Part shown: piece by piece, positions 1 through 46,311 of the stretch | How the letters are laid out: the number at the start of each line of letters is the position of its first letter | Position numbering within the stretch: position 1 is the first letter of the stretch | Source: a virus | Virus record (IMG/VR): IMGVR_UViG_3300033145_000333 | Span: 1-46,311 of that record | Direction: 5' to 3' (one strand) | Length of the DNA: 46,311 bases | Notes under the pieces: model-generated | The model's input: the letters and a program-made list of their open reading frames with translations, nothing else | What the model was told of the DNA's origin: nothing | The model's database searches: none | Program-made: the position numbers and the translations under genes

Positions 1-1
1 A

Positions 2-100
2 CAAAATGGTACTAAGACTTGTGATTGTTATTATGTTTGTGAATTAGAAAAATGTGTTAGGAGCGTACTTATTCCTATAGTTGCATTAAAAAGGATATAA
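2..100 (+). CDS. 3' fragment of small DUF2158-like protein (split by window edge)
   Basis: An open frame enters from the left edge and stops at the TAA at 98-100, giving 32 residues. It is Cys-rich (CDCYYVCELEKC) and ends IPIVALKRI. The pattern of a Cys followed by aromatics and a final P-x-x-A-L-K resembles the C-terminal half of the DUF2158/YodC family. The matching N-terminal half (GDKALLKS) lies at 46237-46311. Joined, they make one protein of about 57 residues, but the register is off by one base, as expected if one A is duplicated at the circular join. The next gene starts one base after the stop. The reading as a fragment is firm; the family is inference. Confidence 0.6.
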   Translation, partial: QNGTKTCDCYYVCELEKCVRSVLIPIVALKRI

Positions 101-101
101 T

Positions 102-638
102 ATGTATAAATATACTAGAATAAATATACAGTCAGGTGATATTATATTTTTTCAGAAAAAATCTATTACTGAAAAACTTATAGGTTGGGGTACTAATAGT
201 AAGTATGCCCATGTTGCTATATGTATATCTCCTGAATTAGATCTTGCTATTGAAGCTCATGGAGCAGGAGGCGTTAGAGCTATAGATATGCGACAAATAA
301 AACATAAAATGGATATTTATAGAGTTAAACCTGTGTATATTTATGATACTGAAGCTTTATTAAGATTTTTAATAAGGAATTTAAATAAAAAATATGACTT
401 CAAAGGTGTGTTTTATTTAGGGTATTTAAAAACAATATCTAAATTAGGATTCAAAACTAAATATAAAAAGAATAGAATAGATAGACTTAATAAATATTTT
501 TGTTCGGAATTAGTAGATGAAGGGTTTAATTGGGCTGGATTAGATTTATTATCATGGAATAAAGATTCAGCAATGATTTCACCAGAAGATATTATCAACA
601 GTCCTAAGATAGAATACTTAGGTAATGGGATATATTAG
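102..638 (+). CDS. Permuted papain-fold (NlpC/P60, YiiX-like) hydrolase
   Basis: This 178-residue protein has the hallmarks of the circularly permuted NlpC/P60 (YiiX/YebB-like) papain fold: SGDIIFFQ at 11-18, His37 in YAHVAI, and Cys134-Glu135 in YFCSELV. In this family the permuted His and Cys form the thiol hydrolase centre acting on peptide, amide or acyl bonds, often in the cell wall. The start is at 102 behind AAAAAGGA and one base after the preceding stop. No other muralytic enzyme was recognised in the genome, so a role as endolysin or entry hydrolase is possible. Family members with other substrates exist. There is no signal peptide. Confidence 0.7.
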   Translation: MYKYTRINIQSGDIIFFQKKSITEKLIGWGTNSKYAHVAICISPELDLAIEAHGAGGVRAIDMRQIKHKMDIYRVKPVYIYDTEALLRFLIRNLNKKYDFKGVFYLGYLKTISKLGFKTKYKKNRIDRLNKYFCSELVDEGFNWAGLDLLSWNKDSAMISPEDIINSPKIEYLGNGIY

Positions 639-731
639 TTTTTGCTTTCCCCCAGCACGACAGAGGCTAAGAGGGGGGGACTAGTTCTCCTTCTCTTTTT
701 CTCTCACACTAAAAAAATATAGGAGGTAGAA
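639..731. other. Intergenic C-run/G-run hairpin candidate
   Basis: A CCCCC run (649-653) and a seven-G run (673-679) can pair around a roughly 20-nt loop, followed by a pyrimidine-rich tract without a clean T-run. In such an AT-rich genome these runs stand out. It could be a weak terminator or a processing site after the hydrolase gene. No gene is seen here; the AGGAGG for the next gene is at 721-726. Confidence 0.35.
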
Positions 732-1088
732 ATGAAATATACTATAGAATCTATATTAGATAAATATGATAACTCATATCAGATAAAAAATTTCTCTAAC
801 AAAATATCTAATAATTACATTTCTGAACTATTAACTCCTAGAGAAGCTATAGTATATATTAATTTCATAGCAGGGATTCCTGTTAAGTATATTAGAAAAG
901 AATTAAAGTTTGAGAACACTAAAGAATGTCTTAAATTTATAGATAGGATATTAAATAAATTAGGTGAGGCAGGAGTATATATTAATACAAGAAGTTTAAA
1001 AGTAATGAAGTTTAGTAAAGAACGTAAGAGTAAAATAGATAGAGAACTTGAAAGAGATTATCCAGAATTATTTAATAGAGGTAATTAA
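732..1088 (+). CDS. Small protein with LuxR/sigma-region-4-like helix-turn-helix
   Basis: The protein has 118 residues and a canonical AGGAGG 5 bases before the ATG. Residues 34-80 (LTPREAIVYINFIAGIPVKY and what follows, ending ILNKLG) match the layout of LuxR/sigma4-type HTH domains: an LTPRE opening, an aromatic or hydrophobic helix, G-x-P turn, K-x-I-x-x-x-L, then a longer recognition helix ending K-L-G. The C-terminus is basic and acidic mixed (KERKSKIDRELERDYPELF). It is the last gene of the rightward block and stops 6 bp from the end of the late block. A transcriptional regulator, perhaps of late genes, is inference; a chance helical similarity cannot be excluded. Confidence 0.55.
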   Translation: MKYTIESILDKYDNSYQIKNFSNKISNNYISELLTPREAIVYINFIAGIPVKYIRKELKFENTKECLKFIDRILNKLGEAGVYINTRSLKVMKFSKERKSKIDRELERDYPELFNRGN

Positions 1089-1094
1089 AATATC

Positions 1095-4000
1095 TTAAAA
1101 TACTTTAGTTATATCAAACTCCTTCTTTTTCTTGAATACATTTTTCATAGTAAGTTTAGGTATAGTTAATCTTTTCTTAGCTTTCTTTTCTTCTTTTAAC
1201 TGGTAACTTGTCCATATTAATCTTCTAAAATCGTCAGTTTCATCAGTATACAATTCTATAGCACCTTTAGCAGATCTCAATAATTGATCTGGTATTAATC
1301 CTGTAGTCATCCCAACTGCTTTTATAGCATGTTTAATTTTTGTTTCAGGGGTTTTAGATTTAATAGTTGTTTGAATTTCTTGTATAGGTTTCATTACAGG
1401 TAAACCATATTCATAACCTTTAATCATAGAACTTAACATACCACCAGCAATAGGAAATATTGCTAGAGGGTACATTGCCATATCTGCTAATAAATCTTTA
1501 GGTTCACCTTTAGCAGCTCTTTTCCATGTTTCTCCACCACTTCTAATTCCACTAAGCATAGCAGCAGGAAGTATTATATTTCCTATTATTTTTCCAGCCA
1601 ATGCAGTTTTACTTCCAGCATGTTCGTACATAAGATTCAATACTTGATTAGGCATATTTGTAAACATAGTAGCAGCTTTAGCAAGTTCACCTGCTTTATA
1701 TAAGCTAGGAAGATCTACTTTTCCACCCATAGGTTGAGTTCTTCTAACAACATCATTGGCAATACGAGCTATTTCTCCTACTTGTTGGTCTGCAATCTTT
1801 TTTCCCATACCTGCTACTTTAGCATCGTAAGTTGCATTCCATGTTATAGCAACAGCATCTTTATCCAATTTTTTCATTAAAGCTCTACCTGGTTTAAGAA
1901 TAAGTTTACGTTTAATACCTTTACCTAAAGTTCTTGATAAAGCACCCATCTCTGCTTCTTCTTGTAACTGTCTTTCAATAAATCTATTTTTAATAAACTT
2001 ACCTGAAGATTTCATCATTCTATTAGTCATTGCTTTTTTTTGCCCACCAACGTAATATTTTAATATATTATTAGCCATGTGTTTATATCCAGATTGTCCA
2101 GTAGCTTTTGATATAGAAGGTACAGCATTAGCAATAGACACTATTTGATTTAGTCCCATACTAAGTTTATAAGAAGTTATAAAAGCACCTATATTTAATC
2201 TTGCAGTTTTTAATACATCATCTGTCCAGTTAAGATAAGGATTAAAAGTATTTCCAGAAATATCATTAACATTCTTATATAATTCTCTAGTAAATTCTTT
2301 ACCCATTTTACCTGTTACTTCTGTAGCCCATTCGTCTGTCATTACTTTTTTCAAGGAATTCATAGGAGCTGCTTTAAATATAAAATCAGACATACGTTGT
2401 GTTCTGTATAAGAAGTTTTTAACTGAACTTGTTTCAATCATAATTTGATACCTTAAAGGTCTATGTTTACTGTATTTTTCTATTACTTTAGAAATTTTAT
2501 TAGAGTTTCCAGATACAACAGCATCAGATATATCATCTAACCCACCTTTAGTAGTTCCTTTACCTACTCTACCAAATACTTTTCTTTCAGATAACCAATT
2601 ATTAATATTAGGTATTTCTTTTCCTGTAATAGAAGCAAATTCTTTTCTATACATTTTTGCTAGTACGTTTGTCCATTTGATCATTTTATCTGCTAATGCT
2701 TTTGCATTAGGATTTTTAACAACTGCTTTAATTGAAGCAACAATATCTTCTTTAGAATATTTCATACCCTTATTAAGAATTTCTAAAGTGTCATTAGAAT
2801 ATGTATATCCTTTTTTAGTAGGAAAACCTCTTATGACAGAATCTATTATAAAATCTGATGATTGATCAGTAATAGGTTTACCTTTATATATACCTGTTCG
2901 TATCATATCTGCTGCTTGCTTCATAGCTTTTACTACTTCCTTAGTAGGTTTATCTTTTAATAAAGCAAGATTATGGGCTTCTAATGTAGCATGATATACT
3001 GTAATAGCATCATCCATAGTTGTAACTTTACCACTAGGTAATTTAATCTTTTGACCTACAATTTTTCCTACTTTAACTCCTTGCATTTCAAATACATTAT
3101 TTACTATTACATTAAAAGCATTAATTCCATTATATTGTCCATAATATGCTCTATCAAATAACATTGAGTGAACACCATAAGTATCTCCATCAAGCCTTTC
3201 AAATAACCTCTGTGTTCTAATACCACTATATAGATATTGTTTAGCTTTACCTTTAATTCCTTTTTCTATATCTCCAAATATTCCCATCTCGCTAAATATT
3301 TGCTTCGTTTTCTTAGGTAATTGTTTAACCCATTCTGTAGCTGCTTTAGTATAGACTTCATCTATAGCAGTTTGAGCTTTTCTTCCAGAATTTCTAACTA
3401 ATACTGTTTGTAATTTTTGTACTTCATCTATGTTTAACTGCATGGGATTAGTAGTTCTACCTTGACTAACTTTTTTTACTAATTTATTTGTTAATTTTAT
3501 ACCTTTTTCCTTTAGTCCTATAATCATTTTTTCTATAGGAGATCCTTGATTCATTTTTTCAAATGCACTATTCTTAATTTTATTTATAAAAGGTTTACTT
3601 ATACCTTTAACAGTTTTGCCTATACCTTTTAATACAGGAGGTAATATTAATCCAGTAGTACCATATTCACTTGCTTGTTCTGCTCTTGCTAATACATCAG
3701 TAAGTTCAGCTTCTTTTGGTTTTCTTAACGCACCATAAGCAGCTAATTCAGTACCCATTTTAATTGTACTGGTAAAATCATCTGTGAATTGTAACATTCT
3801 AGGAAAGGTTTTAGTTAGTCTTTTAAGTGCAGTACCGCCTTTAGCAATTAACTTAGGTAATCCAGTAGCACCTAATGCCATAGACGACATTTTAAATGCT
3901 GCCATAGTACCCATTATAGAACCTACAAGTTTACCTTCTTTATAATCTTGTGATTCTCTTTGTAATTTTTCACCTGCATATTCTTCAATAACACTTGCAG

Positions 4001-4274
4001 GTAATGTATTAAAAGAAGCATCTTCTATTAAACCAGAAATAAGTCCAGTTTCAAATGGCTTCTTTTGTATAAAGCCAGGAGCTACAGTAGTAATAGGTAA
4101 GAATGTTTTACCAATAGACCTAGATAATTTAGGAAACTCTTGAGTAAATGTATTTTTCTTTTCTCTTATCCAATTAAGAATAGAGTTATCAACACCTACT
4201 CTAGTTTCCTTTTCATCATCTATATTATTTCTATTTTTATCTTCCATTGTATTAAACATATTAAAGTCAGCCAT
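1095..4274 (-). CDS. Giant internal virion (ejection) protein candidate
   Basis: At 1059 residues this is among the largest proteins and the last gene of the late block. It is largely helical, with a charged N-terminus, many Lys/Ala-rich helices and several hydrophobic stretches (for example near residues 125-140, and IIGNIILPAAMLSGI plus MAMYPLAIFPIAGGMLSSMI in the last 180 residues). The size, the position after the tail genes and the preceding pair of Ala/Gln- and Lys-rich proteins mirror T7 gp14-gp15-gp16, which are packaged inside the head and ejected to form the DNA conduit. The C-terminal part also recalls large polyvalent phage proteins (LPD38-like). No lytic transglycosylase motif was found. 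The start is supported by AGGAG at 4281-4285. Confidence 0.5.
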   Translation of the reverse strand: MADFNMFNTMEDKNRNNIDDEKETRVGVDNSILNWIREKKNTFTQEFPKLSRSIGKTFLPITTVAPGFIQKKPFETGLISGLIEDASFNTLPASVIEEYAGEKLQRESQDYKEGKLVGSIMGTMAAFKMSSMALGATGLPKLIAKGGTALKRLTKTFPRMLQFTDDFTSTIKMGTELAAYGALRKPKEAELTDVLARAEQASEYGTTGLILPPVLKGIGKTVKGISKPFINKIKNSAFEKMNQGSPIEKMIIGLKEKGIKLTNKLVKKVSQGRTTNPMQLNIDEVQKLQTVLVRNSGRKAQTAIDEVYTKAATEWVKQLPKKTKQIFSEMGIFGDIEKGIKGKAKQYLYSGIRTQRLFERLDGDTYGVHSMLFDRAYYGQYNGINAFNVIVNNVFEMQGVKVGKIVGQKIKLPSGKVTTMDDAITVYHATLEAHNLALLKDKPTKEVVKAMKQAADMIRTGIYKGKPITDQSSDFIIDSVIRGFPTKKGYTYSNDTLEILNKGMKYSKEDIVASIKAVVKNPNAKALADKMIKWTNVLAKMYRKEFASITGKEIPNINNWLSERKVFGRVGKGTTKGGLDDISDAVVSGNSNKISKVIEKYSKHRPLRYQIMIETSSVKNFLYRTQRMSDFIFKAAPMNSLKKVMTDEWATEVTGKMGKEFTRELYKNVNDISGNTFNPYLNWTDDVLKTARLNIGAFITSYKLSMGLNQIVSIANAVPSISKATGQSGYKHMANNILKYYVGGQKKAMTNRMMKSSGKFIKNRFIERQLQEEAEMGALSRTLGKGIKRKLILKPGRALMKKLDKDAVAITWNATYDAKVAGMGKKIADQQVGEIARIANDVVRRTQPMGGKVDLPSLYKAGELAKAATMFTNMPNQVLNLMYEHAGSKTALAGKIIGNIILPAAMLSGIRSGGETWKRAAKGEPKDLLADMAMYPLAIFPIAGGMLSSMIKGYEYGLPVMKPIQEIQTTIKSKTPETKIKHAIKAVGMTTGLIPDQLLRSAKGAIELYTDETDDFRRLIWTSYQLKEEKKAKKRLTIPKLTMKNVFKKKKEFDITKVF

Positions 4275-4297
4275 TATATACTCCTATGTAATAATTA

Positions 4298-5134
4298 TTA
4301 ATCACTTAACATATCTTTAATAGATGAAAAACCTTTAGTAAATACATTTTTACCTAAGTTCTTTATAGTTTCAAATAACTTATCCATAACACCTTTATCA
4401 TCTTGCTCTTTAGCCTTCTTTAAGTCATCAATAACTTCTGCCTTATCTGCATCAGGAGTTACTAACAATTTCTGATTTAATAACTCGGAGAATTTTTTTA
4501 CTGATTCTTTATCACCTGCTGCTGCTGCTATTGTAGCACCACGAACAAGATTACTTACAGAAATATTTTTAATAGCTTCTTCTATTTTTTTGGCTTGTTG
4601 TTCTGTTTTCTTTAAACCTACTTCTTTTGCTAATAAGTTTATAGCATCTAATTCTGTTTTGTCGGGTTTTTCCTTAGCCTTTGCTTTATAATACTCTAAA
4701 GGTTGTGTTTTCATAAGGTATTGATCTAATAATTTCTTTTGTTCTTCTTCGAGATTTAATCCAGTTTTTTCCATCTGTTCTGCTTGATTAGTTATAGCAA
4801 CTTTAATATAACTAGGAATATTAGTTTTATCTAGTTTTAAAGCTGCTTTCTTTAATCTATCTCTTTTATCATTTTCTTCTTGAGATTTTAGTTCGAGTGT
4901 ATTAAGTTTATTTATATATTCTTTCCAAAGTTTATTACTAACTTCTTCTCTCTTAGCTTTTTCTATCTGTTCCTTTTGCTTAAATTTCATTTGTTGTTCT
5001 TCTTGCATAGCTTTACGAGAAAGAATATCATAGTATTTATTTTGCTGTGCTGCTTTCTGTTTATTTAATTGATCTTCTTCGTAAGCTCGTAAGCCTTGAA
5101 ACATTTCATCCCAATATCTTCCGCTTTTAGCCAT
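4298..5134 (-). CDS. Helical Lys/Gln-rich virion protein, internal protein candidate
   Basis: This 278-residue, strongly helical protein is rich in Lys, Glu and Gln, with long coiled-coil-like heptads at residues 15-110 and no recognised enzymatic motif. The start is placed at 5134 (MAKSGRYWDEM) because AGGAGG lies 9 bases upstream; a longer frame opening at 5155 would put that ribosome site inside the gene. The ATG shares one base with the upstream stop (TAATG), so translation is probably coupled. By order it sits where T7-like phages keep internal core proteins; that role is inference. Confidence 0.6.
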   Translation of the reverse strand: MAKSGRYWDEMFQGLRAYEEDQLNKQKAAQQNKYYDILSRKAMQEEQQMKFKQKEQIEKAKREEVSNKLWKEYINKLNTLELKSQEENDKRDRLKKAALKLDKTNIPSYIKVAITNQAEQMEKTGLNLEEEQKKLLDQYLMKTQPLEYYKAKAKEKPDKTELDAINLLAKEVGLKKTEQQAKKIEEAIKNISVSNLVRGATIAAAAGDKESVKKFSELLNQKLLVTPDADKAEVIDDLKKAKEQDDKGVMDKLFETIKNLGKNVFTKGFSSIKDMLSD

Positions 5135-6585
5135 TAGAAAGCACCTCCTGCCCAATTTTGATACATACCTGCTGAACTAGGTGCTTGATATGATAAGCTA
5201 GGTAATGCTGCATAAGGTGTTGTAGATGCACCCCCACCTCCACCTCCACTAAATAAATTACCTAATCCTTGTGTTACTGCTCCACCCATATATCCAGCCA
5301 TTGCTCCACCTGTTGGTTGTTGCATTTGTGCTGCTGCTAAACTTGCATAAGGTGAAAGTGATGCAGCATATTGTTGTCCTTGTTGTGCTGCTACATTCAT
5401 AGGAATACTCATAGCACCAATAGGTCTATTTTGTCTTGCTTCTAATTCTGTTAATTTTCTACCTATATTTCCACTTTCAATATCTGCTATTAATGCTCCT
5501 GATTGTAATTCTAAATTTCTTCTCATATTTAATTCTTCTGCACGTCTTGCTATATTAGCTTCTTCTCTTGCTGCTGCTAATTTAGTTATATCTAATCCAC
5601 CTGCCATTAAATTAGTATAGGCAGTTTCTCCTAATTGACCTGCTGCTAATGCAGATGTAGGTAATTGTTGATATAGTTGTTGTTTTTGAGATTCTAAACC
5701 GCCATAACCTACTAATGATGCCATTGCTTGTTGTTTTCTTCCTTCAAGTTCTTTAAGTCTTTGAAGATTAAATGCCGATTCTTCTTGTCCTATTACTTTA
5801 GAATAATCTTCTGCAAGTCTTTCACTTAATTCTTGTGTACCTCCTGTTGTTAAACCTTTTTGTTGACCTGCATATTGAATCTTAGCAAGCATTTCAGAAA
5901 ATTCATCTTGTCTTGCACCTGATAGTTGTTCTCTATATTGAGTTTCTGCTGTTAACTCTTCTGGTGTCATTCCTGTACCTGATATAATAGATTGTAATTG
6001 TTGTAAAGCAGATGCTTCCGCAGGATCATATCCAGCAGCTCTACCAGCACCAGCATCTATTTGTTCTTGTATAGAACCTAATCCTGCTTGTTCTGTTTCT
6101 GTTCTTGCTATATCTATATCTCTACCATATCCTAATCTACCTAATATATCTTCTCCTATTTGAGTTTCATATATAGAAGGATCTAATTTTAAAGTTTCTA
6201 AATCTATAGGAGTTGTAGCTCTACCTATTCCTGTATCTACATATTTAGCTGTAAAATCAGTAGGTAATTGTGTTTCTTCAAGAGGTATATCTGCCATCAT
6301 CTGTTCAAATCTTTCTTTAGGTATAAGATCTGTAATACCTATACCAAGATTTGCTAATCTTGATTGAAGATCTTTTAATTCAGCAGAAGTTTCAGGAAGT
6401 GCTGCTCCACCTCCACCTCCTCCGCCACTACTTCCTCCACCTCCAAATATACTACTGACTGCACTACCAGCTACAGAACCTACAACACCGCTAACTATGC
6501 CTCCAATAGCACCTCCAAACTTACATATATAAGGTAGTAGATGTACATTAAACAAAATCTTAATTATTAAATTAAAAACCCCCAT
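5134..6585 (-). CDS. Gly/Ala/Gln-rich virion protein, ejection protein candidate
   Basis: The protein has 483 residues. The N-terminus holds hydrophobic Gly-rich segments (GGAIGGIVSGVVGSVAGSAV) followed by a poly-Gly/Ser linker near residues 48-60. A long Glu/Gln/Ala helical body follows, and the C-terminus is Gly/Ala/Tyr-rich with GGAMAGYMGGAV. This membrane-active start with a helical body fits proteins that leave the capsid with the DNA. GGAGG lies 6 bases before the ATG and overlaps the stop of the upstream gene. The gene is translationally coupled to the one at 4298. No homology to a named family is claimed. Confidence 0.55.
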   Translation of the reverse strand: MGVFNLIIKILFNVHLLPYICKFGGAIGGIVSGVVGSVAGSAVSSIFGGGGSSGGGGGGGAALPETSAELKDLQSRLANLGIGITDLIPKERFEQMMADIPLEETQLPTDFTAKYVDTGIGRATTPIDLETLKLDPSIYETQIGEDILGRLGYGRDIDIARTETEQAGLGSIQEQIDAGAGRAAGYDPAEASALQQLQSIISGTGMTPEELTAETQYREQLSGARQDEFSEMLAKIQYAGQQKGLTTGGTQELSERLAEDYSKVIGQEESAFNLQRLKELEGRKQQAMASLVGYGGLESQKQQLYQQLPTSALAAGQLGETAYTNLMAGGLDITKLAAAREEANIARRAEELNMRRNLELQSGALIADIESGNIGRKLTELEARQNRPIGAMSIPMNVAAQQGQQYAASLSPYASLAAAQMQQPTGGAMAGYMGGAVTQGLGNLFSGGGGGGASTTPYAALPSLSYQAPSSAGMYQNWAGGAF

Positions 6586-6586
6586 A

Positions 6587-6937
6587 TTATACCTCCATTA
6601 CTTTAAACTTAGATTTAGGATTTATCCAACTAAACATATTTATACCTTCTTTAGTTGCTATTTTTTTAATAAGTTTTCTTAAATTGCTATAATTTCCATT
6701 TGCTCCACAATAATAAGCATGAGCTTGTTTTTTATATACTTGATACATAATTACTGTAGTTATATTTCCATCTTTTTCTAACCAATCATATTTAGTTTCT
6801 TTAGCTATAAATAACATTCTTATATCGAAATCATCCATTCCATATAACCATTTAGATTTATGTTTAAATAAAAACTGTATTAATTTTTCTATAGTTTTGA
6901 TTTTATTAGTTTTATCAATTCTATTATCTACAATCAT
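6587..6937 (-). CDS. Small protein before the internal-protein cluster (T7 gp13 position)
   Basis: The protein has 116 residues and no motif I can assign firmly. Features such as WLYGMDDFDIRMLFIAKETK, TTVIMYQVYKKQAHAYYCG and a final WINPKSKFKVMEV suggest a compact alpha/beta (GNAT-like) fold. Its place between the fibre and two presumed ejection proteins matches gp13 of T7-like phages, a small protein needed for infectivity. That link rests on order and size only. The AGGAG is 12 bases from the ATG, across an AT dinucleotide run, and overlaps the upstream stop. Confidence 0.5.
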   Translation of the reverse strand: MIVDNRIDKTNKIKTIEKLIQFLFKHKSKWLYGMDDFDIRMLFIAKETKYDWLEKDGNITTVIMYQVYKKQAHAYYCGANGNYSNLRKLIKKIATKEGINMFSWINPKSKFKVMEV

Positions 6938-6952
6938 ATATATATATATCTC

Positions 6953-8491
6953 CTAACTTAATTGTTGTATTGTTATTTCATAACGATCTGCTGCAATATT
7001 AAAATCACTACTAGCTTCTGCTAAGAAAAAAGTTACTGAATCAGTAGCAGTTAAATTTAAAATTGTAGTATGTATATAAGAGGTAGTACCTAAATTAATT
7101 CCTTCTGTTGACATACATGTAATATGTTCATTCGTACTACCTGCTCCTATTTTAAATTTTGAGGTAAATAAACCATCTGCTGTATTAGTTCCACCACCAG
7201 TTTTTATATTCATTTTTAAAATAAATAAATATTTACCATCAGTTGGTGCTACAAAAGCATCAGAAGCAAAATCATCACCTGTATCCCAATTTTCTGTAAA
7301 AGTAATTACTTGTTGTTCTGCATCTATTGCTACATCAACAGCAGTATAAACATTAACACTTATCATAGAACCTATGTATTTATTAGTAGATCCTTCTATT
7401 ACATCATCAGTAGATACTTGATCTGTTCCAGTACCCCAATCTATACTATCTTCATCTATGGTATTATCTGCTATTACTTCTCCATCAATATCATCTCCAC
7501 TGTCCCATTGAACAGTACCTACTTTAAAATCTTGTCCTGTAGGAATTGTTAAAGCTCCACTAGAACCAAGAGTAACATTGTCTATCCAGTTAGTAACTTC
7601 ATCATCTTGATAAAGATTTGCTGAACCTTCTGGTACATTATCACTATCTACTGCTCCTGATCCAGTAAGTCCATTAATTTCTTCTGCTGCTATCCCATCA
7701 TTTTTTACTATTACTTCTCCTGATGAAACAGCAAAGTTAGAAGTATTAAATTTTGCTATACCTTTATTAGCACTTGTAGCATCTTCACATGATATAGTTA
7801 AATCTTCATCACTACCATCACTTGTTTCAGTTAAATCTATACCTTCACCTTCTGCTGTTTTATCAAATAAATAATTAGCAGTTGTATCATTAGAACTTAC
7901 TTTAACTTTATTATCAGAAGTACTACCTCCTGTAACACTACCTTCTACTGTTAAATCATATACTGTTAAATCTCCACCATCAAAATCAAAATCTTTATTG
8001 GCATCTAATACTATAACTTTATTAGCTATACCAGTACCTTTAGTTGGAGCATCTAAATATTCTAGTTCAGTTTCATTTATAGCTGCACTACCTATTGTAA
8101 AACCACCACCTGTTATAATCCCTGTAGCACCAATAGTACCAAATCCTGTTATATTTTTATTAGAATCTACTGCTATAAGCTTACTTGCAACAACAGTACC
8201 TAATAAACTACCATTAAGATAACCTATTTCCGTAGCACTTATACCTGCACCAGCAAATATATTTAACTCAGAATAAGTAGAAGTAATATCATTAATATCT
8301 GCTAATACAAGAGATTCTAATATAACTTCTATAGTATTCATATCAGTATTATATTGATCTGCTGTTATTGCATCACCTGTAGCATATTCTCCTTCTGCTC
8401 TACTTGGTAATGTAGTTTCTACTGCAAATACATTAGATAAAAATAACAAAGGTAAAATAATTGTAAGTAATAATAGTTTTAATGATTTCAT
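6953..8491 (-). CDS. Tail fibre with signal peptide and C1q-like C-terminus
   Basis: Residues 1-23 form a classical secretion signal (KSLK, then a Leu/Ile core, then NVFA|VE), which is odd for a virion protein. The body is a Gly/Asp/Thr/Ser-rich beta repeat of the kind seen in metagenomic phage fibres (ATEIGYLNG, later ETELEYLDAPTKGTGIANKV). The last 140 residues (TFTENWDTGDDFASDAFVAP then GKYLFILKMNI) look like a C1q/TNF-type jelly roll, a common trimeric receptor-binding tip. The architecture parallels the 1106-residue protein at 11245. It probably binds a host surface receptor. The start is supported by AAAGGAG. Confidence 0.7.
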   Translation of the reverse strand: MKSLKLLLLTIILPLLFLSNVFAVETTLPSRAEGEYATGDAITADQYNTDMNTIEVILESLVLADINDITSTYSELNIFAGAGISATEIGYLNGSLLGTVVASKLIAVDSNKNITGFGTIGATGIITGGGFTIGSAAINETELEYLDAPTKGTGIANKVIVLDANKDFDFDGGDLTVYDLTVEGSVTGGSTSDNKVKVSSNDTTANYLFDKTAEGEGIDLTETSDGSDEDLTISCEDATSANKGIAKFNTSNFAVSSGEVIVKNDGIAAEEINGLTGSGAVDSDNVPEGSANLYQDDEVTNWIDNVTLGSSGALTIPTGQDFKVGTVQWDSGDDIDGEVIADNTIDEDSIDWGTGTDQVSTDDVIEGSTNKYIGSMISVNVYTAVDVAIDAEQQVITFTENWDTGDDFASDAFVAPTDGKYLFILKMNIKTGGGTNTADGLFTSKFKIGAGSTNEHITCMSTEGINLGTTSYIHTTILNLTATDSVTFFLAEASSDFNIAADRYEITIQQLS

Positions 8492-8503
8492 ATTAAATCT
8501 CCT

Positions 8504-8857
8504 TTATATTAGTAAAATCTTAATACTTGAATTAGCAGAAGGATATTTTAAATATATAGTAGTATCTGTCCATGCTGTCCCACTATCATAAACTATCCCT
8601 GCTTTATCTGAATATATTTGTATAATACCTAATGGTGTTTGACCTAATGTATGCGATACTGAAAATTCTGTATTAGCACTTCCTGTATCTGTAATTACTT
8701 GCCACTGACCTTTAATATTAACTGAATTATTACCATCAGTTATAGAGTTATTACCATCTCTAAAATCTATTTTTCCTGAAAACAATGCACTATATAATTT
8801 CAATAACCATCTTCTACATCCTTGTATATCAGAAAAATTTGGTTTTCCTATTTGCAT
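8504..8857 (-). CDS. Small beta-structured virion protein
   Basis: The protein has 117 residues. The C-terminal 70 residues (WQVITDTGSANTEFSVSHTL, then PLGIIQIYSDKAGIVYDS and TTIYLKYPSAN) match a recurrent phage pattern of a beta sandwich with TGxxxTEFxVxHxLGxxP and IYLK. That pattern is usually found beside tail-nozzle and fibre genes and has no assigned enzymatic role. It lies 2 bases from the nozzle gene. A fibre attachment or head/tail spike component is plausible but inferred. Confidence 0.6.
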   Translation of the reverse strand: MQIGKPNFSDIQGCRRWLLKLYSALFSGKIDFRDGNNSITDGNNSVNIKGQWQVITDTGSANTEFSVSHTLGQTPLGIIQIYSDKAGIVYDSGTAWTDTTIYLKYPSANSSIKILLI

Positions 8858-8859
8858 TA

Positions 8860-10629
8860 TTAACCTCTTTTATAATTTTTCTTCGGTCTAAAAAATATTC
8901 CCCAACCTGGTATTACAATTTCATCTCCATCTTTTCTATTAGAAAACATAAACTGTATTCTTACATTTGCAGAAGATTGAAATTTAGTTTTTACACTAAG
9001 ATTTGAATTTTCATCTGCAAAAGTTATTGGAAATGTAGCAGGAAATGTAGATTCTGCTGTATCTTGACAGTTTATATCTGTAAGGGATTTCCAAGATGTA
9101 CTAAAAGCGTTTCTATATTTTAAAGTAATATCTACATCACCTGTAGCTTTAACTATAGTTAATAGTTCTCTAAATGTTTTATATAATGCTGGATCTCCAA
9201 GATCATATAATGGTGTTAAATATTTAAAATTTATGGTACCTCTTTGATAAGTAGCTCCATCATTTTGTCTTGTTATGTAACCATTATAATCACCTGTAAC
9301 TGGGTATAATTTTTCAGTAGTATTTACTTGTGAAAAATCTATTTCATATCCACAATTCCAGTTACCAGTAAAAGGATATATAGCATCAGTATTATAATTA
9401 TATACCCATACAGCATTATGTTTTGTTTGATTTAATTTCGATACAAAAAACCATACTTCCCCAAACTCACTATTAACCATTGAAGTTATTTTAACACCTC
9501 TATTAGCTGATAATTTTAACACTTCTTCTTTAAGTCTTTTGTCTGTTATATTATTAACTTCATTACCATCAAATACATGTATTCCTTTTGTGTCCATCCA
9601 TACCGCTATTTTTTTATTATAAACAGCAGAAGGTACTACTTGTACAGATCTACCTCCATCTGTATTAATAGATATATCTGCTTCATCTACATAAAATGGA
9701 GCAACTGGATCACCTGTAGGAGATACTCTATATAATTGAACATCTGTAATTACATATAAAAATTCTTTTGTAGTAAATGCTCCTAATATAGTACCTGCTT
9801 TTCTAAATTCATGTACACTATTAGCAGGGAAGTTAAAAGGTTGGTTTAAATAAGAATATGCCATCTGATTTCTACGTCTTTCACCATCTCTTGTAGAATA
9901 GGTATCAAAACATAATAAGTGATTTTCAAAATTTATAACAAGACTTGCTTTGCCCCAATCACCTGATACATAACTTGTTCCTGATCCACCTGCTCCTGCA
10001 CCACCTGTATAAGTTTTTCTTAAAGTTAAAGCTGTATCAGAAGCAATAGCTGAAACTTCAAGCCAGAATCCATCACTGCCAGTTTTAGAAATATAATCTC
10101 CTACTTCTAATTCAGATTCAAAAGCTGTACCTGAACCTGTAACTGCTGTGCTTGCAGCAAATGTAATAGTTCCAGTTAATGCTGATTTCTGTGTAATATC
10201 TTGAATCTTTGTTGTTACTGTATCTGTACCATTCCAAGATCTTACGTTTTCATCTTCTTGTGCCATTATAACTCTATGGTCATATTGAGTAAAGTCATAT
10301 AATCTACCATCATCATCAGTTAAAGAAGCATATAAAGACGTTAAACCTCCATCACTTAAATCTAAATTCAATATATTAGTACCTGCTAAAGCAACTTGTC
10401 TAAAAATACCATCAGAATCCATAAATTGATATAATCCTCTATATCCTGCTGATTCAGAGTTTACACCTCCTACATAAGTATCACCTAATCGTTTTGCTAT
10501 TTCACCTGTTTCAAGAGTTCTACAATCTAACATTTCCCTTGAAGAATTAAGAGGTTGAGCTATAAGGTTAGTTTTAACCCAGCCTCCTATATTATTTACA
10601 AACCATTTAGGTATAAGTTGTTTAGACAT
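8860..10629 (-). CDS. Tail nozzle / tail tube protein B-like
   Basis: The 589-residue protein has the sequence style of podovirus nozzle proteins (T7 gp12, P22 gp10). An N-terminal segment includes REMLDCRTLETGEIAKRLGD, blades of WxGT and VxVWDxxG type follow (VRSWNGTDTVTT, KIAVWMDTKGIHVFDGNEVN, EVWFFVSKLN), and PGWGIFFRPKK closes it. A linker at about 165-220 is Gly/Ser-rich. The nozzle closes the tail and seals the packaged DNA. The ATG shares a base with the stop of the preceding small gene (TAATG). Confidence 0.75.
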   Translation of the reverse strand: MSKQLIPKWFVNNIGGWVKTNLIAQPLNSSREMLDCRTLETGEIAKRLGDTYVGGVNSESAGYRGLYQFMDSDGIFRQVALAGTNILNLDLSDGGLTSLYASLTDDDGRLYDFTQYDHRVIMAQEDENVRSWNGTDTVTTKIQDITQKSALTGTITFAASTAVTGSGTAFESELEVGDYISKTGSDGFWLEVSAIASDTALTLRKTYTGGAGAGGSGTSYVSGDWGKASLVINFENHLLCFDTYSTRDGERRRNQMAYSYLNQPFNFPANSVHEFRKAGTILGAFTTKEFLYVITDVQLYRVSPTGDPVAPFYVDEADISINTDGGRSVQVVPSAVYNKKIAVWMDTKGIHVFDGNEVNNITDKRLKEEVLKLSANRGVKITSMVNSEFGEVWFFVSKLNQTKHNAVWVYNYNTDAIYPFTGNWNCGYEIDFSQVNTTEKLYPVTGDYNGYITRQNDGATYQRGTINFKYLTPLYDLGDPALYKTFRELLTIVKATGDVDITLKYRNAFSTSWKSLTDINCQDTAESTFPATFPITFADENSNLSVKTKFQSSANVRIQFMFSNRKDGDEIVIPGWGIFFRPKKNYKRG

Positions 10630-10787
10630 TACATTACCTCTGCAATAATTTCTTTAATTGTCGTACTTGCTAATGCAATAATAATTATAGATAAAACCCA
10701 CCATTGAATATGTAATTTAGTTTCTATTCTAGCAAGTCTATCTATTACTTCTTCTCTAAATTCTTGTACTTTAGATTTATGTTCCAT
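10629..10787 (-). CDS. XhlA-like small membrane protein (holin candidate)
   Basis: This is a 52-residue protein. Residues 1-27 (MEHKSKVQEFREEVIDRLAR and onward) form a charged coiled coil, and residues 28-44 (IQWWVLSIIIIALASTT) form one membrane span. This matches haemolysin XhlA-type phage proteins, which assist holin-mediated lysis. It overlaps the stop of the 59-residue membrane gene upstream and the start of the nozzle gene downstream by one base each (TAATG twice). Holin function is inference; the membrane topology is visible. Confidence 0.7.
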   Translation of the reverse strand: MEHKSKVQEFREEVIDRLARIETKLHIQWWVLSIIIIALASTTIKEIIAEVM

Positions 10788-10966
10788 TATGAACACCTAT
10801 TAAAATATTTAGATTCATTTATACTTTGAGAAAGTAAACATTCTTTTACTATTTCTTGTTTTACTTGTCTATCTTTAAATAAGTGTTTAATATTTGGTAA
10901 TGTTATAGGTAATGCTAAATTAATTAAAGATGACACTATTACAACACTTGAAATTAATATGTTCAT
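10787..10966 (-). CDS. Small membrane protein in lysis-like pair
   Basis: The protein has 59 residues. The first 24 (MNILISSVVIVSSLINLALP and on) form a signal anchor, followed by a polar segment with Lys/Gln and two Cys residues. It reads into the XhlA-like gene through a TAATG overlap. AAGGAG is 9 bases upstream of the chosen ATG; a closer ATG is followed at once by a stop. It might be a lysis accessory or spanin-like protein, but it is too short to classify. Confidence 0.65.
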   Translation of the reverse strand: MNILISSVVIVSSLINLALPITLPNIKHLFKDRQVKQEIVKECLLSQSINESKYFNRCS

Positions 10967-11004
10967 TACATTATTCTCCTTACTTAATTATTATTTAATT
11001 TATA

Positions 11005-11235
11005 TTATATTTTTCTTTCTGCTTCTTTTTCTATTGCTGTTTTTAAAGTAGCATTTAATATTAGATTATCTTTATCTTCAATAGATAATTCTGGAACTAA
11101 TTGTTTTATTAATTTACCCCTTATATTACTTATTTTACCTCCAAGTGCTGATAATATCCATATTTTAATATTTTTTATTTCTGTTTCTAGTACTTTAACA
11201 TCTACATCTGAAATTTCTATATTAATTATTTTCAT
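11005..11235 (-). CDS. Conserved small phage protein, unknown function
   Basis: The 76-residue protein has the pattern ISDVDVKVLETEIKNIKIWI, then GKISNIRGKLIKQLVPE. This resembles short phage proteins found near tail and lysis genes that carry an L-x-x-W-(I/V) helix and an N-R-x-R/K-K helix. No function is known to me for that group. AGGAGG precedes the start. A 38-base gap to the next gene holds nothing obvious. Confidence 0.6.
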   Translation of the reverse strand: MKIINIEISDVDVKVLETEIKNIKIWILSALGGKISNIRGKLIKQLVPELSIEDKDNLILNATLKTAIEKEAERKI

Positions 11236-11244
11236 AGTACCTCC

Positions 11245-14200
11245 TTATATTACTTTATGTATTTCTAAATAAGTATATGCAGTACCTAAATCTATATCTA
11301 TAGTGTTTCCACCTGATTCTTGATAAGCTTCTAATGTTACAGTATCATTAGCAGTAAGATGTCTAATTGTACAAACACTTACGGTTAATGGTATAGCTGT
11401 TATAGATGATTGTTCATAATTATATGTTATTGGTGTCCCATTTACAGCTATATTAGCACCATATCTTTTATCTGCAATTAAATCAGTACCTTCATATCTA
11501 ATTGCACCATTTACTATATATATTCCTGTGATAGGTACAGTAAAAGTATTACTTGCAAAATTAGTACCTATATCGTAATCTTCTGTACCAAGTACTACTG
11601 TTATCTCTTGTGCATTTGTTAAATCATCCTGATCTATTGCTGCATAAGCTCTTGCAGAAACTTGTGCGGTAGCTGTTACATTACCTGTTATTGCTAAAGT
11701 AGTACCATCAAATGTAAGATTAGGTTCACTTACTATATCACTTGAACCATCATCAGTTATTAATTGATTATTACTTCCTGATGGTGTTACACCACCTGCT
11801 GCTGCTTGAAATGTTGGAGCTACTCCTGTACCACCAGAAGTAAGAACATGACCCTCTGTTCCTACTGCTACTACTGCTGGTGCTGCATTTGTATCCCAAG
11901 TAATTAATTGACCATCTGTTCCATCTGCTAATGCACTTATTGCAATATTATCTACTATATCAGTTACATCACCATCTATTGATAATACGCCTGAATCTGC
12001 TCTAACAACGCCTGTAAGAGCTATTGGTATAGTTACCTGTGTAGTAAATGTTGGTGAATCTAATGTAGCTAATGCTGAATGTCCTGAACTATCTCCTGTA
12101 TTGGAACCCGATAATGTTACTGCACCTGCTCCTATAGTTACTACTGAATTATTTGCTCCTGCTGCGGTTAGAGTTAGTGTTCCTGTATCTACAGTAAGTG
12201 CAGTAGTAAAGGTTGCATTAGCTACAGTAGCAGATTCACCTGTACAAGAACTTGAAGTTAATGTATCACTTATTCGTGCATCAATTATTTCACCTTCACC
12301 AAAGAAATCAGTTGCAGAATCTCCACTTGTTGCAACTGTATTATCACCTGTATTAGTACCAGAATTAGTACCTGTAATATCTGCTGAATAAGCTATTGTA
12401 CCTGTTGCTGCTTGAAGTGTTGCTATATAATCTGTACCTGATGTATTAGCTGTTGCTACTGTAGTTATTCCTGTAGAAGTACCTTTCATAGCAAACTTAC
12501 TAGGATCAAATGTTTTTAATCCTGTTACACTTTGAATATTTGCTAATACCATATCACCTGCACCACCTGCTCCTATTTCTACTACTGCTGCACCATCTCC
12601 TACATATAATTTATCATCATCAACATCCCATGATATTTGACCTTCTGCTGTACTTGCACTAACATCATTTGCTTGAGGTAATATTAACCCTTCTGCATTA
12701 TCTGACATATTAATAGAACTTAAATCTACTAATACATCATCTGATATACTTGCACCTAAAGCACATACTGCATCTAATGTTTGAGCTTCTGTACCTGTTA
12801 TAGTTATTGTATCTGCTGATTCAGAAGTTGTTACTATACCACTACCACTTAAAGTAAGAGTATCTGTAATAGTATCTGCTACTGCACTTGTTCCATCAGT
12901 TGCTATAGTTTTAAAAAGTAATTGGGCTTCTGTAGCATCAAAAGTAATAGTATCAGCACTTTCTGTTATAGTCATTATACCTGTATCTGCTAAAGTTATA
13001 GCAGTTCCTTCTGTAGCATTGGAATCAGGACATGTTATAATATTTAACTCATTTGTAATACTTCCATCTACTTCTGTAGCTGTTAATGTTACAATATCTC
13101 CTGATACTGTACTTGCCAAAATACCTGCATCTGCAAATGTTATAGATAACCCAGAAGTTGTATTTGTATCTCCTCCTGTTATTGTATTTATTTCATTAGT
13201 AGCACTTGTATCTGCTGCATTAAGAGTACCTGTAGTTATACTTAATCCTGTACCAGTTAAAGTAGTACATTCTGCTGCATTTGTTACTACTGTAGCATCA
13301 TCTTGTCTATAAAATATATCACTTAAAATAGATGAACCTACTCTAAAAGTAAAACTAGAATCTGAATTACCTTCTGCATATAATTCAACATTTGCTCCAC
13401 TACCTGAACCAATATTTGCATAAAATTTAAGTATTAATCTATCAGTACTTGTTAAAGTTATATCAGAAGCTAAAGTCATGTGAAATATAATACATTCTTT
13501 ACTTGTTATTTCTTCACATATTTCAGAAGTTCCTAATAATGTTTCTGCTGGTGCAGTTGTTCTTTTATATAATTCTACATATACAACAGCACTACTATTC
13601 CCACTTGTTTTTTCTATATCTGCATGTATTGTATATATACCTGCTATTAATGATGTTATTCCTGGATTTCCTGATGTAGTAGCAAAATTAAATAATGCTT
13701 GGTCATCTGTTGTAGCAGTTAAACCTGTTACTTCTATATCTGTTGTTTCTGCACCCCCTAAATCACTATCTGTCATATCATAGTAAATACCACCAATATC
13801 AGAAGTAGTATTATTAAAATAATAATCAAATTGAAAACCTATAGCATCATCTACATAAGCTTTGGTAGCTGCATGTAAATCAGATGTAGGCGTACTAACA
13901 GATATTACACTACCAGCATCCGAACCTCTACCTACAACTGTACCTAAAGTATCTGCCTCTGTAGAAGTTACTGTTAAAATATCACCACTTACAGCAGTAG
14001 TTGTTATACCAGAACCATCAATACTAATTGCAAGTCCTGTTGTTGGTGTATTACTATCCCCTTGTATTGTATTAAATTCATTAGAAGTAGAACCATCAAC
14101 TTCTGTTGCATCAAATGTTATTGTGTCAGAACTTTCTGTAATTGTCATAATTCCAGTATCAGCAAAAGTAATACTTAATCCTGCTGTTACCTCTGTATCA

Positions 14201-14565
14201 GGACAAGTTATTGTATTGATTTCATTAGTAACTGATCCATCAACTTCACTTCCATTAGAAGCTGATGTTATTCTTCCATCTCCATCTACTGTAATAGATG
14301 AAAATACATAACTTCCTGCTGTTACTGCTGTAGAAGCTAATTCATTACCTGCTACTGTTCCTGTATCTAAAGTAGCTAAACCACTAGAAACAGTAAAATC
14401 ACCAAAATCATCATCTGCTAAACCTTCTGGATCTATAATTCCAGGTATTGCTAATGCTCTTTCAATTGCCCTTCTAGTTTCTCCATGACCTGCATATACA
14501 GAAGAAGGTAACAGAGTAAAGGATATAAATAAATAGAATAATATTTTTATTATGTCTATAATCAT
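11245..14565 (-). CDS. Giant tail fibre with signal peptide, tandem repeats and C1q-like tip
   Basis: The protein has 1106 residues. Residues 1-25 look like a secretion signal ending SVYA|GH. Imperfect repeats of about 45 residues with the core TNEINTIT..., GLSITFADTGIMTITES and FDATEVDGS occur at about 110-155, 155-202, 452-498, 498-546 and 546-593. Between them, residues 240-415 form a separate beta-sandwich-like domain, preceded by TSDLHAATKAYVDD, a common fibre motif. The last 130 residues (YDIGTNFASNTFTVPITGIY, then YLEIHKVI) are C1q-like. It is almost certainly the main receptor-binding fibre. The repeats suggest growth by duplication. RBS AGAAGG lies 7 bases upstream. Confidence 0.75.
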   Translation of the reverse strand: MIIDIIKILFYLFISFTLLPSSVYAGHGETRRAIERALAIPGIIDPEGLADDDFGDFTVSSGLATLDTGTVAGNELASTAVTAGSYVFSSITVDGDGRITSASNGSEVDGSVTNEINTITCPDTEVTAGLSITFADTGIMTITESSDTITFDATEVDGSTSNEFNTIQGDSNTPTTGLAISIDGSGITTTAVSGDILTVTSTEADTLGTVVGRGSDAGSVISVSTPTSDLHAATKAYVDDAIGFQFDYYFNNTTSDIGGIYYDMTDSDLGGAETTDIEVTGLTATTDDQALFNFATTSGNPGITSLIAGIYTIHADIEKTSGNSSAVVYVELYKRTTAPAETLLGTSEICEEITSKECIIFHMTLASDITLTSTDRLILKFYANIGSGSGANVELYAEGNSDSSFTFRVGSSILSDIFYRQDDATVVTNAAECTTLTGTGLSITTGTLNAADTSATNEINTITGGDTNTTSGLSITFADAGILASTVSGDIVTLTATEVDGSITNELNIITCPDSNATEGTAITLADTGIMTITESADTITFDATEAQLLFKTIATDGTSAVADTITDTLTLSGSGIVTTSESADTITITGTEAQTLDAVCALGASISDDVLVDLSSINMSDNAEGLILPQANDVSASTAEGQISWDVDDDKLYVGDGAAVVEIGAGGAGDMVLANIQSVTGLKTFDPSKFAMKGTSTGITTVATANTSGTDYIATLQAATGTIAYSADITGTNSGTNTGDNTVATSGDSATDFFGEGEIIDARISDTLTSSSCTGESATVANATFTTALTVDTGTLTLTAAGANNSVVTIGAGAVTLSGSNTGDSSGHSALATLDSPTFTTQVTIPIALTGVVRADSGVLSIDGDVTDIVDNIAISALADGTDGQLITWDTNAAPAVVAVGTEGHVLTSGGTGVAPTFQAAAGGVTPSGSNNQLITDDGSSDIVSEPNLTFDGTTLAITGNVTATAQVSARAYAAIDQDDLTNAQEITVVLGTEDYDIGTNFASNTFTVPITGIYIVNGAIRYEGTDLIADKRYGANIAVNGTPITYNYEQSSITAIPLTVSVCTIRHLTANDTVTLEAYQESGGNTIDIDLGTAYTYLEIHKVI

Positions 14566-14579
14566 TATTAACCTTCTTT

Positions 14580-14981
14580 CTAATTATCTTCTGCATAAGC
14601 AAAAGATAGATTTATAATAGCATCATTTACTGCATCATTATTTGTTATAATAAATTTTACATATTTACAAGGATCTATAGTTAGATCCGCATGTAACTCG
14701 TCATTTGCTGTAATAGTAGTAGTAGCATCAGTCCATGTAATAGTACCACCTGGTCTTGGAGTTACATAAGTATAATCACTAGCCTTAGATGTTCCTGTAA
14801 TATCTGCCTGATTAATATATCCAATTTCGAAAGTTACTACTACGTCTGTAGAATCTAAATTATCTACAAACAAAGATATATTACCATCACTATTATCAAA
14901 AGGTAAATACCTAGTAATAACAGCACTAGCTGCAATTACTCCATCTACACTACCATCATATATCATCCCATGTTTAATCAT
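14580..14981 (-). CDS. Small beta-rich virion protein
   Basis: The protein has 133 residues, mostly beta (DVVVTFEIGYIN, GTITWTDATTTITANDELH, YVKFIITNNDAVNDAIINLS). There is no catalytic motif. It sits between the tail adaptor and the large fibre, so a fibre-attachment or tail-decoration role is likely. AGGAG is 8 bases before the ATG. I do not recognise the family. Confidence 0.55.
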   Translation of the reverse strand: MIKHGMIYDGSVDGVIAASAVITRYLPFDNSDGNISLFVDNLDSTDVVVTFEIGYINQADITGTSKASDYTYVTPRPGGTITWTDATTTITANDELHADLTIDPCKYVKFIITNNDAVNDAIINLSFAYAEDN

Positions 14982-14996
14982 CTCTATATCTCCTTT

Positions 14997-15686
14997 TTAT
15001 CTTTTCTCATATTTTAAATAAGTAACATTTTGTAAAGTAGTATCATTTAGTGTTTTAAATAATCTACCTCGTAATTGTCTATACATAATTGCTATATTAT
15101 TAATATCATCATTATCTTGAATACCAAGTGCAAACATAATAGCTCTAACAGCTACTAATTTATGAAAGGCTTTAGGTACAATAGGCTGGGCATCAGAAGC
15201 TATATCACTAGGCTCTGTTATAAAAGTTACTATAATTTTATTAGCTTCTGTAGTCTTAGGTACAGGAACAAATCCTATTTTATTTCCTGTAAGATAAAAT
15301 CTAAGTTTAGTATAATATCCATCTACACTAACAGGACTACCAGGTTCTACTAACATACCATTATTAAGATTTCCTCTTTCACTTTTATCAATAGGAAATA
15401 ATTTATACTTTTCATAAACACTATTTGTAATTAGATTACCATTATATTCTATACATACTAATTTATTCATGTATATTCCTTTAGGTAAATTATATTCCTG
15501 AGTATCTGCTTCTAAACTTATATTACCTGTAGTTTCAAAAAACCCTAAATTCTTTTCTACTATTTCAGCAAATATTTCCTCTTGAGATAATGATATATAT
15601 TGATATAATTTAGTATCATCAAAAGCATCATCATCTCCTATGCCTCCTAAGTTTTTAGTAAAAGTTAATATTTCTGCACTTGTCAT
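14997..15686 (-). CDS. Tail adaptor / head-tail connector (T7 gp11-like)
   Basis: This 229-residue protein has a helical start (TSAEILTFTKNLGGIGDDDA), a beta middle (YNLPKGIYMNKLVCIEYNG, KLRFYLTGNKIGFVPVP) and a helical end (FHKLVAVRAIMFALG then YRQLRGRLFKTL). This layout is typical of podovirus adaptor rings of the T7 gp11 / P22 gp4 type that join the portal to the nozzle. Its place between the capsid and nozzle genes agrees. The start has AAAAGGA upstream. Confidence 0.65.
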   Translation of the reverse strand: MTSAEILTFTKNLGGIGDDDAFDDTKLYQYISLSQEEIFAEIVEKNLGFFETTGNISLEADTQEYNLPKGIYMNKLVCIEYNGNLITNSVYEKYKLFPIDKSERGNLNNGMLVEPGSPVSVDGYYTKLRFYLTGNKIGFVPVPKTTEANKIIVTFITEPSDIASDAQPIVPKAFHKLVAVRAIMFALGIQDNDDINNIAIMYRQLRGRLFKTLNDTTLQNVTYLKYEKR

Positions 15687-15708
15687 AATATAATCCTTTT
15701 ATATTTAT

Positions 15709-16128
15709 TTAAGATAATGCTGATCTATATGTCATTTTACCATTAATAGGAATCCACCACCCATTAATTGCTTTATATACTTGATTAATTTGATATCTAT
15801 ATTCTTCTGTATCTTTTTTCTTTTTAGCAACTGCTTCTTCCCTAAGTCTATGTACCTTATTTTTTCTAAATTCGTTTCTTAATTCTTTATTATATCTAAT
15901 ATCTCTTTTTCTCATTTCACTTAATAATTTATCAATAGTCAATTCTCTATAATCAATTTCTACACTTGTATTATAATACTCACGTTCATCTTTATTAAAT
16001 ACTATACATCTAGGAGTATGTATAACCCTAGCAATTATAGCTCCTGGATATTCTTTAGCCAATTTTTTATCTATACTATTTGTTCCTTCATCTATAAATT
16101 TATCTAAATTTGGTAAATACTTATACAT
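15709..16128 (-). CDS. Basic helical protein between capsid and tail genes
   Basis: The 139-residue protein starts MYKYLPNLDKF. It contains IIARVIHTPRCIVFNKDERE and then a long Arg/Lys-rich helix (about residues 60-115), ending WWIPINGKMTYRSALS. No family is recognised. A longer frame from 16179 was rejected because it runs through a GC hairpin, while AGGAG is 6 bases before this ATG. A head-completion or internal DNA-contacting role is possible from charge and position only. Confidence 0.6.
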   Translation of the reverse strand: MYKYLPNLDKFIDEGTNSIDKKLAKEYPGAIIARVIHTPRCIVFNKDEREYYNTSVEIDYRELTIDKLLSEMRKRDIRYNKELRNEFRKNKVHRLREEAVAKKKKDTEEYRYQINQVYKAINGWWIPINGKMTYRSALS

Positions 16129-16154
16129 ATTAAACTCCTTTAAGTTTATATATG

Positions 16155-16177
16155 GGAGGGGTCGACCAACCCCCTCC
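16155..16177 (-). terminator. GC-rich hairpin upstream of the basic gene
   Basis: GGAGGGG (16155-16161) pairs perfectly with CCCCTCC (16171-16177) around a 9-nt loop. On the late transcript it lies between the beta-helix gene and the next start. No U-tract follows, so it may act as an attenuator, processing site or RNA stabiliser rather than a full terminator. Confidence 0.45.
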
Positions 16178-16204
16178 ATTTTAAGGTCAGTAATAAGCTA
16201 TATT

Positions 16205-17080
16205 CTATGATGTTATTTTTGATCCACCTGATGCTTCACTATATACTCTAATAAGCTCTCCATTAGAAGTACTTAAATGATCTGTACAACAGAATATATC
16301 AACATCTTTTGCACAAACTAAACCAGCAGCAGTAGCATTGATTTTAAGTCCTATAGCTGCGGTATCTGTACCAAGTATTGTAGAATCTTTAAATAATTGG
16401 TTAGGTCTAGTATTAGCTGCACCTTTAGAATAATCTATTAAAGCTACAGTTGTTGCATTCCTAGCACTAAGAATACAATTTTCTACAACTGAATCAGTAG
16501 CATCAATTTTAAGTGCAGAAGTTGTAGCAGCTATAAACCTACAATTATCTACATTTAGTCCAACTGCATCACCTGCGTTAGAAGATAACAATTGAATAGC
16601 TCCACTAACAAACCTACAATTTTTTACTGAGCTATGATAACTATTAACAGCTTCAGCAACTACTACACCATTTTTACCAGCATAGCAATTAAATCTAATA
16701 CCATCAATATGTACTTTGTTAGCAGATATATTTACTATTTCATCTTCACCAGAAGCACCAGTAATAGATACATCAGATCCTCTACCATCAGTAGAGTACC
16801 CTAATAGTAATACACTTTGTGTATCTAAAGCTATAGAAGCAGAAGGTGCATAATGACCAGGCATAATAATAACAGCATCACCTCTACCAGCTTCACAGTT
16901 GTTATGAGCTGTATCAATGTCTTCAAAGATTTTTATATCTCCACCATAGCTAGTTTTTAGAGCTTCTTTGAAAGCAACAGCTAAATGTGTATTATTAGGT
17001 TCAAATACTAAATTAACTCTACCTGGAATATTCCTATTACTGAACAATTTCTCTCTTAAAAAAGCTTCATTAATTTTCAT
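16205..17080 (-). CDS. Right-handed parallel beta-helix virion protein
   Basis: The protein has 291 residues. After an N-terminal arm of about 75 residues, rungs of the pectate-lyase type repeat: GDAVIIMPGHYAP, VHIDGIRFNCYAG, SSVKNCRFVSGAIQL, LNVDNCRFIAATTSA and SVVENCILSARNATT, with N-C-x-(F/I) turns. Enzymatic residues are not evident. It follows the capsid gene directly, so it is a candidate head decoration or head fibre rather than a tailspike. The start at 17080 has AGGAG 9 bases upstream; the longer frame would need TTG without a site. Confidence 0.65.
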   Translation of the reverse strand: MKINEAFLREKLFSNRNIPGRVNLVFEPNNTHLAVAFKEALKTSYGGDIKIFEDIDTAHNNCEAGRGDAVIIMPGHYAPSASIALDTQSVLLLGYSTDGRGSDVSITGASGEDEIVNISANKVHIDGIRFNCYAGKNGVVVAEAVNSYHSSVKNCRFVSGAIQLLSSNAGDAVGLNVDNCRFIAATTSALKIDATDSVVENCILSARNATTVALIDYSKGAANTRPNQLFKDSTILGTDTAAIGLKINATAAGLVCAKDVDIFCCTDHLSTSNGELIRVYSEASGGSKITS

Positions 17081-17126
17081 AATATTGTTCTCCTTTTCTC
17101 CTACCAACCACCCTCATTATATAGAA

Positions 17127-17141
17127 GGGGGACAAGCCCCC
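17127..17141 (-). terminator. Hairpin just after the capsid gene
   Basis: GGGGG (17127-17131) and CCCCC (17137-17141) form a 5-bp stem with a 5-nt loop, 27 bases after the capsid stop on the late transcript. A leaky stop here would raise capsid over downstream products, as in many phages. There is no strong U-run, so the terminator label is tentative. Confidence 0.45.
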
Positions 17142-17167
17142 CAATATATAACTACGTATATTTTGTG

Positions 17168-18481
17168 CTATACTACTGCTATATCTCTATAAACACCGTT
17201 CTGATCTACAGCAGGGCAAGCAAATTGAATCCATTTTGTGAAGTATGCAATATACTTAGGATCAAATCCACCAGAACTAGATGGTTTTAATTTCCACATA
17301 GATCCATTCATATTTTCCCATCCATCATTTCTACCAGTAATCATATACCATTTATCTGTGTTTAATGCCCAGATATTTCCCTTACGTAATTTTTCATCTA
17401 TTAACAAAGGAATTTTTCTATCACGATAAAAGTATGCAGGTACTTCATCACCCATTGGAGTTCTGGTAAAATAATCAGCTATGATGATTCTATCTGATTT
17501 TTGAGCTGCTATGATTGCATCTTCTACTTCATAATTAAGACACAATACTTTAACTGCTCCTGCATATTTCTTTTCTATGTTGTTTAACAATTTACGAAGT
17601 ATTTTTTCTCGGTATGGTACAGCAGTATTATCATTATGTTCAACTTTACAATTAAGAATATCATAAGAAGATCTTGTTAAACCATAAAGAGTTGTATTAA
17701 TAGCATCATCGCCACCATAAGAAGAATCTGTATAATCATTAGCACTATCAATGATATTTTCAAGAGTGTTAAAAGCATAAGATCCTGATGCATGAAGAAC
17801 ACCATCAAGAAATAATCTTCTGCCACTAGCTACATCATCTGTTTGATCTGAACTGTTATCAGCATCTTTTAATGTAAATTTAACATCACTATTGATAGCT
17901 CCAACAGTAAAACAACTAGATCCAGATAAACCAGATGATAAATCGCTCCCTTGAGATTGAGTTAATTGTGTATTAGAACTAGATGTTAATATTCTCATCC
18001 CTCTTTCTAACCTAGAAGTTTCATCAACAATTTGATCATCAGAACCAACTACAGCAGCAGTATACTTTGCTAATGCTCCATATCTATCTCCTGCAAATAA
18101 TGTATTGATAATTCTAGGATATACATCTACAATTTCTTCTTTTAATTGAACCATAATATCTCCAATTAAAGAATCTGATTGCAATGTAACATCATCAACT
18201 TCTGTAGACAATCTAACACATGAATTACAGTCTATAGTTTGTCTTTGGTATTGAGATTTACCAGAAGCAGGAAATGCTCCTGTATTCATAGTTACACCCA
18301 TATTTGTTGCAAACTTAAATGGAATATAAGCGTATCTATTCCTTCCAGTTACGTCAAGTTCTGCAAATTCCTTCTTCATATATTGTGTTAATTTCATAGA
18401 TGAAGGAACAGAACTTTCTATAACATCTAAAGGATATTCTTCTAAAGTTACATGTTGTAAATCTGATAATGAAATACCCAT
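17168..18481 (-). CDS. Major capsid protein, HK97 fold
   Basis: The protein has 437 residues and directly follows the acidic scaffold gene. Features typical of P22/T7-class HK97-fold capsids are an N-terminal arm, an E-loop region rich in Gly/Thr/Arg (NTGAFPASGKSQYQRQTI), a spine-like helix (DIMVQLKEEIVDVYPRIINT), and a C-terminal A-domain (KKYAGAVKVLCLNYEVEDAI, DYFTRTPMGDEVPAYFYRD, KRKIPLL-like strand then WYMITGRNDGWENM). A Ser/Thr/Asp-rich insertion at about 150-230 may be surface-exposed. AGGAGG is 8 bases upstream. It assembles the procapsid with the scaffold and portal. Confidence 0.8.
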   Translation of the reverse strand: MGISLSDLQHVTLEEYPLDVIESSVPSSMKLTQYMKKEFAELDVTGRNRYAYIPFKFATNMGVTMNTGAFPASGKSQYQRQTIDCNSCVRLSTEVDDVTLQSDSLIGDIMVQLKEEIVDVYPRIINTLFAGDRYGALAKYTAAVVGSDDQIVDETSRLERGMRILTSSSNTQLTQSQGSDLSSGLSGSSCFTVGAINSDVKFTLKDADNSSDQTDDVASGRRLFLDGVLHASGSYAFNTLENIIDSANDYTDSSYGGDDAINTTLYGLTRSSYDILNCKVEHNDNTAVPYREKILRKLLNNIEKKYAGAVKVLCLNYEVEDAIIAAQKSDRIIIADYFTRTPMGDEVPAYFYRDRKIPLLIDEKLRKGNIWALNTDKWYMITGRNDGWENMNGSMWKLKPSSSGGFDPKYIAYFTKWIQFACPAVDQNGVYRDIAVV

Positions 18482-18493
18482 TTTATTTTCCTC

Positions 18494-19318
18494 CTATTTA
18501 TTTTTTGATCGTAGATTATCTAATATTTTAACAGCAGAGTTTCTTATACTGTTATCATCTTTATAATCCACTTTTATTTTTTCTTCTTCATTAGCAGGTT
18601 TAGTTTCTACAGGAACTTCTTCTCCTGATAATAAATCCTGCACTTCCTTAGCTTTTTCTTCTTCTGTCTTTTCCGTACCTTCTTTTCCGTTTTTTTCTTC
18701 CGCTTCTTTCTTTTCTTTTGCTTCTCTTGCAGTTTTTTCTTCATCAGTTTCAGCAGCACTCTCGTCTGCTTTAAATTTTTCTTTAGTTATCTTAATTGCT
18801 TCATCTAAATTCTTAGCCTTACCTGTAGATAAAAGATATATTGCATATTCCTCATCTACATTATCAACTGCACATTTACTTTTTACTTTATCTCTAAATG
18901 CGATTAAATCTTTATCTTGAGTATTTTGTGTTAGTACATTAACTTTATCAGTTAAATCTTTAACTAACTTTAATAAATCACTTTCTACTGTTTCATTCTT
19001 TTTTTCTTCACTCATTATATTTTCTCCTTCTATAATATTTTCTTTATTGTTTTCATTATCTTCTTCTATAGTTTCATTGTCTGCTACTTTTACAGTAGCC
19101 TCCCAATAACCTGGTTTATTACTATCTGCTTTTTTAATAGTTTCATAAACATAGTTTAATGTTTGATTATTTTTAGTGTATTCCTCATTAGTCATTATCA
19201 CATATTTTCCTGATTCCACTCCTTTAATAAAATCAGCAGTTTTAAATTCTTCTTTGTTATCTTCCAACCCATAACTAAACTTTTCCTGAATAATACTTTC
19301 TTTTTTTACTTCTTCCAT
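18494..19318 (-). CDS. Scaffolding protein
   Basis: The 274-residue protein is very acidic and Lys/Glu-rich, with coiled-coil segments (LLKLVKDLTDKVNVLTQ; EEKTAREAKEKKEAEEK). It ends in a short basic helix (AVKILDNLRSKNK), as in T7 gp9 and P22 gp8, where the basic tail docks to the capsid. It lies between portal and capsid, the classical position. The start has GGAGG 9 bases upstream. Sequence identity to a known scaffold is not claimed; composition and position carry the call. Confidence 0.75.
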   Translation of the reverse strand: MEEVKKESIIQEKFSYGLEDNKEEFKTADFIKGVESGKYVIMTNEEYTKNNQTLNYVYETIKKADSNKPGYWEATVKVADNETIEEDNENNKENIIEGENIMSEEKKNETVESDLLKLVKDLTDKVNVLTQNTQDKDLIAFRDKVKSKCAVDNVDEEYAIYLLSTGKAKNLDEAIKITKEKFKADESAAETDEEKTAREAKEKKEAEEKNGKEGTEKTEEEKAKEVQDLLSGEEVPVETKPANEEEKIKVDYKDDNSIRNSAVKILDNLRSKNK

Positions 19319-19345
19319 ATTTTACTGCCTCCTTTTCGACTGCTC

Positions 19346-19376
19346 GCCCTGCCAATCATCTTAGATTAGCAGGGGC
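19346..19376 (-). other. Strong hairpin in the portal-scaffold leader
   Basis: GCCCTGCCAATC (19346-19357) pairs with GATTAGCAGGGGC (19364-19376) around a 6-nt loop, with one bulged base and one G-U type pair. It is the strongest simple hairpin in the late block and fills the 119-base gap between portal stop and scaffold start. On the late mRNA it is not followed by a U-run. A role in mRNA stability, processing or attenuation is inferred. Confidence 0.6.
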
Positions 19377-19437
19377 TTGGTCTTTTATTAAAATCAGTTA
19401 AGAGGGAAAGAACGGAAACCTCTAACCAACTTAATAG

Positions 19438-21459
19438 TTACTGTTGTGGTGCTTGTCCTTGCTGTTGTTGTATTTGTCCTTGCTGCATTTGCATAAACCT
19501 TTGTTGTACCTGTGCTGCATAAGCTTGTGCTGTTTGCTGAATATGCATCATCATGTATTGTCCTCTAGTCATTTCTTGTTCTATAGGTTGTCCTGTCTGT
19601 GGGTCTACACCTATTACTACAGGAGCTTCCATAGGTAAATCTTTAATCTGACTAAAAGATTCAGTTATATATTCGTTTTTATGTTCTAATAAATGAACAT
19701 CCATCTTTTCAAATGGATTGAGTTCTACAGGTAAGCCTTGTTCTATTAATCCATTCTCTCTTACAGAGTTCTTTGTATCTATATCAAACTTTTGTTGAAA
19801 CCTCTTTATATCATTATAGCCTAAATTACTTAATACTGTTGGTAATAGTTCCATAGGGAAAGCACCAACAGGAGCAAGTGTTTGAGCTAATGTTACAAGT
19901 TGTTCTGTTTGAAGTGCTTTAGACATAGGTGCTGAACTTCCTTTAATAACTTTTACAGAACTAAAAGCAATCTTTTCTTTCTTAAACTTATCTACACTAA
20001 TTACTTCATCTTTACCTACTAATTCTACTAATCTATCATTACTATAAAATTGTTTCATAAGTTTTAAAGCTTTTTCATAAAACTCTGCTTCATTAACTTC
20101 TTTAAGTTGTGCATATATACCCATACGTTTTGTTGATTGTTCTACCATAAACATAAGATGTGAAGTAGATCTAACATTAGGTGGATTCTTACCTAATAAA
20201 GCTTCATTAGTTCCTGATGCAGTTTGCATCTGTTCATCAGCTATTTTACTAGCATTTAATACATCAGAGTTCATAGGATTACCTGACAAATAATATGCAG
20301 GTGTTTGTCCTGCTTTTTCTACTCCTGTATAAGAATATGGTACAGCAATATTATCTCCTGGTTCAAGATCTTTTTTATTAATTATTAGATCTTCATTATA
20401 AAATAATTTATTTTTAGCTGTAGCTTGTAAATTTTCAAGAAGGAGGCAATTCATTATATTAAAATTTTTCTGTGCATCCATCATATCTTCTACTACACTA
20501 GAACAATACTTATATTGGTATTCGTCATAATTATACTTATATTCTATTATATTCCATGTTCCATCTTGTTGCATAAAATTATAAGGAAGTGGATCGTTTT
20601 CACCGTTAAGTAATACTCTATTCGCAAGTATAAGTGTTCTACCTTTAGGAAATTTTGTATTTGGTTTTTCAAATAGGTATTTAACTAATATAGGTTTCTT
20701 CCTATATTTAATTTCTTCATCCATTGTATTTTCTTCAAGTCTATTTTGATTAAGCATACTATCTACTCTTTTAAATACACCTGATATTTCTTTACCGCCT
20801 TTATCTAATAAATCTTTTTCTTTTACTTTTGGGAACTTATTTAATATCCATGACAATGATCTATATTTAAGTAACATTAATTTATCATTATCTTCTAAAT
20901 CAACATTTAAAGATGGTTTAACTATATTAAATGGTGAAAGTATTTCTACAAAAAGATCTCCTTCATAAGTACCATCTTTCTTAACTTTACCTTTTTTTTC
21001 ATTCCAAGTAATCATTTTATATGCAGATCCAAATACTAATACCCAATTATCTAACTTAATATTTTTAAGCCCATTTTTTGTTTTCTTATCTATAAAAGGT
21101 ATTAACTTAGAACATATATCAGCATCATCTAATGCTTTTTTTTCACTATTTTCTGGTATAACTTCAAACAATGGTGTTGTAGAATTTAACAATGCAACTT
21201 GTTCTTTTATATAAGGTTTAATTTTATTATAAGATAAATACTCTCTACCATTAACTTGTGAACGTGGTGTAAATAAACCAGAAGAATCTTCATTCCACCT
21301 AACCCATTGCTTACTTGAATAAAAGGCTAAATATAAAAACCATCTTTTTTCAATCTCTGTTTTTTGTTCAGTATATTCAGAAAAGAAATCTTCTACATAT
21401 TGTATTATTTCTATATCTTTTCTATTTTCTTTTTTAGGTTTTTTTATTTTAATTGACAT
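19438..21459 (-). CDS. Portal protein (P22-like)
   Basis: This 673-residue protein has portal hallmarks: an N-terminal helical region with WFLYLAFYSSKQWVRWNED, LSYNKIKPYIKEQVALLNST near residue 80, a central SSVVEDMMDAQKNFNIMNCL helix, and SGTNEALLGKNPPNVRSTSH followed by a long stem helix. A Gln-rich C-terminal tail (MQMQQGQIQQQQGQAP) recalls the barrel of P22-type portals that senses headful packaging. The dodecameric portal would recruit terminase and later the adaptor. Its start shares a base with the upstream stop. Confidence 0.85.
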   Translation of the reverse strand: MSIKIKKPKKENRKDIEIIQYVEDFFSEYTEQKTEIEKRWFLYLAFYSSKQWVRWNEDSSGLFTPRSQVNGREYLSYNKIKPYIKEQVALLNSTTPLFEVIPENSEKKALDDADICSKLIPFIDKKTKNGLKNIKLDNWVLVFGSAYKMITWNEKKGKVKKDGTYEGDLFVEILSPFNIVKPSLNVDLEDNDKLMLLKYRSLSWILNKFPKVKEKDLLDKGGKEISGVFKRVDSMLNQNRLEENTMDEEIKYRKKPILVKYLFEKPNTKFPKGRTLILANRVLLNGENDPLPYNFMQQDGTWNIIEYKYNYDEYQYKYCSSVVEDMMDAQKNFNIMNCLLLENLQATAKNKLFYNEDLIINKKDLEPGDNIAVPYSYTGVEKAGQTPAYYLSGNPMNSDVLNASKIADEQMQTASGTNEALLGKNPPNVRSTSHLMFMVEQSTKRMGIYAQLKEVNEAEFYEKALKLMKQFYSNDRLVELVGKDEVISVDKFKKEKIAFSSVKVIKGSSAPMSKALQTEQLVTLAQTLAPVGAFPMELLPTVLSNLGYNDIKRFQQKFDIDTKNSVRENGLIEQGLPVELNPFEKMDVHLLEHKNEYITESFSQIKDLPMEAPVVIGVDPQTGQPIEQEMTRGQYMMMHIQQTAQAYAAQVQQRFMQMQQGQIQQQQGQAPQQ

Positions 21460-21791
21460 TAGAATGTTTCTCCTTCTTCTTCAAATGCCTTTAAAGCTGC
21501 TTTGAGGCTATAACCATCTTTTGTTATTGCATTATTTACCCAATCAAATTTAATTGGATCTAAATGTAAATTTTTTAAATGTTCCTTTGTTACATTAGTA
21601 TTTTCTGTTTTTTCTATATAAGAAGTTATTACAGCAAATGTAACACCAAATATAGATCCTATTTCATTATCCCTGTTATCATATAGGAAAAAATTATATG
21701 TTCCATTTTTGTTACATTCTCTTGTATAGTTTTCAAATTCAAGTTCATAACTACGAGAATTAGAATTTACAACTTGAATAGTAAACTTCAT
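21459..21791 (-). CDS. Small protein upstream of portal, unknown
   Basis: The protein has 110 residues and begins MKFTIQVVNSNSRSYELEFE with beta-like strands. A helical C-terminus carries DPIKFDWVNNAITKDGYSLK. It is coupled by one-base TAATG overlaps to genes on both sides. Family and function are not recognised. Confidence 0.6.
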   Translation of the reverse strand: MKFTIQVVNSNSRSYELEFENYTRECNKNGTYNFFLYDNRDNEIGSIFGVTFAVITSYIEKTENTNVTKEHLKNLHLDPIKFDWVNNAITKDGYSLKAALKAFEEEGETF

Positions 21792-22147
21792 TATTTATCT
21801 CCATTATCTAAATGATTTACAATAGCTTTTAAATACACATCTACTTTTTTAAGCTTTTCATCAAGTATAAGACTTCTAGCAAATTCAGCTAAACGATTAA
21901 TAAGTAATAAAGCTTCATCTAATGAATCAATACCATTAACATGTTTTAGTATAAGTTTATTATTTTCATCTACACCAAAACCTATATATTTTGGTAGTAT
22001 TACTTTATTTTCTATTTTTGGTTCTTCTACATTATCTATTTTTCTATCAATTTGTTCTTCTCCCATTTCTTTAATTACATTTTCCTCAACCACTTTTTCT
22101 ACTTTAATTACATGTTTTAAATTTCTATTCTTTTTTTTCTTACTCAT
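21791..22147 (-). CDS. Small charged protein in packaging cluster, unknown
   Basis: The protein has 118 residues: a very basic start (MSKKKKNRNLKH), an acidic middle, then a helical C-terminus (SLDEALLLINRLAEFARSLI) that could oligomerise. AGGAGG is present upstream and the stop overlaps the next start. No family is recognised. Confidence 0.6.
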   Translation of the reverse strand: MSKKKKNRNLKHVIKVEKVVEENVIKEMGEEQIDRKIDNVEEPKIENKVILPKYIGFGVDENNKLILKHVNGIDSLDEALLLINRLAEFARSLILDEKLKKVDVYLKAIVNHLDNGDK

Positions 22148-22173
22148 AGATACATCCTCCTTTAAGGATATTA

Positions 22174-22413
22174 CTACATCTTTCTTATTATTGATGTAGA
22201 ATCAATTAAATCATATTCACCTTCGTGAATAGATATTTTATCTATATCTCTATCCTGATATACAATACTATCACCTTTTATATAATCAGTAAGTTTTCCT
22301 TTTTCTTCTCTTACAGCATATATATTACCTAATCTAATAGGTAACACCTTATCACCTTTATTAAGATATTGTGTTTCTCTATATTTTACTAAAATATTCT
22401 TTTTTACACTCAT
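22174..22413 (-). CDS. Small beta protein downstream of terminase, unknown
   Basis: The 79-residue protein seems to be a small barrel: NKGDKVLPIRLGNIYAVREE, DYIKGDSIVYQD and ISIHEGEYDLID. AAGGAG precedes the ATG, which lies 12 bases after the terminase stop. Function unknown. Confidence 0.6.
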   Translation of the reverse strand: MSVKKNILVKYRETQYLNKGDKVLPIRLGNIYAVREEKGKLTDYIKGDSIVYQDRDIDKISIHEGEYDLIDSTSIIRKM

Positions 22414-22425
22414 AATTATATCTCC

Positions 22426-24024
22426 TTATTCTATTCCATAACTGAAATCATTAAATAAGTCATATTCATTTACTTTAGGTACATCAAAGAAATTAGGCAT
22501 TTCTGATTCTGGTTCTATATCTTTAGGAACTCTAACTAATTGTGTTATATACTGAAAAGCATCTAATAAGTCAATACCATAATCAGTTACATAAGGTGTA
22601 AAGTCTACTAATTCTGTTACCAGTTCATCACACTTAGAAGTATGATTCTTTGTATTTCTACATAATTTAATATTATCTTCTAAACTAGGTGATATACCTA
22701 ATATCCTATCTGATTTACTTTTATTTCTAGTCATTAAAGGAAATGTTCTTAATCTTTTTCCTTGTATTTTATACGCCATCTGCATAAAAGGTCGTAATAT
22801 TGATTGCTGTGCACCTGATTCAATACCTATACATTTAGGTTTATATTTACTAGATATTTTAAACATATAATTAATTAAAGCACCTACCTCTAATTTTATT
22901 TTTATACATTCAATAATCCAATAAATTCCTTTAGGGCATATTGCATATATTATAATACCTGTATGACTTCTTCTTTTCTTACTCTCGGCACTAAATCCAG
23001 GATCAATTACTATAAATACATTACGATTCTTTGGAAGTTCATCTATATTAAACCACATTTTATTTCTATCAAATAAGCTTTGCTTAAATGGTTTATCTAA
23101 TGAATCACTCCAAGTATTCATATACTGCCTAGTAAAATGAACTACACCCATACCAAGACTGGTACGTTTAATATAAGTTGGTGTATAAAGAGAAGGACAT
23201 ATATTTTTACCTTTATATATATACCCTTTACTTATTACCTTAAATAAACTAGATAAATCTTTATCTTCATCTGTAATAGGATTAGCAATACGTTCAAGTA
23301 AATCACGTTTATGCCATAATGTACCTATAAGAAGTATTTTATTACCTCCAATAATAGGTAAGCTACGTTTAAAATAACTAACTACCTTTTCTACTTGATC
23401 TATATTTAAACTATTTTCTTTATCGTAAAGGTCGTCCATTATCCATATATCAACATGAGTTCCTGCTGATGCTGCATCTACTCCACCAGAAGATATTGTA
23501 TATTCATGTTGACCTTGTTTTCTTAAAGTATTTTTAGATACTAGAAACCCATAAGCTGTCCAATTTGTATCATTAACAAAATCACCCCAAAGTTCTCTTA
23601 TTAATACATTTTGTTCAAATATTTCTTTAATCACACTTACAAAATTTTTAGATGATAAATAACGTGTCATTGAATCTATCTGTATTTTTATATTAGGATT
23701 TAATAAAATATTCCATATTGAATAATATATAGTTCCTATTGTTGATTTTAAAAATTCACGAGGGTATCTAATTTCTATAGCATTAACTTCATCATCCCAT
23801 CCATATTGAAGTTTATCACAATATATCTTATATTCATCAGTACTTTTAATATACTCATTAATACGATTATTTATTATTACTTCCGTAACAAATACATAAA
23901 AGCTATCTTCTGCTCTCTTTTTAAGTACTTGTTTCTTTTTTTGAGAAAGCAAATTTACTATACGTTTTTGTTTAGCTTTAGATAAACTAGCAAAACCCTT
24001 AGCTGCTTTCTTATTTACTTTCAT
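22426..24024 (-). CDS. terL: Terminase large subunit (ATPase-nuclease)
   Basis: The protein has 532 residues. The ATPase domain shows the variant P-loop PREFLKST (88-95), Walker B IWIMDD (193-198) and the coupling motif LIGTLWH (232-238). The RNase-H-like nuclease domain shows Asp341 (FIVIDPGF), Glu402 (CIGIESG) and Asp488 (DLLDAFQYI). It cuts and pumps DNA into the procapsid through the portal. The ATG at 24024 is chosen because AAGGAG lies 7 bases upstream; an in-frame TTG precedes it. It overlaps the end of the upstream gene by 14 bases. Confidence 0.92.
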   Translation of the reverse strand: MKVNKKAAKGFASLSKAKQKRIVNLLSQKKKQVLKKRAEDSFYVFVTEVIINNRINEYIKSTDEYKIYCDKLQYGWDDEVNAIEIRYPREFLKSTIGTIYYSIWNILLNPNIKIQIDSMTRYLSSKNFVSVIKEIFEQNVLIRELWGDFVNDTNWTAYGFLVSKNTLRKQGQHEYTISSGGVDAASAGTHVDIWIMDDLYDKENSLNIDQVEKVVSYFKRSLPIIGGNKILLIGTLWHKRDLLERIANPITDEDKDLSSLFKVISKGYIYKGKNICPSLYTPTYIKRTSLGMGVVHFTRQYMNTWSDSLDKPFKQSLFDRNKMWFNIDELPKNRNVFIVIDPGFSAESKKRRSHTGIIIYAICPKGIYWIIECIKIKLEVGALINYMFKISSKYKPKCIGIESGAQQSILRPFMQMAYKIQGKRLRTFPLMTRNKSKSDRILGISPSLEDNIKLCRNTKNHTSKCDELVTELVDFTPYVTDYGIDLLDAFQYITQLVRVPKDIEPESEMPNFFDVPKVNEYDLFNDFSYGIE

Positions 24025-24319
24025 CAATTAACTCCTTCAATTCTTTATCAACTTCCTCTACTGTCATACTGTCTAAATCTTTTTCGTCATCTTTAAGATC
24101 TATAGATTTATTAAAGTCAGGAAGCCATTTCTCTAATATATGTACTGCACTCTTAAAATCAACAGCTTTTATACCTTCGACATTATCCTTATAATCACGT
24201 ATAATTTTTAAAGCACCATCTACAATATTGGTCATATTACTGATAATCTTATTCTGTATTTGTCGCTTCTTTATTTCATACTTCCTTAAAATATTTTCTT
24301 GGCTTGGAACACGAGGCAT
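24011..24319 (-). CDS. Small terminase subunit candidate
   Basis: This 102-residue helical protein is the first gene of the late block and overlaps the large terminase by 14 bases. It begins with a basic helix (ILRKYEIKKRQIQNKIISNM), then a helix-rich centre and an acidic tail (DDEKDLDSMTVEEVDKELKE). This matches the architecture of small terminases that bind pac or cos DNA, but without a recognised HTH. The call rests mainly on position. AGGAGG is 10 bases upstream. Confidence 0.55.
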   Translation of the reverse strand: MPRVPSQENILRKYEIKKRQIQNKIISNMTNIVDGALKIIRDYKDNVEGIKAVDFKSAVHILEKWLPDFNKSIDLKDDEKDLDSMTVEEVDKELKELIDESK

Positions 24320-24610
24320 AATATTTTTCCTCCTATATAATAACCCTTAAAGAGTTATATATTTATATATAAGTCAAAGTAGGCATAGAAATACTATGTC
24401 AGGAATAAATAATGTAAACCTTTAAAATGTTATGTTATAGGACAATATACCACCTAACTCCTAAAAATTCTGGGAAAAATTTTGGAGTATTTTTAAAAAA
24501 GTAATAGCTAAATAGTGAGGTGACAACACCCACCTATAATGTAATTAACTATATATACATCATCCCTAATACCCCGTACCATAGGATTTTTTGTACTGAC
24601 ACGGGCTGAT

Positions 24611-24620
24611 AGTATAACAT
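24611..24620 (-). promoter_or_regulatory. Candidate late promoter, extended -10
   Basis: On the minus strand this reads ATGTTATACT, the same extended -10 box used by two early promoters (29702 and 31989). No TTGACA-like box lies 17 bases upstream, which is typical of activator-dependent promoters. It points to the terminase genes about 290 bases downstream. Confidence 0.4.
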
Positions 24621-24658
24621 GTGCTGTGATGTATATTATTATAGTATAGTATGACGTG

Positions 24659-24680
24659 ATGTTCATAGGATAGTGAACAT
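24659..24680. repeat. Inverted repeat, operator candidate
   Basis: ATGTTCA (24659-24665) and TGAACAT (24674-24680) form perfect 7-bp arms with an 8-bp spacer. It lies just upstream of the candidate leftward promoter, a sensible place for a dimeric regulator. The only regulator-like protein seen is the HTH candidate at 732. Confidence 0.5.
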
Positions 24681-25088
24681 TAAGCAGGGCAAACTCGCAG
24701 GCTCTCAAGCCCAGATATATATGTATGACCCCATGACATTACAGGGCAGGGCAGAACACAGGACATAGATGTATCATAGTGTTACAAGCGGAACTCATTC
24801 CTGTTATAGTTGCCTCCATACTTGCCTGCTACTGCACGAACTCATACTTATGCGACTTCTAACACCCCTGAAAATTTGCCCTCTGCCTGCTAATACCCAT
24901 AACTATATCCAATTACACCTAATTACACCTAATAACCATTAGATTTATAATAATTATGTTAGTGTTGGAGATAGAGATAAGGTAAAATGCTGAACCCATT
25001 TACTATATAACTAATGTATATAACCTACATAATCTATATAATTAGCATAGGTATAACTAACATAAGTATAGTTTAGATGTAGATAAGG

Positions 25089-25229
25089 CAACATATATTA
25101 TAACAACATATATACTAAGAGGGCTTAAAACTCCTAAAAACAACATATATGTAGAGAGGGGAATGTTATATTAATAGTATAGTTTTTTCATGGAGAATGA
25201 AGATAATAATAGATAAATACAACATATAT
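25089..25229 (+). repeat. Four CAACATATAT direct repeats
   Basis: Identical 10-mers start at 25089, 25104, 25141 and 25220, the last ending about 50 bp before the first early -35 box. Three are part of a longer ACAACATATAT. The core ACAACATA recurs twice in the 28.4-kb repeat region. They could be iterons or operator sites. In AT-rich DNA some recurrence is expected by chance, but four exact copies in 141 bp in the control region is notable. Confidence 0.5.
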
Positions 25230-25277
25230 ATTGTATTATTATAAGGTAAAATACTTTAAAAAACATTGCATATTTAC

Positions 25278-25306
25278 TTGACAAGAGTGTAATATTATGC
25301 TATACT
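25278..25306 (+). promoter_or_regulatory. Early promoter 1 (sigma70)
   Basis: TTGACA (25278-25283), a 17-base spacer ending TATGC, and TATACT (25301-25306). This is a perfect -35 with an extended -10. It drives the first rightward gene 31 bases downstream. Confidence 0.88.
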
Positions 25307-25336
25307 TATATTATAGACAAAGAGGGGAGCAATAAT

Positions 25337-25606
25337 ATGGAATATCTACTGTTAGAATATCCTGAATCAGACAGTAAGAGTTTTGCATTATGTATTAATG
25401 AGAAAGATAAATGGAGAGTAATTGTTTACAAAGAACTAGATGGAAAAACACAAGTAGACCTGCAACATGAGAATAACAAAGATATTGTATATATGGACAT
25501 ATCAGACATAAGTAAATCAAACTTAGATATACCTTCTTATGTAAGGGATCTAATAGATGAAGCTTATCTAGGAATAATGAATAATTGGCTTGACAAACAT
25601 GCATAA
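25337..25606 (+). CDS. First early protein, unknown
   Basis: This 89-residue protein is the first product of the rightward block and is preceded by GAGGGGAG. It is acidic and alpha/beta (FALCINEKDKWRVIVYKELD, DIPSYVRDLIDEAYLGIMNN). Its immediate-early position behind a consensus promoter suggests a host-takeover or anti-defence factor. No family is recognised. The second early promoter overlaps its 3' end. Confidence 0.65.
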   Translation: MEYLLLEYPESDSKSFALCINEKDKWRVIVYKELDGKTQVDLQHENNKDIVYMDISDISKSNLDIPSYVRDLIDEAYLGIMNNWLDKHA

Positions 25607-25618
25607 ATATGCTATACT
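25590..25618 (+). promoter_or_regulatory. Early promoter 2 (sigma70)
   Basis: TTGACA (25590-25595), 17 bases, TATACT (25613-25618) with upstream TATGC. The -35 lies inside the end of the preceding gene. It serves the metalloprotease-like gene at 25648. Confidence 0.87.
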
Positions 25619-25647
25619 TATAATAGAAAGAGAAAGGGGATAATAAT

Positions 25648-26076
25648 ATGAAATATCTATCTACAACAAAAGAAAGAGCAAAAAGACTTCATAAACCTTC
25701 ATATATAGATGAAATTCATAAACATGCTAAACAAAATAATGTATATATTGAACTAAAACTACAAAATTATAGTTATTTTAGAATAACTGACCCTAATTGT
25801 ATATTTTTAGGAGTATCAAATAATTATAATAAAGAAGTTGTTAAACGTATATCTAAAAAGATAGGGTATAATAAACTAGATATAATAGTTGAATATTTAC
25901 ATGAATATTGTCATTTAGTAGATAATAAAAAAAATAGTGATAGATTTTATAGTAGATTACAAAATTATGAAACTGCTAATACAGAAAAAGAAATTATAGC
26001 ATTATATACTACACATAAAAGTGAATTATTAGCAATTAGATTTGCAAGAAAATATAGAAATAGATTTAAAGTATAG
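25648..26076 (+). CDS. Zincin-like metalloprotease candidate (HEYCH)
   Basis: The protein has 142 residues. HEYCH (85-89) follows an Ile-rich helix (LDIIVEYLHEYCHLVD), fitting the HExxH zinc site. A downstream helix has Glu126 (HKSELLAIRFARKY), a candidate third ligand, as in ImmA/IrrE- or SprT-type small zincins. Such phage proteins may cleave host regulators. It has its own promoter and is transcribed early. No signal peptide, so it would act in the cytoplasm. The motif is visible; catalytic activity and target are inference. Confidence 0.6.
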   Translation: MKYLSTTKERAKRLHKPSYIDEIHKHAKQNNVYIELKLQNYSYFRITDPNCIFLGVSNNYNKEVVKRISKKIGYNKLDIIVEYLHEYCHLVDNKKNSDRFYSRLQNYETANTEKEIIALYTTHKSELLAIRFARKYRNRFKV

Positions 26077-26107
26077 ATTTAAAATATAGAAAGCGAGGAT
26101 ATTTGTT

Positions 26108-26206
26108 ATGTTATATATAACAGGATTAATAGCAGATATTATAACATATAGTATAACATTTGTATTAATAGTATTATTTATAATAGACTTAAATATTCCA
26201 AAATAA
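26108..26206 (+). CDS. 32-residue membrane peptide
   Basis: A short frame, mostly one hydrophobic span (GLIADIITYSITFVLIVLFI), preceded by GAGGA 8-9 bases upstream. It sits between two early genes in the same direction. Function unknown; existence rests on the ribosome site and clean hydrophobic profile. Confidence 0.5.
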   Translation: MLYITGLIADIITYSITFVLIVLFIIDLNIPK

Positions 26207-26219
26207 TTTAACAAAAGAC

Positions 26220-26248
26220 TTGACAAAGCAACACTTATATGCTATACT
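26220..26248 (+). promoter_or_regulatory. Early promoter 3 (sigma70)
   Basis: TTGACA (26220-26225), 17 bases, TATACT (26243-26248) preceded by TATGC. The box sequence is identical to promoters 1 and 2. It drives the gene pair at 26272-26753. Confidence 0.87.
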
Positions 26249-26271
26249 TAGATTGACAGGAGGATAAGATA

Positions 26272-26523
26272 ATGAGAAATAACAAACAACAAACTAATAA
26301 CCTTAATAAACTAAGTCTCGCCGAAAGATACATCAAAAAACTAGATACAATGATAGAGAAAGAATATAAATATCTTATACAAAGACATCATGAACATATT
26401 GCAAGGGAATTACTGCATATAGGCTGTATTATGCACTTGTCTGCTGTATTGTATCATATTAGTGGTATATGTAGGGAATTGATACTAGGAGTGAAGGAAA
26501 TAAAGAGGAGGATTAAGCTATGA
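26272..26523 (+). CDS. Helical partner of 26520 gene, unknown
   Basis: This 83-residue helical, basic protein (LSLAERYIKKLDTMIEKEYK; HHEHIARELLHIGCIMHLSA) has its stop overlapping the next start as ATGA. AGGAGG precedes the ATG, behind promoter 3. Tight coupling with a small DUF4258-like protein resembles two-gene toxin-antitoxin or anti-host modules. That is inference; no domain is recognised. Confidence 0.6.
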   Translation: MRNNKQQTNNLNKLSLAERYIKKLDTMIEKEYKYLIQRHHEHIARELLHIGCIMHLSAVLYHISGICRELILGVKEIKRRIKL

Positions 26524-26753
26524 TTAAAGAATTTAGTCTTCATTCATTACAACAAATGCATGACAGATTTAAGGGACGGAAAGAAGTTCTTGATCTTGTA
26601 AGACACGGACAACTAGAAGATTATAGATATATCAAGACTTATGTACAGAATGACGAAACAAGAAAGCTTTATGAAATACAACACAATGTATATATTGTAT
26701 TAAATATGGACGATAGGCTTATAACTATATTTGAAAGGTATAAAAATGTATAG
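26520..26753 (+). CDS. DUF4258/RelE-like small protein
   Basis: The protein has 77 residues. The pattern FSLHSLQQMHDRFKGRKEVL, V-x-x-G-x-L, then YEIQHNVYIVLNMDDRLITI matches the layout of DUF4258 / RelE-ParE-like folds: an N-terminal H-x-x-x-R-M-like helix, then a beta sheet ending in IxTIFE. Those families include RNase and gyrase toxins. The start overlaps the upstream stop (ATGA). The fold is a by-eye match and no catalytic set is confirmed. Confidence 0.45.
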   Translation: MIKEFSLHSLQQMHDRFKGRKEVLDLVRHGQLEDYRYIKTYVQNDETRKLYEIQHNVYIVLNMDDRLITIFERYKNV

Positions 26754-26765
26754 GAGGTAATAATT

Positions 26766-26903
26766 ATGGATTATGTTAAAATGTTAGAAAACAGGATAGA
26801 AGATTTAAAAGCAGTAAAAAAACATTTAGAAAATGAGTTAGATAATATAATTAGTGAAATAGATGATTTAGAGGTAGAAATAGTTAGATTAGAAAATACA
26901 TAA
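26766..26903 (+). CDS. 45-residue coiled-coil protein
   Basis: The gene encodes a single heptad-rich helix (MLENRIEDLKAVKKHLENEL and on), with AGGAGG upstream. It may dimerise. No function can be assigned. Confidence 0.6.
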   Translation: MDYVKMLENRIEDLKAVKKHLENELDNIISEIDDLEVEIVRLENT

Positions 26904-26926
26904 GAATATATAAGAAAGGTTATATT

Positions 26927-27244
26927 ATGGATAATATTAAACTAGATAATACAATTATATTATATGTTCCTATAATAGAAGGTAAACATAATATTATTGA
27001 ATATACAATAGGTAGATTAATTGACTGGTTTGGTGGTATAACAACAACAGAGGGCTTTGGGTATTGGAAAGATGATAAAGGTAATATAATTGAAGATGAT
27101 ATTTTGTTAATAAATATTAAAGTAACAGAAGAAATCCTTATGAGGTATACTGTATCAATTAATATATTGTGTCAAATTCTTAAAAAACAATTAAATCAAG
27201 ATTGTATTGCTCTTGAGATTAATGGAGAAATGAAATTATTATAG
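26927..27244 (+). CDS. Early protein, unknown
   Basis: The 105-residue alpha/beta protein has NTIILYVPIIEGKHNIIEYT, a segment GRLIDWFGGITTTEGFGYWK that recalls small phage host-interaction proteins, and a helical C-terminus. AGAAAGG precedes it. No family recognised. Confidence 0.55.
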   Translation: MDNIKLDNTIILYVPIIEGKHNIIEYTIGRLIDWFGGITTTEGFGYWKDDKGNIIEDDILLINIKVTEEILMRYTVSINILCQILKKQLNQDCIALEINGEMKLL

Positions 27245-27258
27245 GAAAGGGGAATATA

Positions 27259-27423
27259 ATGAAAACTTTAGTAGAAAATAAAGAGTATAATGGTGCTAAA
27301 TATAGAGCAGGACAGCAATCTTTTTATCCTATATATGTTAAGGAGTATATTAAAACAACATTAAAATACAGGATAATAAACTATGTTATCAATTATCTAA
27401 GACGATTAAGATATAAACTATAA
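27259..27423 (+). CDS. 54-residue basic protein
   Basis: The frame encodes a Tyr- and Arg-rich peptide (YNGAKYRAGQQSFYPIYVKE; NYLRRLRYKL), preceded by GGAAAGGGG. It is very basic at the C-terminus and might bind nucleic acid. Unknown. Confidence 0.55.
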   Translation: MKTLVENKEYNGAKYRAGQQSFYPIYVKEYIKTTLKYRIINYVINYLRRLRYKL

Positions 27424-27436
27424 ATAGGAGGCTTAA

Positions 27437-27694
27437 ATGAAGAAATTAATAGCATTTAATAAATTCGAGAAAGCATTTAAAGAAGTAGGCAGAGAAGACA
27501 ATTTCAGCTTAGAAGCCTTAAAATTGTTATATAATCACTATAAAGATAATGATATAAAGGAATTTGATGTTATTGATATGTGTTGTGAGTGGGTGGAATA
27601 TGCAAATGACTTAGAATCTTTAAAATATATAGATTTTACAGAGGGTATAGATTCTTTAGTCGGAAAAACTATTGTTTTATTAAGAAATACATAA
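27437..27694 (+). CDS. Acidic early protein, unknown
   Basis: The protein has 85 residues, is helical and acidic (FKEVGREDNFSLEALKLLYN; DVIDMCCEWVEYANDLESLK), with AGGAGG upstream. Not recognised. Acidic early phage proteins are sometimes DNA mimics or enzyme inhibitors; nothing here proves that. Confidence 0.55.
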   Translation: MKKLIAFNKFEKAFKEVGREDNFSLEALKLLYNHYKDNDIKEFDVIDMCCEWVEYANDLESLKYIDFTEGIDSLVGKTIVLLRNT

Positions 27695-27711
27695 GAAAGG
27701 GGAATAGTATT

Positions 27712-27855
27712 ATGAATATAAATACTAAGACAGTTAAAAGTTGTGTTACATGCAAGTATACATCAAAACAAGGACATTGTAGAAATAAGAAATATACTAT
27801 GGCTTATAAAAAATGTATATGGACTTGTAACTGTAAATATTATGAGATTAGGTAA
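27712..27855 (+). CDS. Cys-rich small protein, paralogue of 35900 gene
   Basis: The protein has 47 residues with six Cys: SCVTCKYTSKQGHC and KKCIWTCNCKYYE. The opening C-x-x-C-K-Y and closing C-K-(Y/D)-Y are shared with the 52-residue protein at 35900, so the two are probably related zinc-binding proteins. A GGGG-type site precedes it. Confidence 0.6.
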   Translation: MNINTKTVKSCVTCKYTSKQGHCRNKKYTMAYKKCIWTCNCKYYEIR

Positions 27856-27972
27856 TACTCTAAAAGCTCCATATCTAGCTTATAAAGCATTATTATTTGC
27901 CAAGTAGTAACACAGCTAAAAAAAATAAAAATAGAACAAGTGTACTATATAATGAACATAGGAGGCAATAGA

Positions 27973-28119
27973 ATGAATTATTATGATATTGGCATAGAAG
28001 AAGACATAAAAGAGTTAGAAAGACAGAAATTAGACAGAGATGAAGAAAGTTTCGGACTTGATGCATGGATTGAAGATGAAATGTTATTATCAATAGAGAA
28101 AGATGAAAGGGGTAAATAA
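27973..28119 (+). CDS. 48-residue acidic protein
   Basis: A strongly acidic helix (YDIGIEEDIKELERQKLDRD and EESFGLDAWIEDEM) preceded by AGGAGG. The 117 bases before it hold no other supported frame. Unknown. Confidence 0.55.
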   Translation: MNYYDIGIEEDIKELERQKLDRDEESFGLDAWIEDEMLLSIEKDERGK

Positions 28120-28121
28120 TT

Positions 28122-28247
28122 ATGTTAAGATTACAGATAGCAAGCTATAATTGGGAATATTATTTAAAACACCCTATAAATTTATATATAGGTAAAAATT
28201 ATAGTGTTTTAAGGTTATTATGTTTAGAATTTCAAAAATATAAATAA
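28122..28247 (+). CDS. 41-residue basic peptide
   Basis: A short frame two bases after the preceding stop, with AAAGGGG upstream. It is aromatic and basic (YNWEYYLKHPINLYIGKNYS). It shows weak overall resemblance in length and composition to the frame at 30250. Function unknown; moderate coding confidence. Confidence 0.45.
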   Translation: MLRLQIASYNWEYYLKHPINLYIGKNYSVLRLLCLEFQKYK

Positions 28248-28866
28248 AAAGCTAAATCACATTAAAATATTATAGTTTTATGGGCTTTTACATAAAAAAA
28301 ACAGGGCTGTAAGTCAAGCCTATACTGATTATAGGGTTATACTATAACGCAAGAACCAAGCCTATACTGGGCTACAGCCCGAAATTGGCAATATTGCAAT
28401 CTATAACAACATAATGAGTGTAGGCAAGGGTTACAGAACGATTTTGCTGTTTTTAGCTAATTTCAATCTATAACAACATAACTAGAATAGGCTTGACCTA
28501 GAGGCTGATTTAGGTAAAAAGAGCAATATAGGGCATACCCCCATAGATATAGAAGGTAAAATAGTAAAGGGGGGTGTCTATAAGGTAATATATATATAAT
28601 ATTATAAGAAAAAACGACCTACAACCCTTGCTGTCATTGATTCTTTTGTTATAGATTTTTTTAGAGGTGTTTTTTAAGAAATCAGGCTAGAACCCGCACT
28701 GATACTAAATAGTTTGTTATAGATTTAAAAAGTGGTAAAAACAGGTAATATCGGCTTGTAAAGCAGGCGTATACTGGTTATATGATTATAGATTGAATCT
28801 ATAACCCTAGAATGAGGCTGAACAAGGGTTTACGGAGAATGACTGTAAAAAATGGAGGTGGAAAGA
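28248..28866. other. Gene-free repeat region, origin candidate
   Basis: No supportable gene in about 620 bases. It contains an 8-bp paired closing element GGGCTGTA (28304-28311)/TACAGCCC (28373-28380) that encloses two CAAGCCTATACTG copies (28315, 28357) and a small hairpin (28329-28347). It also holds the palindrome GCAATATTGC (28388-28397), a C5/G6 pair (28538-28542/28569-28574), and an almost pure A+T block (28579-28614). Five to six copies of a bipartite motif are listed separately. A replication origin or multi-site regulatory region is the best reading. Confidence 0.6.
28398..28830. repeat. Bipartite AATCTATAAC-N20-GGGTT repeat array
   Basis: AATCTATAAC occurs in plus orientation at 28398, 28465 and 28796, and in minus orientation at 28648-28657 and 28716-28725. 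In copies 1, 3, 4 and 5 a GGGTT (AACCC on the inverted ones) sits at exactly the same offset of 30 bases; three of them share CAAGGGTT. A degenerate copy (CTATAAC at 28342, GGGCT at 28369) keeps that offset. Copies 1-2 and 3-4 are 67 and 68 bp apart and mirror each other around the AT block. At 28786-28804 the motif forms a perfect 9-bp palindrome with one central base. Confidence 0.8.
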
Positions 28867-29346
28867 ATGGAAAAGAAAGAATTAAGTGCGGAAATAATAC
28901 AATTTCCTAATAAAATACTATCAAAATCATGTAATAATGTAAGAGAAACTGGGTTTAATAAAGAACTATTAAAAATAGTTAATCATATGCAAATAGTTTT
29001 ACATAAAACATCTAATGGAATAGGATTATCTGCTAACCAAATAGGTATTAGTAAAAGAATTGTAGTATTTAAAAGAATTAATATTAATAATAATACTGCT
29101 CTAATGGATTATATTATAAATCCTGAAATAGTTATAAGAAGTAAAACAAAATTGTTAAGTAAAGAAACCTGTCTAAGCTGTAAAGATTATGAAAATACAA
29201 TTGAAAGATATAGATATATAAAGGTTAAGGGAAAAACCTTTGACAACAAAGTTAGATTTATAGATACTTTTGCAAACAAATTGTTATCTGTAACATTACA
29301 GCATGAAATCGATCATATAAATGGTATTACTATAAAAGATAAATAA
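28867..29346 (+). CDS. def: Peptide deformylase
   Basis: This 159-residue protein carries all three deformylase motifs: GIGLSANQ (51-58), ETCLS with metal-ligand Cys102 (usually EGCLS), and QHEIDH with His146, Glu147 and His150. It removes the N-formyl group from new proteins using Fe2+ or Zn2+. Phage versions are thought to favour processing of phage or organelle-like proteins late in infection. The start at 28867 is chosen because GGAGG lies 8 bases upstream; an ATG 15 bases earlier contains that site. It is the first gene after the repeat region. The Gly-to-Thr change in motif 2 is unusual. Confidence 0.9.
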   Translation: MEKKELSAEIIQFPNKILSKSCNNVRETGFNKELLKIVNHMQIVLHKTSNGIGLSANQIGISKRIVVFKRININNNTALMDYIINPEIVIRSKTKLLSKETCLSCKDYENTIERYRYIKVKGKTFDNKVRFIDTFANKLLSVTLQHEIDHINGITIKDK

Positions 29347-29365
29347 AAGAGGGAGTATTAATGTT

Positions 29366-29530
29366 ATGAAAGAACATATACTAGCAGAATTTACTAATGA
29401 ATTGCGAGATATTGCTATAAAATACAAAGATACTCAACAATTAAGAGATATAATTTCAACTTGTGTTCATAAATATATTAAGAAAAATAAAGACTGGTAT
29501 ACAATATGGAAAAATAAAGAGGAGGTATAA
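29366..29530 (+). CDS. 54-residue helical protein
   Basis: The gene encodes a charged helical protein (MKEHILAEFTNELRDIAIKY then WYTIWKNKEEV) preceded by GAGGGAG. Its final codons GAG GAG GTA form the ribosome site of the next gene. Unknown. Confidence 0.6.
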   Translation: MKEHILAEFTNELRDIAIKYKDTQQLRDIISTCVHKYIKKNKDWYTIWKNKEEV

Positions 29531-29531
29531 T

Positions 29532-29627
29532 ATGTATTTAGAAGATGTTATGTTAATATTATTGATATTAATAGTTGGAATAGGTGTTGTTATTATATTT
29601 AATATAAGAATGTTATCACTTATATAA
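29532..29627 (+). CDS. 31-residue membrane peptide
   Basis: One hydrophobic span (MLILLILIVGIGVVIIFNI) with a strong GAGGAGG site inside the end of the upstream gene. A possible small membrane-acting protein. Confidence 0.6.
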   Translation: MYLEDVMLILLILIVGIGVVIIFNIRMLSLI

Positions 29628-29678
29628 CACAGTAGGGGCAAAATTTTTACTTAATATTGAATTATTTTAAAATAATAC

Positions 29679-29707
29679 TTGACATATGCTTAAAAATATG
29701 TTATACT
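29679..29707 (+). promoter_or_regulatory. Early promoter 4 (sigma70)
   Basis: TTGACA (29679-29684), 17 bases, TATACT (29702-29707) with ATATGT before it. It drives the 62-residue gene at 29734 and genes beyond. Confidence 0.85.
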
Positions 29708-29733
29708 ATAATTATAAGACGGAAGGGGAGATA

Positions 29734-29922
29734 ATGAAAAATATTTATGAAATGGGATTACATGAAGAATTTTGTTTAAATAAAACTACCAGTATTATAA
29801 GAGTAGCAGGAGGTTGGATTTATAGAATAGTATCTTTTTATAATGAAATAAATTATAATACATATCATAATGTATTTGTTCCTTATAATAACGAATTTCA
29901 AAAATATCATACAAAATTATAA
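29734..29922 (+). CDS. Conserved small phage protein (RVAGGWIY type)
   Basis: The protein has 62 residues. The string IIRVAGGWIYRIVSF, followed by VFVPYNNEF, matches a widespread short phage protein pattern (V-P/A-G-G-W-I-Y ... F-V-P-x-N-x-E-F) of unknown function. The start at 29734 follows GGAAGGGGAG. A longer frame beginning at 29686 was rejected because it runs through promoter 4. Confidence 0.65.
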   Translation: MKNIYEMGLHEEFCLNKTTSIIRVAGGWIYRIVSFYNEINYNTYHNVFVPYNNEFQKYHTKL

Positions 29923-29963
29923 AAAATTTGCTAAAGCTATAAAAAAGAAAGAAGGGTGTTAGA

Positions 29964-30248
29964 ATGAAAAAGTTTATAACTATATTATTATGTTTCATGT
30001 TCACATTTATAATAACTAACAAGGTAATATTACAGCATAGCATGATGTGTCCTAAATGTGGGTCAAATAATACTACAACAGAGGCAACAAGTATAAAAGT
30101 AATAGATAAAGATAGTACACAGAATAGAATAACAAACAAAGATTTTAAAGGATTACCTAGATTATATGAACTTTATTGTCATGATTGTGGAGTAGAATTA
30201 AATATAACAGAGGATGATGTAGAAGAAATGAAAGAATTGGAGGTATAA
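29964..30248 (+). CDS. Membrane-anchored zinc-ribbon protein
   Basis: The protein has 94 residues. Residues 1-25 (MKKFITILLCFMFTFIITNK) form a signal anchor, followed by CPKCG (29-33) and CHDCG (72-76), a four-Cys zinc ribbon, and an acidic tail. The ribbon could lie outside or inside depending on topology. The next gene starts 2 bases after the stop, using GGAGG in its last codons. Function unknown. Confidence 0.6.
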   Translation: MKKFITILLCFMFTFIITNKVILQHSMMCPKCGSNNTTTEATSIKVIDKDSTQNRITNKDFKGLPRLYELYCHDCGVELNITEDDVEEMKELEV

Positions 30249-30249
30249 T

Positions 30250-30375
30250 ATGGAAATAGGAATATCAGATTACTATAAACATGTTGGGTTAATAGCTTGT
30301 ATAAAAAACCCTATATTTATAAGTAAAATAATTAAAGGTGTGAGAATATTTTGTTTTTATATAATATGGAAATAG
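30250..30375 (+). CDS. 41-residue hydrophobic-basic peptide
   Basis: The frame (MEIGISDYYKHVGLIACIKN then IIKGVRIFCFYIIWK) has GGAGG upstream. It may be membrane-associated. No function assigned. Confidence 0.5.
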   Translation: MEIGISDYYKHVGLIACIKNPIFISKIIKGVRIFCFYIIWK

Positions 30376-30387
30376 GAGGTATAAGTA

Positions 30388-31284
30388 ATGAATATAATTG
30401 AAAGAATTAATAAGATGTTAGAACTAAATTTTGAACTAAGTAATGGATATTTAAGATTAGATAAACAACTTCCTGCATATTGTCTAGGTAATCTTTTAGA
30501 GTGGACAGGAAAATATCTAACCTCTACCAGTAATATACATACAAAAGAAATTCTAATAGAGAACCTAACTATGAATGAGATTTCTTATGGTTTTATTCCT
30601 AGAAATATACATATATGTATGAGTGACCCTGAAACAAATAAAGAAAATAGGTGGTATTTTTTAAACTATGTATTACCTTTAGCAAAATATGCAAGAGTTG
30701 ATGTAAGTCATTCTCAATTAGCATTTTTAATAGCAGGGTTACTTAGTAACTATTTATATATATTACGTTTTCCTGTCCATAGCTCCGTTAATACCAATGG
30801 GAAATATTTATTAAAAAAAATAGTACAAAATATAGTAAATAATAACTGGAAAATTATAAATCCTTGTACGAATAAACCTACTAAACAGGGAAATTTTACA
30901 TTTGTAGCTAATACAGGATTAAAAACTTATATGATTTATGAAATATCTAAACTTTTAGGTATTAATTCGAGATTAAGTTTATTACAAAAGTTTCTGTTAA
31001 AGAATAATTTTAGAATAATGAGAAGAATACCTTTATCAGTTTTAAAATTAACAGGAAAAGAGAATAATAAAAACACAGTATTTTTTCTACACATGATTAA
31101 TAAATTTTTACTTAAAAAAGGTTTGACAAGAAAATTGAAGATATATTCTGATAGATTATTAGCTGAAATGAATAAAACTTTAGAAGCAGATATAGCAAAA
31201 GATCAGTTTGACTTGACTAATTTGGAGAAATATGTCGAATATCTACTTTTTGACACTATAAGGGGTACAGGGACACAGGAATGA
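30388..31284 (+). CDS. 298-residue protein of unknown function
   Basis: This is the largest unassigned protein of the early half. It is mainly helical and basic, with QLPAYCLGNLLEWTGKYL, HSQLAFLIAGLLSNYLYILR (a possible buried or membrane-touching segment), GNFTFVANTGLKTYMIYEIS and a long helix at 195-285. No Walker, nuclease or HTH motif is visible. AGGAGG lies 7 bases upstream. It stops at a TGA. It could be a replication-initiator or lysogeny-unrelated host-takeover factor, but nothing in the sequence decides. The 73 bases after it hold only a 14-codon hydrophobic frame without a good site. Confidence 0.7.
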   Translation: MNIIERINKMLELNFELSNGYLRLDKQLPAYCLGNLLEWTGKYLTSTSNIHTKEILIENLTMNEISYGFIPRNIHICMSDPETNKENRWYFLNYVLPLAKYARVDVSHSQLAFLIAGLLSNYLYILRFPVHSSVNTNGKYLLKKIVQNIVNNNWKIINPCTNKPTKQGNFTFVANTGLKTYMIYEISKLLGINSRLSLLQKFLLKNNFRIMRRIPLSVLKLTGKENNKNTVFFLHMINKFLLKKGLTRKLKIYSDRLLAEMNKTLEADIAKDQFDLTNLEKYVEYLLFDTIRGTGTQE

Positions 31285-31357
31285 TAGGTACATGCTCTTA
31301 TTATTAATTATAGGTGTATTATCATTAAGGAAATAATAATCAAGTAAAGGAGGGTTT

Positions 31358-31507
31358 ATGACTAAATTAAAGAAACTTAAAAAGAACAATAGAAAAGATA
31401 ATAATATTACTAAGTGGGAAGAACATTATAAAATTCAAAAAAGAATAAGGAATATGACACAAGAATTTAGGGCATTTAAAACTATTATACTAAATAATGA
31501 AAGGTGA
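31358..31507 (+). CDS. 49-residue basic protein
   Basis: A strongly basic helix (MTKLKKLKKNNRKDNN; KIQKRIRNMTQEFRAF) after AAAGGAGG. The stop TGA lies within the ribosome site of the next gene. Likely nucleic-acid- or acidic-partner-binding; unknown. Confidence 0.6.
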   Translation: MTKLKKLKKNNRKDNNITKWEEHYKIQKRIRNMTQEFRAFKTIILNNER

Positions 31508-31515
31508 GGATTATT

Positions 31516-31935
31516 ATGAAAAATAACGATAAATTAGGTTATTACGAAAATAAAAGATTAACTGAACTTATTAAAACTGTTAGATATTTGAAAAATTTAG
31601 GAAAAACTTTATCTGAAAATGGTATAGGTTTTTCTATAGTTAAAATTACTGAGGGTAAATTACTTATATCAAATTCTAAATACAGTTTATATTCTGTATT
31701 TAAGGTTAAAAATAAAATAAGAAAATTATTTAAAGAGGAAAAATTTGATAAGTTTTCTACATGGAATCCTTATAATGATGTAATAATGTTTCAATGGTTA
31801 AGTCAACATTTTGCTATATGGTATGAAACAACAATAGATAAAATACCAAAACAATTATTACCTGATGGTGGAAAATGTCATTATGTAGATGAAATGGTTA
31901 GTAATACTAGATATGTTTTAAAATGTAATTTATAA
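31516..31935 (+). CDS. Early protein, unknown
   Basis: The protein has 139 residues. The N-terminal helix (NKRLTELIKTVRYLKNLGKT) is followed by beta strands (GFSIVKITEGKLLISNSKYS), then a helix-rich end with WLSQHFAIWYETT. The start at 31516 follows GGTGAGGA; a GTG 12 bases earlier was not chosen. Not recognised. Confidence 0.6.
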   Translation: MKNNDKLGYYENKRLTELIKTVRYLKNLGKTLSENGIGFSIVKITEGKLLISNSKYSLYSVFKVKNKIRKLFKEEKFDKFSTWNPYNDVIMFQWLSQHFAIWYETTIDKIPKQLLPDGGKCHYVDEMVSNTRYVLKCNL

Positions 31936-31964
31936 TAACTATTTTAATATATTTTCAAATAAAC

Positions 31965-31994
31965 TTGACTTTTAGTACTAAAATATGTTATACT
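31965..31994 (+). promoter_or_regulatory. Early promoter 5 (sigma70)
   Basis: TTGACT (31965-31970), an 18-base spacer, TATACT (31989-31994) preceded by ATATGT. It is slightly weaker than the others. It starts the transcript for the phosphoesterase and probably the replication genes. Confidence 0.8.
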
Positions 31995-32015
31995 TATATT
32001 GAGTGGGGGATAACT

Positions 32016-32735
32016 ATGAACAAATTTGATAAAATATACAATCAAATATTAACTTTTAGCTGTACTCATAACCCAGCTATACATAAAGATGCTAATAAGT
32101 TTCTTGATGCTATAGTTAAGAAGTACAAACCTGATTTAATTGTACATTGTGGTGATGAAGTGGACAATCATGCTATAAGTTATCATGATACTGACCCAAA
32201 TTTAGAGAGTGCAGGTAATGAATTAGATAGTGCTATTAAAAGTTTAAAGCCTCAATATGAAATATTTAAGAAAATACCAGTATTAGTTTGTGAAAGTAAT
32301 CATGGCTCATTGTCTAAGAGGAAAGCTATAACTTATGGCTTACCTGAAAAACTATTTACTAAGTGGTCAACAGTATTAGAAGCTCCTAAAAATTGGGAAT
32401 GGGATTATGACTGGACAATTAATACTCCTGTAGATTATTATTATTTTTGTCATGGTAAAGTTAAAGCCAAGTTAAAATTAAGTCAATCTATGGGAATGAG
32501 TGCTGTTCAGGGGCATTATCATTCAGACTTCTATGTAAATGGTTGGGCTAACCCTTTAGGTATACACTTTGATGTTAAGGTAGGTTGTTTAGCAGACAAA
32601 GATCATCTTGCTATGGCTTATGGTAAAAATTGTAAGGATCGTCCATTCTTAGGAGTTGTATTAATACAAGATGGTATACCTAAACTAAAGCCTATGATAT
32701 TAAATAGAGGTGGTAAGTGGAGAGGTAAACTATGA
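32016..32735 (+). CDS. Calcineurin-like metallophosphoesterase with altered motif I
   Basis: The protein has 239 residues. Family motifs in order: FSCTHNP (14-20), VHCGDEVD (43-50), CESNHG (92-97), CHG (145-147), GHYHSD (166-171). They cover the GDxxD, GNH-like and GHxH metal sites of calcineurin-type phosphodiesterases. In motif I the expected first-ligand Asp (SDxH) is Cys16, while His18 is kept. It could still bind one or two metals, or be a changed or inactive enzyme. The start at 32016 is behind GGGGGA and promoter 5; a frame opening at 31965 includes the promoter. The stop overlaps the next start (ATGA). Confidence 0.8.
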   Translation: MNKFDKIYNQILTFSCTHNPAIHKDANKFLDAIVKKYKPDLIVHCGDEVDNHAISYHDTDPNLESAGNELDSAIKSLKPQYEIFKKIPVLVCESNHGSLSKRKAITYGLPEKLFTKWSTVLEAPKNWEWDYDWTINTPVDYYYFCHGKVKAKLKLSQSMGMSAVQGHYHSDFYVNGWANPLGIHFDVKVGCLADKDHLAMAYGKNCKDRPFLGVVLIQDGIPKLKPMILNRGGKWRGKL

Positions 32736-33028
32736 AAAGATATAATAAAGAAATGAAAAAAGAAATGAATAAAATTATAGAACTTATGCATTCTAATTTT
32801 ATATTTTTTAATGAAAAGGATAGTAATAAAACTAAAAATAATGAATTTTGTTGTGAAAAGTTTAAAGAAGCTTTAAAAAATGATTACTTAGATGGCTATT
32901 TAAAAAATACTTGTTTACAGAAATATGAATCTGAATATTGTGATGGATATGATGAAGGTAGCTACAAATATTTAGAAATAAATTATTGTCCTTTTTGTGG
33001 AAGAAAATTAGAAAAAAATAAGGAGTAA
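32732..33028 (+). CDS. Small C-terminal zinc-finger protein
   Basis: The protein has 98 residues. CC at 40-41 (FCCEKFKEAL) and NYCPFCGRKL near the end resemble a common phage protein with a YCPFCGxxL knuckle. A Tyr/Asp/Glu-rich segment (ESEYCDGYDEGSYKYLE) lies between. Translation is coupled to the phosphoesterase by an ATGA overlap. Unknown role. Confidence 0.6.
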   Translation: MKRYNKEMKKEMNKIIELMHSNFIFFNEKDSNKTKNNEFCCEKFKEALKNDYLDGYLKNTCLQKYESEYCDGYDEGSYKYLEINYCPFCGRKLEKNKE

Positions 33029-33029
33029 T

Positions 33030-33215
33030 ATGCAAACAATACTATCTATATACAATTCAATAATATTTACAGCTACACTAAGTATAATGTTATATAGATT
33101 ATTTAAGGATAAAAAGATTAATGATAAAAGATTCAGTCAAGTAGTAGATTTACAGAGGCAACAGGCAATAACTAAGGCTAAAGAGAAGAAGGTAAATAAA
33201 AATGACACCTTATAA
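33030..33215 (+). CDS. 61-residue membrane-anchored protein
   Basis: One N-terminal span (ILSIYNSIIFTATLSIMLY) and a basic cytoplasm-type tail (RQQAITKAKEKKVNK). AAGGAG precedes it. Its end overlaps the next gene by 14 bases. Confidence 0.6.
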   Translation: MQTILSIYNSIIFTATLSIMLYRLFKDKKINDKRFSQVVDLQRQQAITKAKEKKVNKNDTL

Positions 33216-33342
33216 GAAAATGTTAGAAAATATGAAAATTTATGTTAAGATAGCTTTAAAAGATTGGAAATGTTATGGAGTATATAGAGATACACCAAAA
33301 GCTAAAGATAAAAAGAAAGATGGTAAAGAGGAGATTAAATAA
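33202..33342 (+). CDS. 46-residue basic protein
   Basis: The frame (MTPYKKMLENMKIYVKIALK then a Lys/Asp-rich tail) follows GAGAAGAAGG inside the preceding gene, and its stop shares one base with the next start (TAATG). Unknown. Confidence 0.55.
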   Translation: MTPYKKMLENMKIYVKIALKDWKCYGVYRDTPKAKDKKKDGKEEIK

Positions 33343-33575
33343 TGAATATAAAATCTAATTTAAGAAAATTAAATAAATTATCAAAGATTATAGACTTAAT
33401 TGATTTTTATACTATAGCTATAGATGATACTGATATAAGATTACAAGGAACTTATACTAGTAATTTAGTAAAAAAAATATGTAATGGATTTAATGATAAA
33501 TTTAGTATTAAAATAGATATTGATACTAGATTTATAAAAATAACATATAAAAATATAAATATTACACTTACTTAG
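33342..33575 (+). CDS. 77-residue alpha/beta protein, unknown
   Basis: The protein (IIDLIDFYTIAIDDTDIRLQ; FSIKIDIDTRFIKITYKNIN) looks like a small helix-plus-sheet fold. It has GAGGAG upstream and is coupled by TAATG. Not recognised. Confidence 0.55.
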   Translation: MNIKSNLRKLNKLSKIIDLIDFYTIAIDDTDIRLQGTYTSNLVKKICNGFNDKFSIKIDIDTRFIKITYKNINITLT

Positions 33576-33587
33576 AAAGGAAATATA

Positions 33588-33947
33588 ATGTATAACTTTG
33601 CTAATCTTTATAAATATAAGTTTGTCAATATATTTACTAAACTTGTTAAAATTATATGGAAAAAGAAATTAGATAATGGTACTCAAACAGGAGAAGCTCA
33701 TGTTTATAGAGATCTAATAAAGGTAGCAAAGATTTATGGAACAACACAATGCTCTAAAAAGAATAATGAAGTAACACTTTGGCATGAAATAGTACATCAT
33801 ATATTAAAAGAAGGCGTACATTATCAATATTCTAGTGCCAATAATAACTTTGGAAGCACTTTTCCCTTATGGACTGATGAACAATTAGTAAAAATAATAT
33901 CTAACGGTATTGTACAGGTACTACATACTATAAGAGAGGATAAGTAA
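33588..33947 (+). CDS. Zincin-like metalloprotease candidate (HEIVH)
   Basis: The protein has 119 residues. TLWHEIVHHILKEG holds HEIVH at 66-70, and WTDEQLVKIISNGIVQVL supplies Glu99 as a candidate third zinc ligand. This is a compact phage zincin layout, with a preceding strand containing Gln/Thr (KIYGTTQCSKKNNEVTLWHE). It is distinct from the HEYCH protein at 25648 and in a different operon segment. Substrate unknown; might process host or phage proteins. Confidence 0.65.
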   Translation: MYNFANLYKYKFVNIFTKLVKIIWKKKLDNGTQTGEAHVYRDLIKVAKIYGTTQCSKKNNEVTLWHEIVHHILKEGVHYQYSSANNNFGSTFPLWTDEQLVKIISNGIVQVLHTIREDK

Positions 33948-34172
33948 ATGGATATATATTATGTTCCTGTTAGTTTAAAACGTAATAAGATTATCGATAA
34001 TATATTAGCAGATATATTAAAGAGAAAGTTTTTAAGAAAGAAGAACAGAGTAAATCTTTCAAGACAGCATTTAGCATATATAGATGGTTTAATAGATGCA
34101 GGTATTGATGAAGCAGACTTAATAAGAAAAGCTATAGAAAAATACGATGTTATAGCAATATTTACAGAATAG
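33948..34172 (+). CDS. 74-residue helical protein, unknown
   Basis: The protein begins directly after the preceding stop. It contains a basic segment (LKRKFLRKKNRVNLSRQHLA) and an acidic helix (YIDGLIDAGIDEADLIRKAI). GAGAGGA lies in the end of the upstream gene. A small DNA-binding adaptor is conceivable; not recognised. Confidence 0.55.
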   Translation: MDIYYVPVSLKRNKIIDNILADILKRKFLRKKNRVNLSRQHLAYIDGLIDAGIDEADLIRKAIEKYDVIAIFTE

Positions 34173-34182
34173 GGGAAATAAT

Positions 34183-34395
34183 ATGTTAAATAATTTACTA
34201 AATAAAATATGGAACTATATACTCGAAAGAAGTTATAACAAAAATTATAAAACTAATAAAGATACTAAAGAACTTAGTAATTTATCTATGGTAAGTAAAT
34301 TTGCTGAAAAAGTGTATGAAAAAGGGTTTCTTAAGGGTTGGATAGAATGTATAAAAGATTTAGAAAAAAGAGGATTACTAGATGAAAGTAACTAA
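34183..34395 (+). CDS. 70-residue helical protein, unknown
   Basis: Mostly helices (MLNNLLNKIWNYILERSYNK; FLKGWIECIKDLEKRGLL), overlapping the next gene by 14 bases. AGGGGA upstream. Unknown. Confidence 0.55.
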   Translation: MLNNLLNKIWNYILERSYNKNYKTNKDTKELSNLSMVSKFAEKVYEKGFLKGWIECIKDLEKRGLLDESN

Positions 34396-35110
34396 TAATC
34401 ATTATATAAAAGATGATATTAAATATGACAGAATAACTAAGATCTTAGGTTATCTTGAAAATCCTATTTTAGTTAAATGGAAGCTAAAGAATTTAGAAGT
34501 AGGATATAAAGAAATAATAATAGAAATATTCAATGACTTAACTAGAGATTACCCCTTTGATAATATTATACCCGAACATCTTATAAATTCTTTAGACAGT
34601 TTAATATTAGAGAGGCACTTAAAGACTTGGGAAAAGATAACTAAAGAAGCTACTGATATAGGTACAGAAGTACATAATATTATAGAAAATTATTTAAAAG
34701 ATGGGATTATGATGTTATCTAAAAATAATGATATAGTAAATAGATGTCTTACTGCTTTTAAAAGTTGGTATAATACTGTAATATTAAAACCTATTGAACT
34801 TGAGCTTACACAATTTGATGAAGTTAATCAAGTAGCAGGAACTTGTGATTTTATAGGCAAAGTAGATGGAGTAATGACATTATTAGATTGGAAAACAAGT
34901 TCACATATATATCCTAACTATTGGATTCAAGTTAACTTATATGCACACTTATATAATAGGACTGCTAAAAGAAAGATAAAGCAAGTAGGTATATTAAGAA
35001 TGGACAAGAAATCAGGATATGGTGAATATATAGTAAAGCCTCTAGATAAACAAATGGTAAAGAGATTCTATAATATATTAGATTTAGTTAGACTTAGTAA
35101 AGGAGAATAA
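34382..35110 (+). CDS. RecB/Cas4-like PD-(D/E)XK exonuclease
   Basis: The protein has 242 residues. The RecB-family nuclease core is complete: GTEVHNIIENYL (His98), GTCDFIG (Asp156), LLDWKTS (Asp169, Lys171) and YWIQVNLYAHLY (Gln183, Tyr187). No Cys cluster for an iron-sulphur centre, so it is closer to phage RecB-like exonucleases than to Cas4. It is followed by a Sak4-like ATPase and an ssDNA-binding candidate, a typical phage recombination module in which the nuclease makes single-stranded ends. Confidence 0.85.
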   Translation: MKVTNNHYIKDDIKYDRITKILGYLENPILVKWKLKNLEVGYKEIIIEIFNDLTRDYPFDNIIPEHLINSLDSLILERHLKTWEKITKEATDIGTEVHNIIENYLKDGIMMLSKNNDIVNRCLTAFKSWYNTVILKPIELELTQFDEVNQVAGTCDFIGKVDGVMTLLDWKTSSHIYPNYWIQVNLYAHLYNRTAKRKIKQVGILRMDKKSGYGEYIVKPLDKQMVKRFYNILDLVRLSKGE

Positions 35111-35111
35111 T

Positions 35112-35183
35112 ATGACAACATTAGTAATTATATGTACATGTTATTTAATAATAGTATCAGTAATAATTATATTAGATGTATAA
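35112..35183 (+). CDS. 23-residue membrane peptide
   Basis: A tiny frame that is almost all membrane span (LVIICTCYLIIVSVIIIL) with AAGGAG 6 bases upstream. It sits between the nuclease and ATPase genes. Existence is uncertain because of its size. Confidence 0.4.
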   Translation: MTTLVIICTCYLIIVSVIIILDV

Positions 35184-35214
35184 TATCTGATAATTTAGTT
35201 AAAGGAGGAGTATA

Positions 35215-35889
35215 ATGTCAGAAAAAATCTTAGTAATAGGGGAATCTGGAAGTGGTAAATCTACTGCTACTAGAAATCTTAACCCGAAAGAAACATTTTA
35301 TATCAATGTTATAGGTAAGCCTTTACCTTTTAAAGGGTGGAAGTCTAAGTTTGTAACCTATAATAAAGAAACTAAAAAAGGTAATCTTATAACTGCTAAT
35401 GAAGCCCCAACTATTAGTGCTATACTTATTGCTGTTAGTGAAAAGATGCCCGAAATTAAAACTATAATCATAGATGATGCACAATATATAATGTCTTATG
35501 AATTTATGAAACGAGCTAAAGAAAGAGGATTTGATAAATTTGTAGAGATAGCACAGAATATGTTTAATGTATTCATAGCATCGGATAGATTAAGAGATGA
35601 TATAACTGTAGTGTTCCTTACACACAGTGAGGATGTTAATGGTAATGGTTATACTAAAACTAAGATGAAAACAATAGGTAAGATGCTTGATGATAAAATC
35701 ACAGTAGAGGGGTTATTTACTATAGTATTACAATCTATCTGTAGAAAAACACAGTTAGGCATGGAATACTTATTTATGACACAAAATGATGGTACTACTA
35801 CAGCTAAAAGTCCTATGGATATGTTTAAGACAGAAGAACCTAATGATTTAGTTGTTATACTAGATAAAGTTAAAAAATATGATAAATAA
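35215..35889 (+). CDS. Sak4-like RecA-fold ATPase (annealing/recombination)
   Basis: The protein has 224 residues. Walker A GESGSGKST (9-17), Walker B IKTIIIDDAQYI (about 81-92) and a sensor-like VVFLTHSEDVNG place it in the phage AAA_24/Sak4 group, RecA-like ATPases that act in single-strand annealing or recombination with a phage SSB. Its neighbours, a RecB-like nuclease and an ssDNA-binding candidate, support that. GGAGGAG is upstream. Confidence 0.8.
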   Translation: MSEKILVIGESGSGKSTATRNLNPKETFYINVIGKPLPFKGWKSKFVTYNKETKKGNLITANEAPTISAILIAVSEKMPEIKTIIIDDAQYIMSYEFMKRAKERGFDKFVEIAQNMFNVFIASDRLRDDITVVFLTHSEDVNGNGYTKTKMKTIGKMLDDKITVEGLFTIVLQSICRKTQLGMEYLFMTQNDGTTTAKSPMDMFKTEEPNDLVVILDKVKKYDK

Positions 35890-35899
35890 GGAATTAATT

Positions 35900-36058
35900 A
35901 TGTATATATTCTATAACAAAAAAGATTGGAAAGGTATTTATAAGGAAATAAACATAGTTAGCTGCCATACTTGTAAGTATAGAAACTGTTGTCATCCTGC
36001 AAAACAGGCTTATAACTGTAAAGATTATGTAAAGAATGATAATAAAGGTATTAAATAA
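35900..36058 (+). CDS. Cys-rich small protein, paralogue of 27712 gene
   Basis: The protein has 52 residues with SCHTCKYRNCCHP and YNCKDYV, five Cys in all. The C-x-x-C-K-Y start and C-K-(D/Y)-Y end match the 27712 protein. It likely binds one zinc ion. No clear ribosome site beyond AAGGA 6 bases upstream. Confidence 0.55.
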   Translation: MYIFYNKKDWKGIYKEINIVSCHTCKYRNCCHPAKQAYNCKDYVKNDNKGIK

Positions 36059-36080
36059 TTTATAAAAGGGGATATAAACT

Positions 36081-36284
36081 ATGTATAATAAAAATAATTA
36101 CAAAAGGAGGGATAAGAAAAGATATAACAATAGACAAGTGTATGGTTGCACTACTTGTGGATGGTTAGACTTTGACACTACTAATGAAAAGAAGTGTCCT
36201 AGATGTAAAACATTACTAATAAAATCTTATGTGAGCTATTATAAATTTTTAGAAGCGAGAAAGAGTTATAAAGTTTATAAATAA
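36081..36284 (+). CDS. Small zinc-ribbon protein
   Basis: The protein has 67 residues: a basic N-terminus (YKRRDKKRYNNRQ), then CTTCG (23-27) and CPRCK (39-43), a rubredoxin-like ribbon. It lies between recombination genes, so a nucleic-acid-binding accessory role is possible. AAAGGGG upstream. Confidence 0.6.
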   Translation: MYNKNNYKRRDKKRYNNRQVYGCTTCGWLDFDTTNEKKCPRCKTLLIKSYVSYYKFLEARKSYKVYK

Positions 36285-36314
36285 AAAAGAATAAGAAAGA
36301 ATGGAGGAAATAAC

Positions 36315-36857
36315 ATGGCTAGTTTTAAGGAAATACAAGCACAATATGCAGAAATGAATAAGCCTAAAGAACAAGAAAATACTTATGTACCTTTAGACGG
36401 TATCTATATTATGGAGTTAGAAAAAACTACATATAAAGATATAGAAAGTTCAAAGGATCAAACTATTTGGGGTGTATTGAATCTTCAAGTGAGAATTAAG
36501 AAAGTTGAAGAAGGTACTGGTGGAGCTAATAGAGTAGCTTTTCAATCTTATTTCTTAACACATGGTGATGAAGTACAAGTTATACCTTGTTTAAAAGTTA
36601 AAACATTTTTGGAAAAAGTAGGACTTACTGCTCCTGATATTGCTGCTTATGATAATAGTGCTGCTTATATTAAAGATTTGATAGCAGCAATAGATGCAGC
36701 TAAAGGTACTATTTTTAAAGGTGCAGTTAGACGTGATGAATATGATTCAAAAAGAGATAAAGTATTTGCATTTCAGCCTGCTACTTTAGATGCTATAGTT
36801 GTTACTACTACTAAGACTGAAACTGTAGCTGAAAAAACAGAAGACGATGTAATATAA
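36315..36857 (+). CDS. ssDNA-binding protein candidate (DUF669-like)
   Basis: The protein has 180 residues. A beta-rich core (YVPLDGIYIMELEKTTYKDI; TIWGVLNLQVRIKKVEEGTG) with GGANRVAFQSYFLT is followed by a helical part and an acidic tail ending EKTEDDVI. Acidic tips are typical of SSB proteins. Phage proteins of this build (DUF669-like) are coded beside Sak-type annealing ATPases, as here. Function by context and architecture only. GGAGG upstream. The structured RNA begins 18 bases after its stop. Confidence 0.6.
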   Translation: MASFKEIQAQYAEMNKPKEQENTYVPLDGIYIMELEKTTYKDIESSKDQTIWGVLNLQVRIKKVEEGTGGANRVAFQSYFLTHGDEVQVIPCLKVKTFLEKVGLTAPDIAAYDNSAAYIKDLIAAIDAAKGTIFKGAVRRDEYDSKRDKVFAFQPATLDAIVVTTTKTETVAEKTEDDVI

Positions 36858-36875
36858 ATTACTGCTCAAGAAGAT

Positions 36876-37078
36876 TAATAAAGGTTAAGTTCTTATAAGG
36901 TGTAAGTTAATAACTTACTTTACTATAGATAGACTGGGAATTATCCTTAGTCAGAATAATAGACACCTAGCTGTAGGGTATATAACTTGATTTATATTGA
37001 ATCAAGCGATATGTAATTGTTCCTATATGATGTCGGCAAGTATGGGTTTTATTGGAGATACAGCCTTAACCTTTATTA
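36876..37078 (+). ncRNA. Structured RNA, three-way junction with 14-bp closing stem
   Basis: A gene-free stretch folds into a nested structure. The closing stem is TAATAAAGGTTAAG (36876-36889) with CTTAACCTTTATTA (37065-37078), a perfect 14 bp. The left domain is AGGTGT/ACACCT (36898-36903/36963-36968) enclosing hairpins 36904-36916 and 36932-36952 (8 bp, one bulge). The right domain is GCTGTA/TACAGC (36970-36975/37059-37064) enclosing hairpins 36986-37006 (7 bp) and 37022-37046 (6 bp, one G-U). All helices are compatible and the right domain abuts the closing stem. The 3' arm ends just before the AAGGAG of the next gene, so it may be a cis leader or a separate small RNA. Confidence 0.75.
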
Positions 37079-37096
37079 TACTATAAGGAGATGTTT

Positions 37097-37429
37097 ATGT
37101 CTAAAGCTAAGAAAATAAGAACCTATGAAGAAGTATCTAATAAAGGTAATAAATTACCTGTTAGGTTAGTAGATCCTTGTATTGTCAAAGCTATAGCAAG
37201 TCAACAAAAATTTGGCATGGACAAAGGATATGTTAAAGATTCATGGAAAGTCAAGAACAATATAGAAGAAAGTTTAGAGGCTTTAGAAAGACATCTCCTT
37301 GAAATTAAAGAAGGTAATTGGGTAGATCCTGAAAGTAAGTTGCCTCACATGTATGCTATAGCTTGTAGAGCTATGTATATTATATGGTTTAAACTGCATG
37401 AGAAAGAAAAAGAGGATATGTTATTATGA
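37097..37429 (+). CDS. DUF5664-like dATP/dGTP diphosphohydrolase domain
   Basis: The protein has 110 residues. LEALERHLLEIKEGNWVDPE, then KLPHMYAIACRAMYIIWF, follows the pattern of the phage DUF5664 domain, annotated as dATP/dGTP diphosphohydrolase N-terminal: a HxL-x6-G-x3-D-x2-(S/T)-x-L-P-H core. It would trim the purine dNTP pool. The ATG at 37097 is 7 bases after AAGGAG; an ATG 6 bases earlier is too close. The structured RNA lies directly upstream and may control it. The stop overlaps the next start (ATGA). No catalytic test is possible from sequence alone. Confidence 0.6.
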   Translation: MSKAKKIRTYEEVSNKGNKLPVRLVDPCIVKAIASQQKFGMDKGYVKDSWKVKNNIEESLEALERHLLEIKEGNWVDPESKLPHMYAIACRAMYIIWFKLHEKEKEDMLL

Positions 37430-37680
37430 TATTACTTTTAACTAAATTATGTAGAAAAATTTATATTATGTTTGGTGGTAATAAATATAAAGTATGGTTA
37501 GTTAAAACAGGTGGTTATTATAGTTATTTAACTATAACAGGTGATTTATATAAAGCTAAGTTTCTTTTTAAGGATGTTGCTTTAAAAAATGCTGAACGAT
37601 ATACTTACAGAATGCTTTTAAAAAAAGCTAGAATAGAAGGTTATAAGAAAGGTTGGAATATTTATGTTGATACACATTGA
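37426..37680 (+). CDS. 84-residue basic protein, unknown
   Basis: Aromatic and basic (GGNKYKVWLVKTGGYYSYLT; RYTYRMLLKKARIEGYKKGW). It overlaps genes on both sides (4 and 17 bases). A GAGGA site lies 10 bases before the ATG. Not recognised. Confidence 0.55.
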   Translation: MILLLTKLCRKIYIMFGGNKYKVWLVKTGGYYSYLTITGDLYKAKFLFKDVALKNAERYTYRMLLKKARIEGYKKGWNIYVDTH

Positions 37681-38176
37681 TACCCGAGAACAAAAGCCTT
37701 TAGATTTTTCTAAGTATATTAAATCTGGAGATATAACTGCTACATTTAGGCAAACATTAAATTATGCAGATTATATTGCTATAGATAATGGAGAAGAATG
37801 TCCTTATAGATTTGAGAGAAAAAGTATATCTGATCTTATGGGAACTATGGGAAAAGGACATGATAGATTTAAAAGAGAACTAGAAAAAGCTAAAGAAGAT
37901 GGTAAGAATATCATAATTATAGTAGAAGGTAGCTGGTTTAAGATAATTAAGGGTATAACCCTATACAGGAGAAAGAAAACCGCTACTGGTGGCTACATAA
38001 AAGCAAACAAAGGGTTTATATCTAAGAAGTTTAATAAGAGCGGTATGCCTGCTTTACGAGCCTTAATGACATTATATCATAAATATGGAATACAGTTTGT
38101 TTTGTGTAAAAATAGAGAAGAAATGGTAGATTATATTATAGAATTTTATAAAAGCTATTATAAAAATACAGTATAA
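37664..38176 (+). CDS. ERCC4-type nuclease
   Basis: The protein has 170 residues and the XPF/ERCC4 nuclease core: IDTREQKPLDF (Asp6, Arg8, Glu9), LNYADYIAI (Asp36), FERKSISDL (Glu51, Arg52, Lys53) and HDRFKREL (Arg68). These form the D-x(n)-ERK-x3-D active site of structure-specific endonucleases that cut branched DNA. In phages such stand-alone domains likely resolve replication or recombination intermediates. It lies between the recombination genes and the helicase. Confidence 0.85.
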   Translation: MLIHIDTREQKPLDFSKYIKSGDITATFRQTLNYADYIAIDNGEECPYRFERKSISDLMGTMGKGHDRFKRELEKAKEDGKNIIIIVEGSWFKIIKGITLYRRKKTATGGYIKANKGFISKKFNKSGMPALRALMTLYHKYGIQFVLCKNREEMVDYIIEFYKSYYKNTV

Positions 38177-38186
38177 GGAGATAGTA

Positions 38187-38474
38187 ATGAAAAACATCTG
38201 TTTTGATTTAGAAACTGTAATATTAAATAAAAATAAAATACCTAATGAATCTATTATAGATATGGTACAAAAGTTAAAACATCAAGGATATATTATATAT
38301 ATACAAAGTTTAGAACCTGCTGATTCTTATTTAACAATATCCACATTACTTAGGATGTATAAAATACCATTTGATAAGATATATTTTAATAAACCACAAG
38401 CTGATATTTATATTGATAGTAAAGCTGTAAATATTAGTATTAAAGAGTTAGAAATGATAATTAATAATCATTAA
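38187..38474 (+). CDS. HAD-like phosphatase with altered DxDxT
   Basis: The protein has 95 residues. ICFDLETV (Asp7-Leu-Glu9-Thr10) is a HAD motif I with Glu in place of the second Asp. QGYIIYIQS fills the place of motif II, and PFDKIYFNKPQADIYIDSKA matches the end of small HAD proteins (K-P-x-A-D-x-Y-I-D-D/S). Mini-HADs of this kind occur in phages as nucleotide or sugar phosphatases. The Glu may reduce or change activity. AAGGAG upstream. Confidence 0.6.
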   Translation: MKNICFDLETVILNKNKIPNESIIDMVQKLKHQGYIIYIQSLEPADSYLTISTLLRMYKIPFDKIYFNKPQADIYIDSKAVNISIKELEMIINNH

Positions 38475-38499
38475 TAAAATAAATAACTTGAGGTTATAT

Positions 38500-39666
38500 A
38501 TGCATGAACTTGATAATTTCTTAACTACATATAAGGAGTACACTAAAGGACATGAAAGTAATAAAGACTTTCACAAATGGTGTGCTTTGTCCTTATTAAG
38601 TGCTGCTACTCAAAGGAATTTATATATAAGAACTGGATATAAGACTACATATCCTAATCTATATGTACTCCTTATTGCTATTAGTGGTAAAGGTAAATCT
38701 GCTGCTATAGAAATAGCAAATGATATTTATGATCTAGCTTTTATAACAGACAAAACTTATGACGTGTTAGATTCTAAAATATCAGATAGTCAATTGATTA
38801 CTTTTACTAATAAAATACAAAATATTAATGATGTAGCAAGTGCATATATAATAGCAGATGAATTTGCTGCTGCTATAGGTAATGCTAAATTAGATCCTTC
38901 CCTTGTAATTATGTTTACAAAGGGGTATGATGTAAAGAATTTAACTAATATTACCTATGACAGACAGACAGAGGTATCTTATAAATGCTTCTTGAATATA
39001 TTAGCAGGAAGTACATTAGCTTGGATTAAAAAATGCTTACCTGTTGATGCTGCTGCTGGTGGTTTTATTGCAAGATTTATAGGAGTGTGTAGAGATACAA
39101 AAGAAGTTACTGATCCATTTGCTAATGAAGTTGATTTTAAATTACAGAAGAAGTTAGCAAATTATTTAAGGAAAGTAAGAAAATTAAAAGGAAGTTTTAA
39201 ATGGTCACCAGAAGCAAAGAATTGGTATACAGCATGGAAAACAAAACATGAGAAACAAGAAAATAAAATTATAGATGAATTTAATGCAGGATTTTTTAGT
39301 AGGTATCCTATGTATATAATTAAGTTTGCAATGTTATTCTCTCTTGCAGATAATTTTGATTTAGTAATAACACCTTACTATCTAAAACAAGCAGAGAAAT
39401 TATTGGGTGAAACTGATAAATTTATGAATACATTATTAGGTAAACTTAAATCAACAGACTTTGGTGAATTTAAAGAACGTATATTGAAGTATATTAAGCA
39501 AAAGAAGTTTATACATTATAGTGATATTCTGAAAAGGTTTTCATCAGAAGGTCATAATGCTAATACTATAAGTAATATAATAAAATGTTTAGTTGATGAA
39601 GAAAGTATAGATAAAGTATCTATGGGAAATAAAGATGCATATAAAGTACATGGTAAAAAGGAGTAA
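38500..39666 (+). CDS. DUF3987-like replicative helicase/ATPase
   Basis: The protein has 388 residues. A P-loop AISGKGKSA (60-68) lies after LSAATQRNLYIRTG, which is typical of DUF3987 phage/plasmid helicases. Walker B is AYIIADEF (115-122) and a later segment has GGFIARFIGV, an arginine-finger-like region. The C-terminus (FSSEGHNANTISNIIKCLVD) looks like a winged helix. No primase domain is fused, unlike many replication ATPases. ATG at 38500 follows GAGG by 6 bases; an upstream TTG frame was not used. It probably acts with the family A polymerase at the fork. Confidence 0.7.
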   Translation: MHELDNFLTTYKEYTKGHESNKDFHKWCALSLLSAATQRNLYIRTGYKTTYPNLYVLLIAISGKGKSAAIEIANDIYDLAFITDKTYDVLDSKISDSQLITFTNKIQNINDVASAYIIADEFAAAIGNAKLDPSLVIMFTKGYDVKNLTNITYDRQTEVSYKCFLNILAGSTLAWIKKCLPVDAAAGGFIARFIGVCRDTKEVTDPFANEVDFKLQKKLANYLRKVRKLKGSFKWSPEAKNWYTAWKTKHEKQENKIIDEFNAGFFSRYPMYIIKFAMLFSLADNFDLVITPYYLKQAEKLLGETDKFMNTLLGKLKSTDFGEFKERILKYIKQKKFIHYSDILKRFSSEGHNANTISNIIKCLVDEESIDKVSMGNKDAYKVHGKKE

Positions 39667-39669
39667 TTT

Positions 39670-39846
39670 ATGCCTATATATAGTTATCAATGTAATAAAT
39701 GTAAATTAGAATTTGATAAGGAAAATACTATAGCTAATTGTAGTAAAGGATCTAAATGTCCTAAGTGTAAATCAAGGGCTAAAAGAATTGTTAGTTCAGG
39801 AATACATTTAACTGGACGTAATGATAATTGGGGGATAGATACATGA
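39670..39846 (+). CDS. FmdB-like zinc-ribbon protein
   Basis: The protein has 58 residues. MPIYSYQCNKCKLEFD, then SKCPKCKSRAKRIVSSGIHL, is the FmdB-type C-x2-C/C-x2-C ribbon, including the MPIY/F start and the basic-Ser motif after it. Usually described as a regulatory or nucleic-acid-associated small protein. Located between helicase and the DUF6899-like gene. AAGGAG upstream. Confidence 0.7.
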   Translation: MPIYSYQCNKCKLEFDKENTIANCSKGSKCPKCKSRAKRIVSSGIHLTGRNDNWGIDT

Positions 39847-39859
39847 GAAAGGGGAAAGT

Positions 39860-39955
39860 ATGAAAAATTATAAATATTGGGGAATAACTTTAAAAGAATT
39901 AATAACAGAAATAATAACTTTAATAAAAATATATAGCAAAACTAGGAGGATATAA
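39860..39955 (+). CDS. 31-residue peptide coupled to next gene
   Basis: An Ile/Leu-rich frame (LKELITEIITLIKIYSK) after AAAGGGG; its last codons (AGG AGG ATA) supply the ribosome site of the next gene and the stop shares one base with its ATG (TAATG). Possibly a coupling leader peptide. Confidence 0.45.
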   Translation: MKNYKYWGITLKELITEIITLIKIYSKTRRI

Positions 39956-40314
39956 TGCCTTATATAGATCAAAAATTAAGAACTAAAAAAACAAAAGAAG
40001 ATCCAAAAAATGCAGGACAACTTAATTGGAGTATTACAATGGATATAAGAGATATTACAGATACTATAGGAGTTGCTAACTACATAGGTGTAGCTATAAC
40101 TAATAAAATAAAAACATGTAACAGTTATCAAGGATATAATGATTGTATAGGTGTAGCTTATTCTTGTTTTTTAGAATGGGTTAGAAGAAAAGATAATGGT
40201 TATGATATATATAATGGTATGAAAACAATTAATAATTATATTACAATAGCTTATAAAAAATATATAGCAGATTACGAAGATATAAAAGCTCAACAAAATG
40301 GGGATGTATATTAA
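39955..40314 (+). CDS. DUF6899-like conserved phage protein
   Basis: The protein has 119 residues. MPYIDQKLR, LNWSITMDIRDI, YNDCIGVAYSCFLEWVRR and the end YEDIKAQQNGDVY match a frequent phage family (DUF6899-type) with fixed MPYI start, C/A-x-LE-x-x-RR middle and N-G-D-V-Y end. Function unknown. AGGAGG lies in the end of the preceding small frame. Confidence 0.7.
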   Translation: MPYIDQKLRTKKTKEDPKNAGQLNWSITMDIRDITDTIGVANYIGVAITNKIKTCNSYQGYNDCIGVAYSCFLEWVRRKDNGYDIYNGMKTINNYITIAYKKYIADYEDIKAQQNGDVY

Positions 40315-40315
40315 T

Positions 40316-40525
40316 ATGAAAAAGAAAACATTAATAAAATCTATAACATACAGACTAATAGCAGTATGTACTGCTTTAACTATTACTATGATGTTTGGTC
40401 TAAATGTGTTTAAATCTTTGAGCCTAACTATAACTATTAATGTTATTCATACAATAGTATTTTATTGGCACGAAAGAGTATGGAAATGGTATTTCAGAAG
40501 AAAGTATAATAAAAGGGGGAAATAA
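40316..40525 (+). CDS. DUF2061-like membrane protein
   Basis: The protein has 69 residues. KTLIKSITYRLIAVCTALTI then LSLTITINVIHTIVFYWHER is the DUF2061 pattern: K-S-I-T-Y-R then two membrane spans (about 10-28 and 34-51) ending H-E-R-x-W. Function of DUF2061 is unknown. The ATG at 40316 is chosen by fit to the family start, though in-frame ATGs at 40298 and 40304 are possible and the ribosome site is weak. It couples to the next gene (TAATG). Confidence 0.7.
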   Translation: MKKKTLIKSITYRLIAVCTALTITMMFGLNVFKSLSLTITINVIHTIVFYWHERVWKWYFRRKYNKRGK

Positions 40526-41121
40526 TGTTATATACTTATTTAGCACGTCCATTTGAACAATCAAATGATGAAGATACTAAAACTGGTAACTGGGTTAAAG
40601 AAATCAAGAAACAGTTTGATAGACGTAAAATATATATTTATGATGCTGCGGATATGGAAGCTATTAAAACAGATAGGGATTTGAATAGTCATATAGATGA
40701 TACACATGTATTATTTATAAATAAGAACTATAAGAAACTTGAAGAAGAAATGAATCTAATATGGTATGGTAATAAGGAATGTCCTAATCCTATACTTTAC
40801 TGGTTTGGACAAGTTTATAACAGTATAACAGGAAATCCTAATGATTGGGGTGATTACGAGGCAGTATTAAAATCAGATTTTATTATTGCTAGAATACCTT
40901 ATGGATCTTTAACCGTAGGTACTTACTTTGAAATATTTACAGCTATGTTATTTCAGATACCTGTATATTTAATTATACCTGACTTGAAATATAAATCAAG
41001 AATTAATAAATCTCAAGCCTTCAACAAGACATTGTTTAAAGCAATAGTTAATAGTGGAGGTAAATGGTTTTGGGATGTAGACAACTGTATCAAATATATA
41101 AAGAAGGAGTATAAGATATGA
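40525..41121 (+). CDS. Nucleoside 2-deoxyribosyltransferase-like
   Basis: The protein has 198 residues. YLARPFEQSNDEDTKTGNWV (5-24) and DFIIARIPYGSLTVGTYFEI (118-137) match the fold of nucleoside 2-deoxyribosyltransferases and their relatives, with Asp118 and the catalytic-type Glu136 in GTYFEI. The family moves deoxyribose between bases or hydrolyses the bond, so here it may salvage host nucleotides. Interposed strands and helices fit a Rossmann-like domain. It overlaps both neighbours (TAATG and ATGA). Confidence 0.7.
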   Translation: MLYTYLARPFEQSNDEDTKTGNWVKEIKKQFDRRKIYIYDAADMEAIKTDRDLNSHIDDTHVLFINKNYKKLEEEMNLIWYGNKECPNPILYWFGQVYNSITGNPNDWGDYEAVLKSDFIIARIPYGSLTVGTYFEIFTAMLFQIPVYLIIPDLKYKSRINKSQAFNKTLFKAIVNSGGKWFWDVDNCIKYIKKEYKI

Positions 41122-41375
41122 AATTTAATAATGTGAAAGATAAATTACAAGTAATAACATTACCTTTATCCAATTGTGAATTGGGATATACTAAACAAGA
41201 AGTATTAGATATAATACGTCCATTGAAGATACATCATAAAACTTTCTGGAAAAAGTTTGGTGTTAACACATGTACAATAATAGATAATGAAATTATATAT
41301 TATGAATGTGATGTTGAATTAGCAATTAAGTTATGTTTAGAGAATAGAGATATGACTTTTTTAGAATGGGATTAA
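41118..41375 (+). CDS. 85-residue protein, unknown
   Basis: The protein contains LGYTKQEVLDIIRPLKIHHK and TCTIIDNEIIYYECDVELAI. The first part resembles the start of a small helical DNA-associated fold. ATGA-coupled to the deoxyribosyltransferase. Not recognised. Confidence 0.55.
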   Translation: MKFNNVKDKLQVITLPLSNCELGYTKQEVLDIIRPLKIHHKTFWKKFGVNTCTIIDNEIIYYECDVELAIKLCLENRDMTFLEWD

Positions 41376-41387
41376 AGGAGAAACATT

Positions 41388-41636
41388 ATGAGTTTAGAAA
41401 CTAGAAAGAAATATAAACCTGTTAGTAATATAAGAAGTAATATTGGTGAATCCTTAAAGAAACTTACAGGAATTACTTGTTTATTATCTCCAATATTATG
41501 CTTAATAGGCTATGGTATATATAAGGAAGCTTATGATATATTAAAGTCAAGTTTATTATTTGTAACAGCATCAGGTATACTTACAATAGTAATAGTAACA
41601 GGGCTTGTATTAGTTGGTATAGTAAAAACAGATTAG
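41388..41636 (+). CDS. Two-span membrane protein
   Basis: The protein has 82 residues with spans at about 28-44 (GITCLLSPILCLIGYGI) and 54-78 (SSLLFVTASGILTIVIVTGL), separated by a short polar loop, and a basic N-terminus. Holin-like topology, but in the replication block, far from the late lysis pair. AAGGAG upstream. Confidence 0.55.
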   Translation: MSLETRKKYKPVSNIRSNIGESLKKLTGITCLLSPILCLIGYGIYKEAYDILKSSLLFVTASGILTIVIVTGLVLVGIVKTD

Positions 41637-41647
41637 GAGAAATAATT

Positions 41648-41872
41648 ATGAATTGGAATATAAATATAGAAAAAGTAAATAATGGTTATTTAGTTAAACA
41701 TACTGATGAATTAAATAATGCTGTTTTAAAAAAAATAGTATTTGAAGATGGTCATAATGAAAAAGAAGGTATGAAGAATTTATTATACTTTATAATGGAA
41801 TATTTCGGAATATATAATAATAAACATGATTCTGAAAGATTAGATATAAATATAGTTAAACAAGGAGAATAA
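41648..41872 (+). CDS. Conserved small phage protein (EYFG-KHD type)
   Basis: The protein has 74 residues. VNNGYLVKHTDELNNAVLKK then YFIMEYFGIYNNKHDSERL follows a recurrent phage pattern (NGY-x, EL, VFE, LL-x5-EYFG-x-x-x-SKHD-x-x-R). No function known to me. AGGAG upstream. Confidence 0.6.
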   Translation: MNWNINIEKVNNGYLVKHTDELNNAVLKKIVFEDGHNEKEGMKNLLYFIMEYFGIYNNKHDSERLDINIVKQGE

Positions 41873-41875
41873 GTT

Positions 41876-42139
41876 ATGAGTGGAGGAGCTTTTGAATATC
41901 AACAATATAGATTACATGATATTGCACAGGATATAGAGGAAGAAATTAAAAGCAATGGTAAAGAAGATGAGCATGGTTATAAAAATAATTATAGTAAAAA
42001 AACATTAACAAGATTTAAAAATACAGTAATATTATTAAAGAAAGTAGAAAGCATGGTTCAAAGAGTTGATTGGTTACTTTGTGGAGATGATTCAGAAGAT
42101 ACTTTTCATGAAAGATGGGAAAAAGAAGTATTAAAATAA
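41876..42139 (+). CDS. Conserved small phage protein (MSGGAFEY type)
   Basis: The protein has 87 residues. MSGGAFEYQQYRLHDIAQDI, TRFKNTVILLKKVESMVQRV and DWLLCGDDSEDTFHERW match a very common phage protein that starts MSGG-x-F-x-Y and ends D-W-L-x-S/C-G-D-D-x-E-x-T-F-H. Function unknown; helical. AAGGAG upstream. Confidence 0.7.
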   Translation: MSGGAFEYQQYRLHDIAQDIEEEIKSNGKEDEHGYKNNYSKKTLTRFKNTVILLKKVESMVQRVDWLLCGDDSEDTFHERWEKEVLK

Positions 42140-42161
42140 TAAAGTAAAAGGGGGAATGGTT

Positions 42162-42371
42162 ATGAAAAGACTAGATGGAGGAAGTAGTGATGTGAAGAAA
42201 AGAAAGTATTTAGAACATTATGCTAAGCTTAATAGAAAGCGATTAGTTAAAGCAAAGAAGTTATTAGCTGAAATAGAACTTAGACATCCTGGAAAGAAGT
42301 TTGATATAGAAACTTTAACAAGTACTAGACGTGGGAATACTGTATTAAAATATAAAATCGTAAAGGTATAA
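42162..42371 (+). CDS. 69-residue basic protein, unknown
   Basis: A highly basic protein (KKRKYLEHYAKLNRKRLVKA then LTSTRRGNTVLKYKIVKV). ATG at 42162 is preferred over one 6 bases earlier because GGGGGA is then well spaced. It lies 4 bases before the polymerase gene; may be a small nucleic-acid-binding partner. Confidence 0.55.
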   Translation: MKRLDGGSSDVKKRKYLEHYAKLNRKRLVKAKKLLAEIELRHPGKKFDIETLTSTRRGNTVLKYKIVKV

Positions 42372-42375
42372 TAAC

Positions 42376-44481
42376 ATGAATTTTAATAATATTAAAACTC
42401 AATATATAACTTATATTAAAGAAGCTATGAATTTTATAGAAACATTACCTTCTACAAAGCTTACTGCCTTAGATATAGAAACTACAGGATTAAATTTTAT
42501 TAAAGATAGAATGTTAGGAATATCTATTGCACAAAATGAAAATGAAGGTTGTTATATATCAGTTAGAAATTGGAATGAAAAAGAAATAACTAATTTATTA
42601 ACTTTAATAAATATATATTTAGAAAAAACATGTATGTGGAACTTCTTTTTTGATAAATCATTTACATTAAAGAAATATGGTGTAGGATTAAACTGTACTA
42701 TAGATGGTAAGATATTATACCACTTACTTAATCAAGAAATACTTAGTTCATATAAGATGTTAAATTCTTATAATAGTGCTATAGGACACAGGTCATTATT
42801 TAATTATAGTCCTATATCTTTAAAGTCAGCTTGTATAGATTTGTTAGACTACCCTTATTATGAAAAAGAATTAGATGATTTCAAGAAACAATACTGTAAA
42901 GATAATAAGATTAAAAAGAAAGAATTTAGTTATGGATCTATACCTGATAATATATTAGCTCCTTATGCTTGCTATGATGCTGTTGGTACTTACTCTATTA
43001 CAGAGAAGTTACTAAAGGTGTCTGCTAAGAACAAAGAGGCAGGATGGACACAGCTTCCACAATTATATAGATGGAAACATGATATGTGTGAAGCATATAT
43101 TAAGGCTAAATGTAGAGGGATTAAAGTTAATAGAAAAGCAATACCTCATTTATATAAGAAACTAAGAAAAAAACAAAATGGATTGTGGATAAAAATTGAT
43201 AAACATAAAGCAATTAGAACTATGTTAAAGATAATAAAACAAAGCAAAGTAAAGAAAAAGAAAGAGGCTTTAAAGAATCCTATAAAGATTTCACAGATTA
43301 GAAGAATCATAAAAGATACTGTAGCTAATATGAACTCTTCAATACAAAAGCAAGTACTATTTTATATAGTATTAAAACAGAAGATAGAAAAAACAACTGA
43401 TAAAGGATCTCCTAAAACTGATAAATATGTTTTAGAAACTATAGCTAATAAAGGAATAAAGATTGCCGAACAAGTAAGAGATTATACATTATATAATACA
43501 GTAGTAAATGATTTTATTGGTAGGAAGGGTCAAGATAAATCTAATGCTCTTTGGTCAATTACTACTGATGAATACCCTTACATTCATTCTAACTTTGCTA
43601 TAACAGGAACTATAACAGGACGTATAGCAAATAGTCAACCTAACTTACAGCAATTTCCTAGCAGAGGAATAGGTAAAGATATTAAAAGATTGATAATACC
43701 TAGAGAAGATTATAGATTAGTAGAGATAGATTATAAGACTTCTGAATTAAGAATATTAGCAGGGCTTAGTAAGGAACATAATTTTATGGAAGCTTTTAAC
43801 AATAATTTAGATTTACATGCTCTTACAGCATATAAAATGTTTAAAGATAAAATGACATTAGTCAATTCCAAAGATAATCTTAAAGGGTTATTAACCGAAA
43901 TAAAAGAAAAATATGGAGATACTTATAGATATTACTCTAAATCTATTAATTTTGGACTTGCTTATGGTATTACAGAGCATGGATTGTCTAATGATCTAGG
44001 CTGTAGTGTACAGGAGGCGAAGAAATACATAGCTGAGTACTACAAAATTAATCATAAGATCAAAGAGTATATGCACAAAAAGAGGGTCATGGCGAGGGAC
44101 TGTGGCTATGCAGAGGACATATTCGGACAAAGGATTAATCTCCCTTCTTGCAAGTTTTACAATACAGGAATTAAATCTAATTTAGATGATATATTTGTAC
44201 AATTAAATAGAGCAGTAAACTTTCCAATTCAAGGAAGTAATGCTATATTATTATACAGAGATACATTGAAATTATTAAATAAGGTTAAAGATTTAGATTG
44301 GAATATGTTATTTACTCGTTATGATAGTGTAATGTTTGAAATACATAAGGATGTAGATACACAGTTTATAAAAGATATCTTAAGAGAATGTTATGAAGTA
44401 AAGTTAAATGGTATAGATATGAAGATAGATATAAGTATAGGTGAATTAAAACAAAGCTGGTATAGTTTAAAGGAGGTATAA
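42376..44481 (+). CDS. Family A DNA polymerase with 3'-5' exonuclease
   Basis: The protein has 701 residues. The exonuclease domain holds LDIETTG (Asp33, Glu35), NFFFD (Asn89-Asp93) and YACYD (Tyr197-Asp201). The polymerase domain holds TGRIANSQPNLQQFP (about 414-428), motif A VEIDYKTSELRIL (Asp452), motif B RYYSKSINFGLAYG (Arg518, Lys522, Phe526, Tyr530) and motif C TRYDSVMFE (Asp650). The catalytic Asp is kept but the usual His of the H-D pair is Tyr649. It is the replicative polymerase. No thioredoxin-binding insertion was recognised. A zinc-ribbon gene starts at the very next base after the stop. Confidence 0.92.
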   Translation: MNFNNIKTQYITYIKEAMNFIETLPSTKLTALDIETTGLNFIKDRMLGISIAQNENEGCYISVRNWNEKEITNLLTLINIYLEKTCMWNFFFDKSFTLKKYGVGLNCTIDGKILYHLLNQEILSSYKMLNSYNSAIGHRSLFNYSPISLKSACIDLLDYPYYEKELDDFKKQYCKDNKIKKKEFSYGSIPDNILAPYACYDAVGTYSITEKLLKVSAKNKEAGWTQLPQLYRWKHDMCEAYIKAKCRGIKVNRKAIPHLYKKLRKKQNGLWIKIDKHKAIRTMLKIIKQSKVKKKKEALKNPIKISQIRRIIKDTVANMNSSIQKQVLFYIVLKQKIEKTTDKGSPKTDKYVLETIANKGIKIAEQVRDYTLYNTVVNDFIGRKGQDKSNALWSITTDEYPYIHSNFAITGTITGRIANSQPNLQQFPSRGIGKDIKRLIIPREDYRLVEIDYKTSELRILAGLSKEHNFMEAFNNNLDLHALTAYKMFKDKMTLVNSKDNLKGLLTEIKEKYGDTYRYYSKSINFGLAYGITEHGLSNDLGCSVQEAKKYIAEYYKINHKIKEYMHKKRVMARDCGYAEDIFGQRINLPSCKFYNTGIKSNLDDIFVQLNRAVNFPIQGSNAILLYRDTLKLLNKVKDLDWNMLFTRYDSVMFEIHKDVDTQFIKDILRECYEVKLNGIDMKIDISIGELKQSWYSLKEV

Positions 44482-44646
44482 ATGAAACTATTAACGTGTA
44501 TGGCATGTGGTAAAAAGTTTATGCACACTAGAATAACTACTTGTAGATACTGTAAAAGCACCCATGTAGTTAATGCTACAGATTATAATAAATCAGGTGT
44601 TAAAACTATACATGATCTATTTGAATTAGTAAATAAAAAGAGGTAA
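44482..44646 (+). CDS. Zinc-ribbon protein after polymerase
   Basis: The protein has 54 residues: CMACGKKF and CRYCKS form a four-Cys ribbon, then a helix (IHDLFELVNKKR). AAAGGAGG lies within the polymerase 3' end. May be a polymerase or DNA-associated accessory. Confidence 0.6.
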   Translation: MKLLTCMACGKKFMHTRITTCRYCKSTHVVNATDYNKSGVKTIHDLFELVNKKR

Positions 44647-44651
44647 TAATA

Positions 44652-44810
44652 ATGAATAAATATATACTAGAATTAGATAAAATAAAAAGACAGTTAAGCA
44701 TAATAACAGCTCAAGTAAATGGCATCAATGAATATATTAGTTTAATATATAAAAGTATAGATTACTTAAAGAAAATTATAGAGGAGGATGCAGACAATGG
44801 GAAAAGGTAA
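44652..44810 (+). CDS. 52-residue coiled-coil protein
   Basis: Helical heptads (ILELDKIKRQLSIITAQVNG; YISLIYKSIDYLKKII). It overlaps the next gene by 14 bases and carries that gene's GAGGAGG site. Unknown. Confidence 0.5.
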   Translation: MNKYILELDKIKRQLSIITAQVNGINEYISLIYKSIDYLKKIIEEDADNGKR

Positions 44811-45096
44811 AAGAATTAAAGAAAAGAAAGTTGATATAAATTTTAAGGATAAAGTAGAACAAGAGAAAAAACAAAATACTGATTTAAAGATAGAGATTGT
44901 AATAGATCAAGCTACATTAAGGATTAAGGGGATATCTCCTACTAATGTACCTATTAATATACTACAGTTCTATTTGCAAGAAACTGTTAATGTATTACAA
45001 ATAAGAAGATCATTATTAGAAGTTAATACTATGTTGCAGCAATTATCTAATTCAGAACAAAAAGAAGATGAACCTAAGATAATAACGCCAAAATAA
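44797..45096 (+). CDS. 99-residue protein, unknown
   Basis: Basic start (MGKGKRIKEKKVDINFKDKV), a beta-like centre (DLKIEIVIDQATLRIKGISP) and a helix (LQETVNVLQIRRSLLEVNTM). ATG at 44797 is 9 bases after GAGGAGG; an ATG abutting that site was rejected. Not recognised. Confidence 0.55.
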   Translation: MGKGKRIKEKKVDINFKDKVEQEKKQNTDLKIEIVIDQATLRIKGISPTNVPINILQFYLQETVNVLQIRRSLLEVNTMLQQLSNSEQKEDEPKIITPK

Positions 45097-45114
45097 ATAT
45101 GTCAGGAGTAAGTT

Positions 45115-45315
45115 ATGGATAATATAAAAGTAGAATTAAAGAATAAGAAGAAACACTTAGTTAAGTGGGATTATGGAGAAATAATAGGATTTTCTTCTGA
45201 TAGTCATAATCGACCTTACTTTGTTATACTGACAGAGAAGGGTGAATTTGAATATGTACCTATTGATACAATAAGAAAGAAGCGAGGAATAATAAAAAGA
45301 TTGCTAAAAAAATAG
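45115..45315 (+). CDS. 66-residue beta-barrel-like protein, unknown
   Basis: Short strands (HLVKWDYGEIIGFSSDSHNR; PYFVILTEKGEFEYVPIDTI) then a basic helix. The layout resembles small SH3-like phage proteins. CAGGAG upstream. Unknown role. Confidence 0.5.
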   Translation: MDNIKVELKNKKKHLVKWDYGEIIGFSSDSHNRPYFVILTEKGEFEYVPIDTIRKKRGIIKRLLKK

Positions 45316-45324
45316 GAGGTGTAT

Positions 45325-45576
45325 ATGAAGCATAAATATCCTAAGTTCTCTAGTTGGAAACTTAACTTGTACATTTTATTAAAGAAAGTATTAAATAAAG
45401 TATTACTTATAGAGAATGTATTAGATAAATTTAGTAATGGTTATATATCAGAACGCTATGAAAGATTTTGGTTAACTTATATTAATCATATAGTAAGGAA
45501 AGAAAGATTGAAAAGATATAAAAAGTCTAAGAAGAAGAGTAAAAGGAAAAGAAAAGACAGAAGAGGCAGATTATGA
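45325..45576 (+). CDS. 83-residue very basic protein
   Basis: The C-terminus is an Arg/Lys block (RYKKSKKKSKRKRKDRRG), typical of a nucleic-acid-binding tail. AGGAGG upstream of ATG 45325; a GTG frame 6 bases earlier was not used. The stop overlaps the next start (ATGA). Confidence 0.55.
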   Translation: MKHKYPKFSSWKLNLYILLKKVLNKVLLIENVLDKFSNGYISERYERFWLTYINHIVRKERLKRYKKSKKKSKRKRKDRRGRL

Positions 45577-45671
45577 AATCATTATTAATTAAACTTATTA
45601 AAATGTTTATAATAAAGAAGAAAGTACCAAAGAAGAAATACTCTAGATTTACATTAAAGTGGAAATGGTAA
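45573..45671 (+). CDS. 32-residue basic peptide
   Basis: A short basic frame (LLIKLIKMFIIKKKVPKKKY) coupled to the preceding gene. Amphipathic. Unknown. Confidence 0.45.
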   Translation: MKSLLIKLIKMFIIKKKVPKKKYSRFTLKWKW

Positions 45672-45683
45672 AGGAGTAACATA

Positions 45684-45887
45684 ATGAATGATAAACTACA
45701 ACATTTATTTTTGGGATTAGTAGTAGGATTACAATTTAATCCTGTAACTGCAATAATAGTAACTTTTGCAGTAGGTTTAGGAAAGGAGATAGCAGATACA
45801 GAAGGATTAGGTACACCTGATTTAATGGATTTAGTATGGACAGTATCAGGTGGGATGTTAAGTAATATATTTAAATTTATATTTTAA
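45684..45887 (+). CDS. YfiM-like small membrane protein
   Basis: The protein has 67 residues. DKLQHLFLGLVVGLQF, then GLGKEIADTEGLGTPDLMDL and a second span, follows the DK-x-x-H-F ... G-x-x-KE-x-x-D-x-x-G-x-G-T-x-D-x-x-D pattern of YfiM-like proteins found in phage lysis or membrane loci. Function unproven. AAGGAG upstream. Confidence 0.65.
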   Translation: MNDKLQHLFLGLVVGLQFNPVTAIIVTFAVGLGKEIADTEGLGTPDLMDLVWTVSGGMLSNIFKFIF

Positions 45888-45914
45888 AAATAATATTTTA
45901 AAGGAGAGTAAACT

Positions 45915-46226
45915 ATGTTAGGAAAAATATTTGGAGTGATAACAGGAAGTGTTAAAAATGTTGTAAGTGGTACAGTATCTATTGTAACTACAACAGTTAA
46001 GAAAACAATATCAGCAGTTACAGGAATTGTTGTAGCAGCAACTAAGAAAACAGCAGAAGTTGTTGATAAAGTTTCTGATAATGCTATAGATATAGTAAAT
46101 CTTGAATCAGAAAGATTAATGGGTGATAGAGTACAGCCTAGTGTTAATATTATAACTAAAGTAGTAACAAGTATACTTAGATCTGTTAAAGATTTAGCAA
46201 GAAAAATAGCATATAAAATATTTTAA
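45915..46226 (+). CDS. Val/Lys/Thr amphipathic protein, unknown
   Basis: The protein has 103 residues. Repeating V-S/T-x-V and V-K-K segments (GSVKNVVSGTVSIVTTTVKK; SAVTGIVVAATKKTAEVVDK) form long amphipathic helices, with a basic end (ILRSVKDLARKIAYKIF). Membrane-surface or envelope-stress proteins look like this. Not recognised. AAAGGAG upstream. Confidence 0.55.
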   Translation: MLGKIFGVITGSVKNVVSGTVSIVTTTVKKTISAVTGIVVAATKKTAEVVDKVSDNAIDIVNLESERLMGDRVQPSVNIITKVVTSILRSVKDLARKIAYKIF

Positions 46227-46236
46227 GGAGGATATT

Positions 46237-46311
46237 ATGGAAATTAAAACAGGTGATAAAGCACTTTTAAAAAGTAATACAGTAGGTAATATACTAGAAA
46301 TGGTTGTAGGA
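46237..46311 (+). CDS. 5' fragment of DUF2158-like small protein
   Basis: Twenty-five codons from an ATG with AAGGAGG upstream run off the right edge: IKTGDKALLKS then ILEMVVG. G-D-x-x-x-LKS-x(n)-M-x-V is the N-terminal half of DUF2158/YodC-type proteins. The frame at 2..100 supplies a fitting C-terminal half, one base out of register, suggesting a circular genome. Confidence 0.65.
   Translation, partial: MEIKTGDKALLKSNTVGNILEMVVG

Follow-up and report, generated by a model that had tools for sequence, protein, structure and literature searches.

A perfect 14-bp inverted repeat frames a non-coding spacer in the early gene arm of an orphan phage

Setting and borders of the spacer

What role, if any, does a 233-nt gap between two early genes (36858–37090) play in a phage whose early arm is otherwise so compact that a non-coding stretch of this length is unusual? 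The window that we analyzed is a whole IMG/VR virus record of 46,311 nt with 28% GC. Its minus strand carries the structural genes, encoding a P22-type portal, a protein with a head-protein match, and a terminase with weak relatives among SIO1-like podoviruses, and every gene between 25337 and 46226 lies on the plus strand. The plus-strand early arm, which begins at 25337, consists of recombination and replication genes, among them those for an exonuclease, a Sak4-like annealing protein, a dATP/dGTP diphosphohydrolase-like protein (PF18909), an ERCC4 nuclease, a DUF3987 helicase/primase-like protein, and a DNA polymerase. The spacer lies between the recombination genes (exonuclease and Sak4) and the helicase/primase-like and polymerase genes.

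Structural and early arms are separated by a 1-kb divergent non-coding region (24320–25336), in which the GC skew switches and whose predicted fold is not better than those of shuffled sequences. Four near-identical promoters head the early genes (TTGACA-17-TATACT with an extended -10 TG, at 25278, 25590, 26220, and 29679); their sequences suggest that the host vegetative RNA polymerase is used. The phage also encodes a peptide deformylase (28852–29346; PF01327, E 9.7e-35) and, at the left end of the window, a Peptidase_C92 protein with a YiiX-like permuted papain fold (102–638).

Judged by sequence comparison, this phage appears to be an orphan without close known relatives, its nearest Sak4 being 51% identical. 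No IMG/VR relatives were found for the portal, the terminase, the helicase/primase-like protein, the ORF upstream of the spacer, or the gene downstream of it. The polymerase had two IMG/VR relatives only, at 23–26% identity, and Sak4 relatives did not exceed 51% identity in IMG/VR or 48% in GTDB genomes, in searches whose results may lack near-identical records.

On its left, the spacer is bordered by an ORF of 180 amino acids (36315–36857, plus strand), which lies downstream of Sak4 and belongs to no family that we could find; a DUF669-like identity was considered and dropped, since no library supported it. On its right lies the gene for the dATP/dGTP diphosphohydrolase N-terminal-like protein (37091–37429, plus strand; PF18909, Pfam E 4.6e-20; phrog_801, E 6.6e-20). 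The listed start of this gene, ATG 37091, directly abuts the ribosome site AAGGAG (37085–37090), whereas ATG 37097 has normal spacing and is, on our reading of the sequence, the likely true start (37085–37099 for site and start together). The leader would therefore measure about 239 nt. The gap itself has stops in all six frames, and no ORF within it is preceded by a plausible ribosome site, which agrees with an earlier description of the region as non-coding; it is one of only three long stretches in the early arm that lack even a small ORF. Its flanking genes are complete and every frame contains stops, on which grounds a group I intron and a decayed gene were rejected. ARAGORN found no tRNA or tmRNA gene in the window.

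The closing stem and the interior fold

The first-pass annotation, made from the sequence alone, had proposed a large structured RNA at 36876–37078, closed by a perfect 14-bp stem. This stem is present: the 5′ arm TAATAAAGGTTAAG (36876–36889, plus strand) is complementary at all 14 positions to the 3′ arm CTTAACCTTTATTA (37065–37078), and the predicted pair probability is 0.9–1.0 at nearly all positions. Each arm sits at one edge of the gap, the first beginning 18 nt past the upstream stop and the second ending 6 nt short of AAGGAG, and the inner 12 bp of the arms have TA on either side. Within the window, this is the sole perfect inverted repeat of at least 14 bp with arms within 250 nt of each other. 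A repeat of 14 bp arose in just one of 4000 dinucleotide shuffles of the gap, while 0.27 such repeats are expected per second-order Markov sequence of 46,311 nt; the stem is thus improbable within the gap, yet not rare across the whole genome. No U-run follows the stem, which rules out a simple terminator.

On the plus strand, 36876–37078 has a minimum free energy of -50.5 kcal/mol (z -2.5 to -2.7) and ranks among the top 0.5% of segments of the window once energies are corrected for composition. A z of -2.6 was reached by 5 of 154 background windows. The z value was -1.84 for the whole gap and fell to -0.64 for the interior without the stem (36890–37064), indicating that the excess stability of the plus strand is owed to the stem. 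Accordingly, the expectation that the region outfolds its shuffles held for 36876–37078 as a whole, where 10 of 1000 shuffles were equally good, and failed for the interior, where 106 of 400 were.

Four local hairpins are predicted inside the stem on the plus strand. The first, GTAAGTT-AAT-AACTTAC (36902–36918, 7 bp), has a predicted probability of about 0.86 on the plus and 0.94 on the minus strand; the second, GACTGGGA...TCCTTAGTC (36932–36952), of at least 0.8; the third, CTTGATTTA...TGAATCAAG (36986–37006, 9 bp), of 0.96; and the fourth, CCTATAT...GTATGGG (37022–37046, 7 bp), of about 0.8 on the plus strand. In the predicted ensemble, the closing stem and these four hairpins are the well-supported parts, with probabilities of about 0.8–1.0.

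The annotation had further arranged the interior as a nested three-way junction with two parallel domains. All the complementary words that it named occur in the sequence. The junction itself did not hold up: the left domain helix AGGTGT/ACACCT (36898–36968, plus strand) has an ensemble probability of 0.09–0.16, and the right one, GCTGTA/TACAGC (36970–37064, plus strand), which belongs to the minimum-energy fold, reaches 0.25–0.29, in an interior that folds at shuffle level. A structure forced to hold all the proposed helices has an energy of -49.4 kcal/mol, and since forcing them costs only about 1 kcal/mol, the nested architecture is a possible fold that is not distinguished from its alternatives. 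Pairing by eye overstates architecture in a 28% GC genome; here the outer stem survives the shuffles and the inner junction fails them.

The opposite strand and the role of chance

The minus strand of 36876–37078 folds more unusually than the plus strand, with a z of -4.29 that none of 1000 shuffles matched (whole gap, z -3.47) and that is partly due to its lower G+U content, which depresses the shuffle background. Its predicted fold branches differently from that of the plus strand and has a lower ensemble diversity.

These figures bear on whether the spacer is simply ordinary sequence without a specific function, its 14-bp repeat and weak hairpins having arisen by chance. The 0.27 repeats expected per random window, the plus-strand z values of the interior and of the whole gap, and the background windows that reach -2.6 all speak for chance. 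Chance does not readily explain why the repeat falls in one of the three long non-coding gaps with its arms at the edges, why a gap of 233 nt exists in so compact an arm, or why the minus strand reaches a z of -4.3 while none of the 154 background windows reached -4. We regard chance alone as unlikely, though it retains appreciable weight.

The minus strand also carries a promoter-like sequence, TAGACA-17-TATAAT (37103–37075), that reads into the gap and is one of only eight sites in the window with 11 of 12 consensus matches. An antisense small RNA might start there and cross the gap in the direction of the upstream ORF; the unusual minus-strand fold, with a lower diversity than that of the plus strand, would fit such a transcript. 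Its -10 box, however, overlaps an arm of the closing stem, so the transcript would miss the stem or most of that arm, and from the likely start the z value is only -1.2 to -2.1. The site moreover lacks the extended -10 of the evident promoters of this phage, a terminator was looked for and not found, and the G+U effect accounts for part of the contrast between strands. An antisense RNA is therefore not favored, and we give it little credence.

Relatives of the spacer

No homologue of the spacer was found in IMG/VR, GTDB, or the phage and plasmid collections by DNA, pattern, or model searches. Searches of phage and plasmid DNA up to an E value of 10 returned only short, chance-level matches, the best being 25 nt in Paraclostridium plasmids that spans a short palindrome and lies, in the record that we opened, between ABC-transporter genes. 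Exact spacer patterns were absent from IMG/VR and GTDB, as was a 22-mer of the interior from GTDB genomes. A covariance model, which has low power when built from one sequence, matched only itself across 38 sources. Rfam 15 gave no match at the gathering score anywhere in the window; with E values up to 10 allowed, the sole match was at chance level, on the minus strand (E 0.32, with 20.1 bits where the gathering score is 80). This agrees with the annotation, which saw no match to riboswitch or phage RNA classes in the spacer. Because no homologue was found, the spacer is without evidence of conservation; nor does the window contain a second copy of it.

An inverted repeat suits either strand, and the element could act as DNA. 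It might extrude a cruciform or a hairpin in single-stranded DNA at, for example, a replication origin or a recombination site, or it might be a short relic of a mobile element with terminal inverted repeats and flanking TA. Its position between the recombination genes and the helicase/primase-like and polymerase genes, and the TA on both sides of the inner 12-bp arms, would suit such a role. Against it, the GC skew does not shift at 36.9 kb (the shift occurs at 24–25 kb, where gene orientation changes), there is no second copy in the window, the interior 22-mer is absent from GTDB genomes, and the repeat region at 28.2–28.9 kb is a better origin candidate. A role at the DNA level is accordingly improbable.

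A possible leader of the downstream gene or new RNA class

A non-coding segment of leader size ahead of a metabolism gene recalls riboswitch leaders; unlike them, this one has no Rfam match and no supported ribosome-site switch, and neither a terminator nor conservation was found for it. In a longer sequence context, bases 37088–37090 of the ribosome site are predicted to pair with a CUC upstream of the stem. A candidate anti-ribosome-site word at 36889–36897 carries no weight, its pairing being equalled in 367 of 2000 shuffles. Eight distant homologues of the diphosphohydrolase-like gene, from seven phage records and L001, all had upstream gaps of at most 105 nt, often overlapping or negative, versus 233 nt here; such a leader is therefore not a general companion of this gene. 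The short gaps argue against a ligand-sensing leader tied to this gene, and since the homologues are distant, they lower that idea without removing it.

Large RNAs associated with phages are known, GOLLD and ROOL among them (PMC12286853). The spacer resembles these as a candidate structured non-coding RNA within a phage genome, and differs in being far smaller and in matching no family in the Rfam search. The compact closed outline with its long closing stem, the missing Rfam match, and the adjoining nucleotide-pool gene are consistent with a trans-acting or ligand-binding phage RNA of a new class, excised from the operon transcript or serving as the leader of the nucleotide-pool gene. The poorly supported nested domains, the eight homologues without a comparable leader, the ribosome-site pairing at shuffle level, and the lack of a second copy or relative make such an RNA decidedly doubtful. 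Equally doubtful is the general proposal of a discrete, hitherto undescribed RNA of the phage, about 200 nt long, from either strand, closed by the 14-bp stem, made early in infection and encoded beside the recombination genes. Were the element such a discrete RNA, it would have no relatives and no earlier description; the evidence reaches no higher than intercistronic mRNA structure.

A candidate intercistronic element of the early mRNA

We tentatively favor the reading of the spacer as an intercistronic element of the early mRNA that would affect the downstream gene through processing, stability, or translation, with a probability of roughly 0.45. The early polycistronic mRNA would cross the spacer as an untranslated intercistronic segment, whose ends would form the 14-bp stem around a loop of about 175 nt carrying the four small hairpins. 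The stem would then end shortly before the ribosome site that serves the dATP/dGTP diphosphohydrolase-like gene, and the long duplex may act in cis by setting a cut site in the transcript, in the manner of RNase III cleavage in other phage operons. Alternatively, it may shield one side from decay, or tune access to the ribosome site or keep that site near the upstream CUC.

Several observations favor action in cis. The stem was matched by only 1 of 4000 gap shuffles and has its arms at the gap edges, and the minimum free energy of the plus strand is low (z -2.5 to -2.7). A long duplex occurs in a spacer among co-oriented genes, which are probably co-transcribed, with no U-run behind it; no strong plus-strand promoter was found inside the gap, and the strong promoters of host-like type precede it (25278–29679). 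The same reading is weakened by an interior that folds at shuffle level on the plus strand, by the more unusual fold of the minus strand, by the 0.27 repeats expected by chance, and by the lack of a homologue. Since the interior fold is at chance level and no relative was found, the spacer is most likely a local mRNA element rather than an established new class of RNA. As a structured spacer, it is ordinary or mildly interesting.

Phage operons are known to contain intercistronic stems processed by RNase III, as well as retroregulatory elements; the processing sites of T7 early mRNA and lambda sib are examples. Like these, the spacer offers a long duplex near a gene boundary, in non-coding sequence between the cistrons of an early polycistronic transcript. 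It differs in that a hairpin-bearing stretch of 175 nt separates its arms and in showing no homology to these elements, and its processing is conjectural.

A repeat region elsewhere in the early arm

A second non-coding region, 28240–28850, spans about 610 nt without genes and contains direct and inverted copies of AATCTATAACAA together with CAAGCCTATACTG repeats. Copies of AATCTATAACAA lie at 28398 and 28465 on the plus strand and at 28657 and 28725 on the minus strand, with a spacing of 67–68 nt. The region had no Rfam match, and searches for phage relatives returned nothing beyond a 34-nt chance-level match. Its plus strand folds with a z of about -4.1 to -4.4. This region may be an origin-like repeat array or a large structured RNA, and it is a stronger finding than that at 36876–37078.
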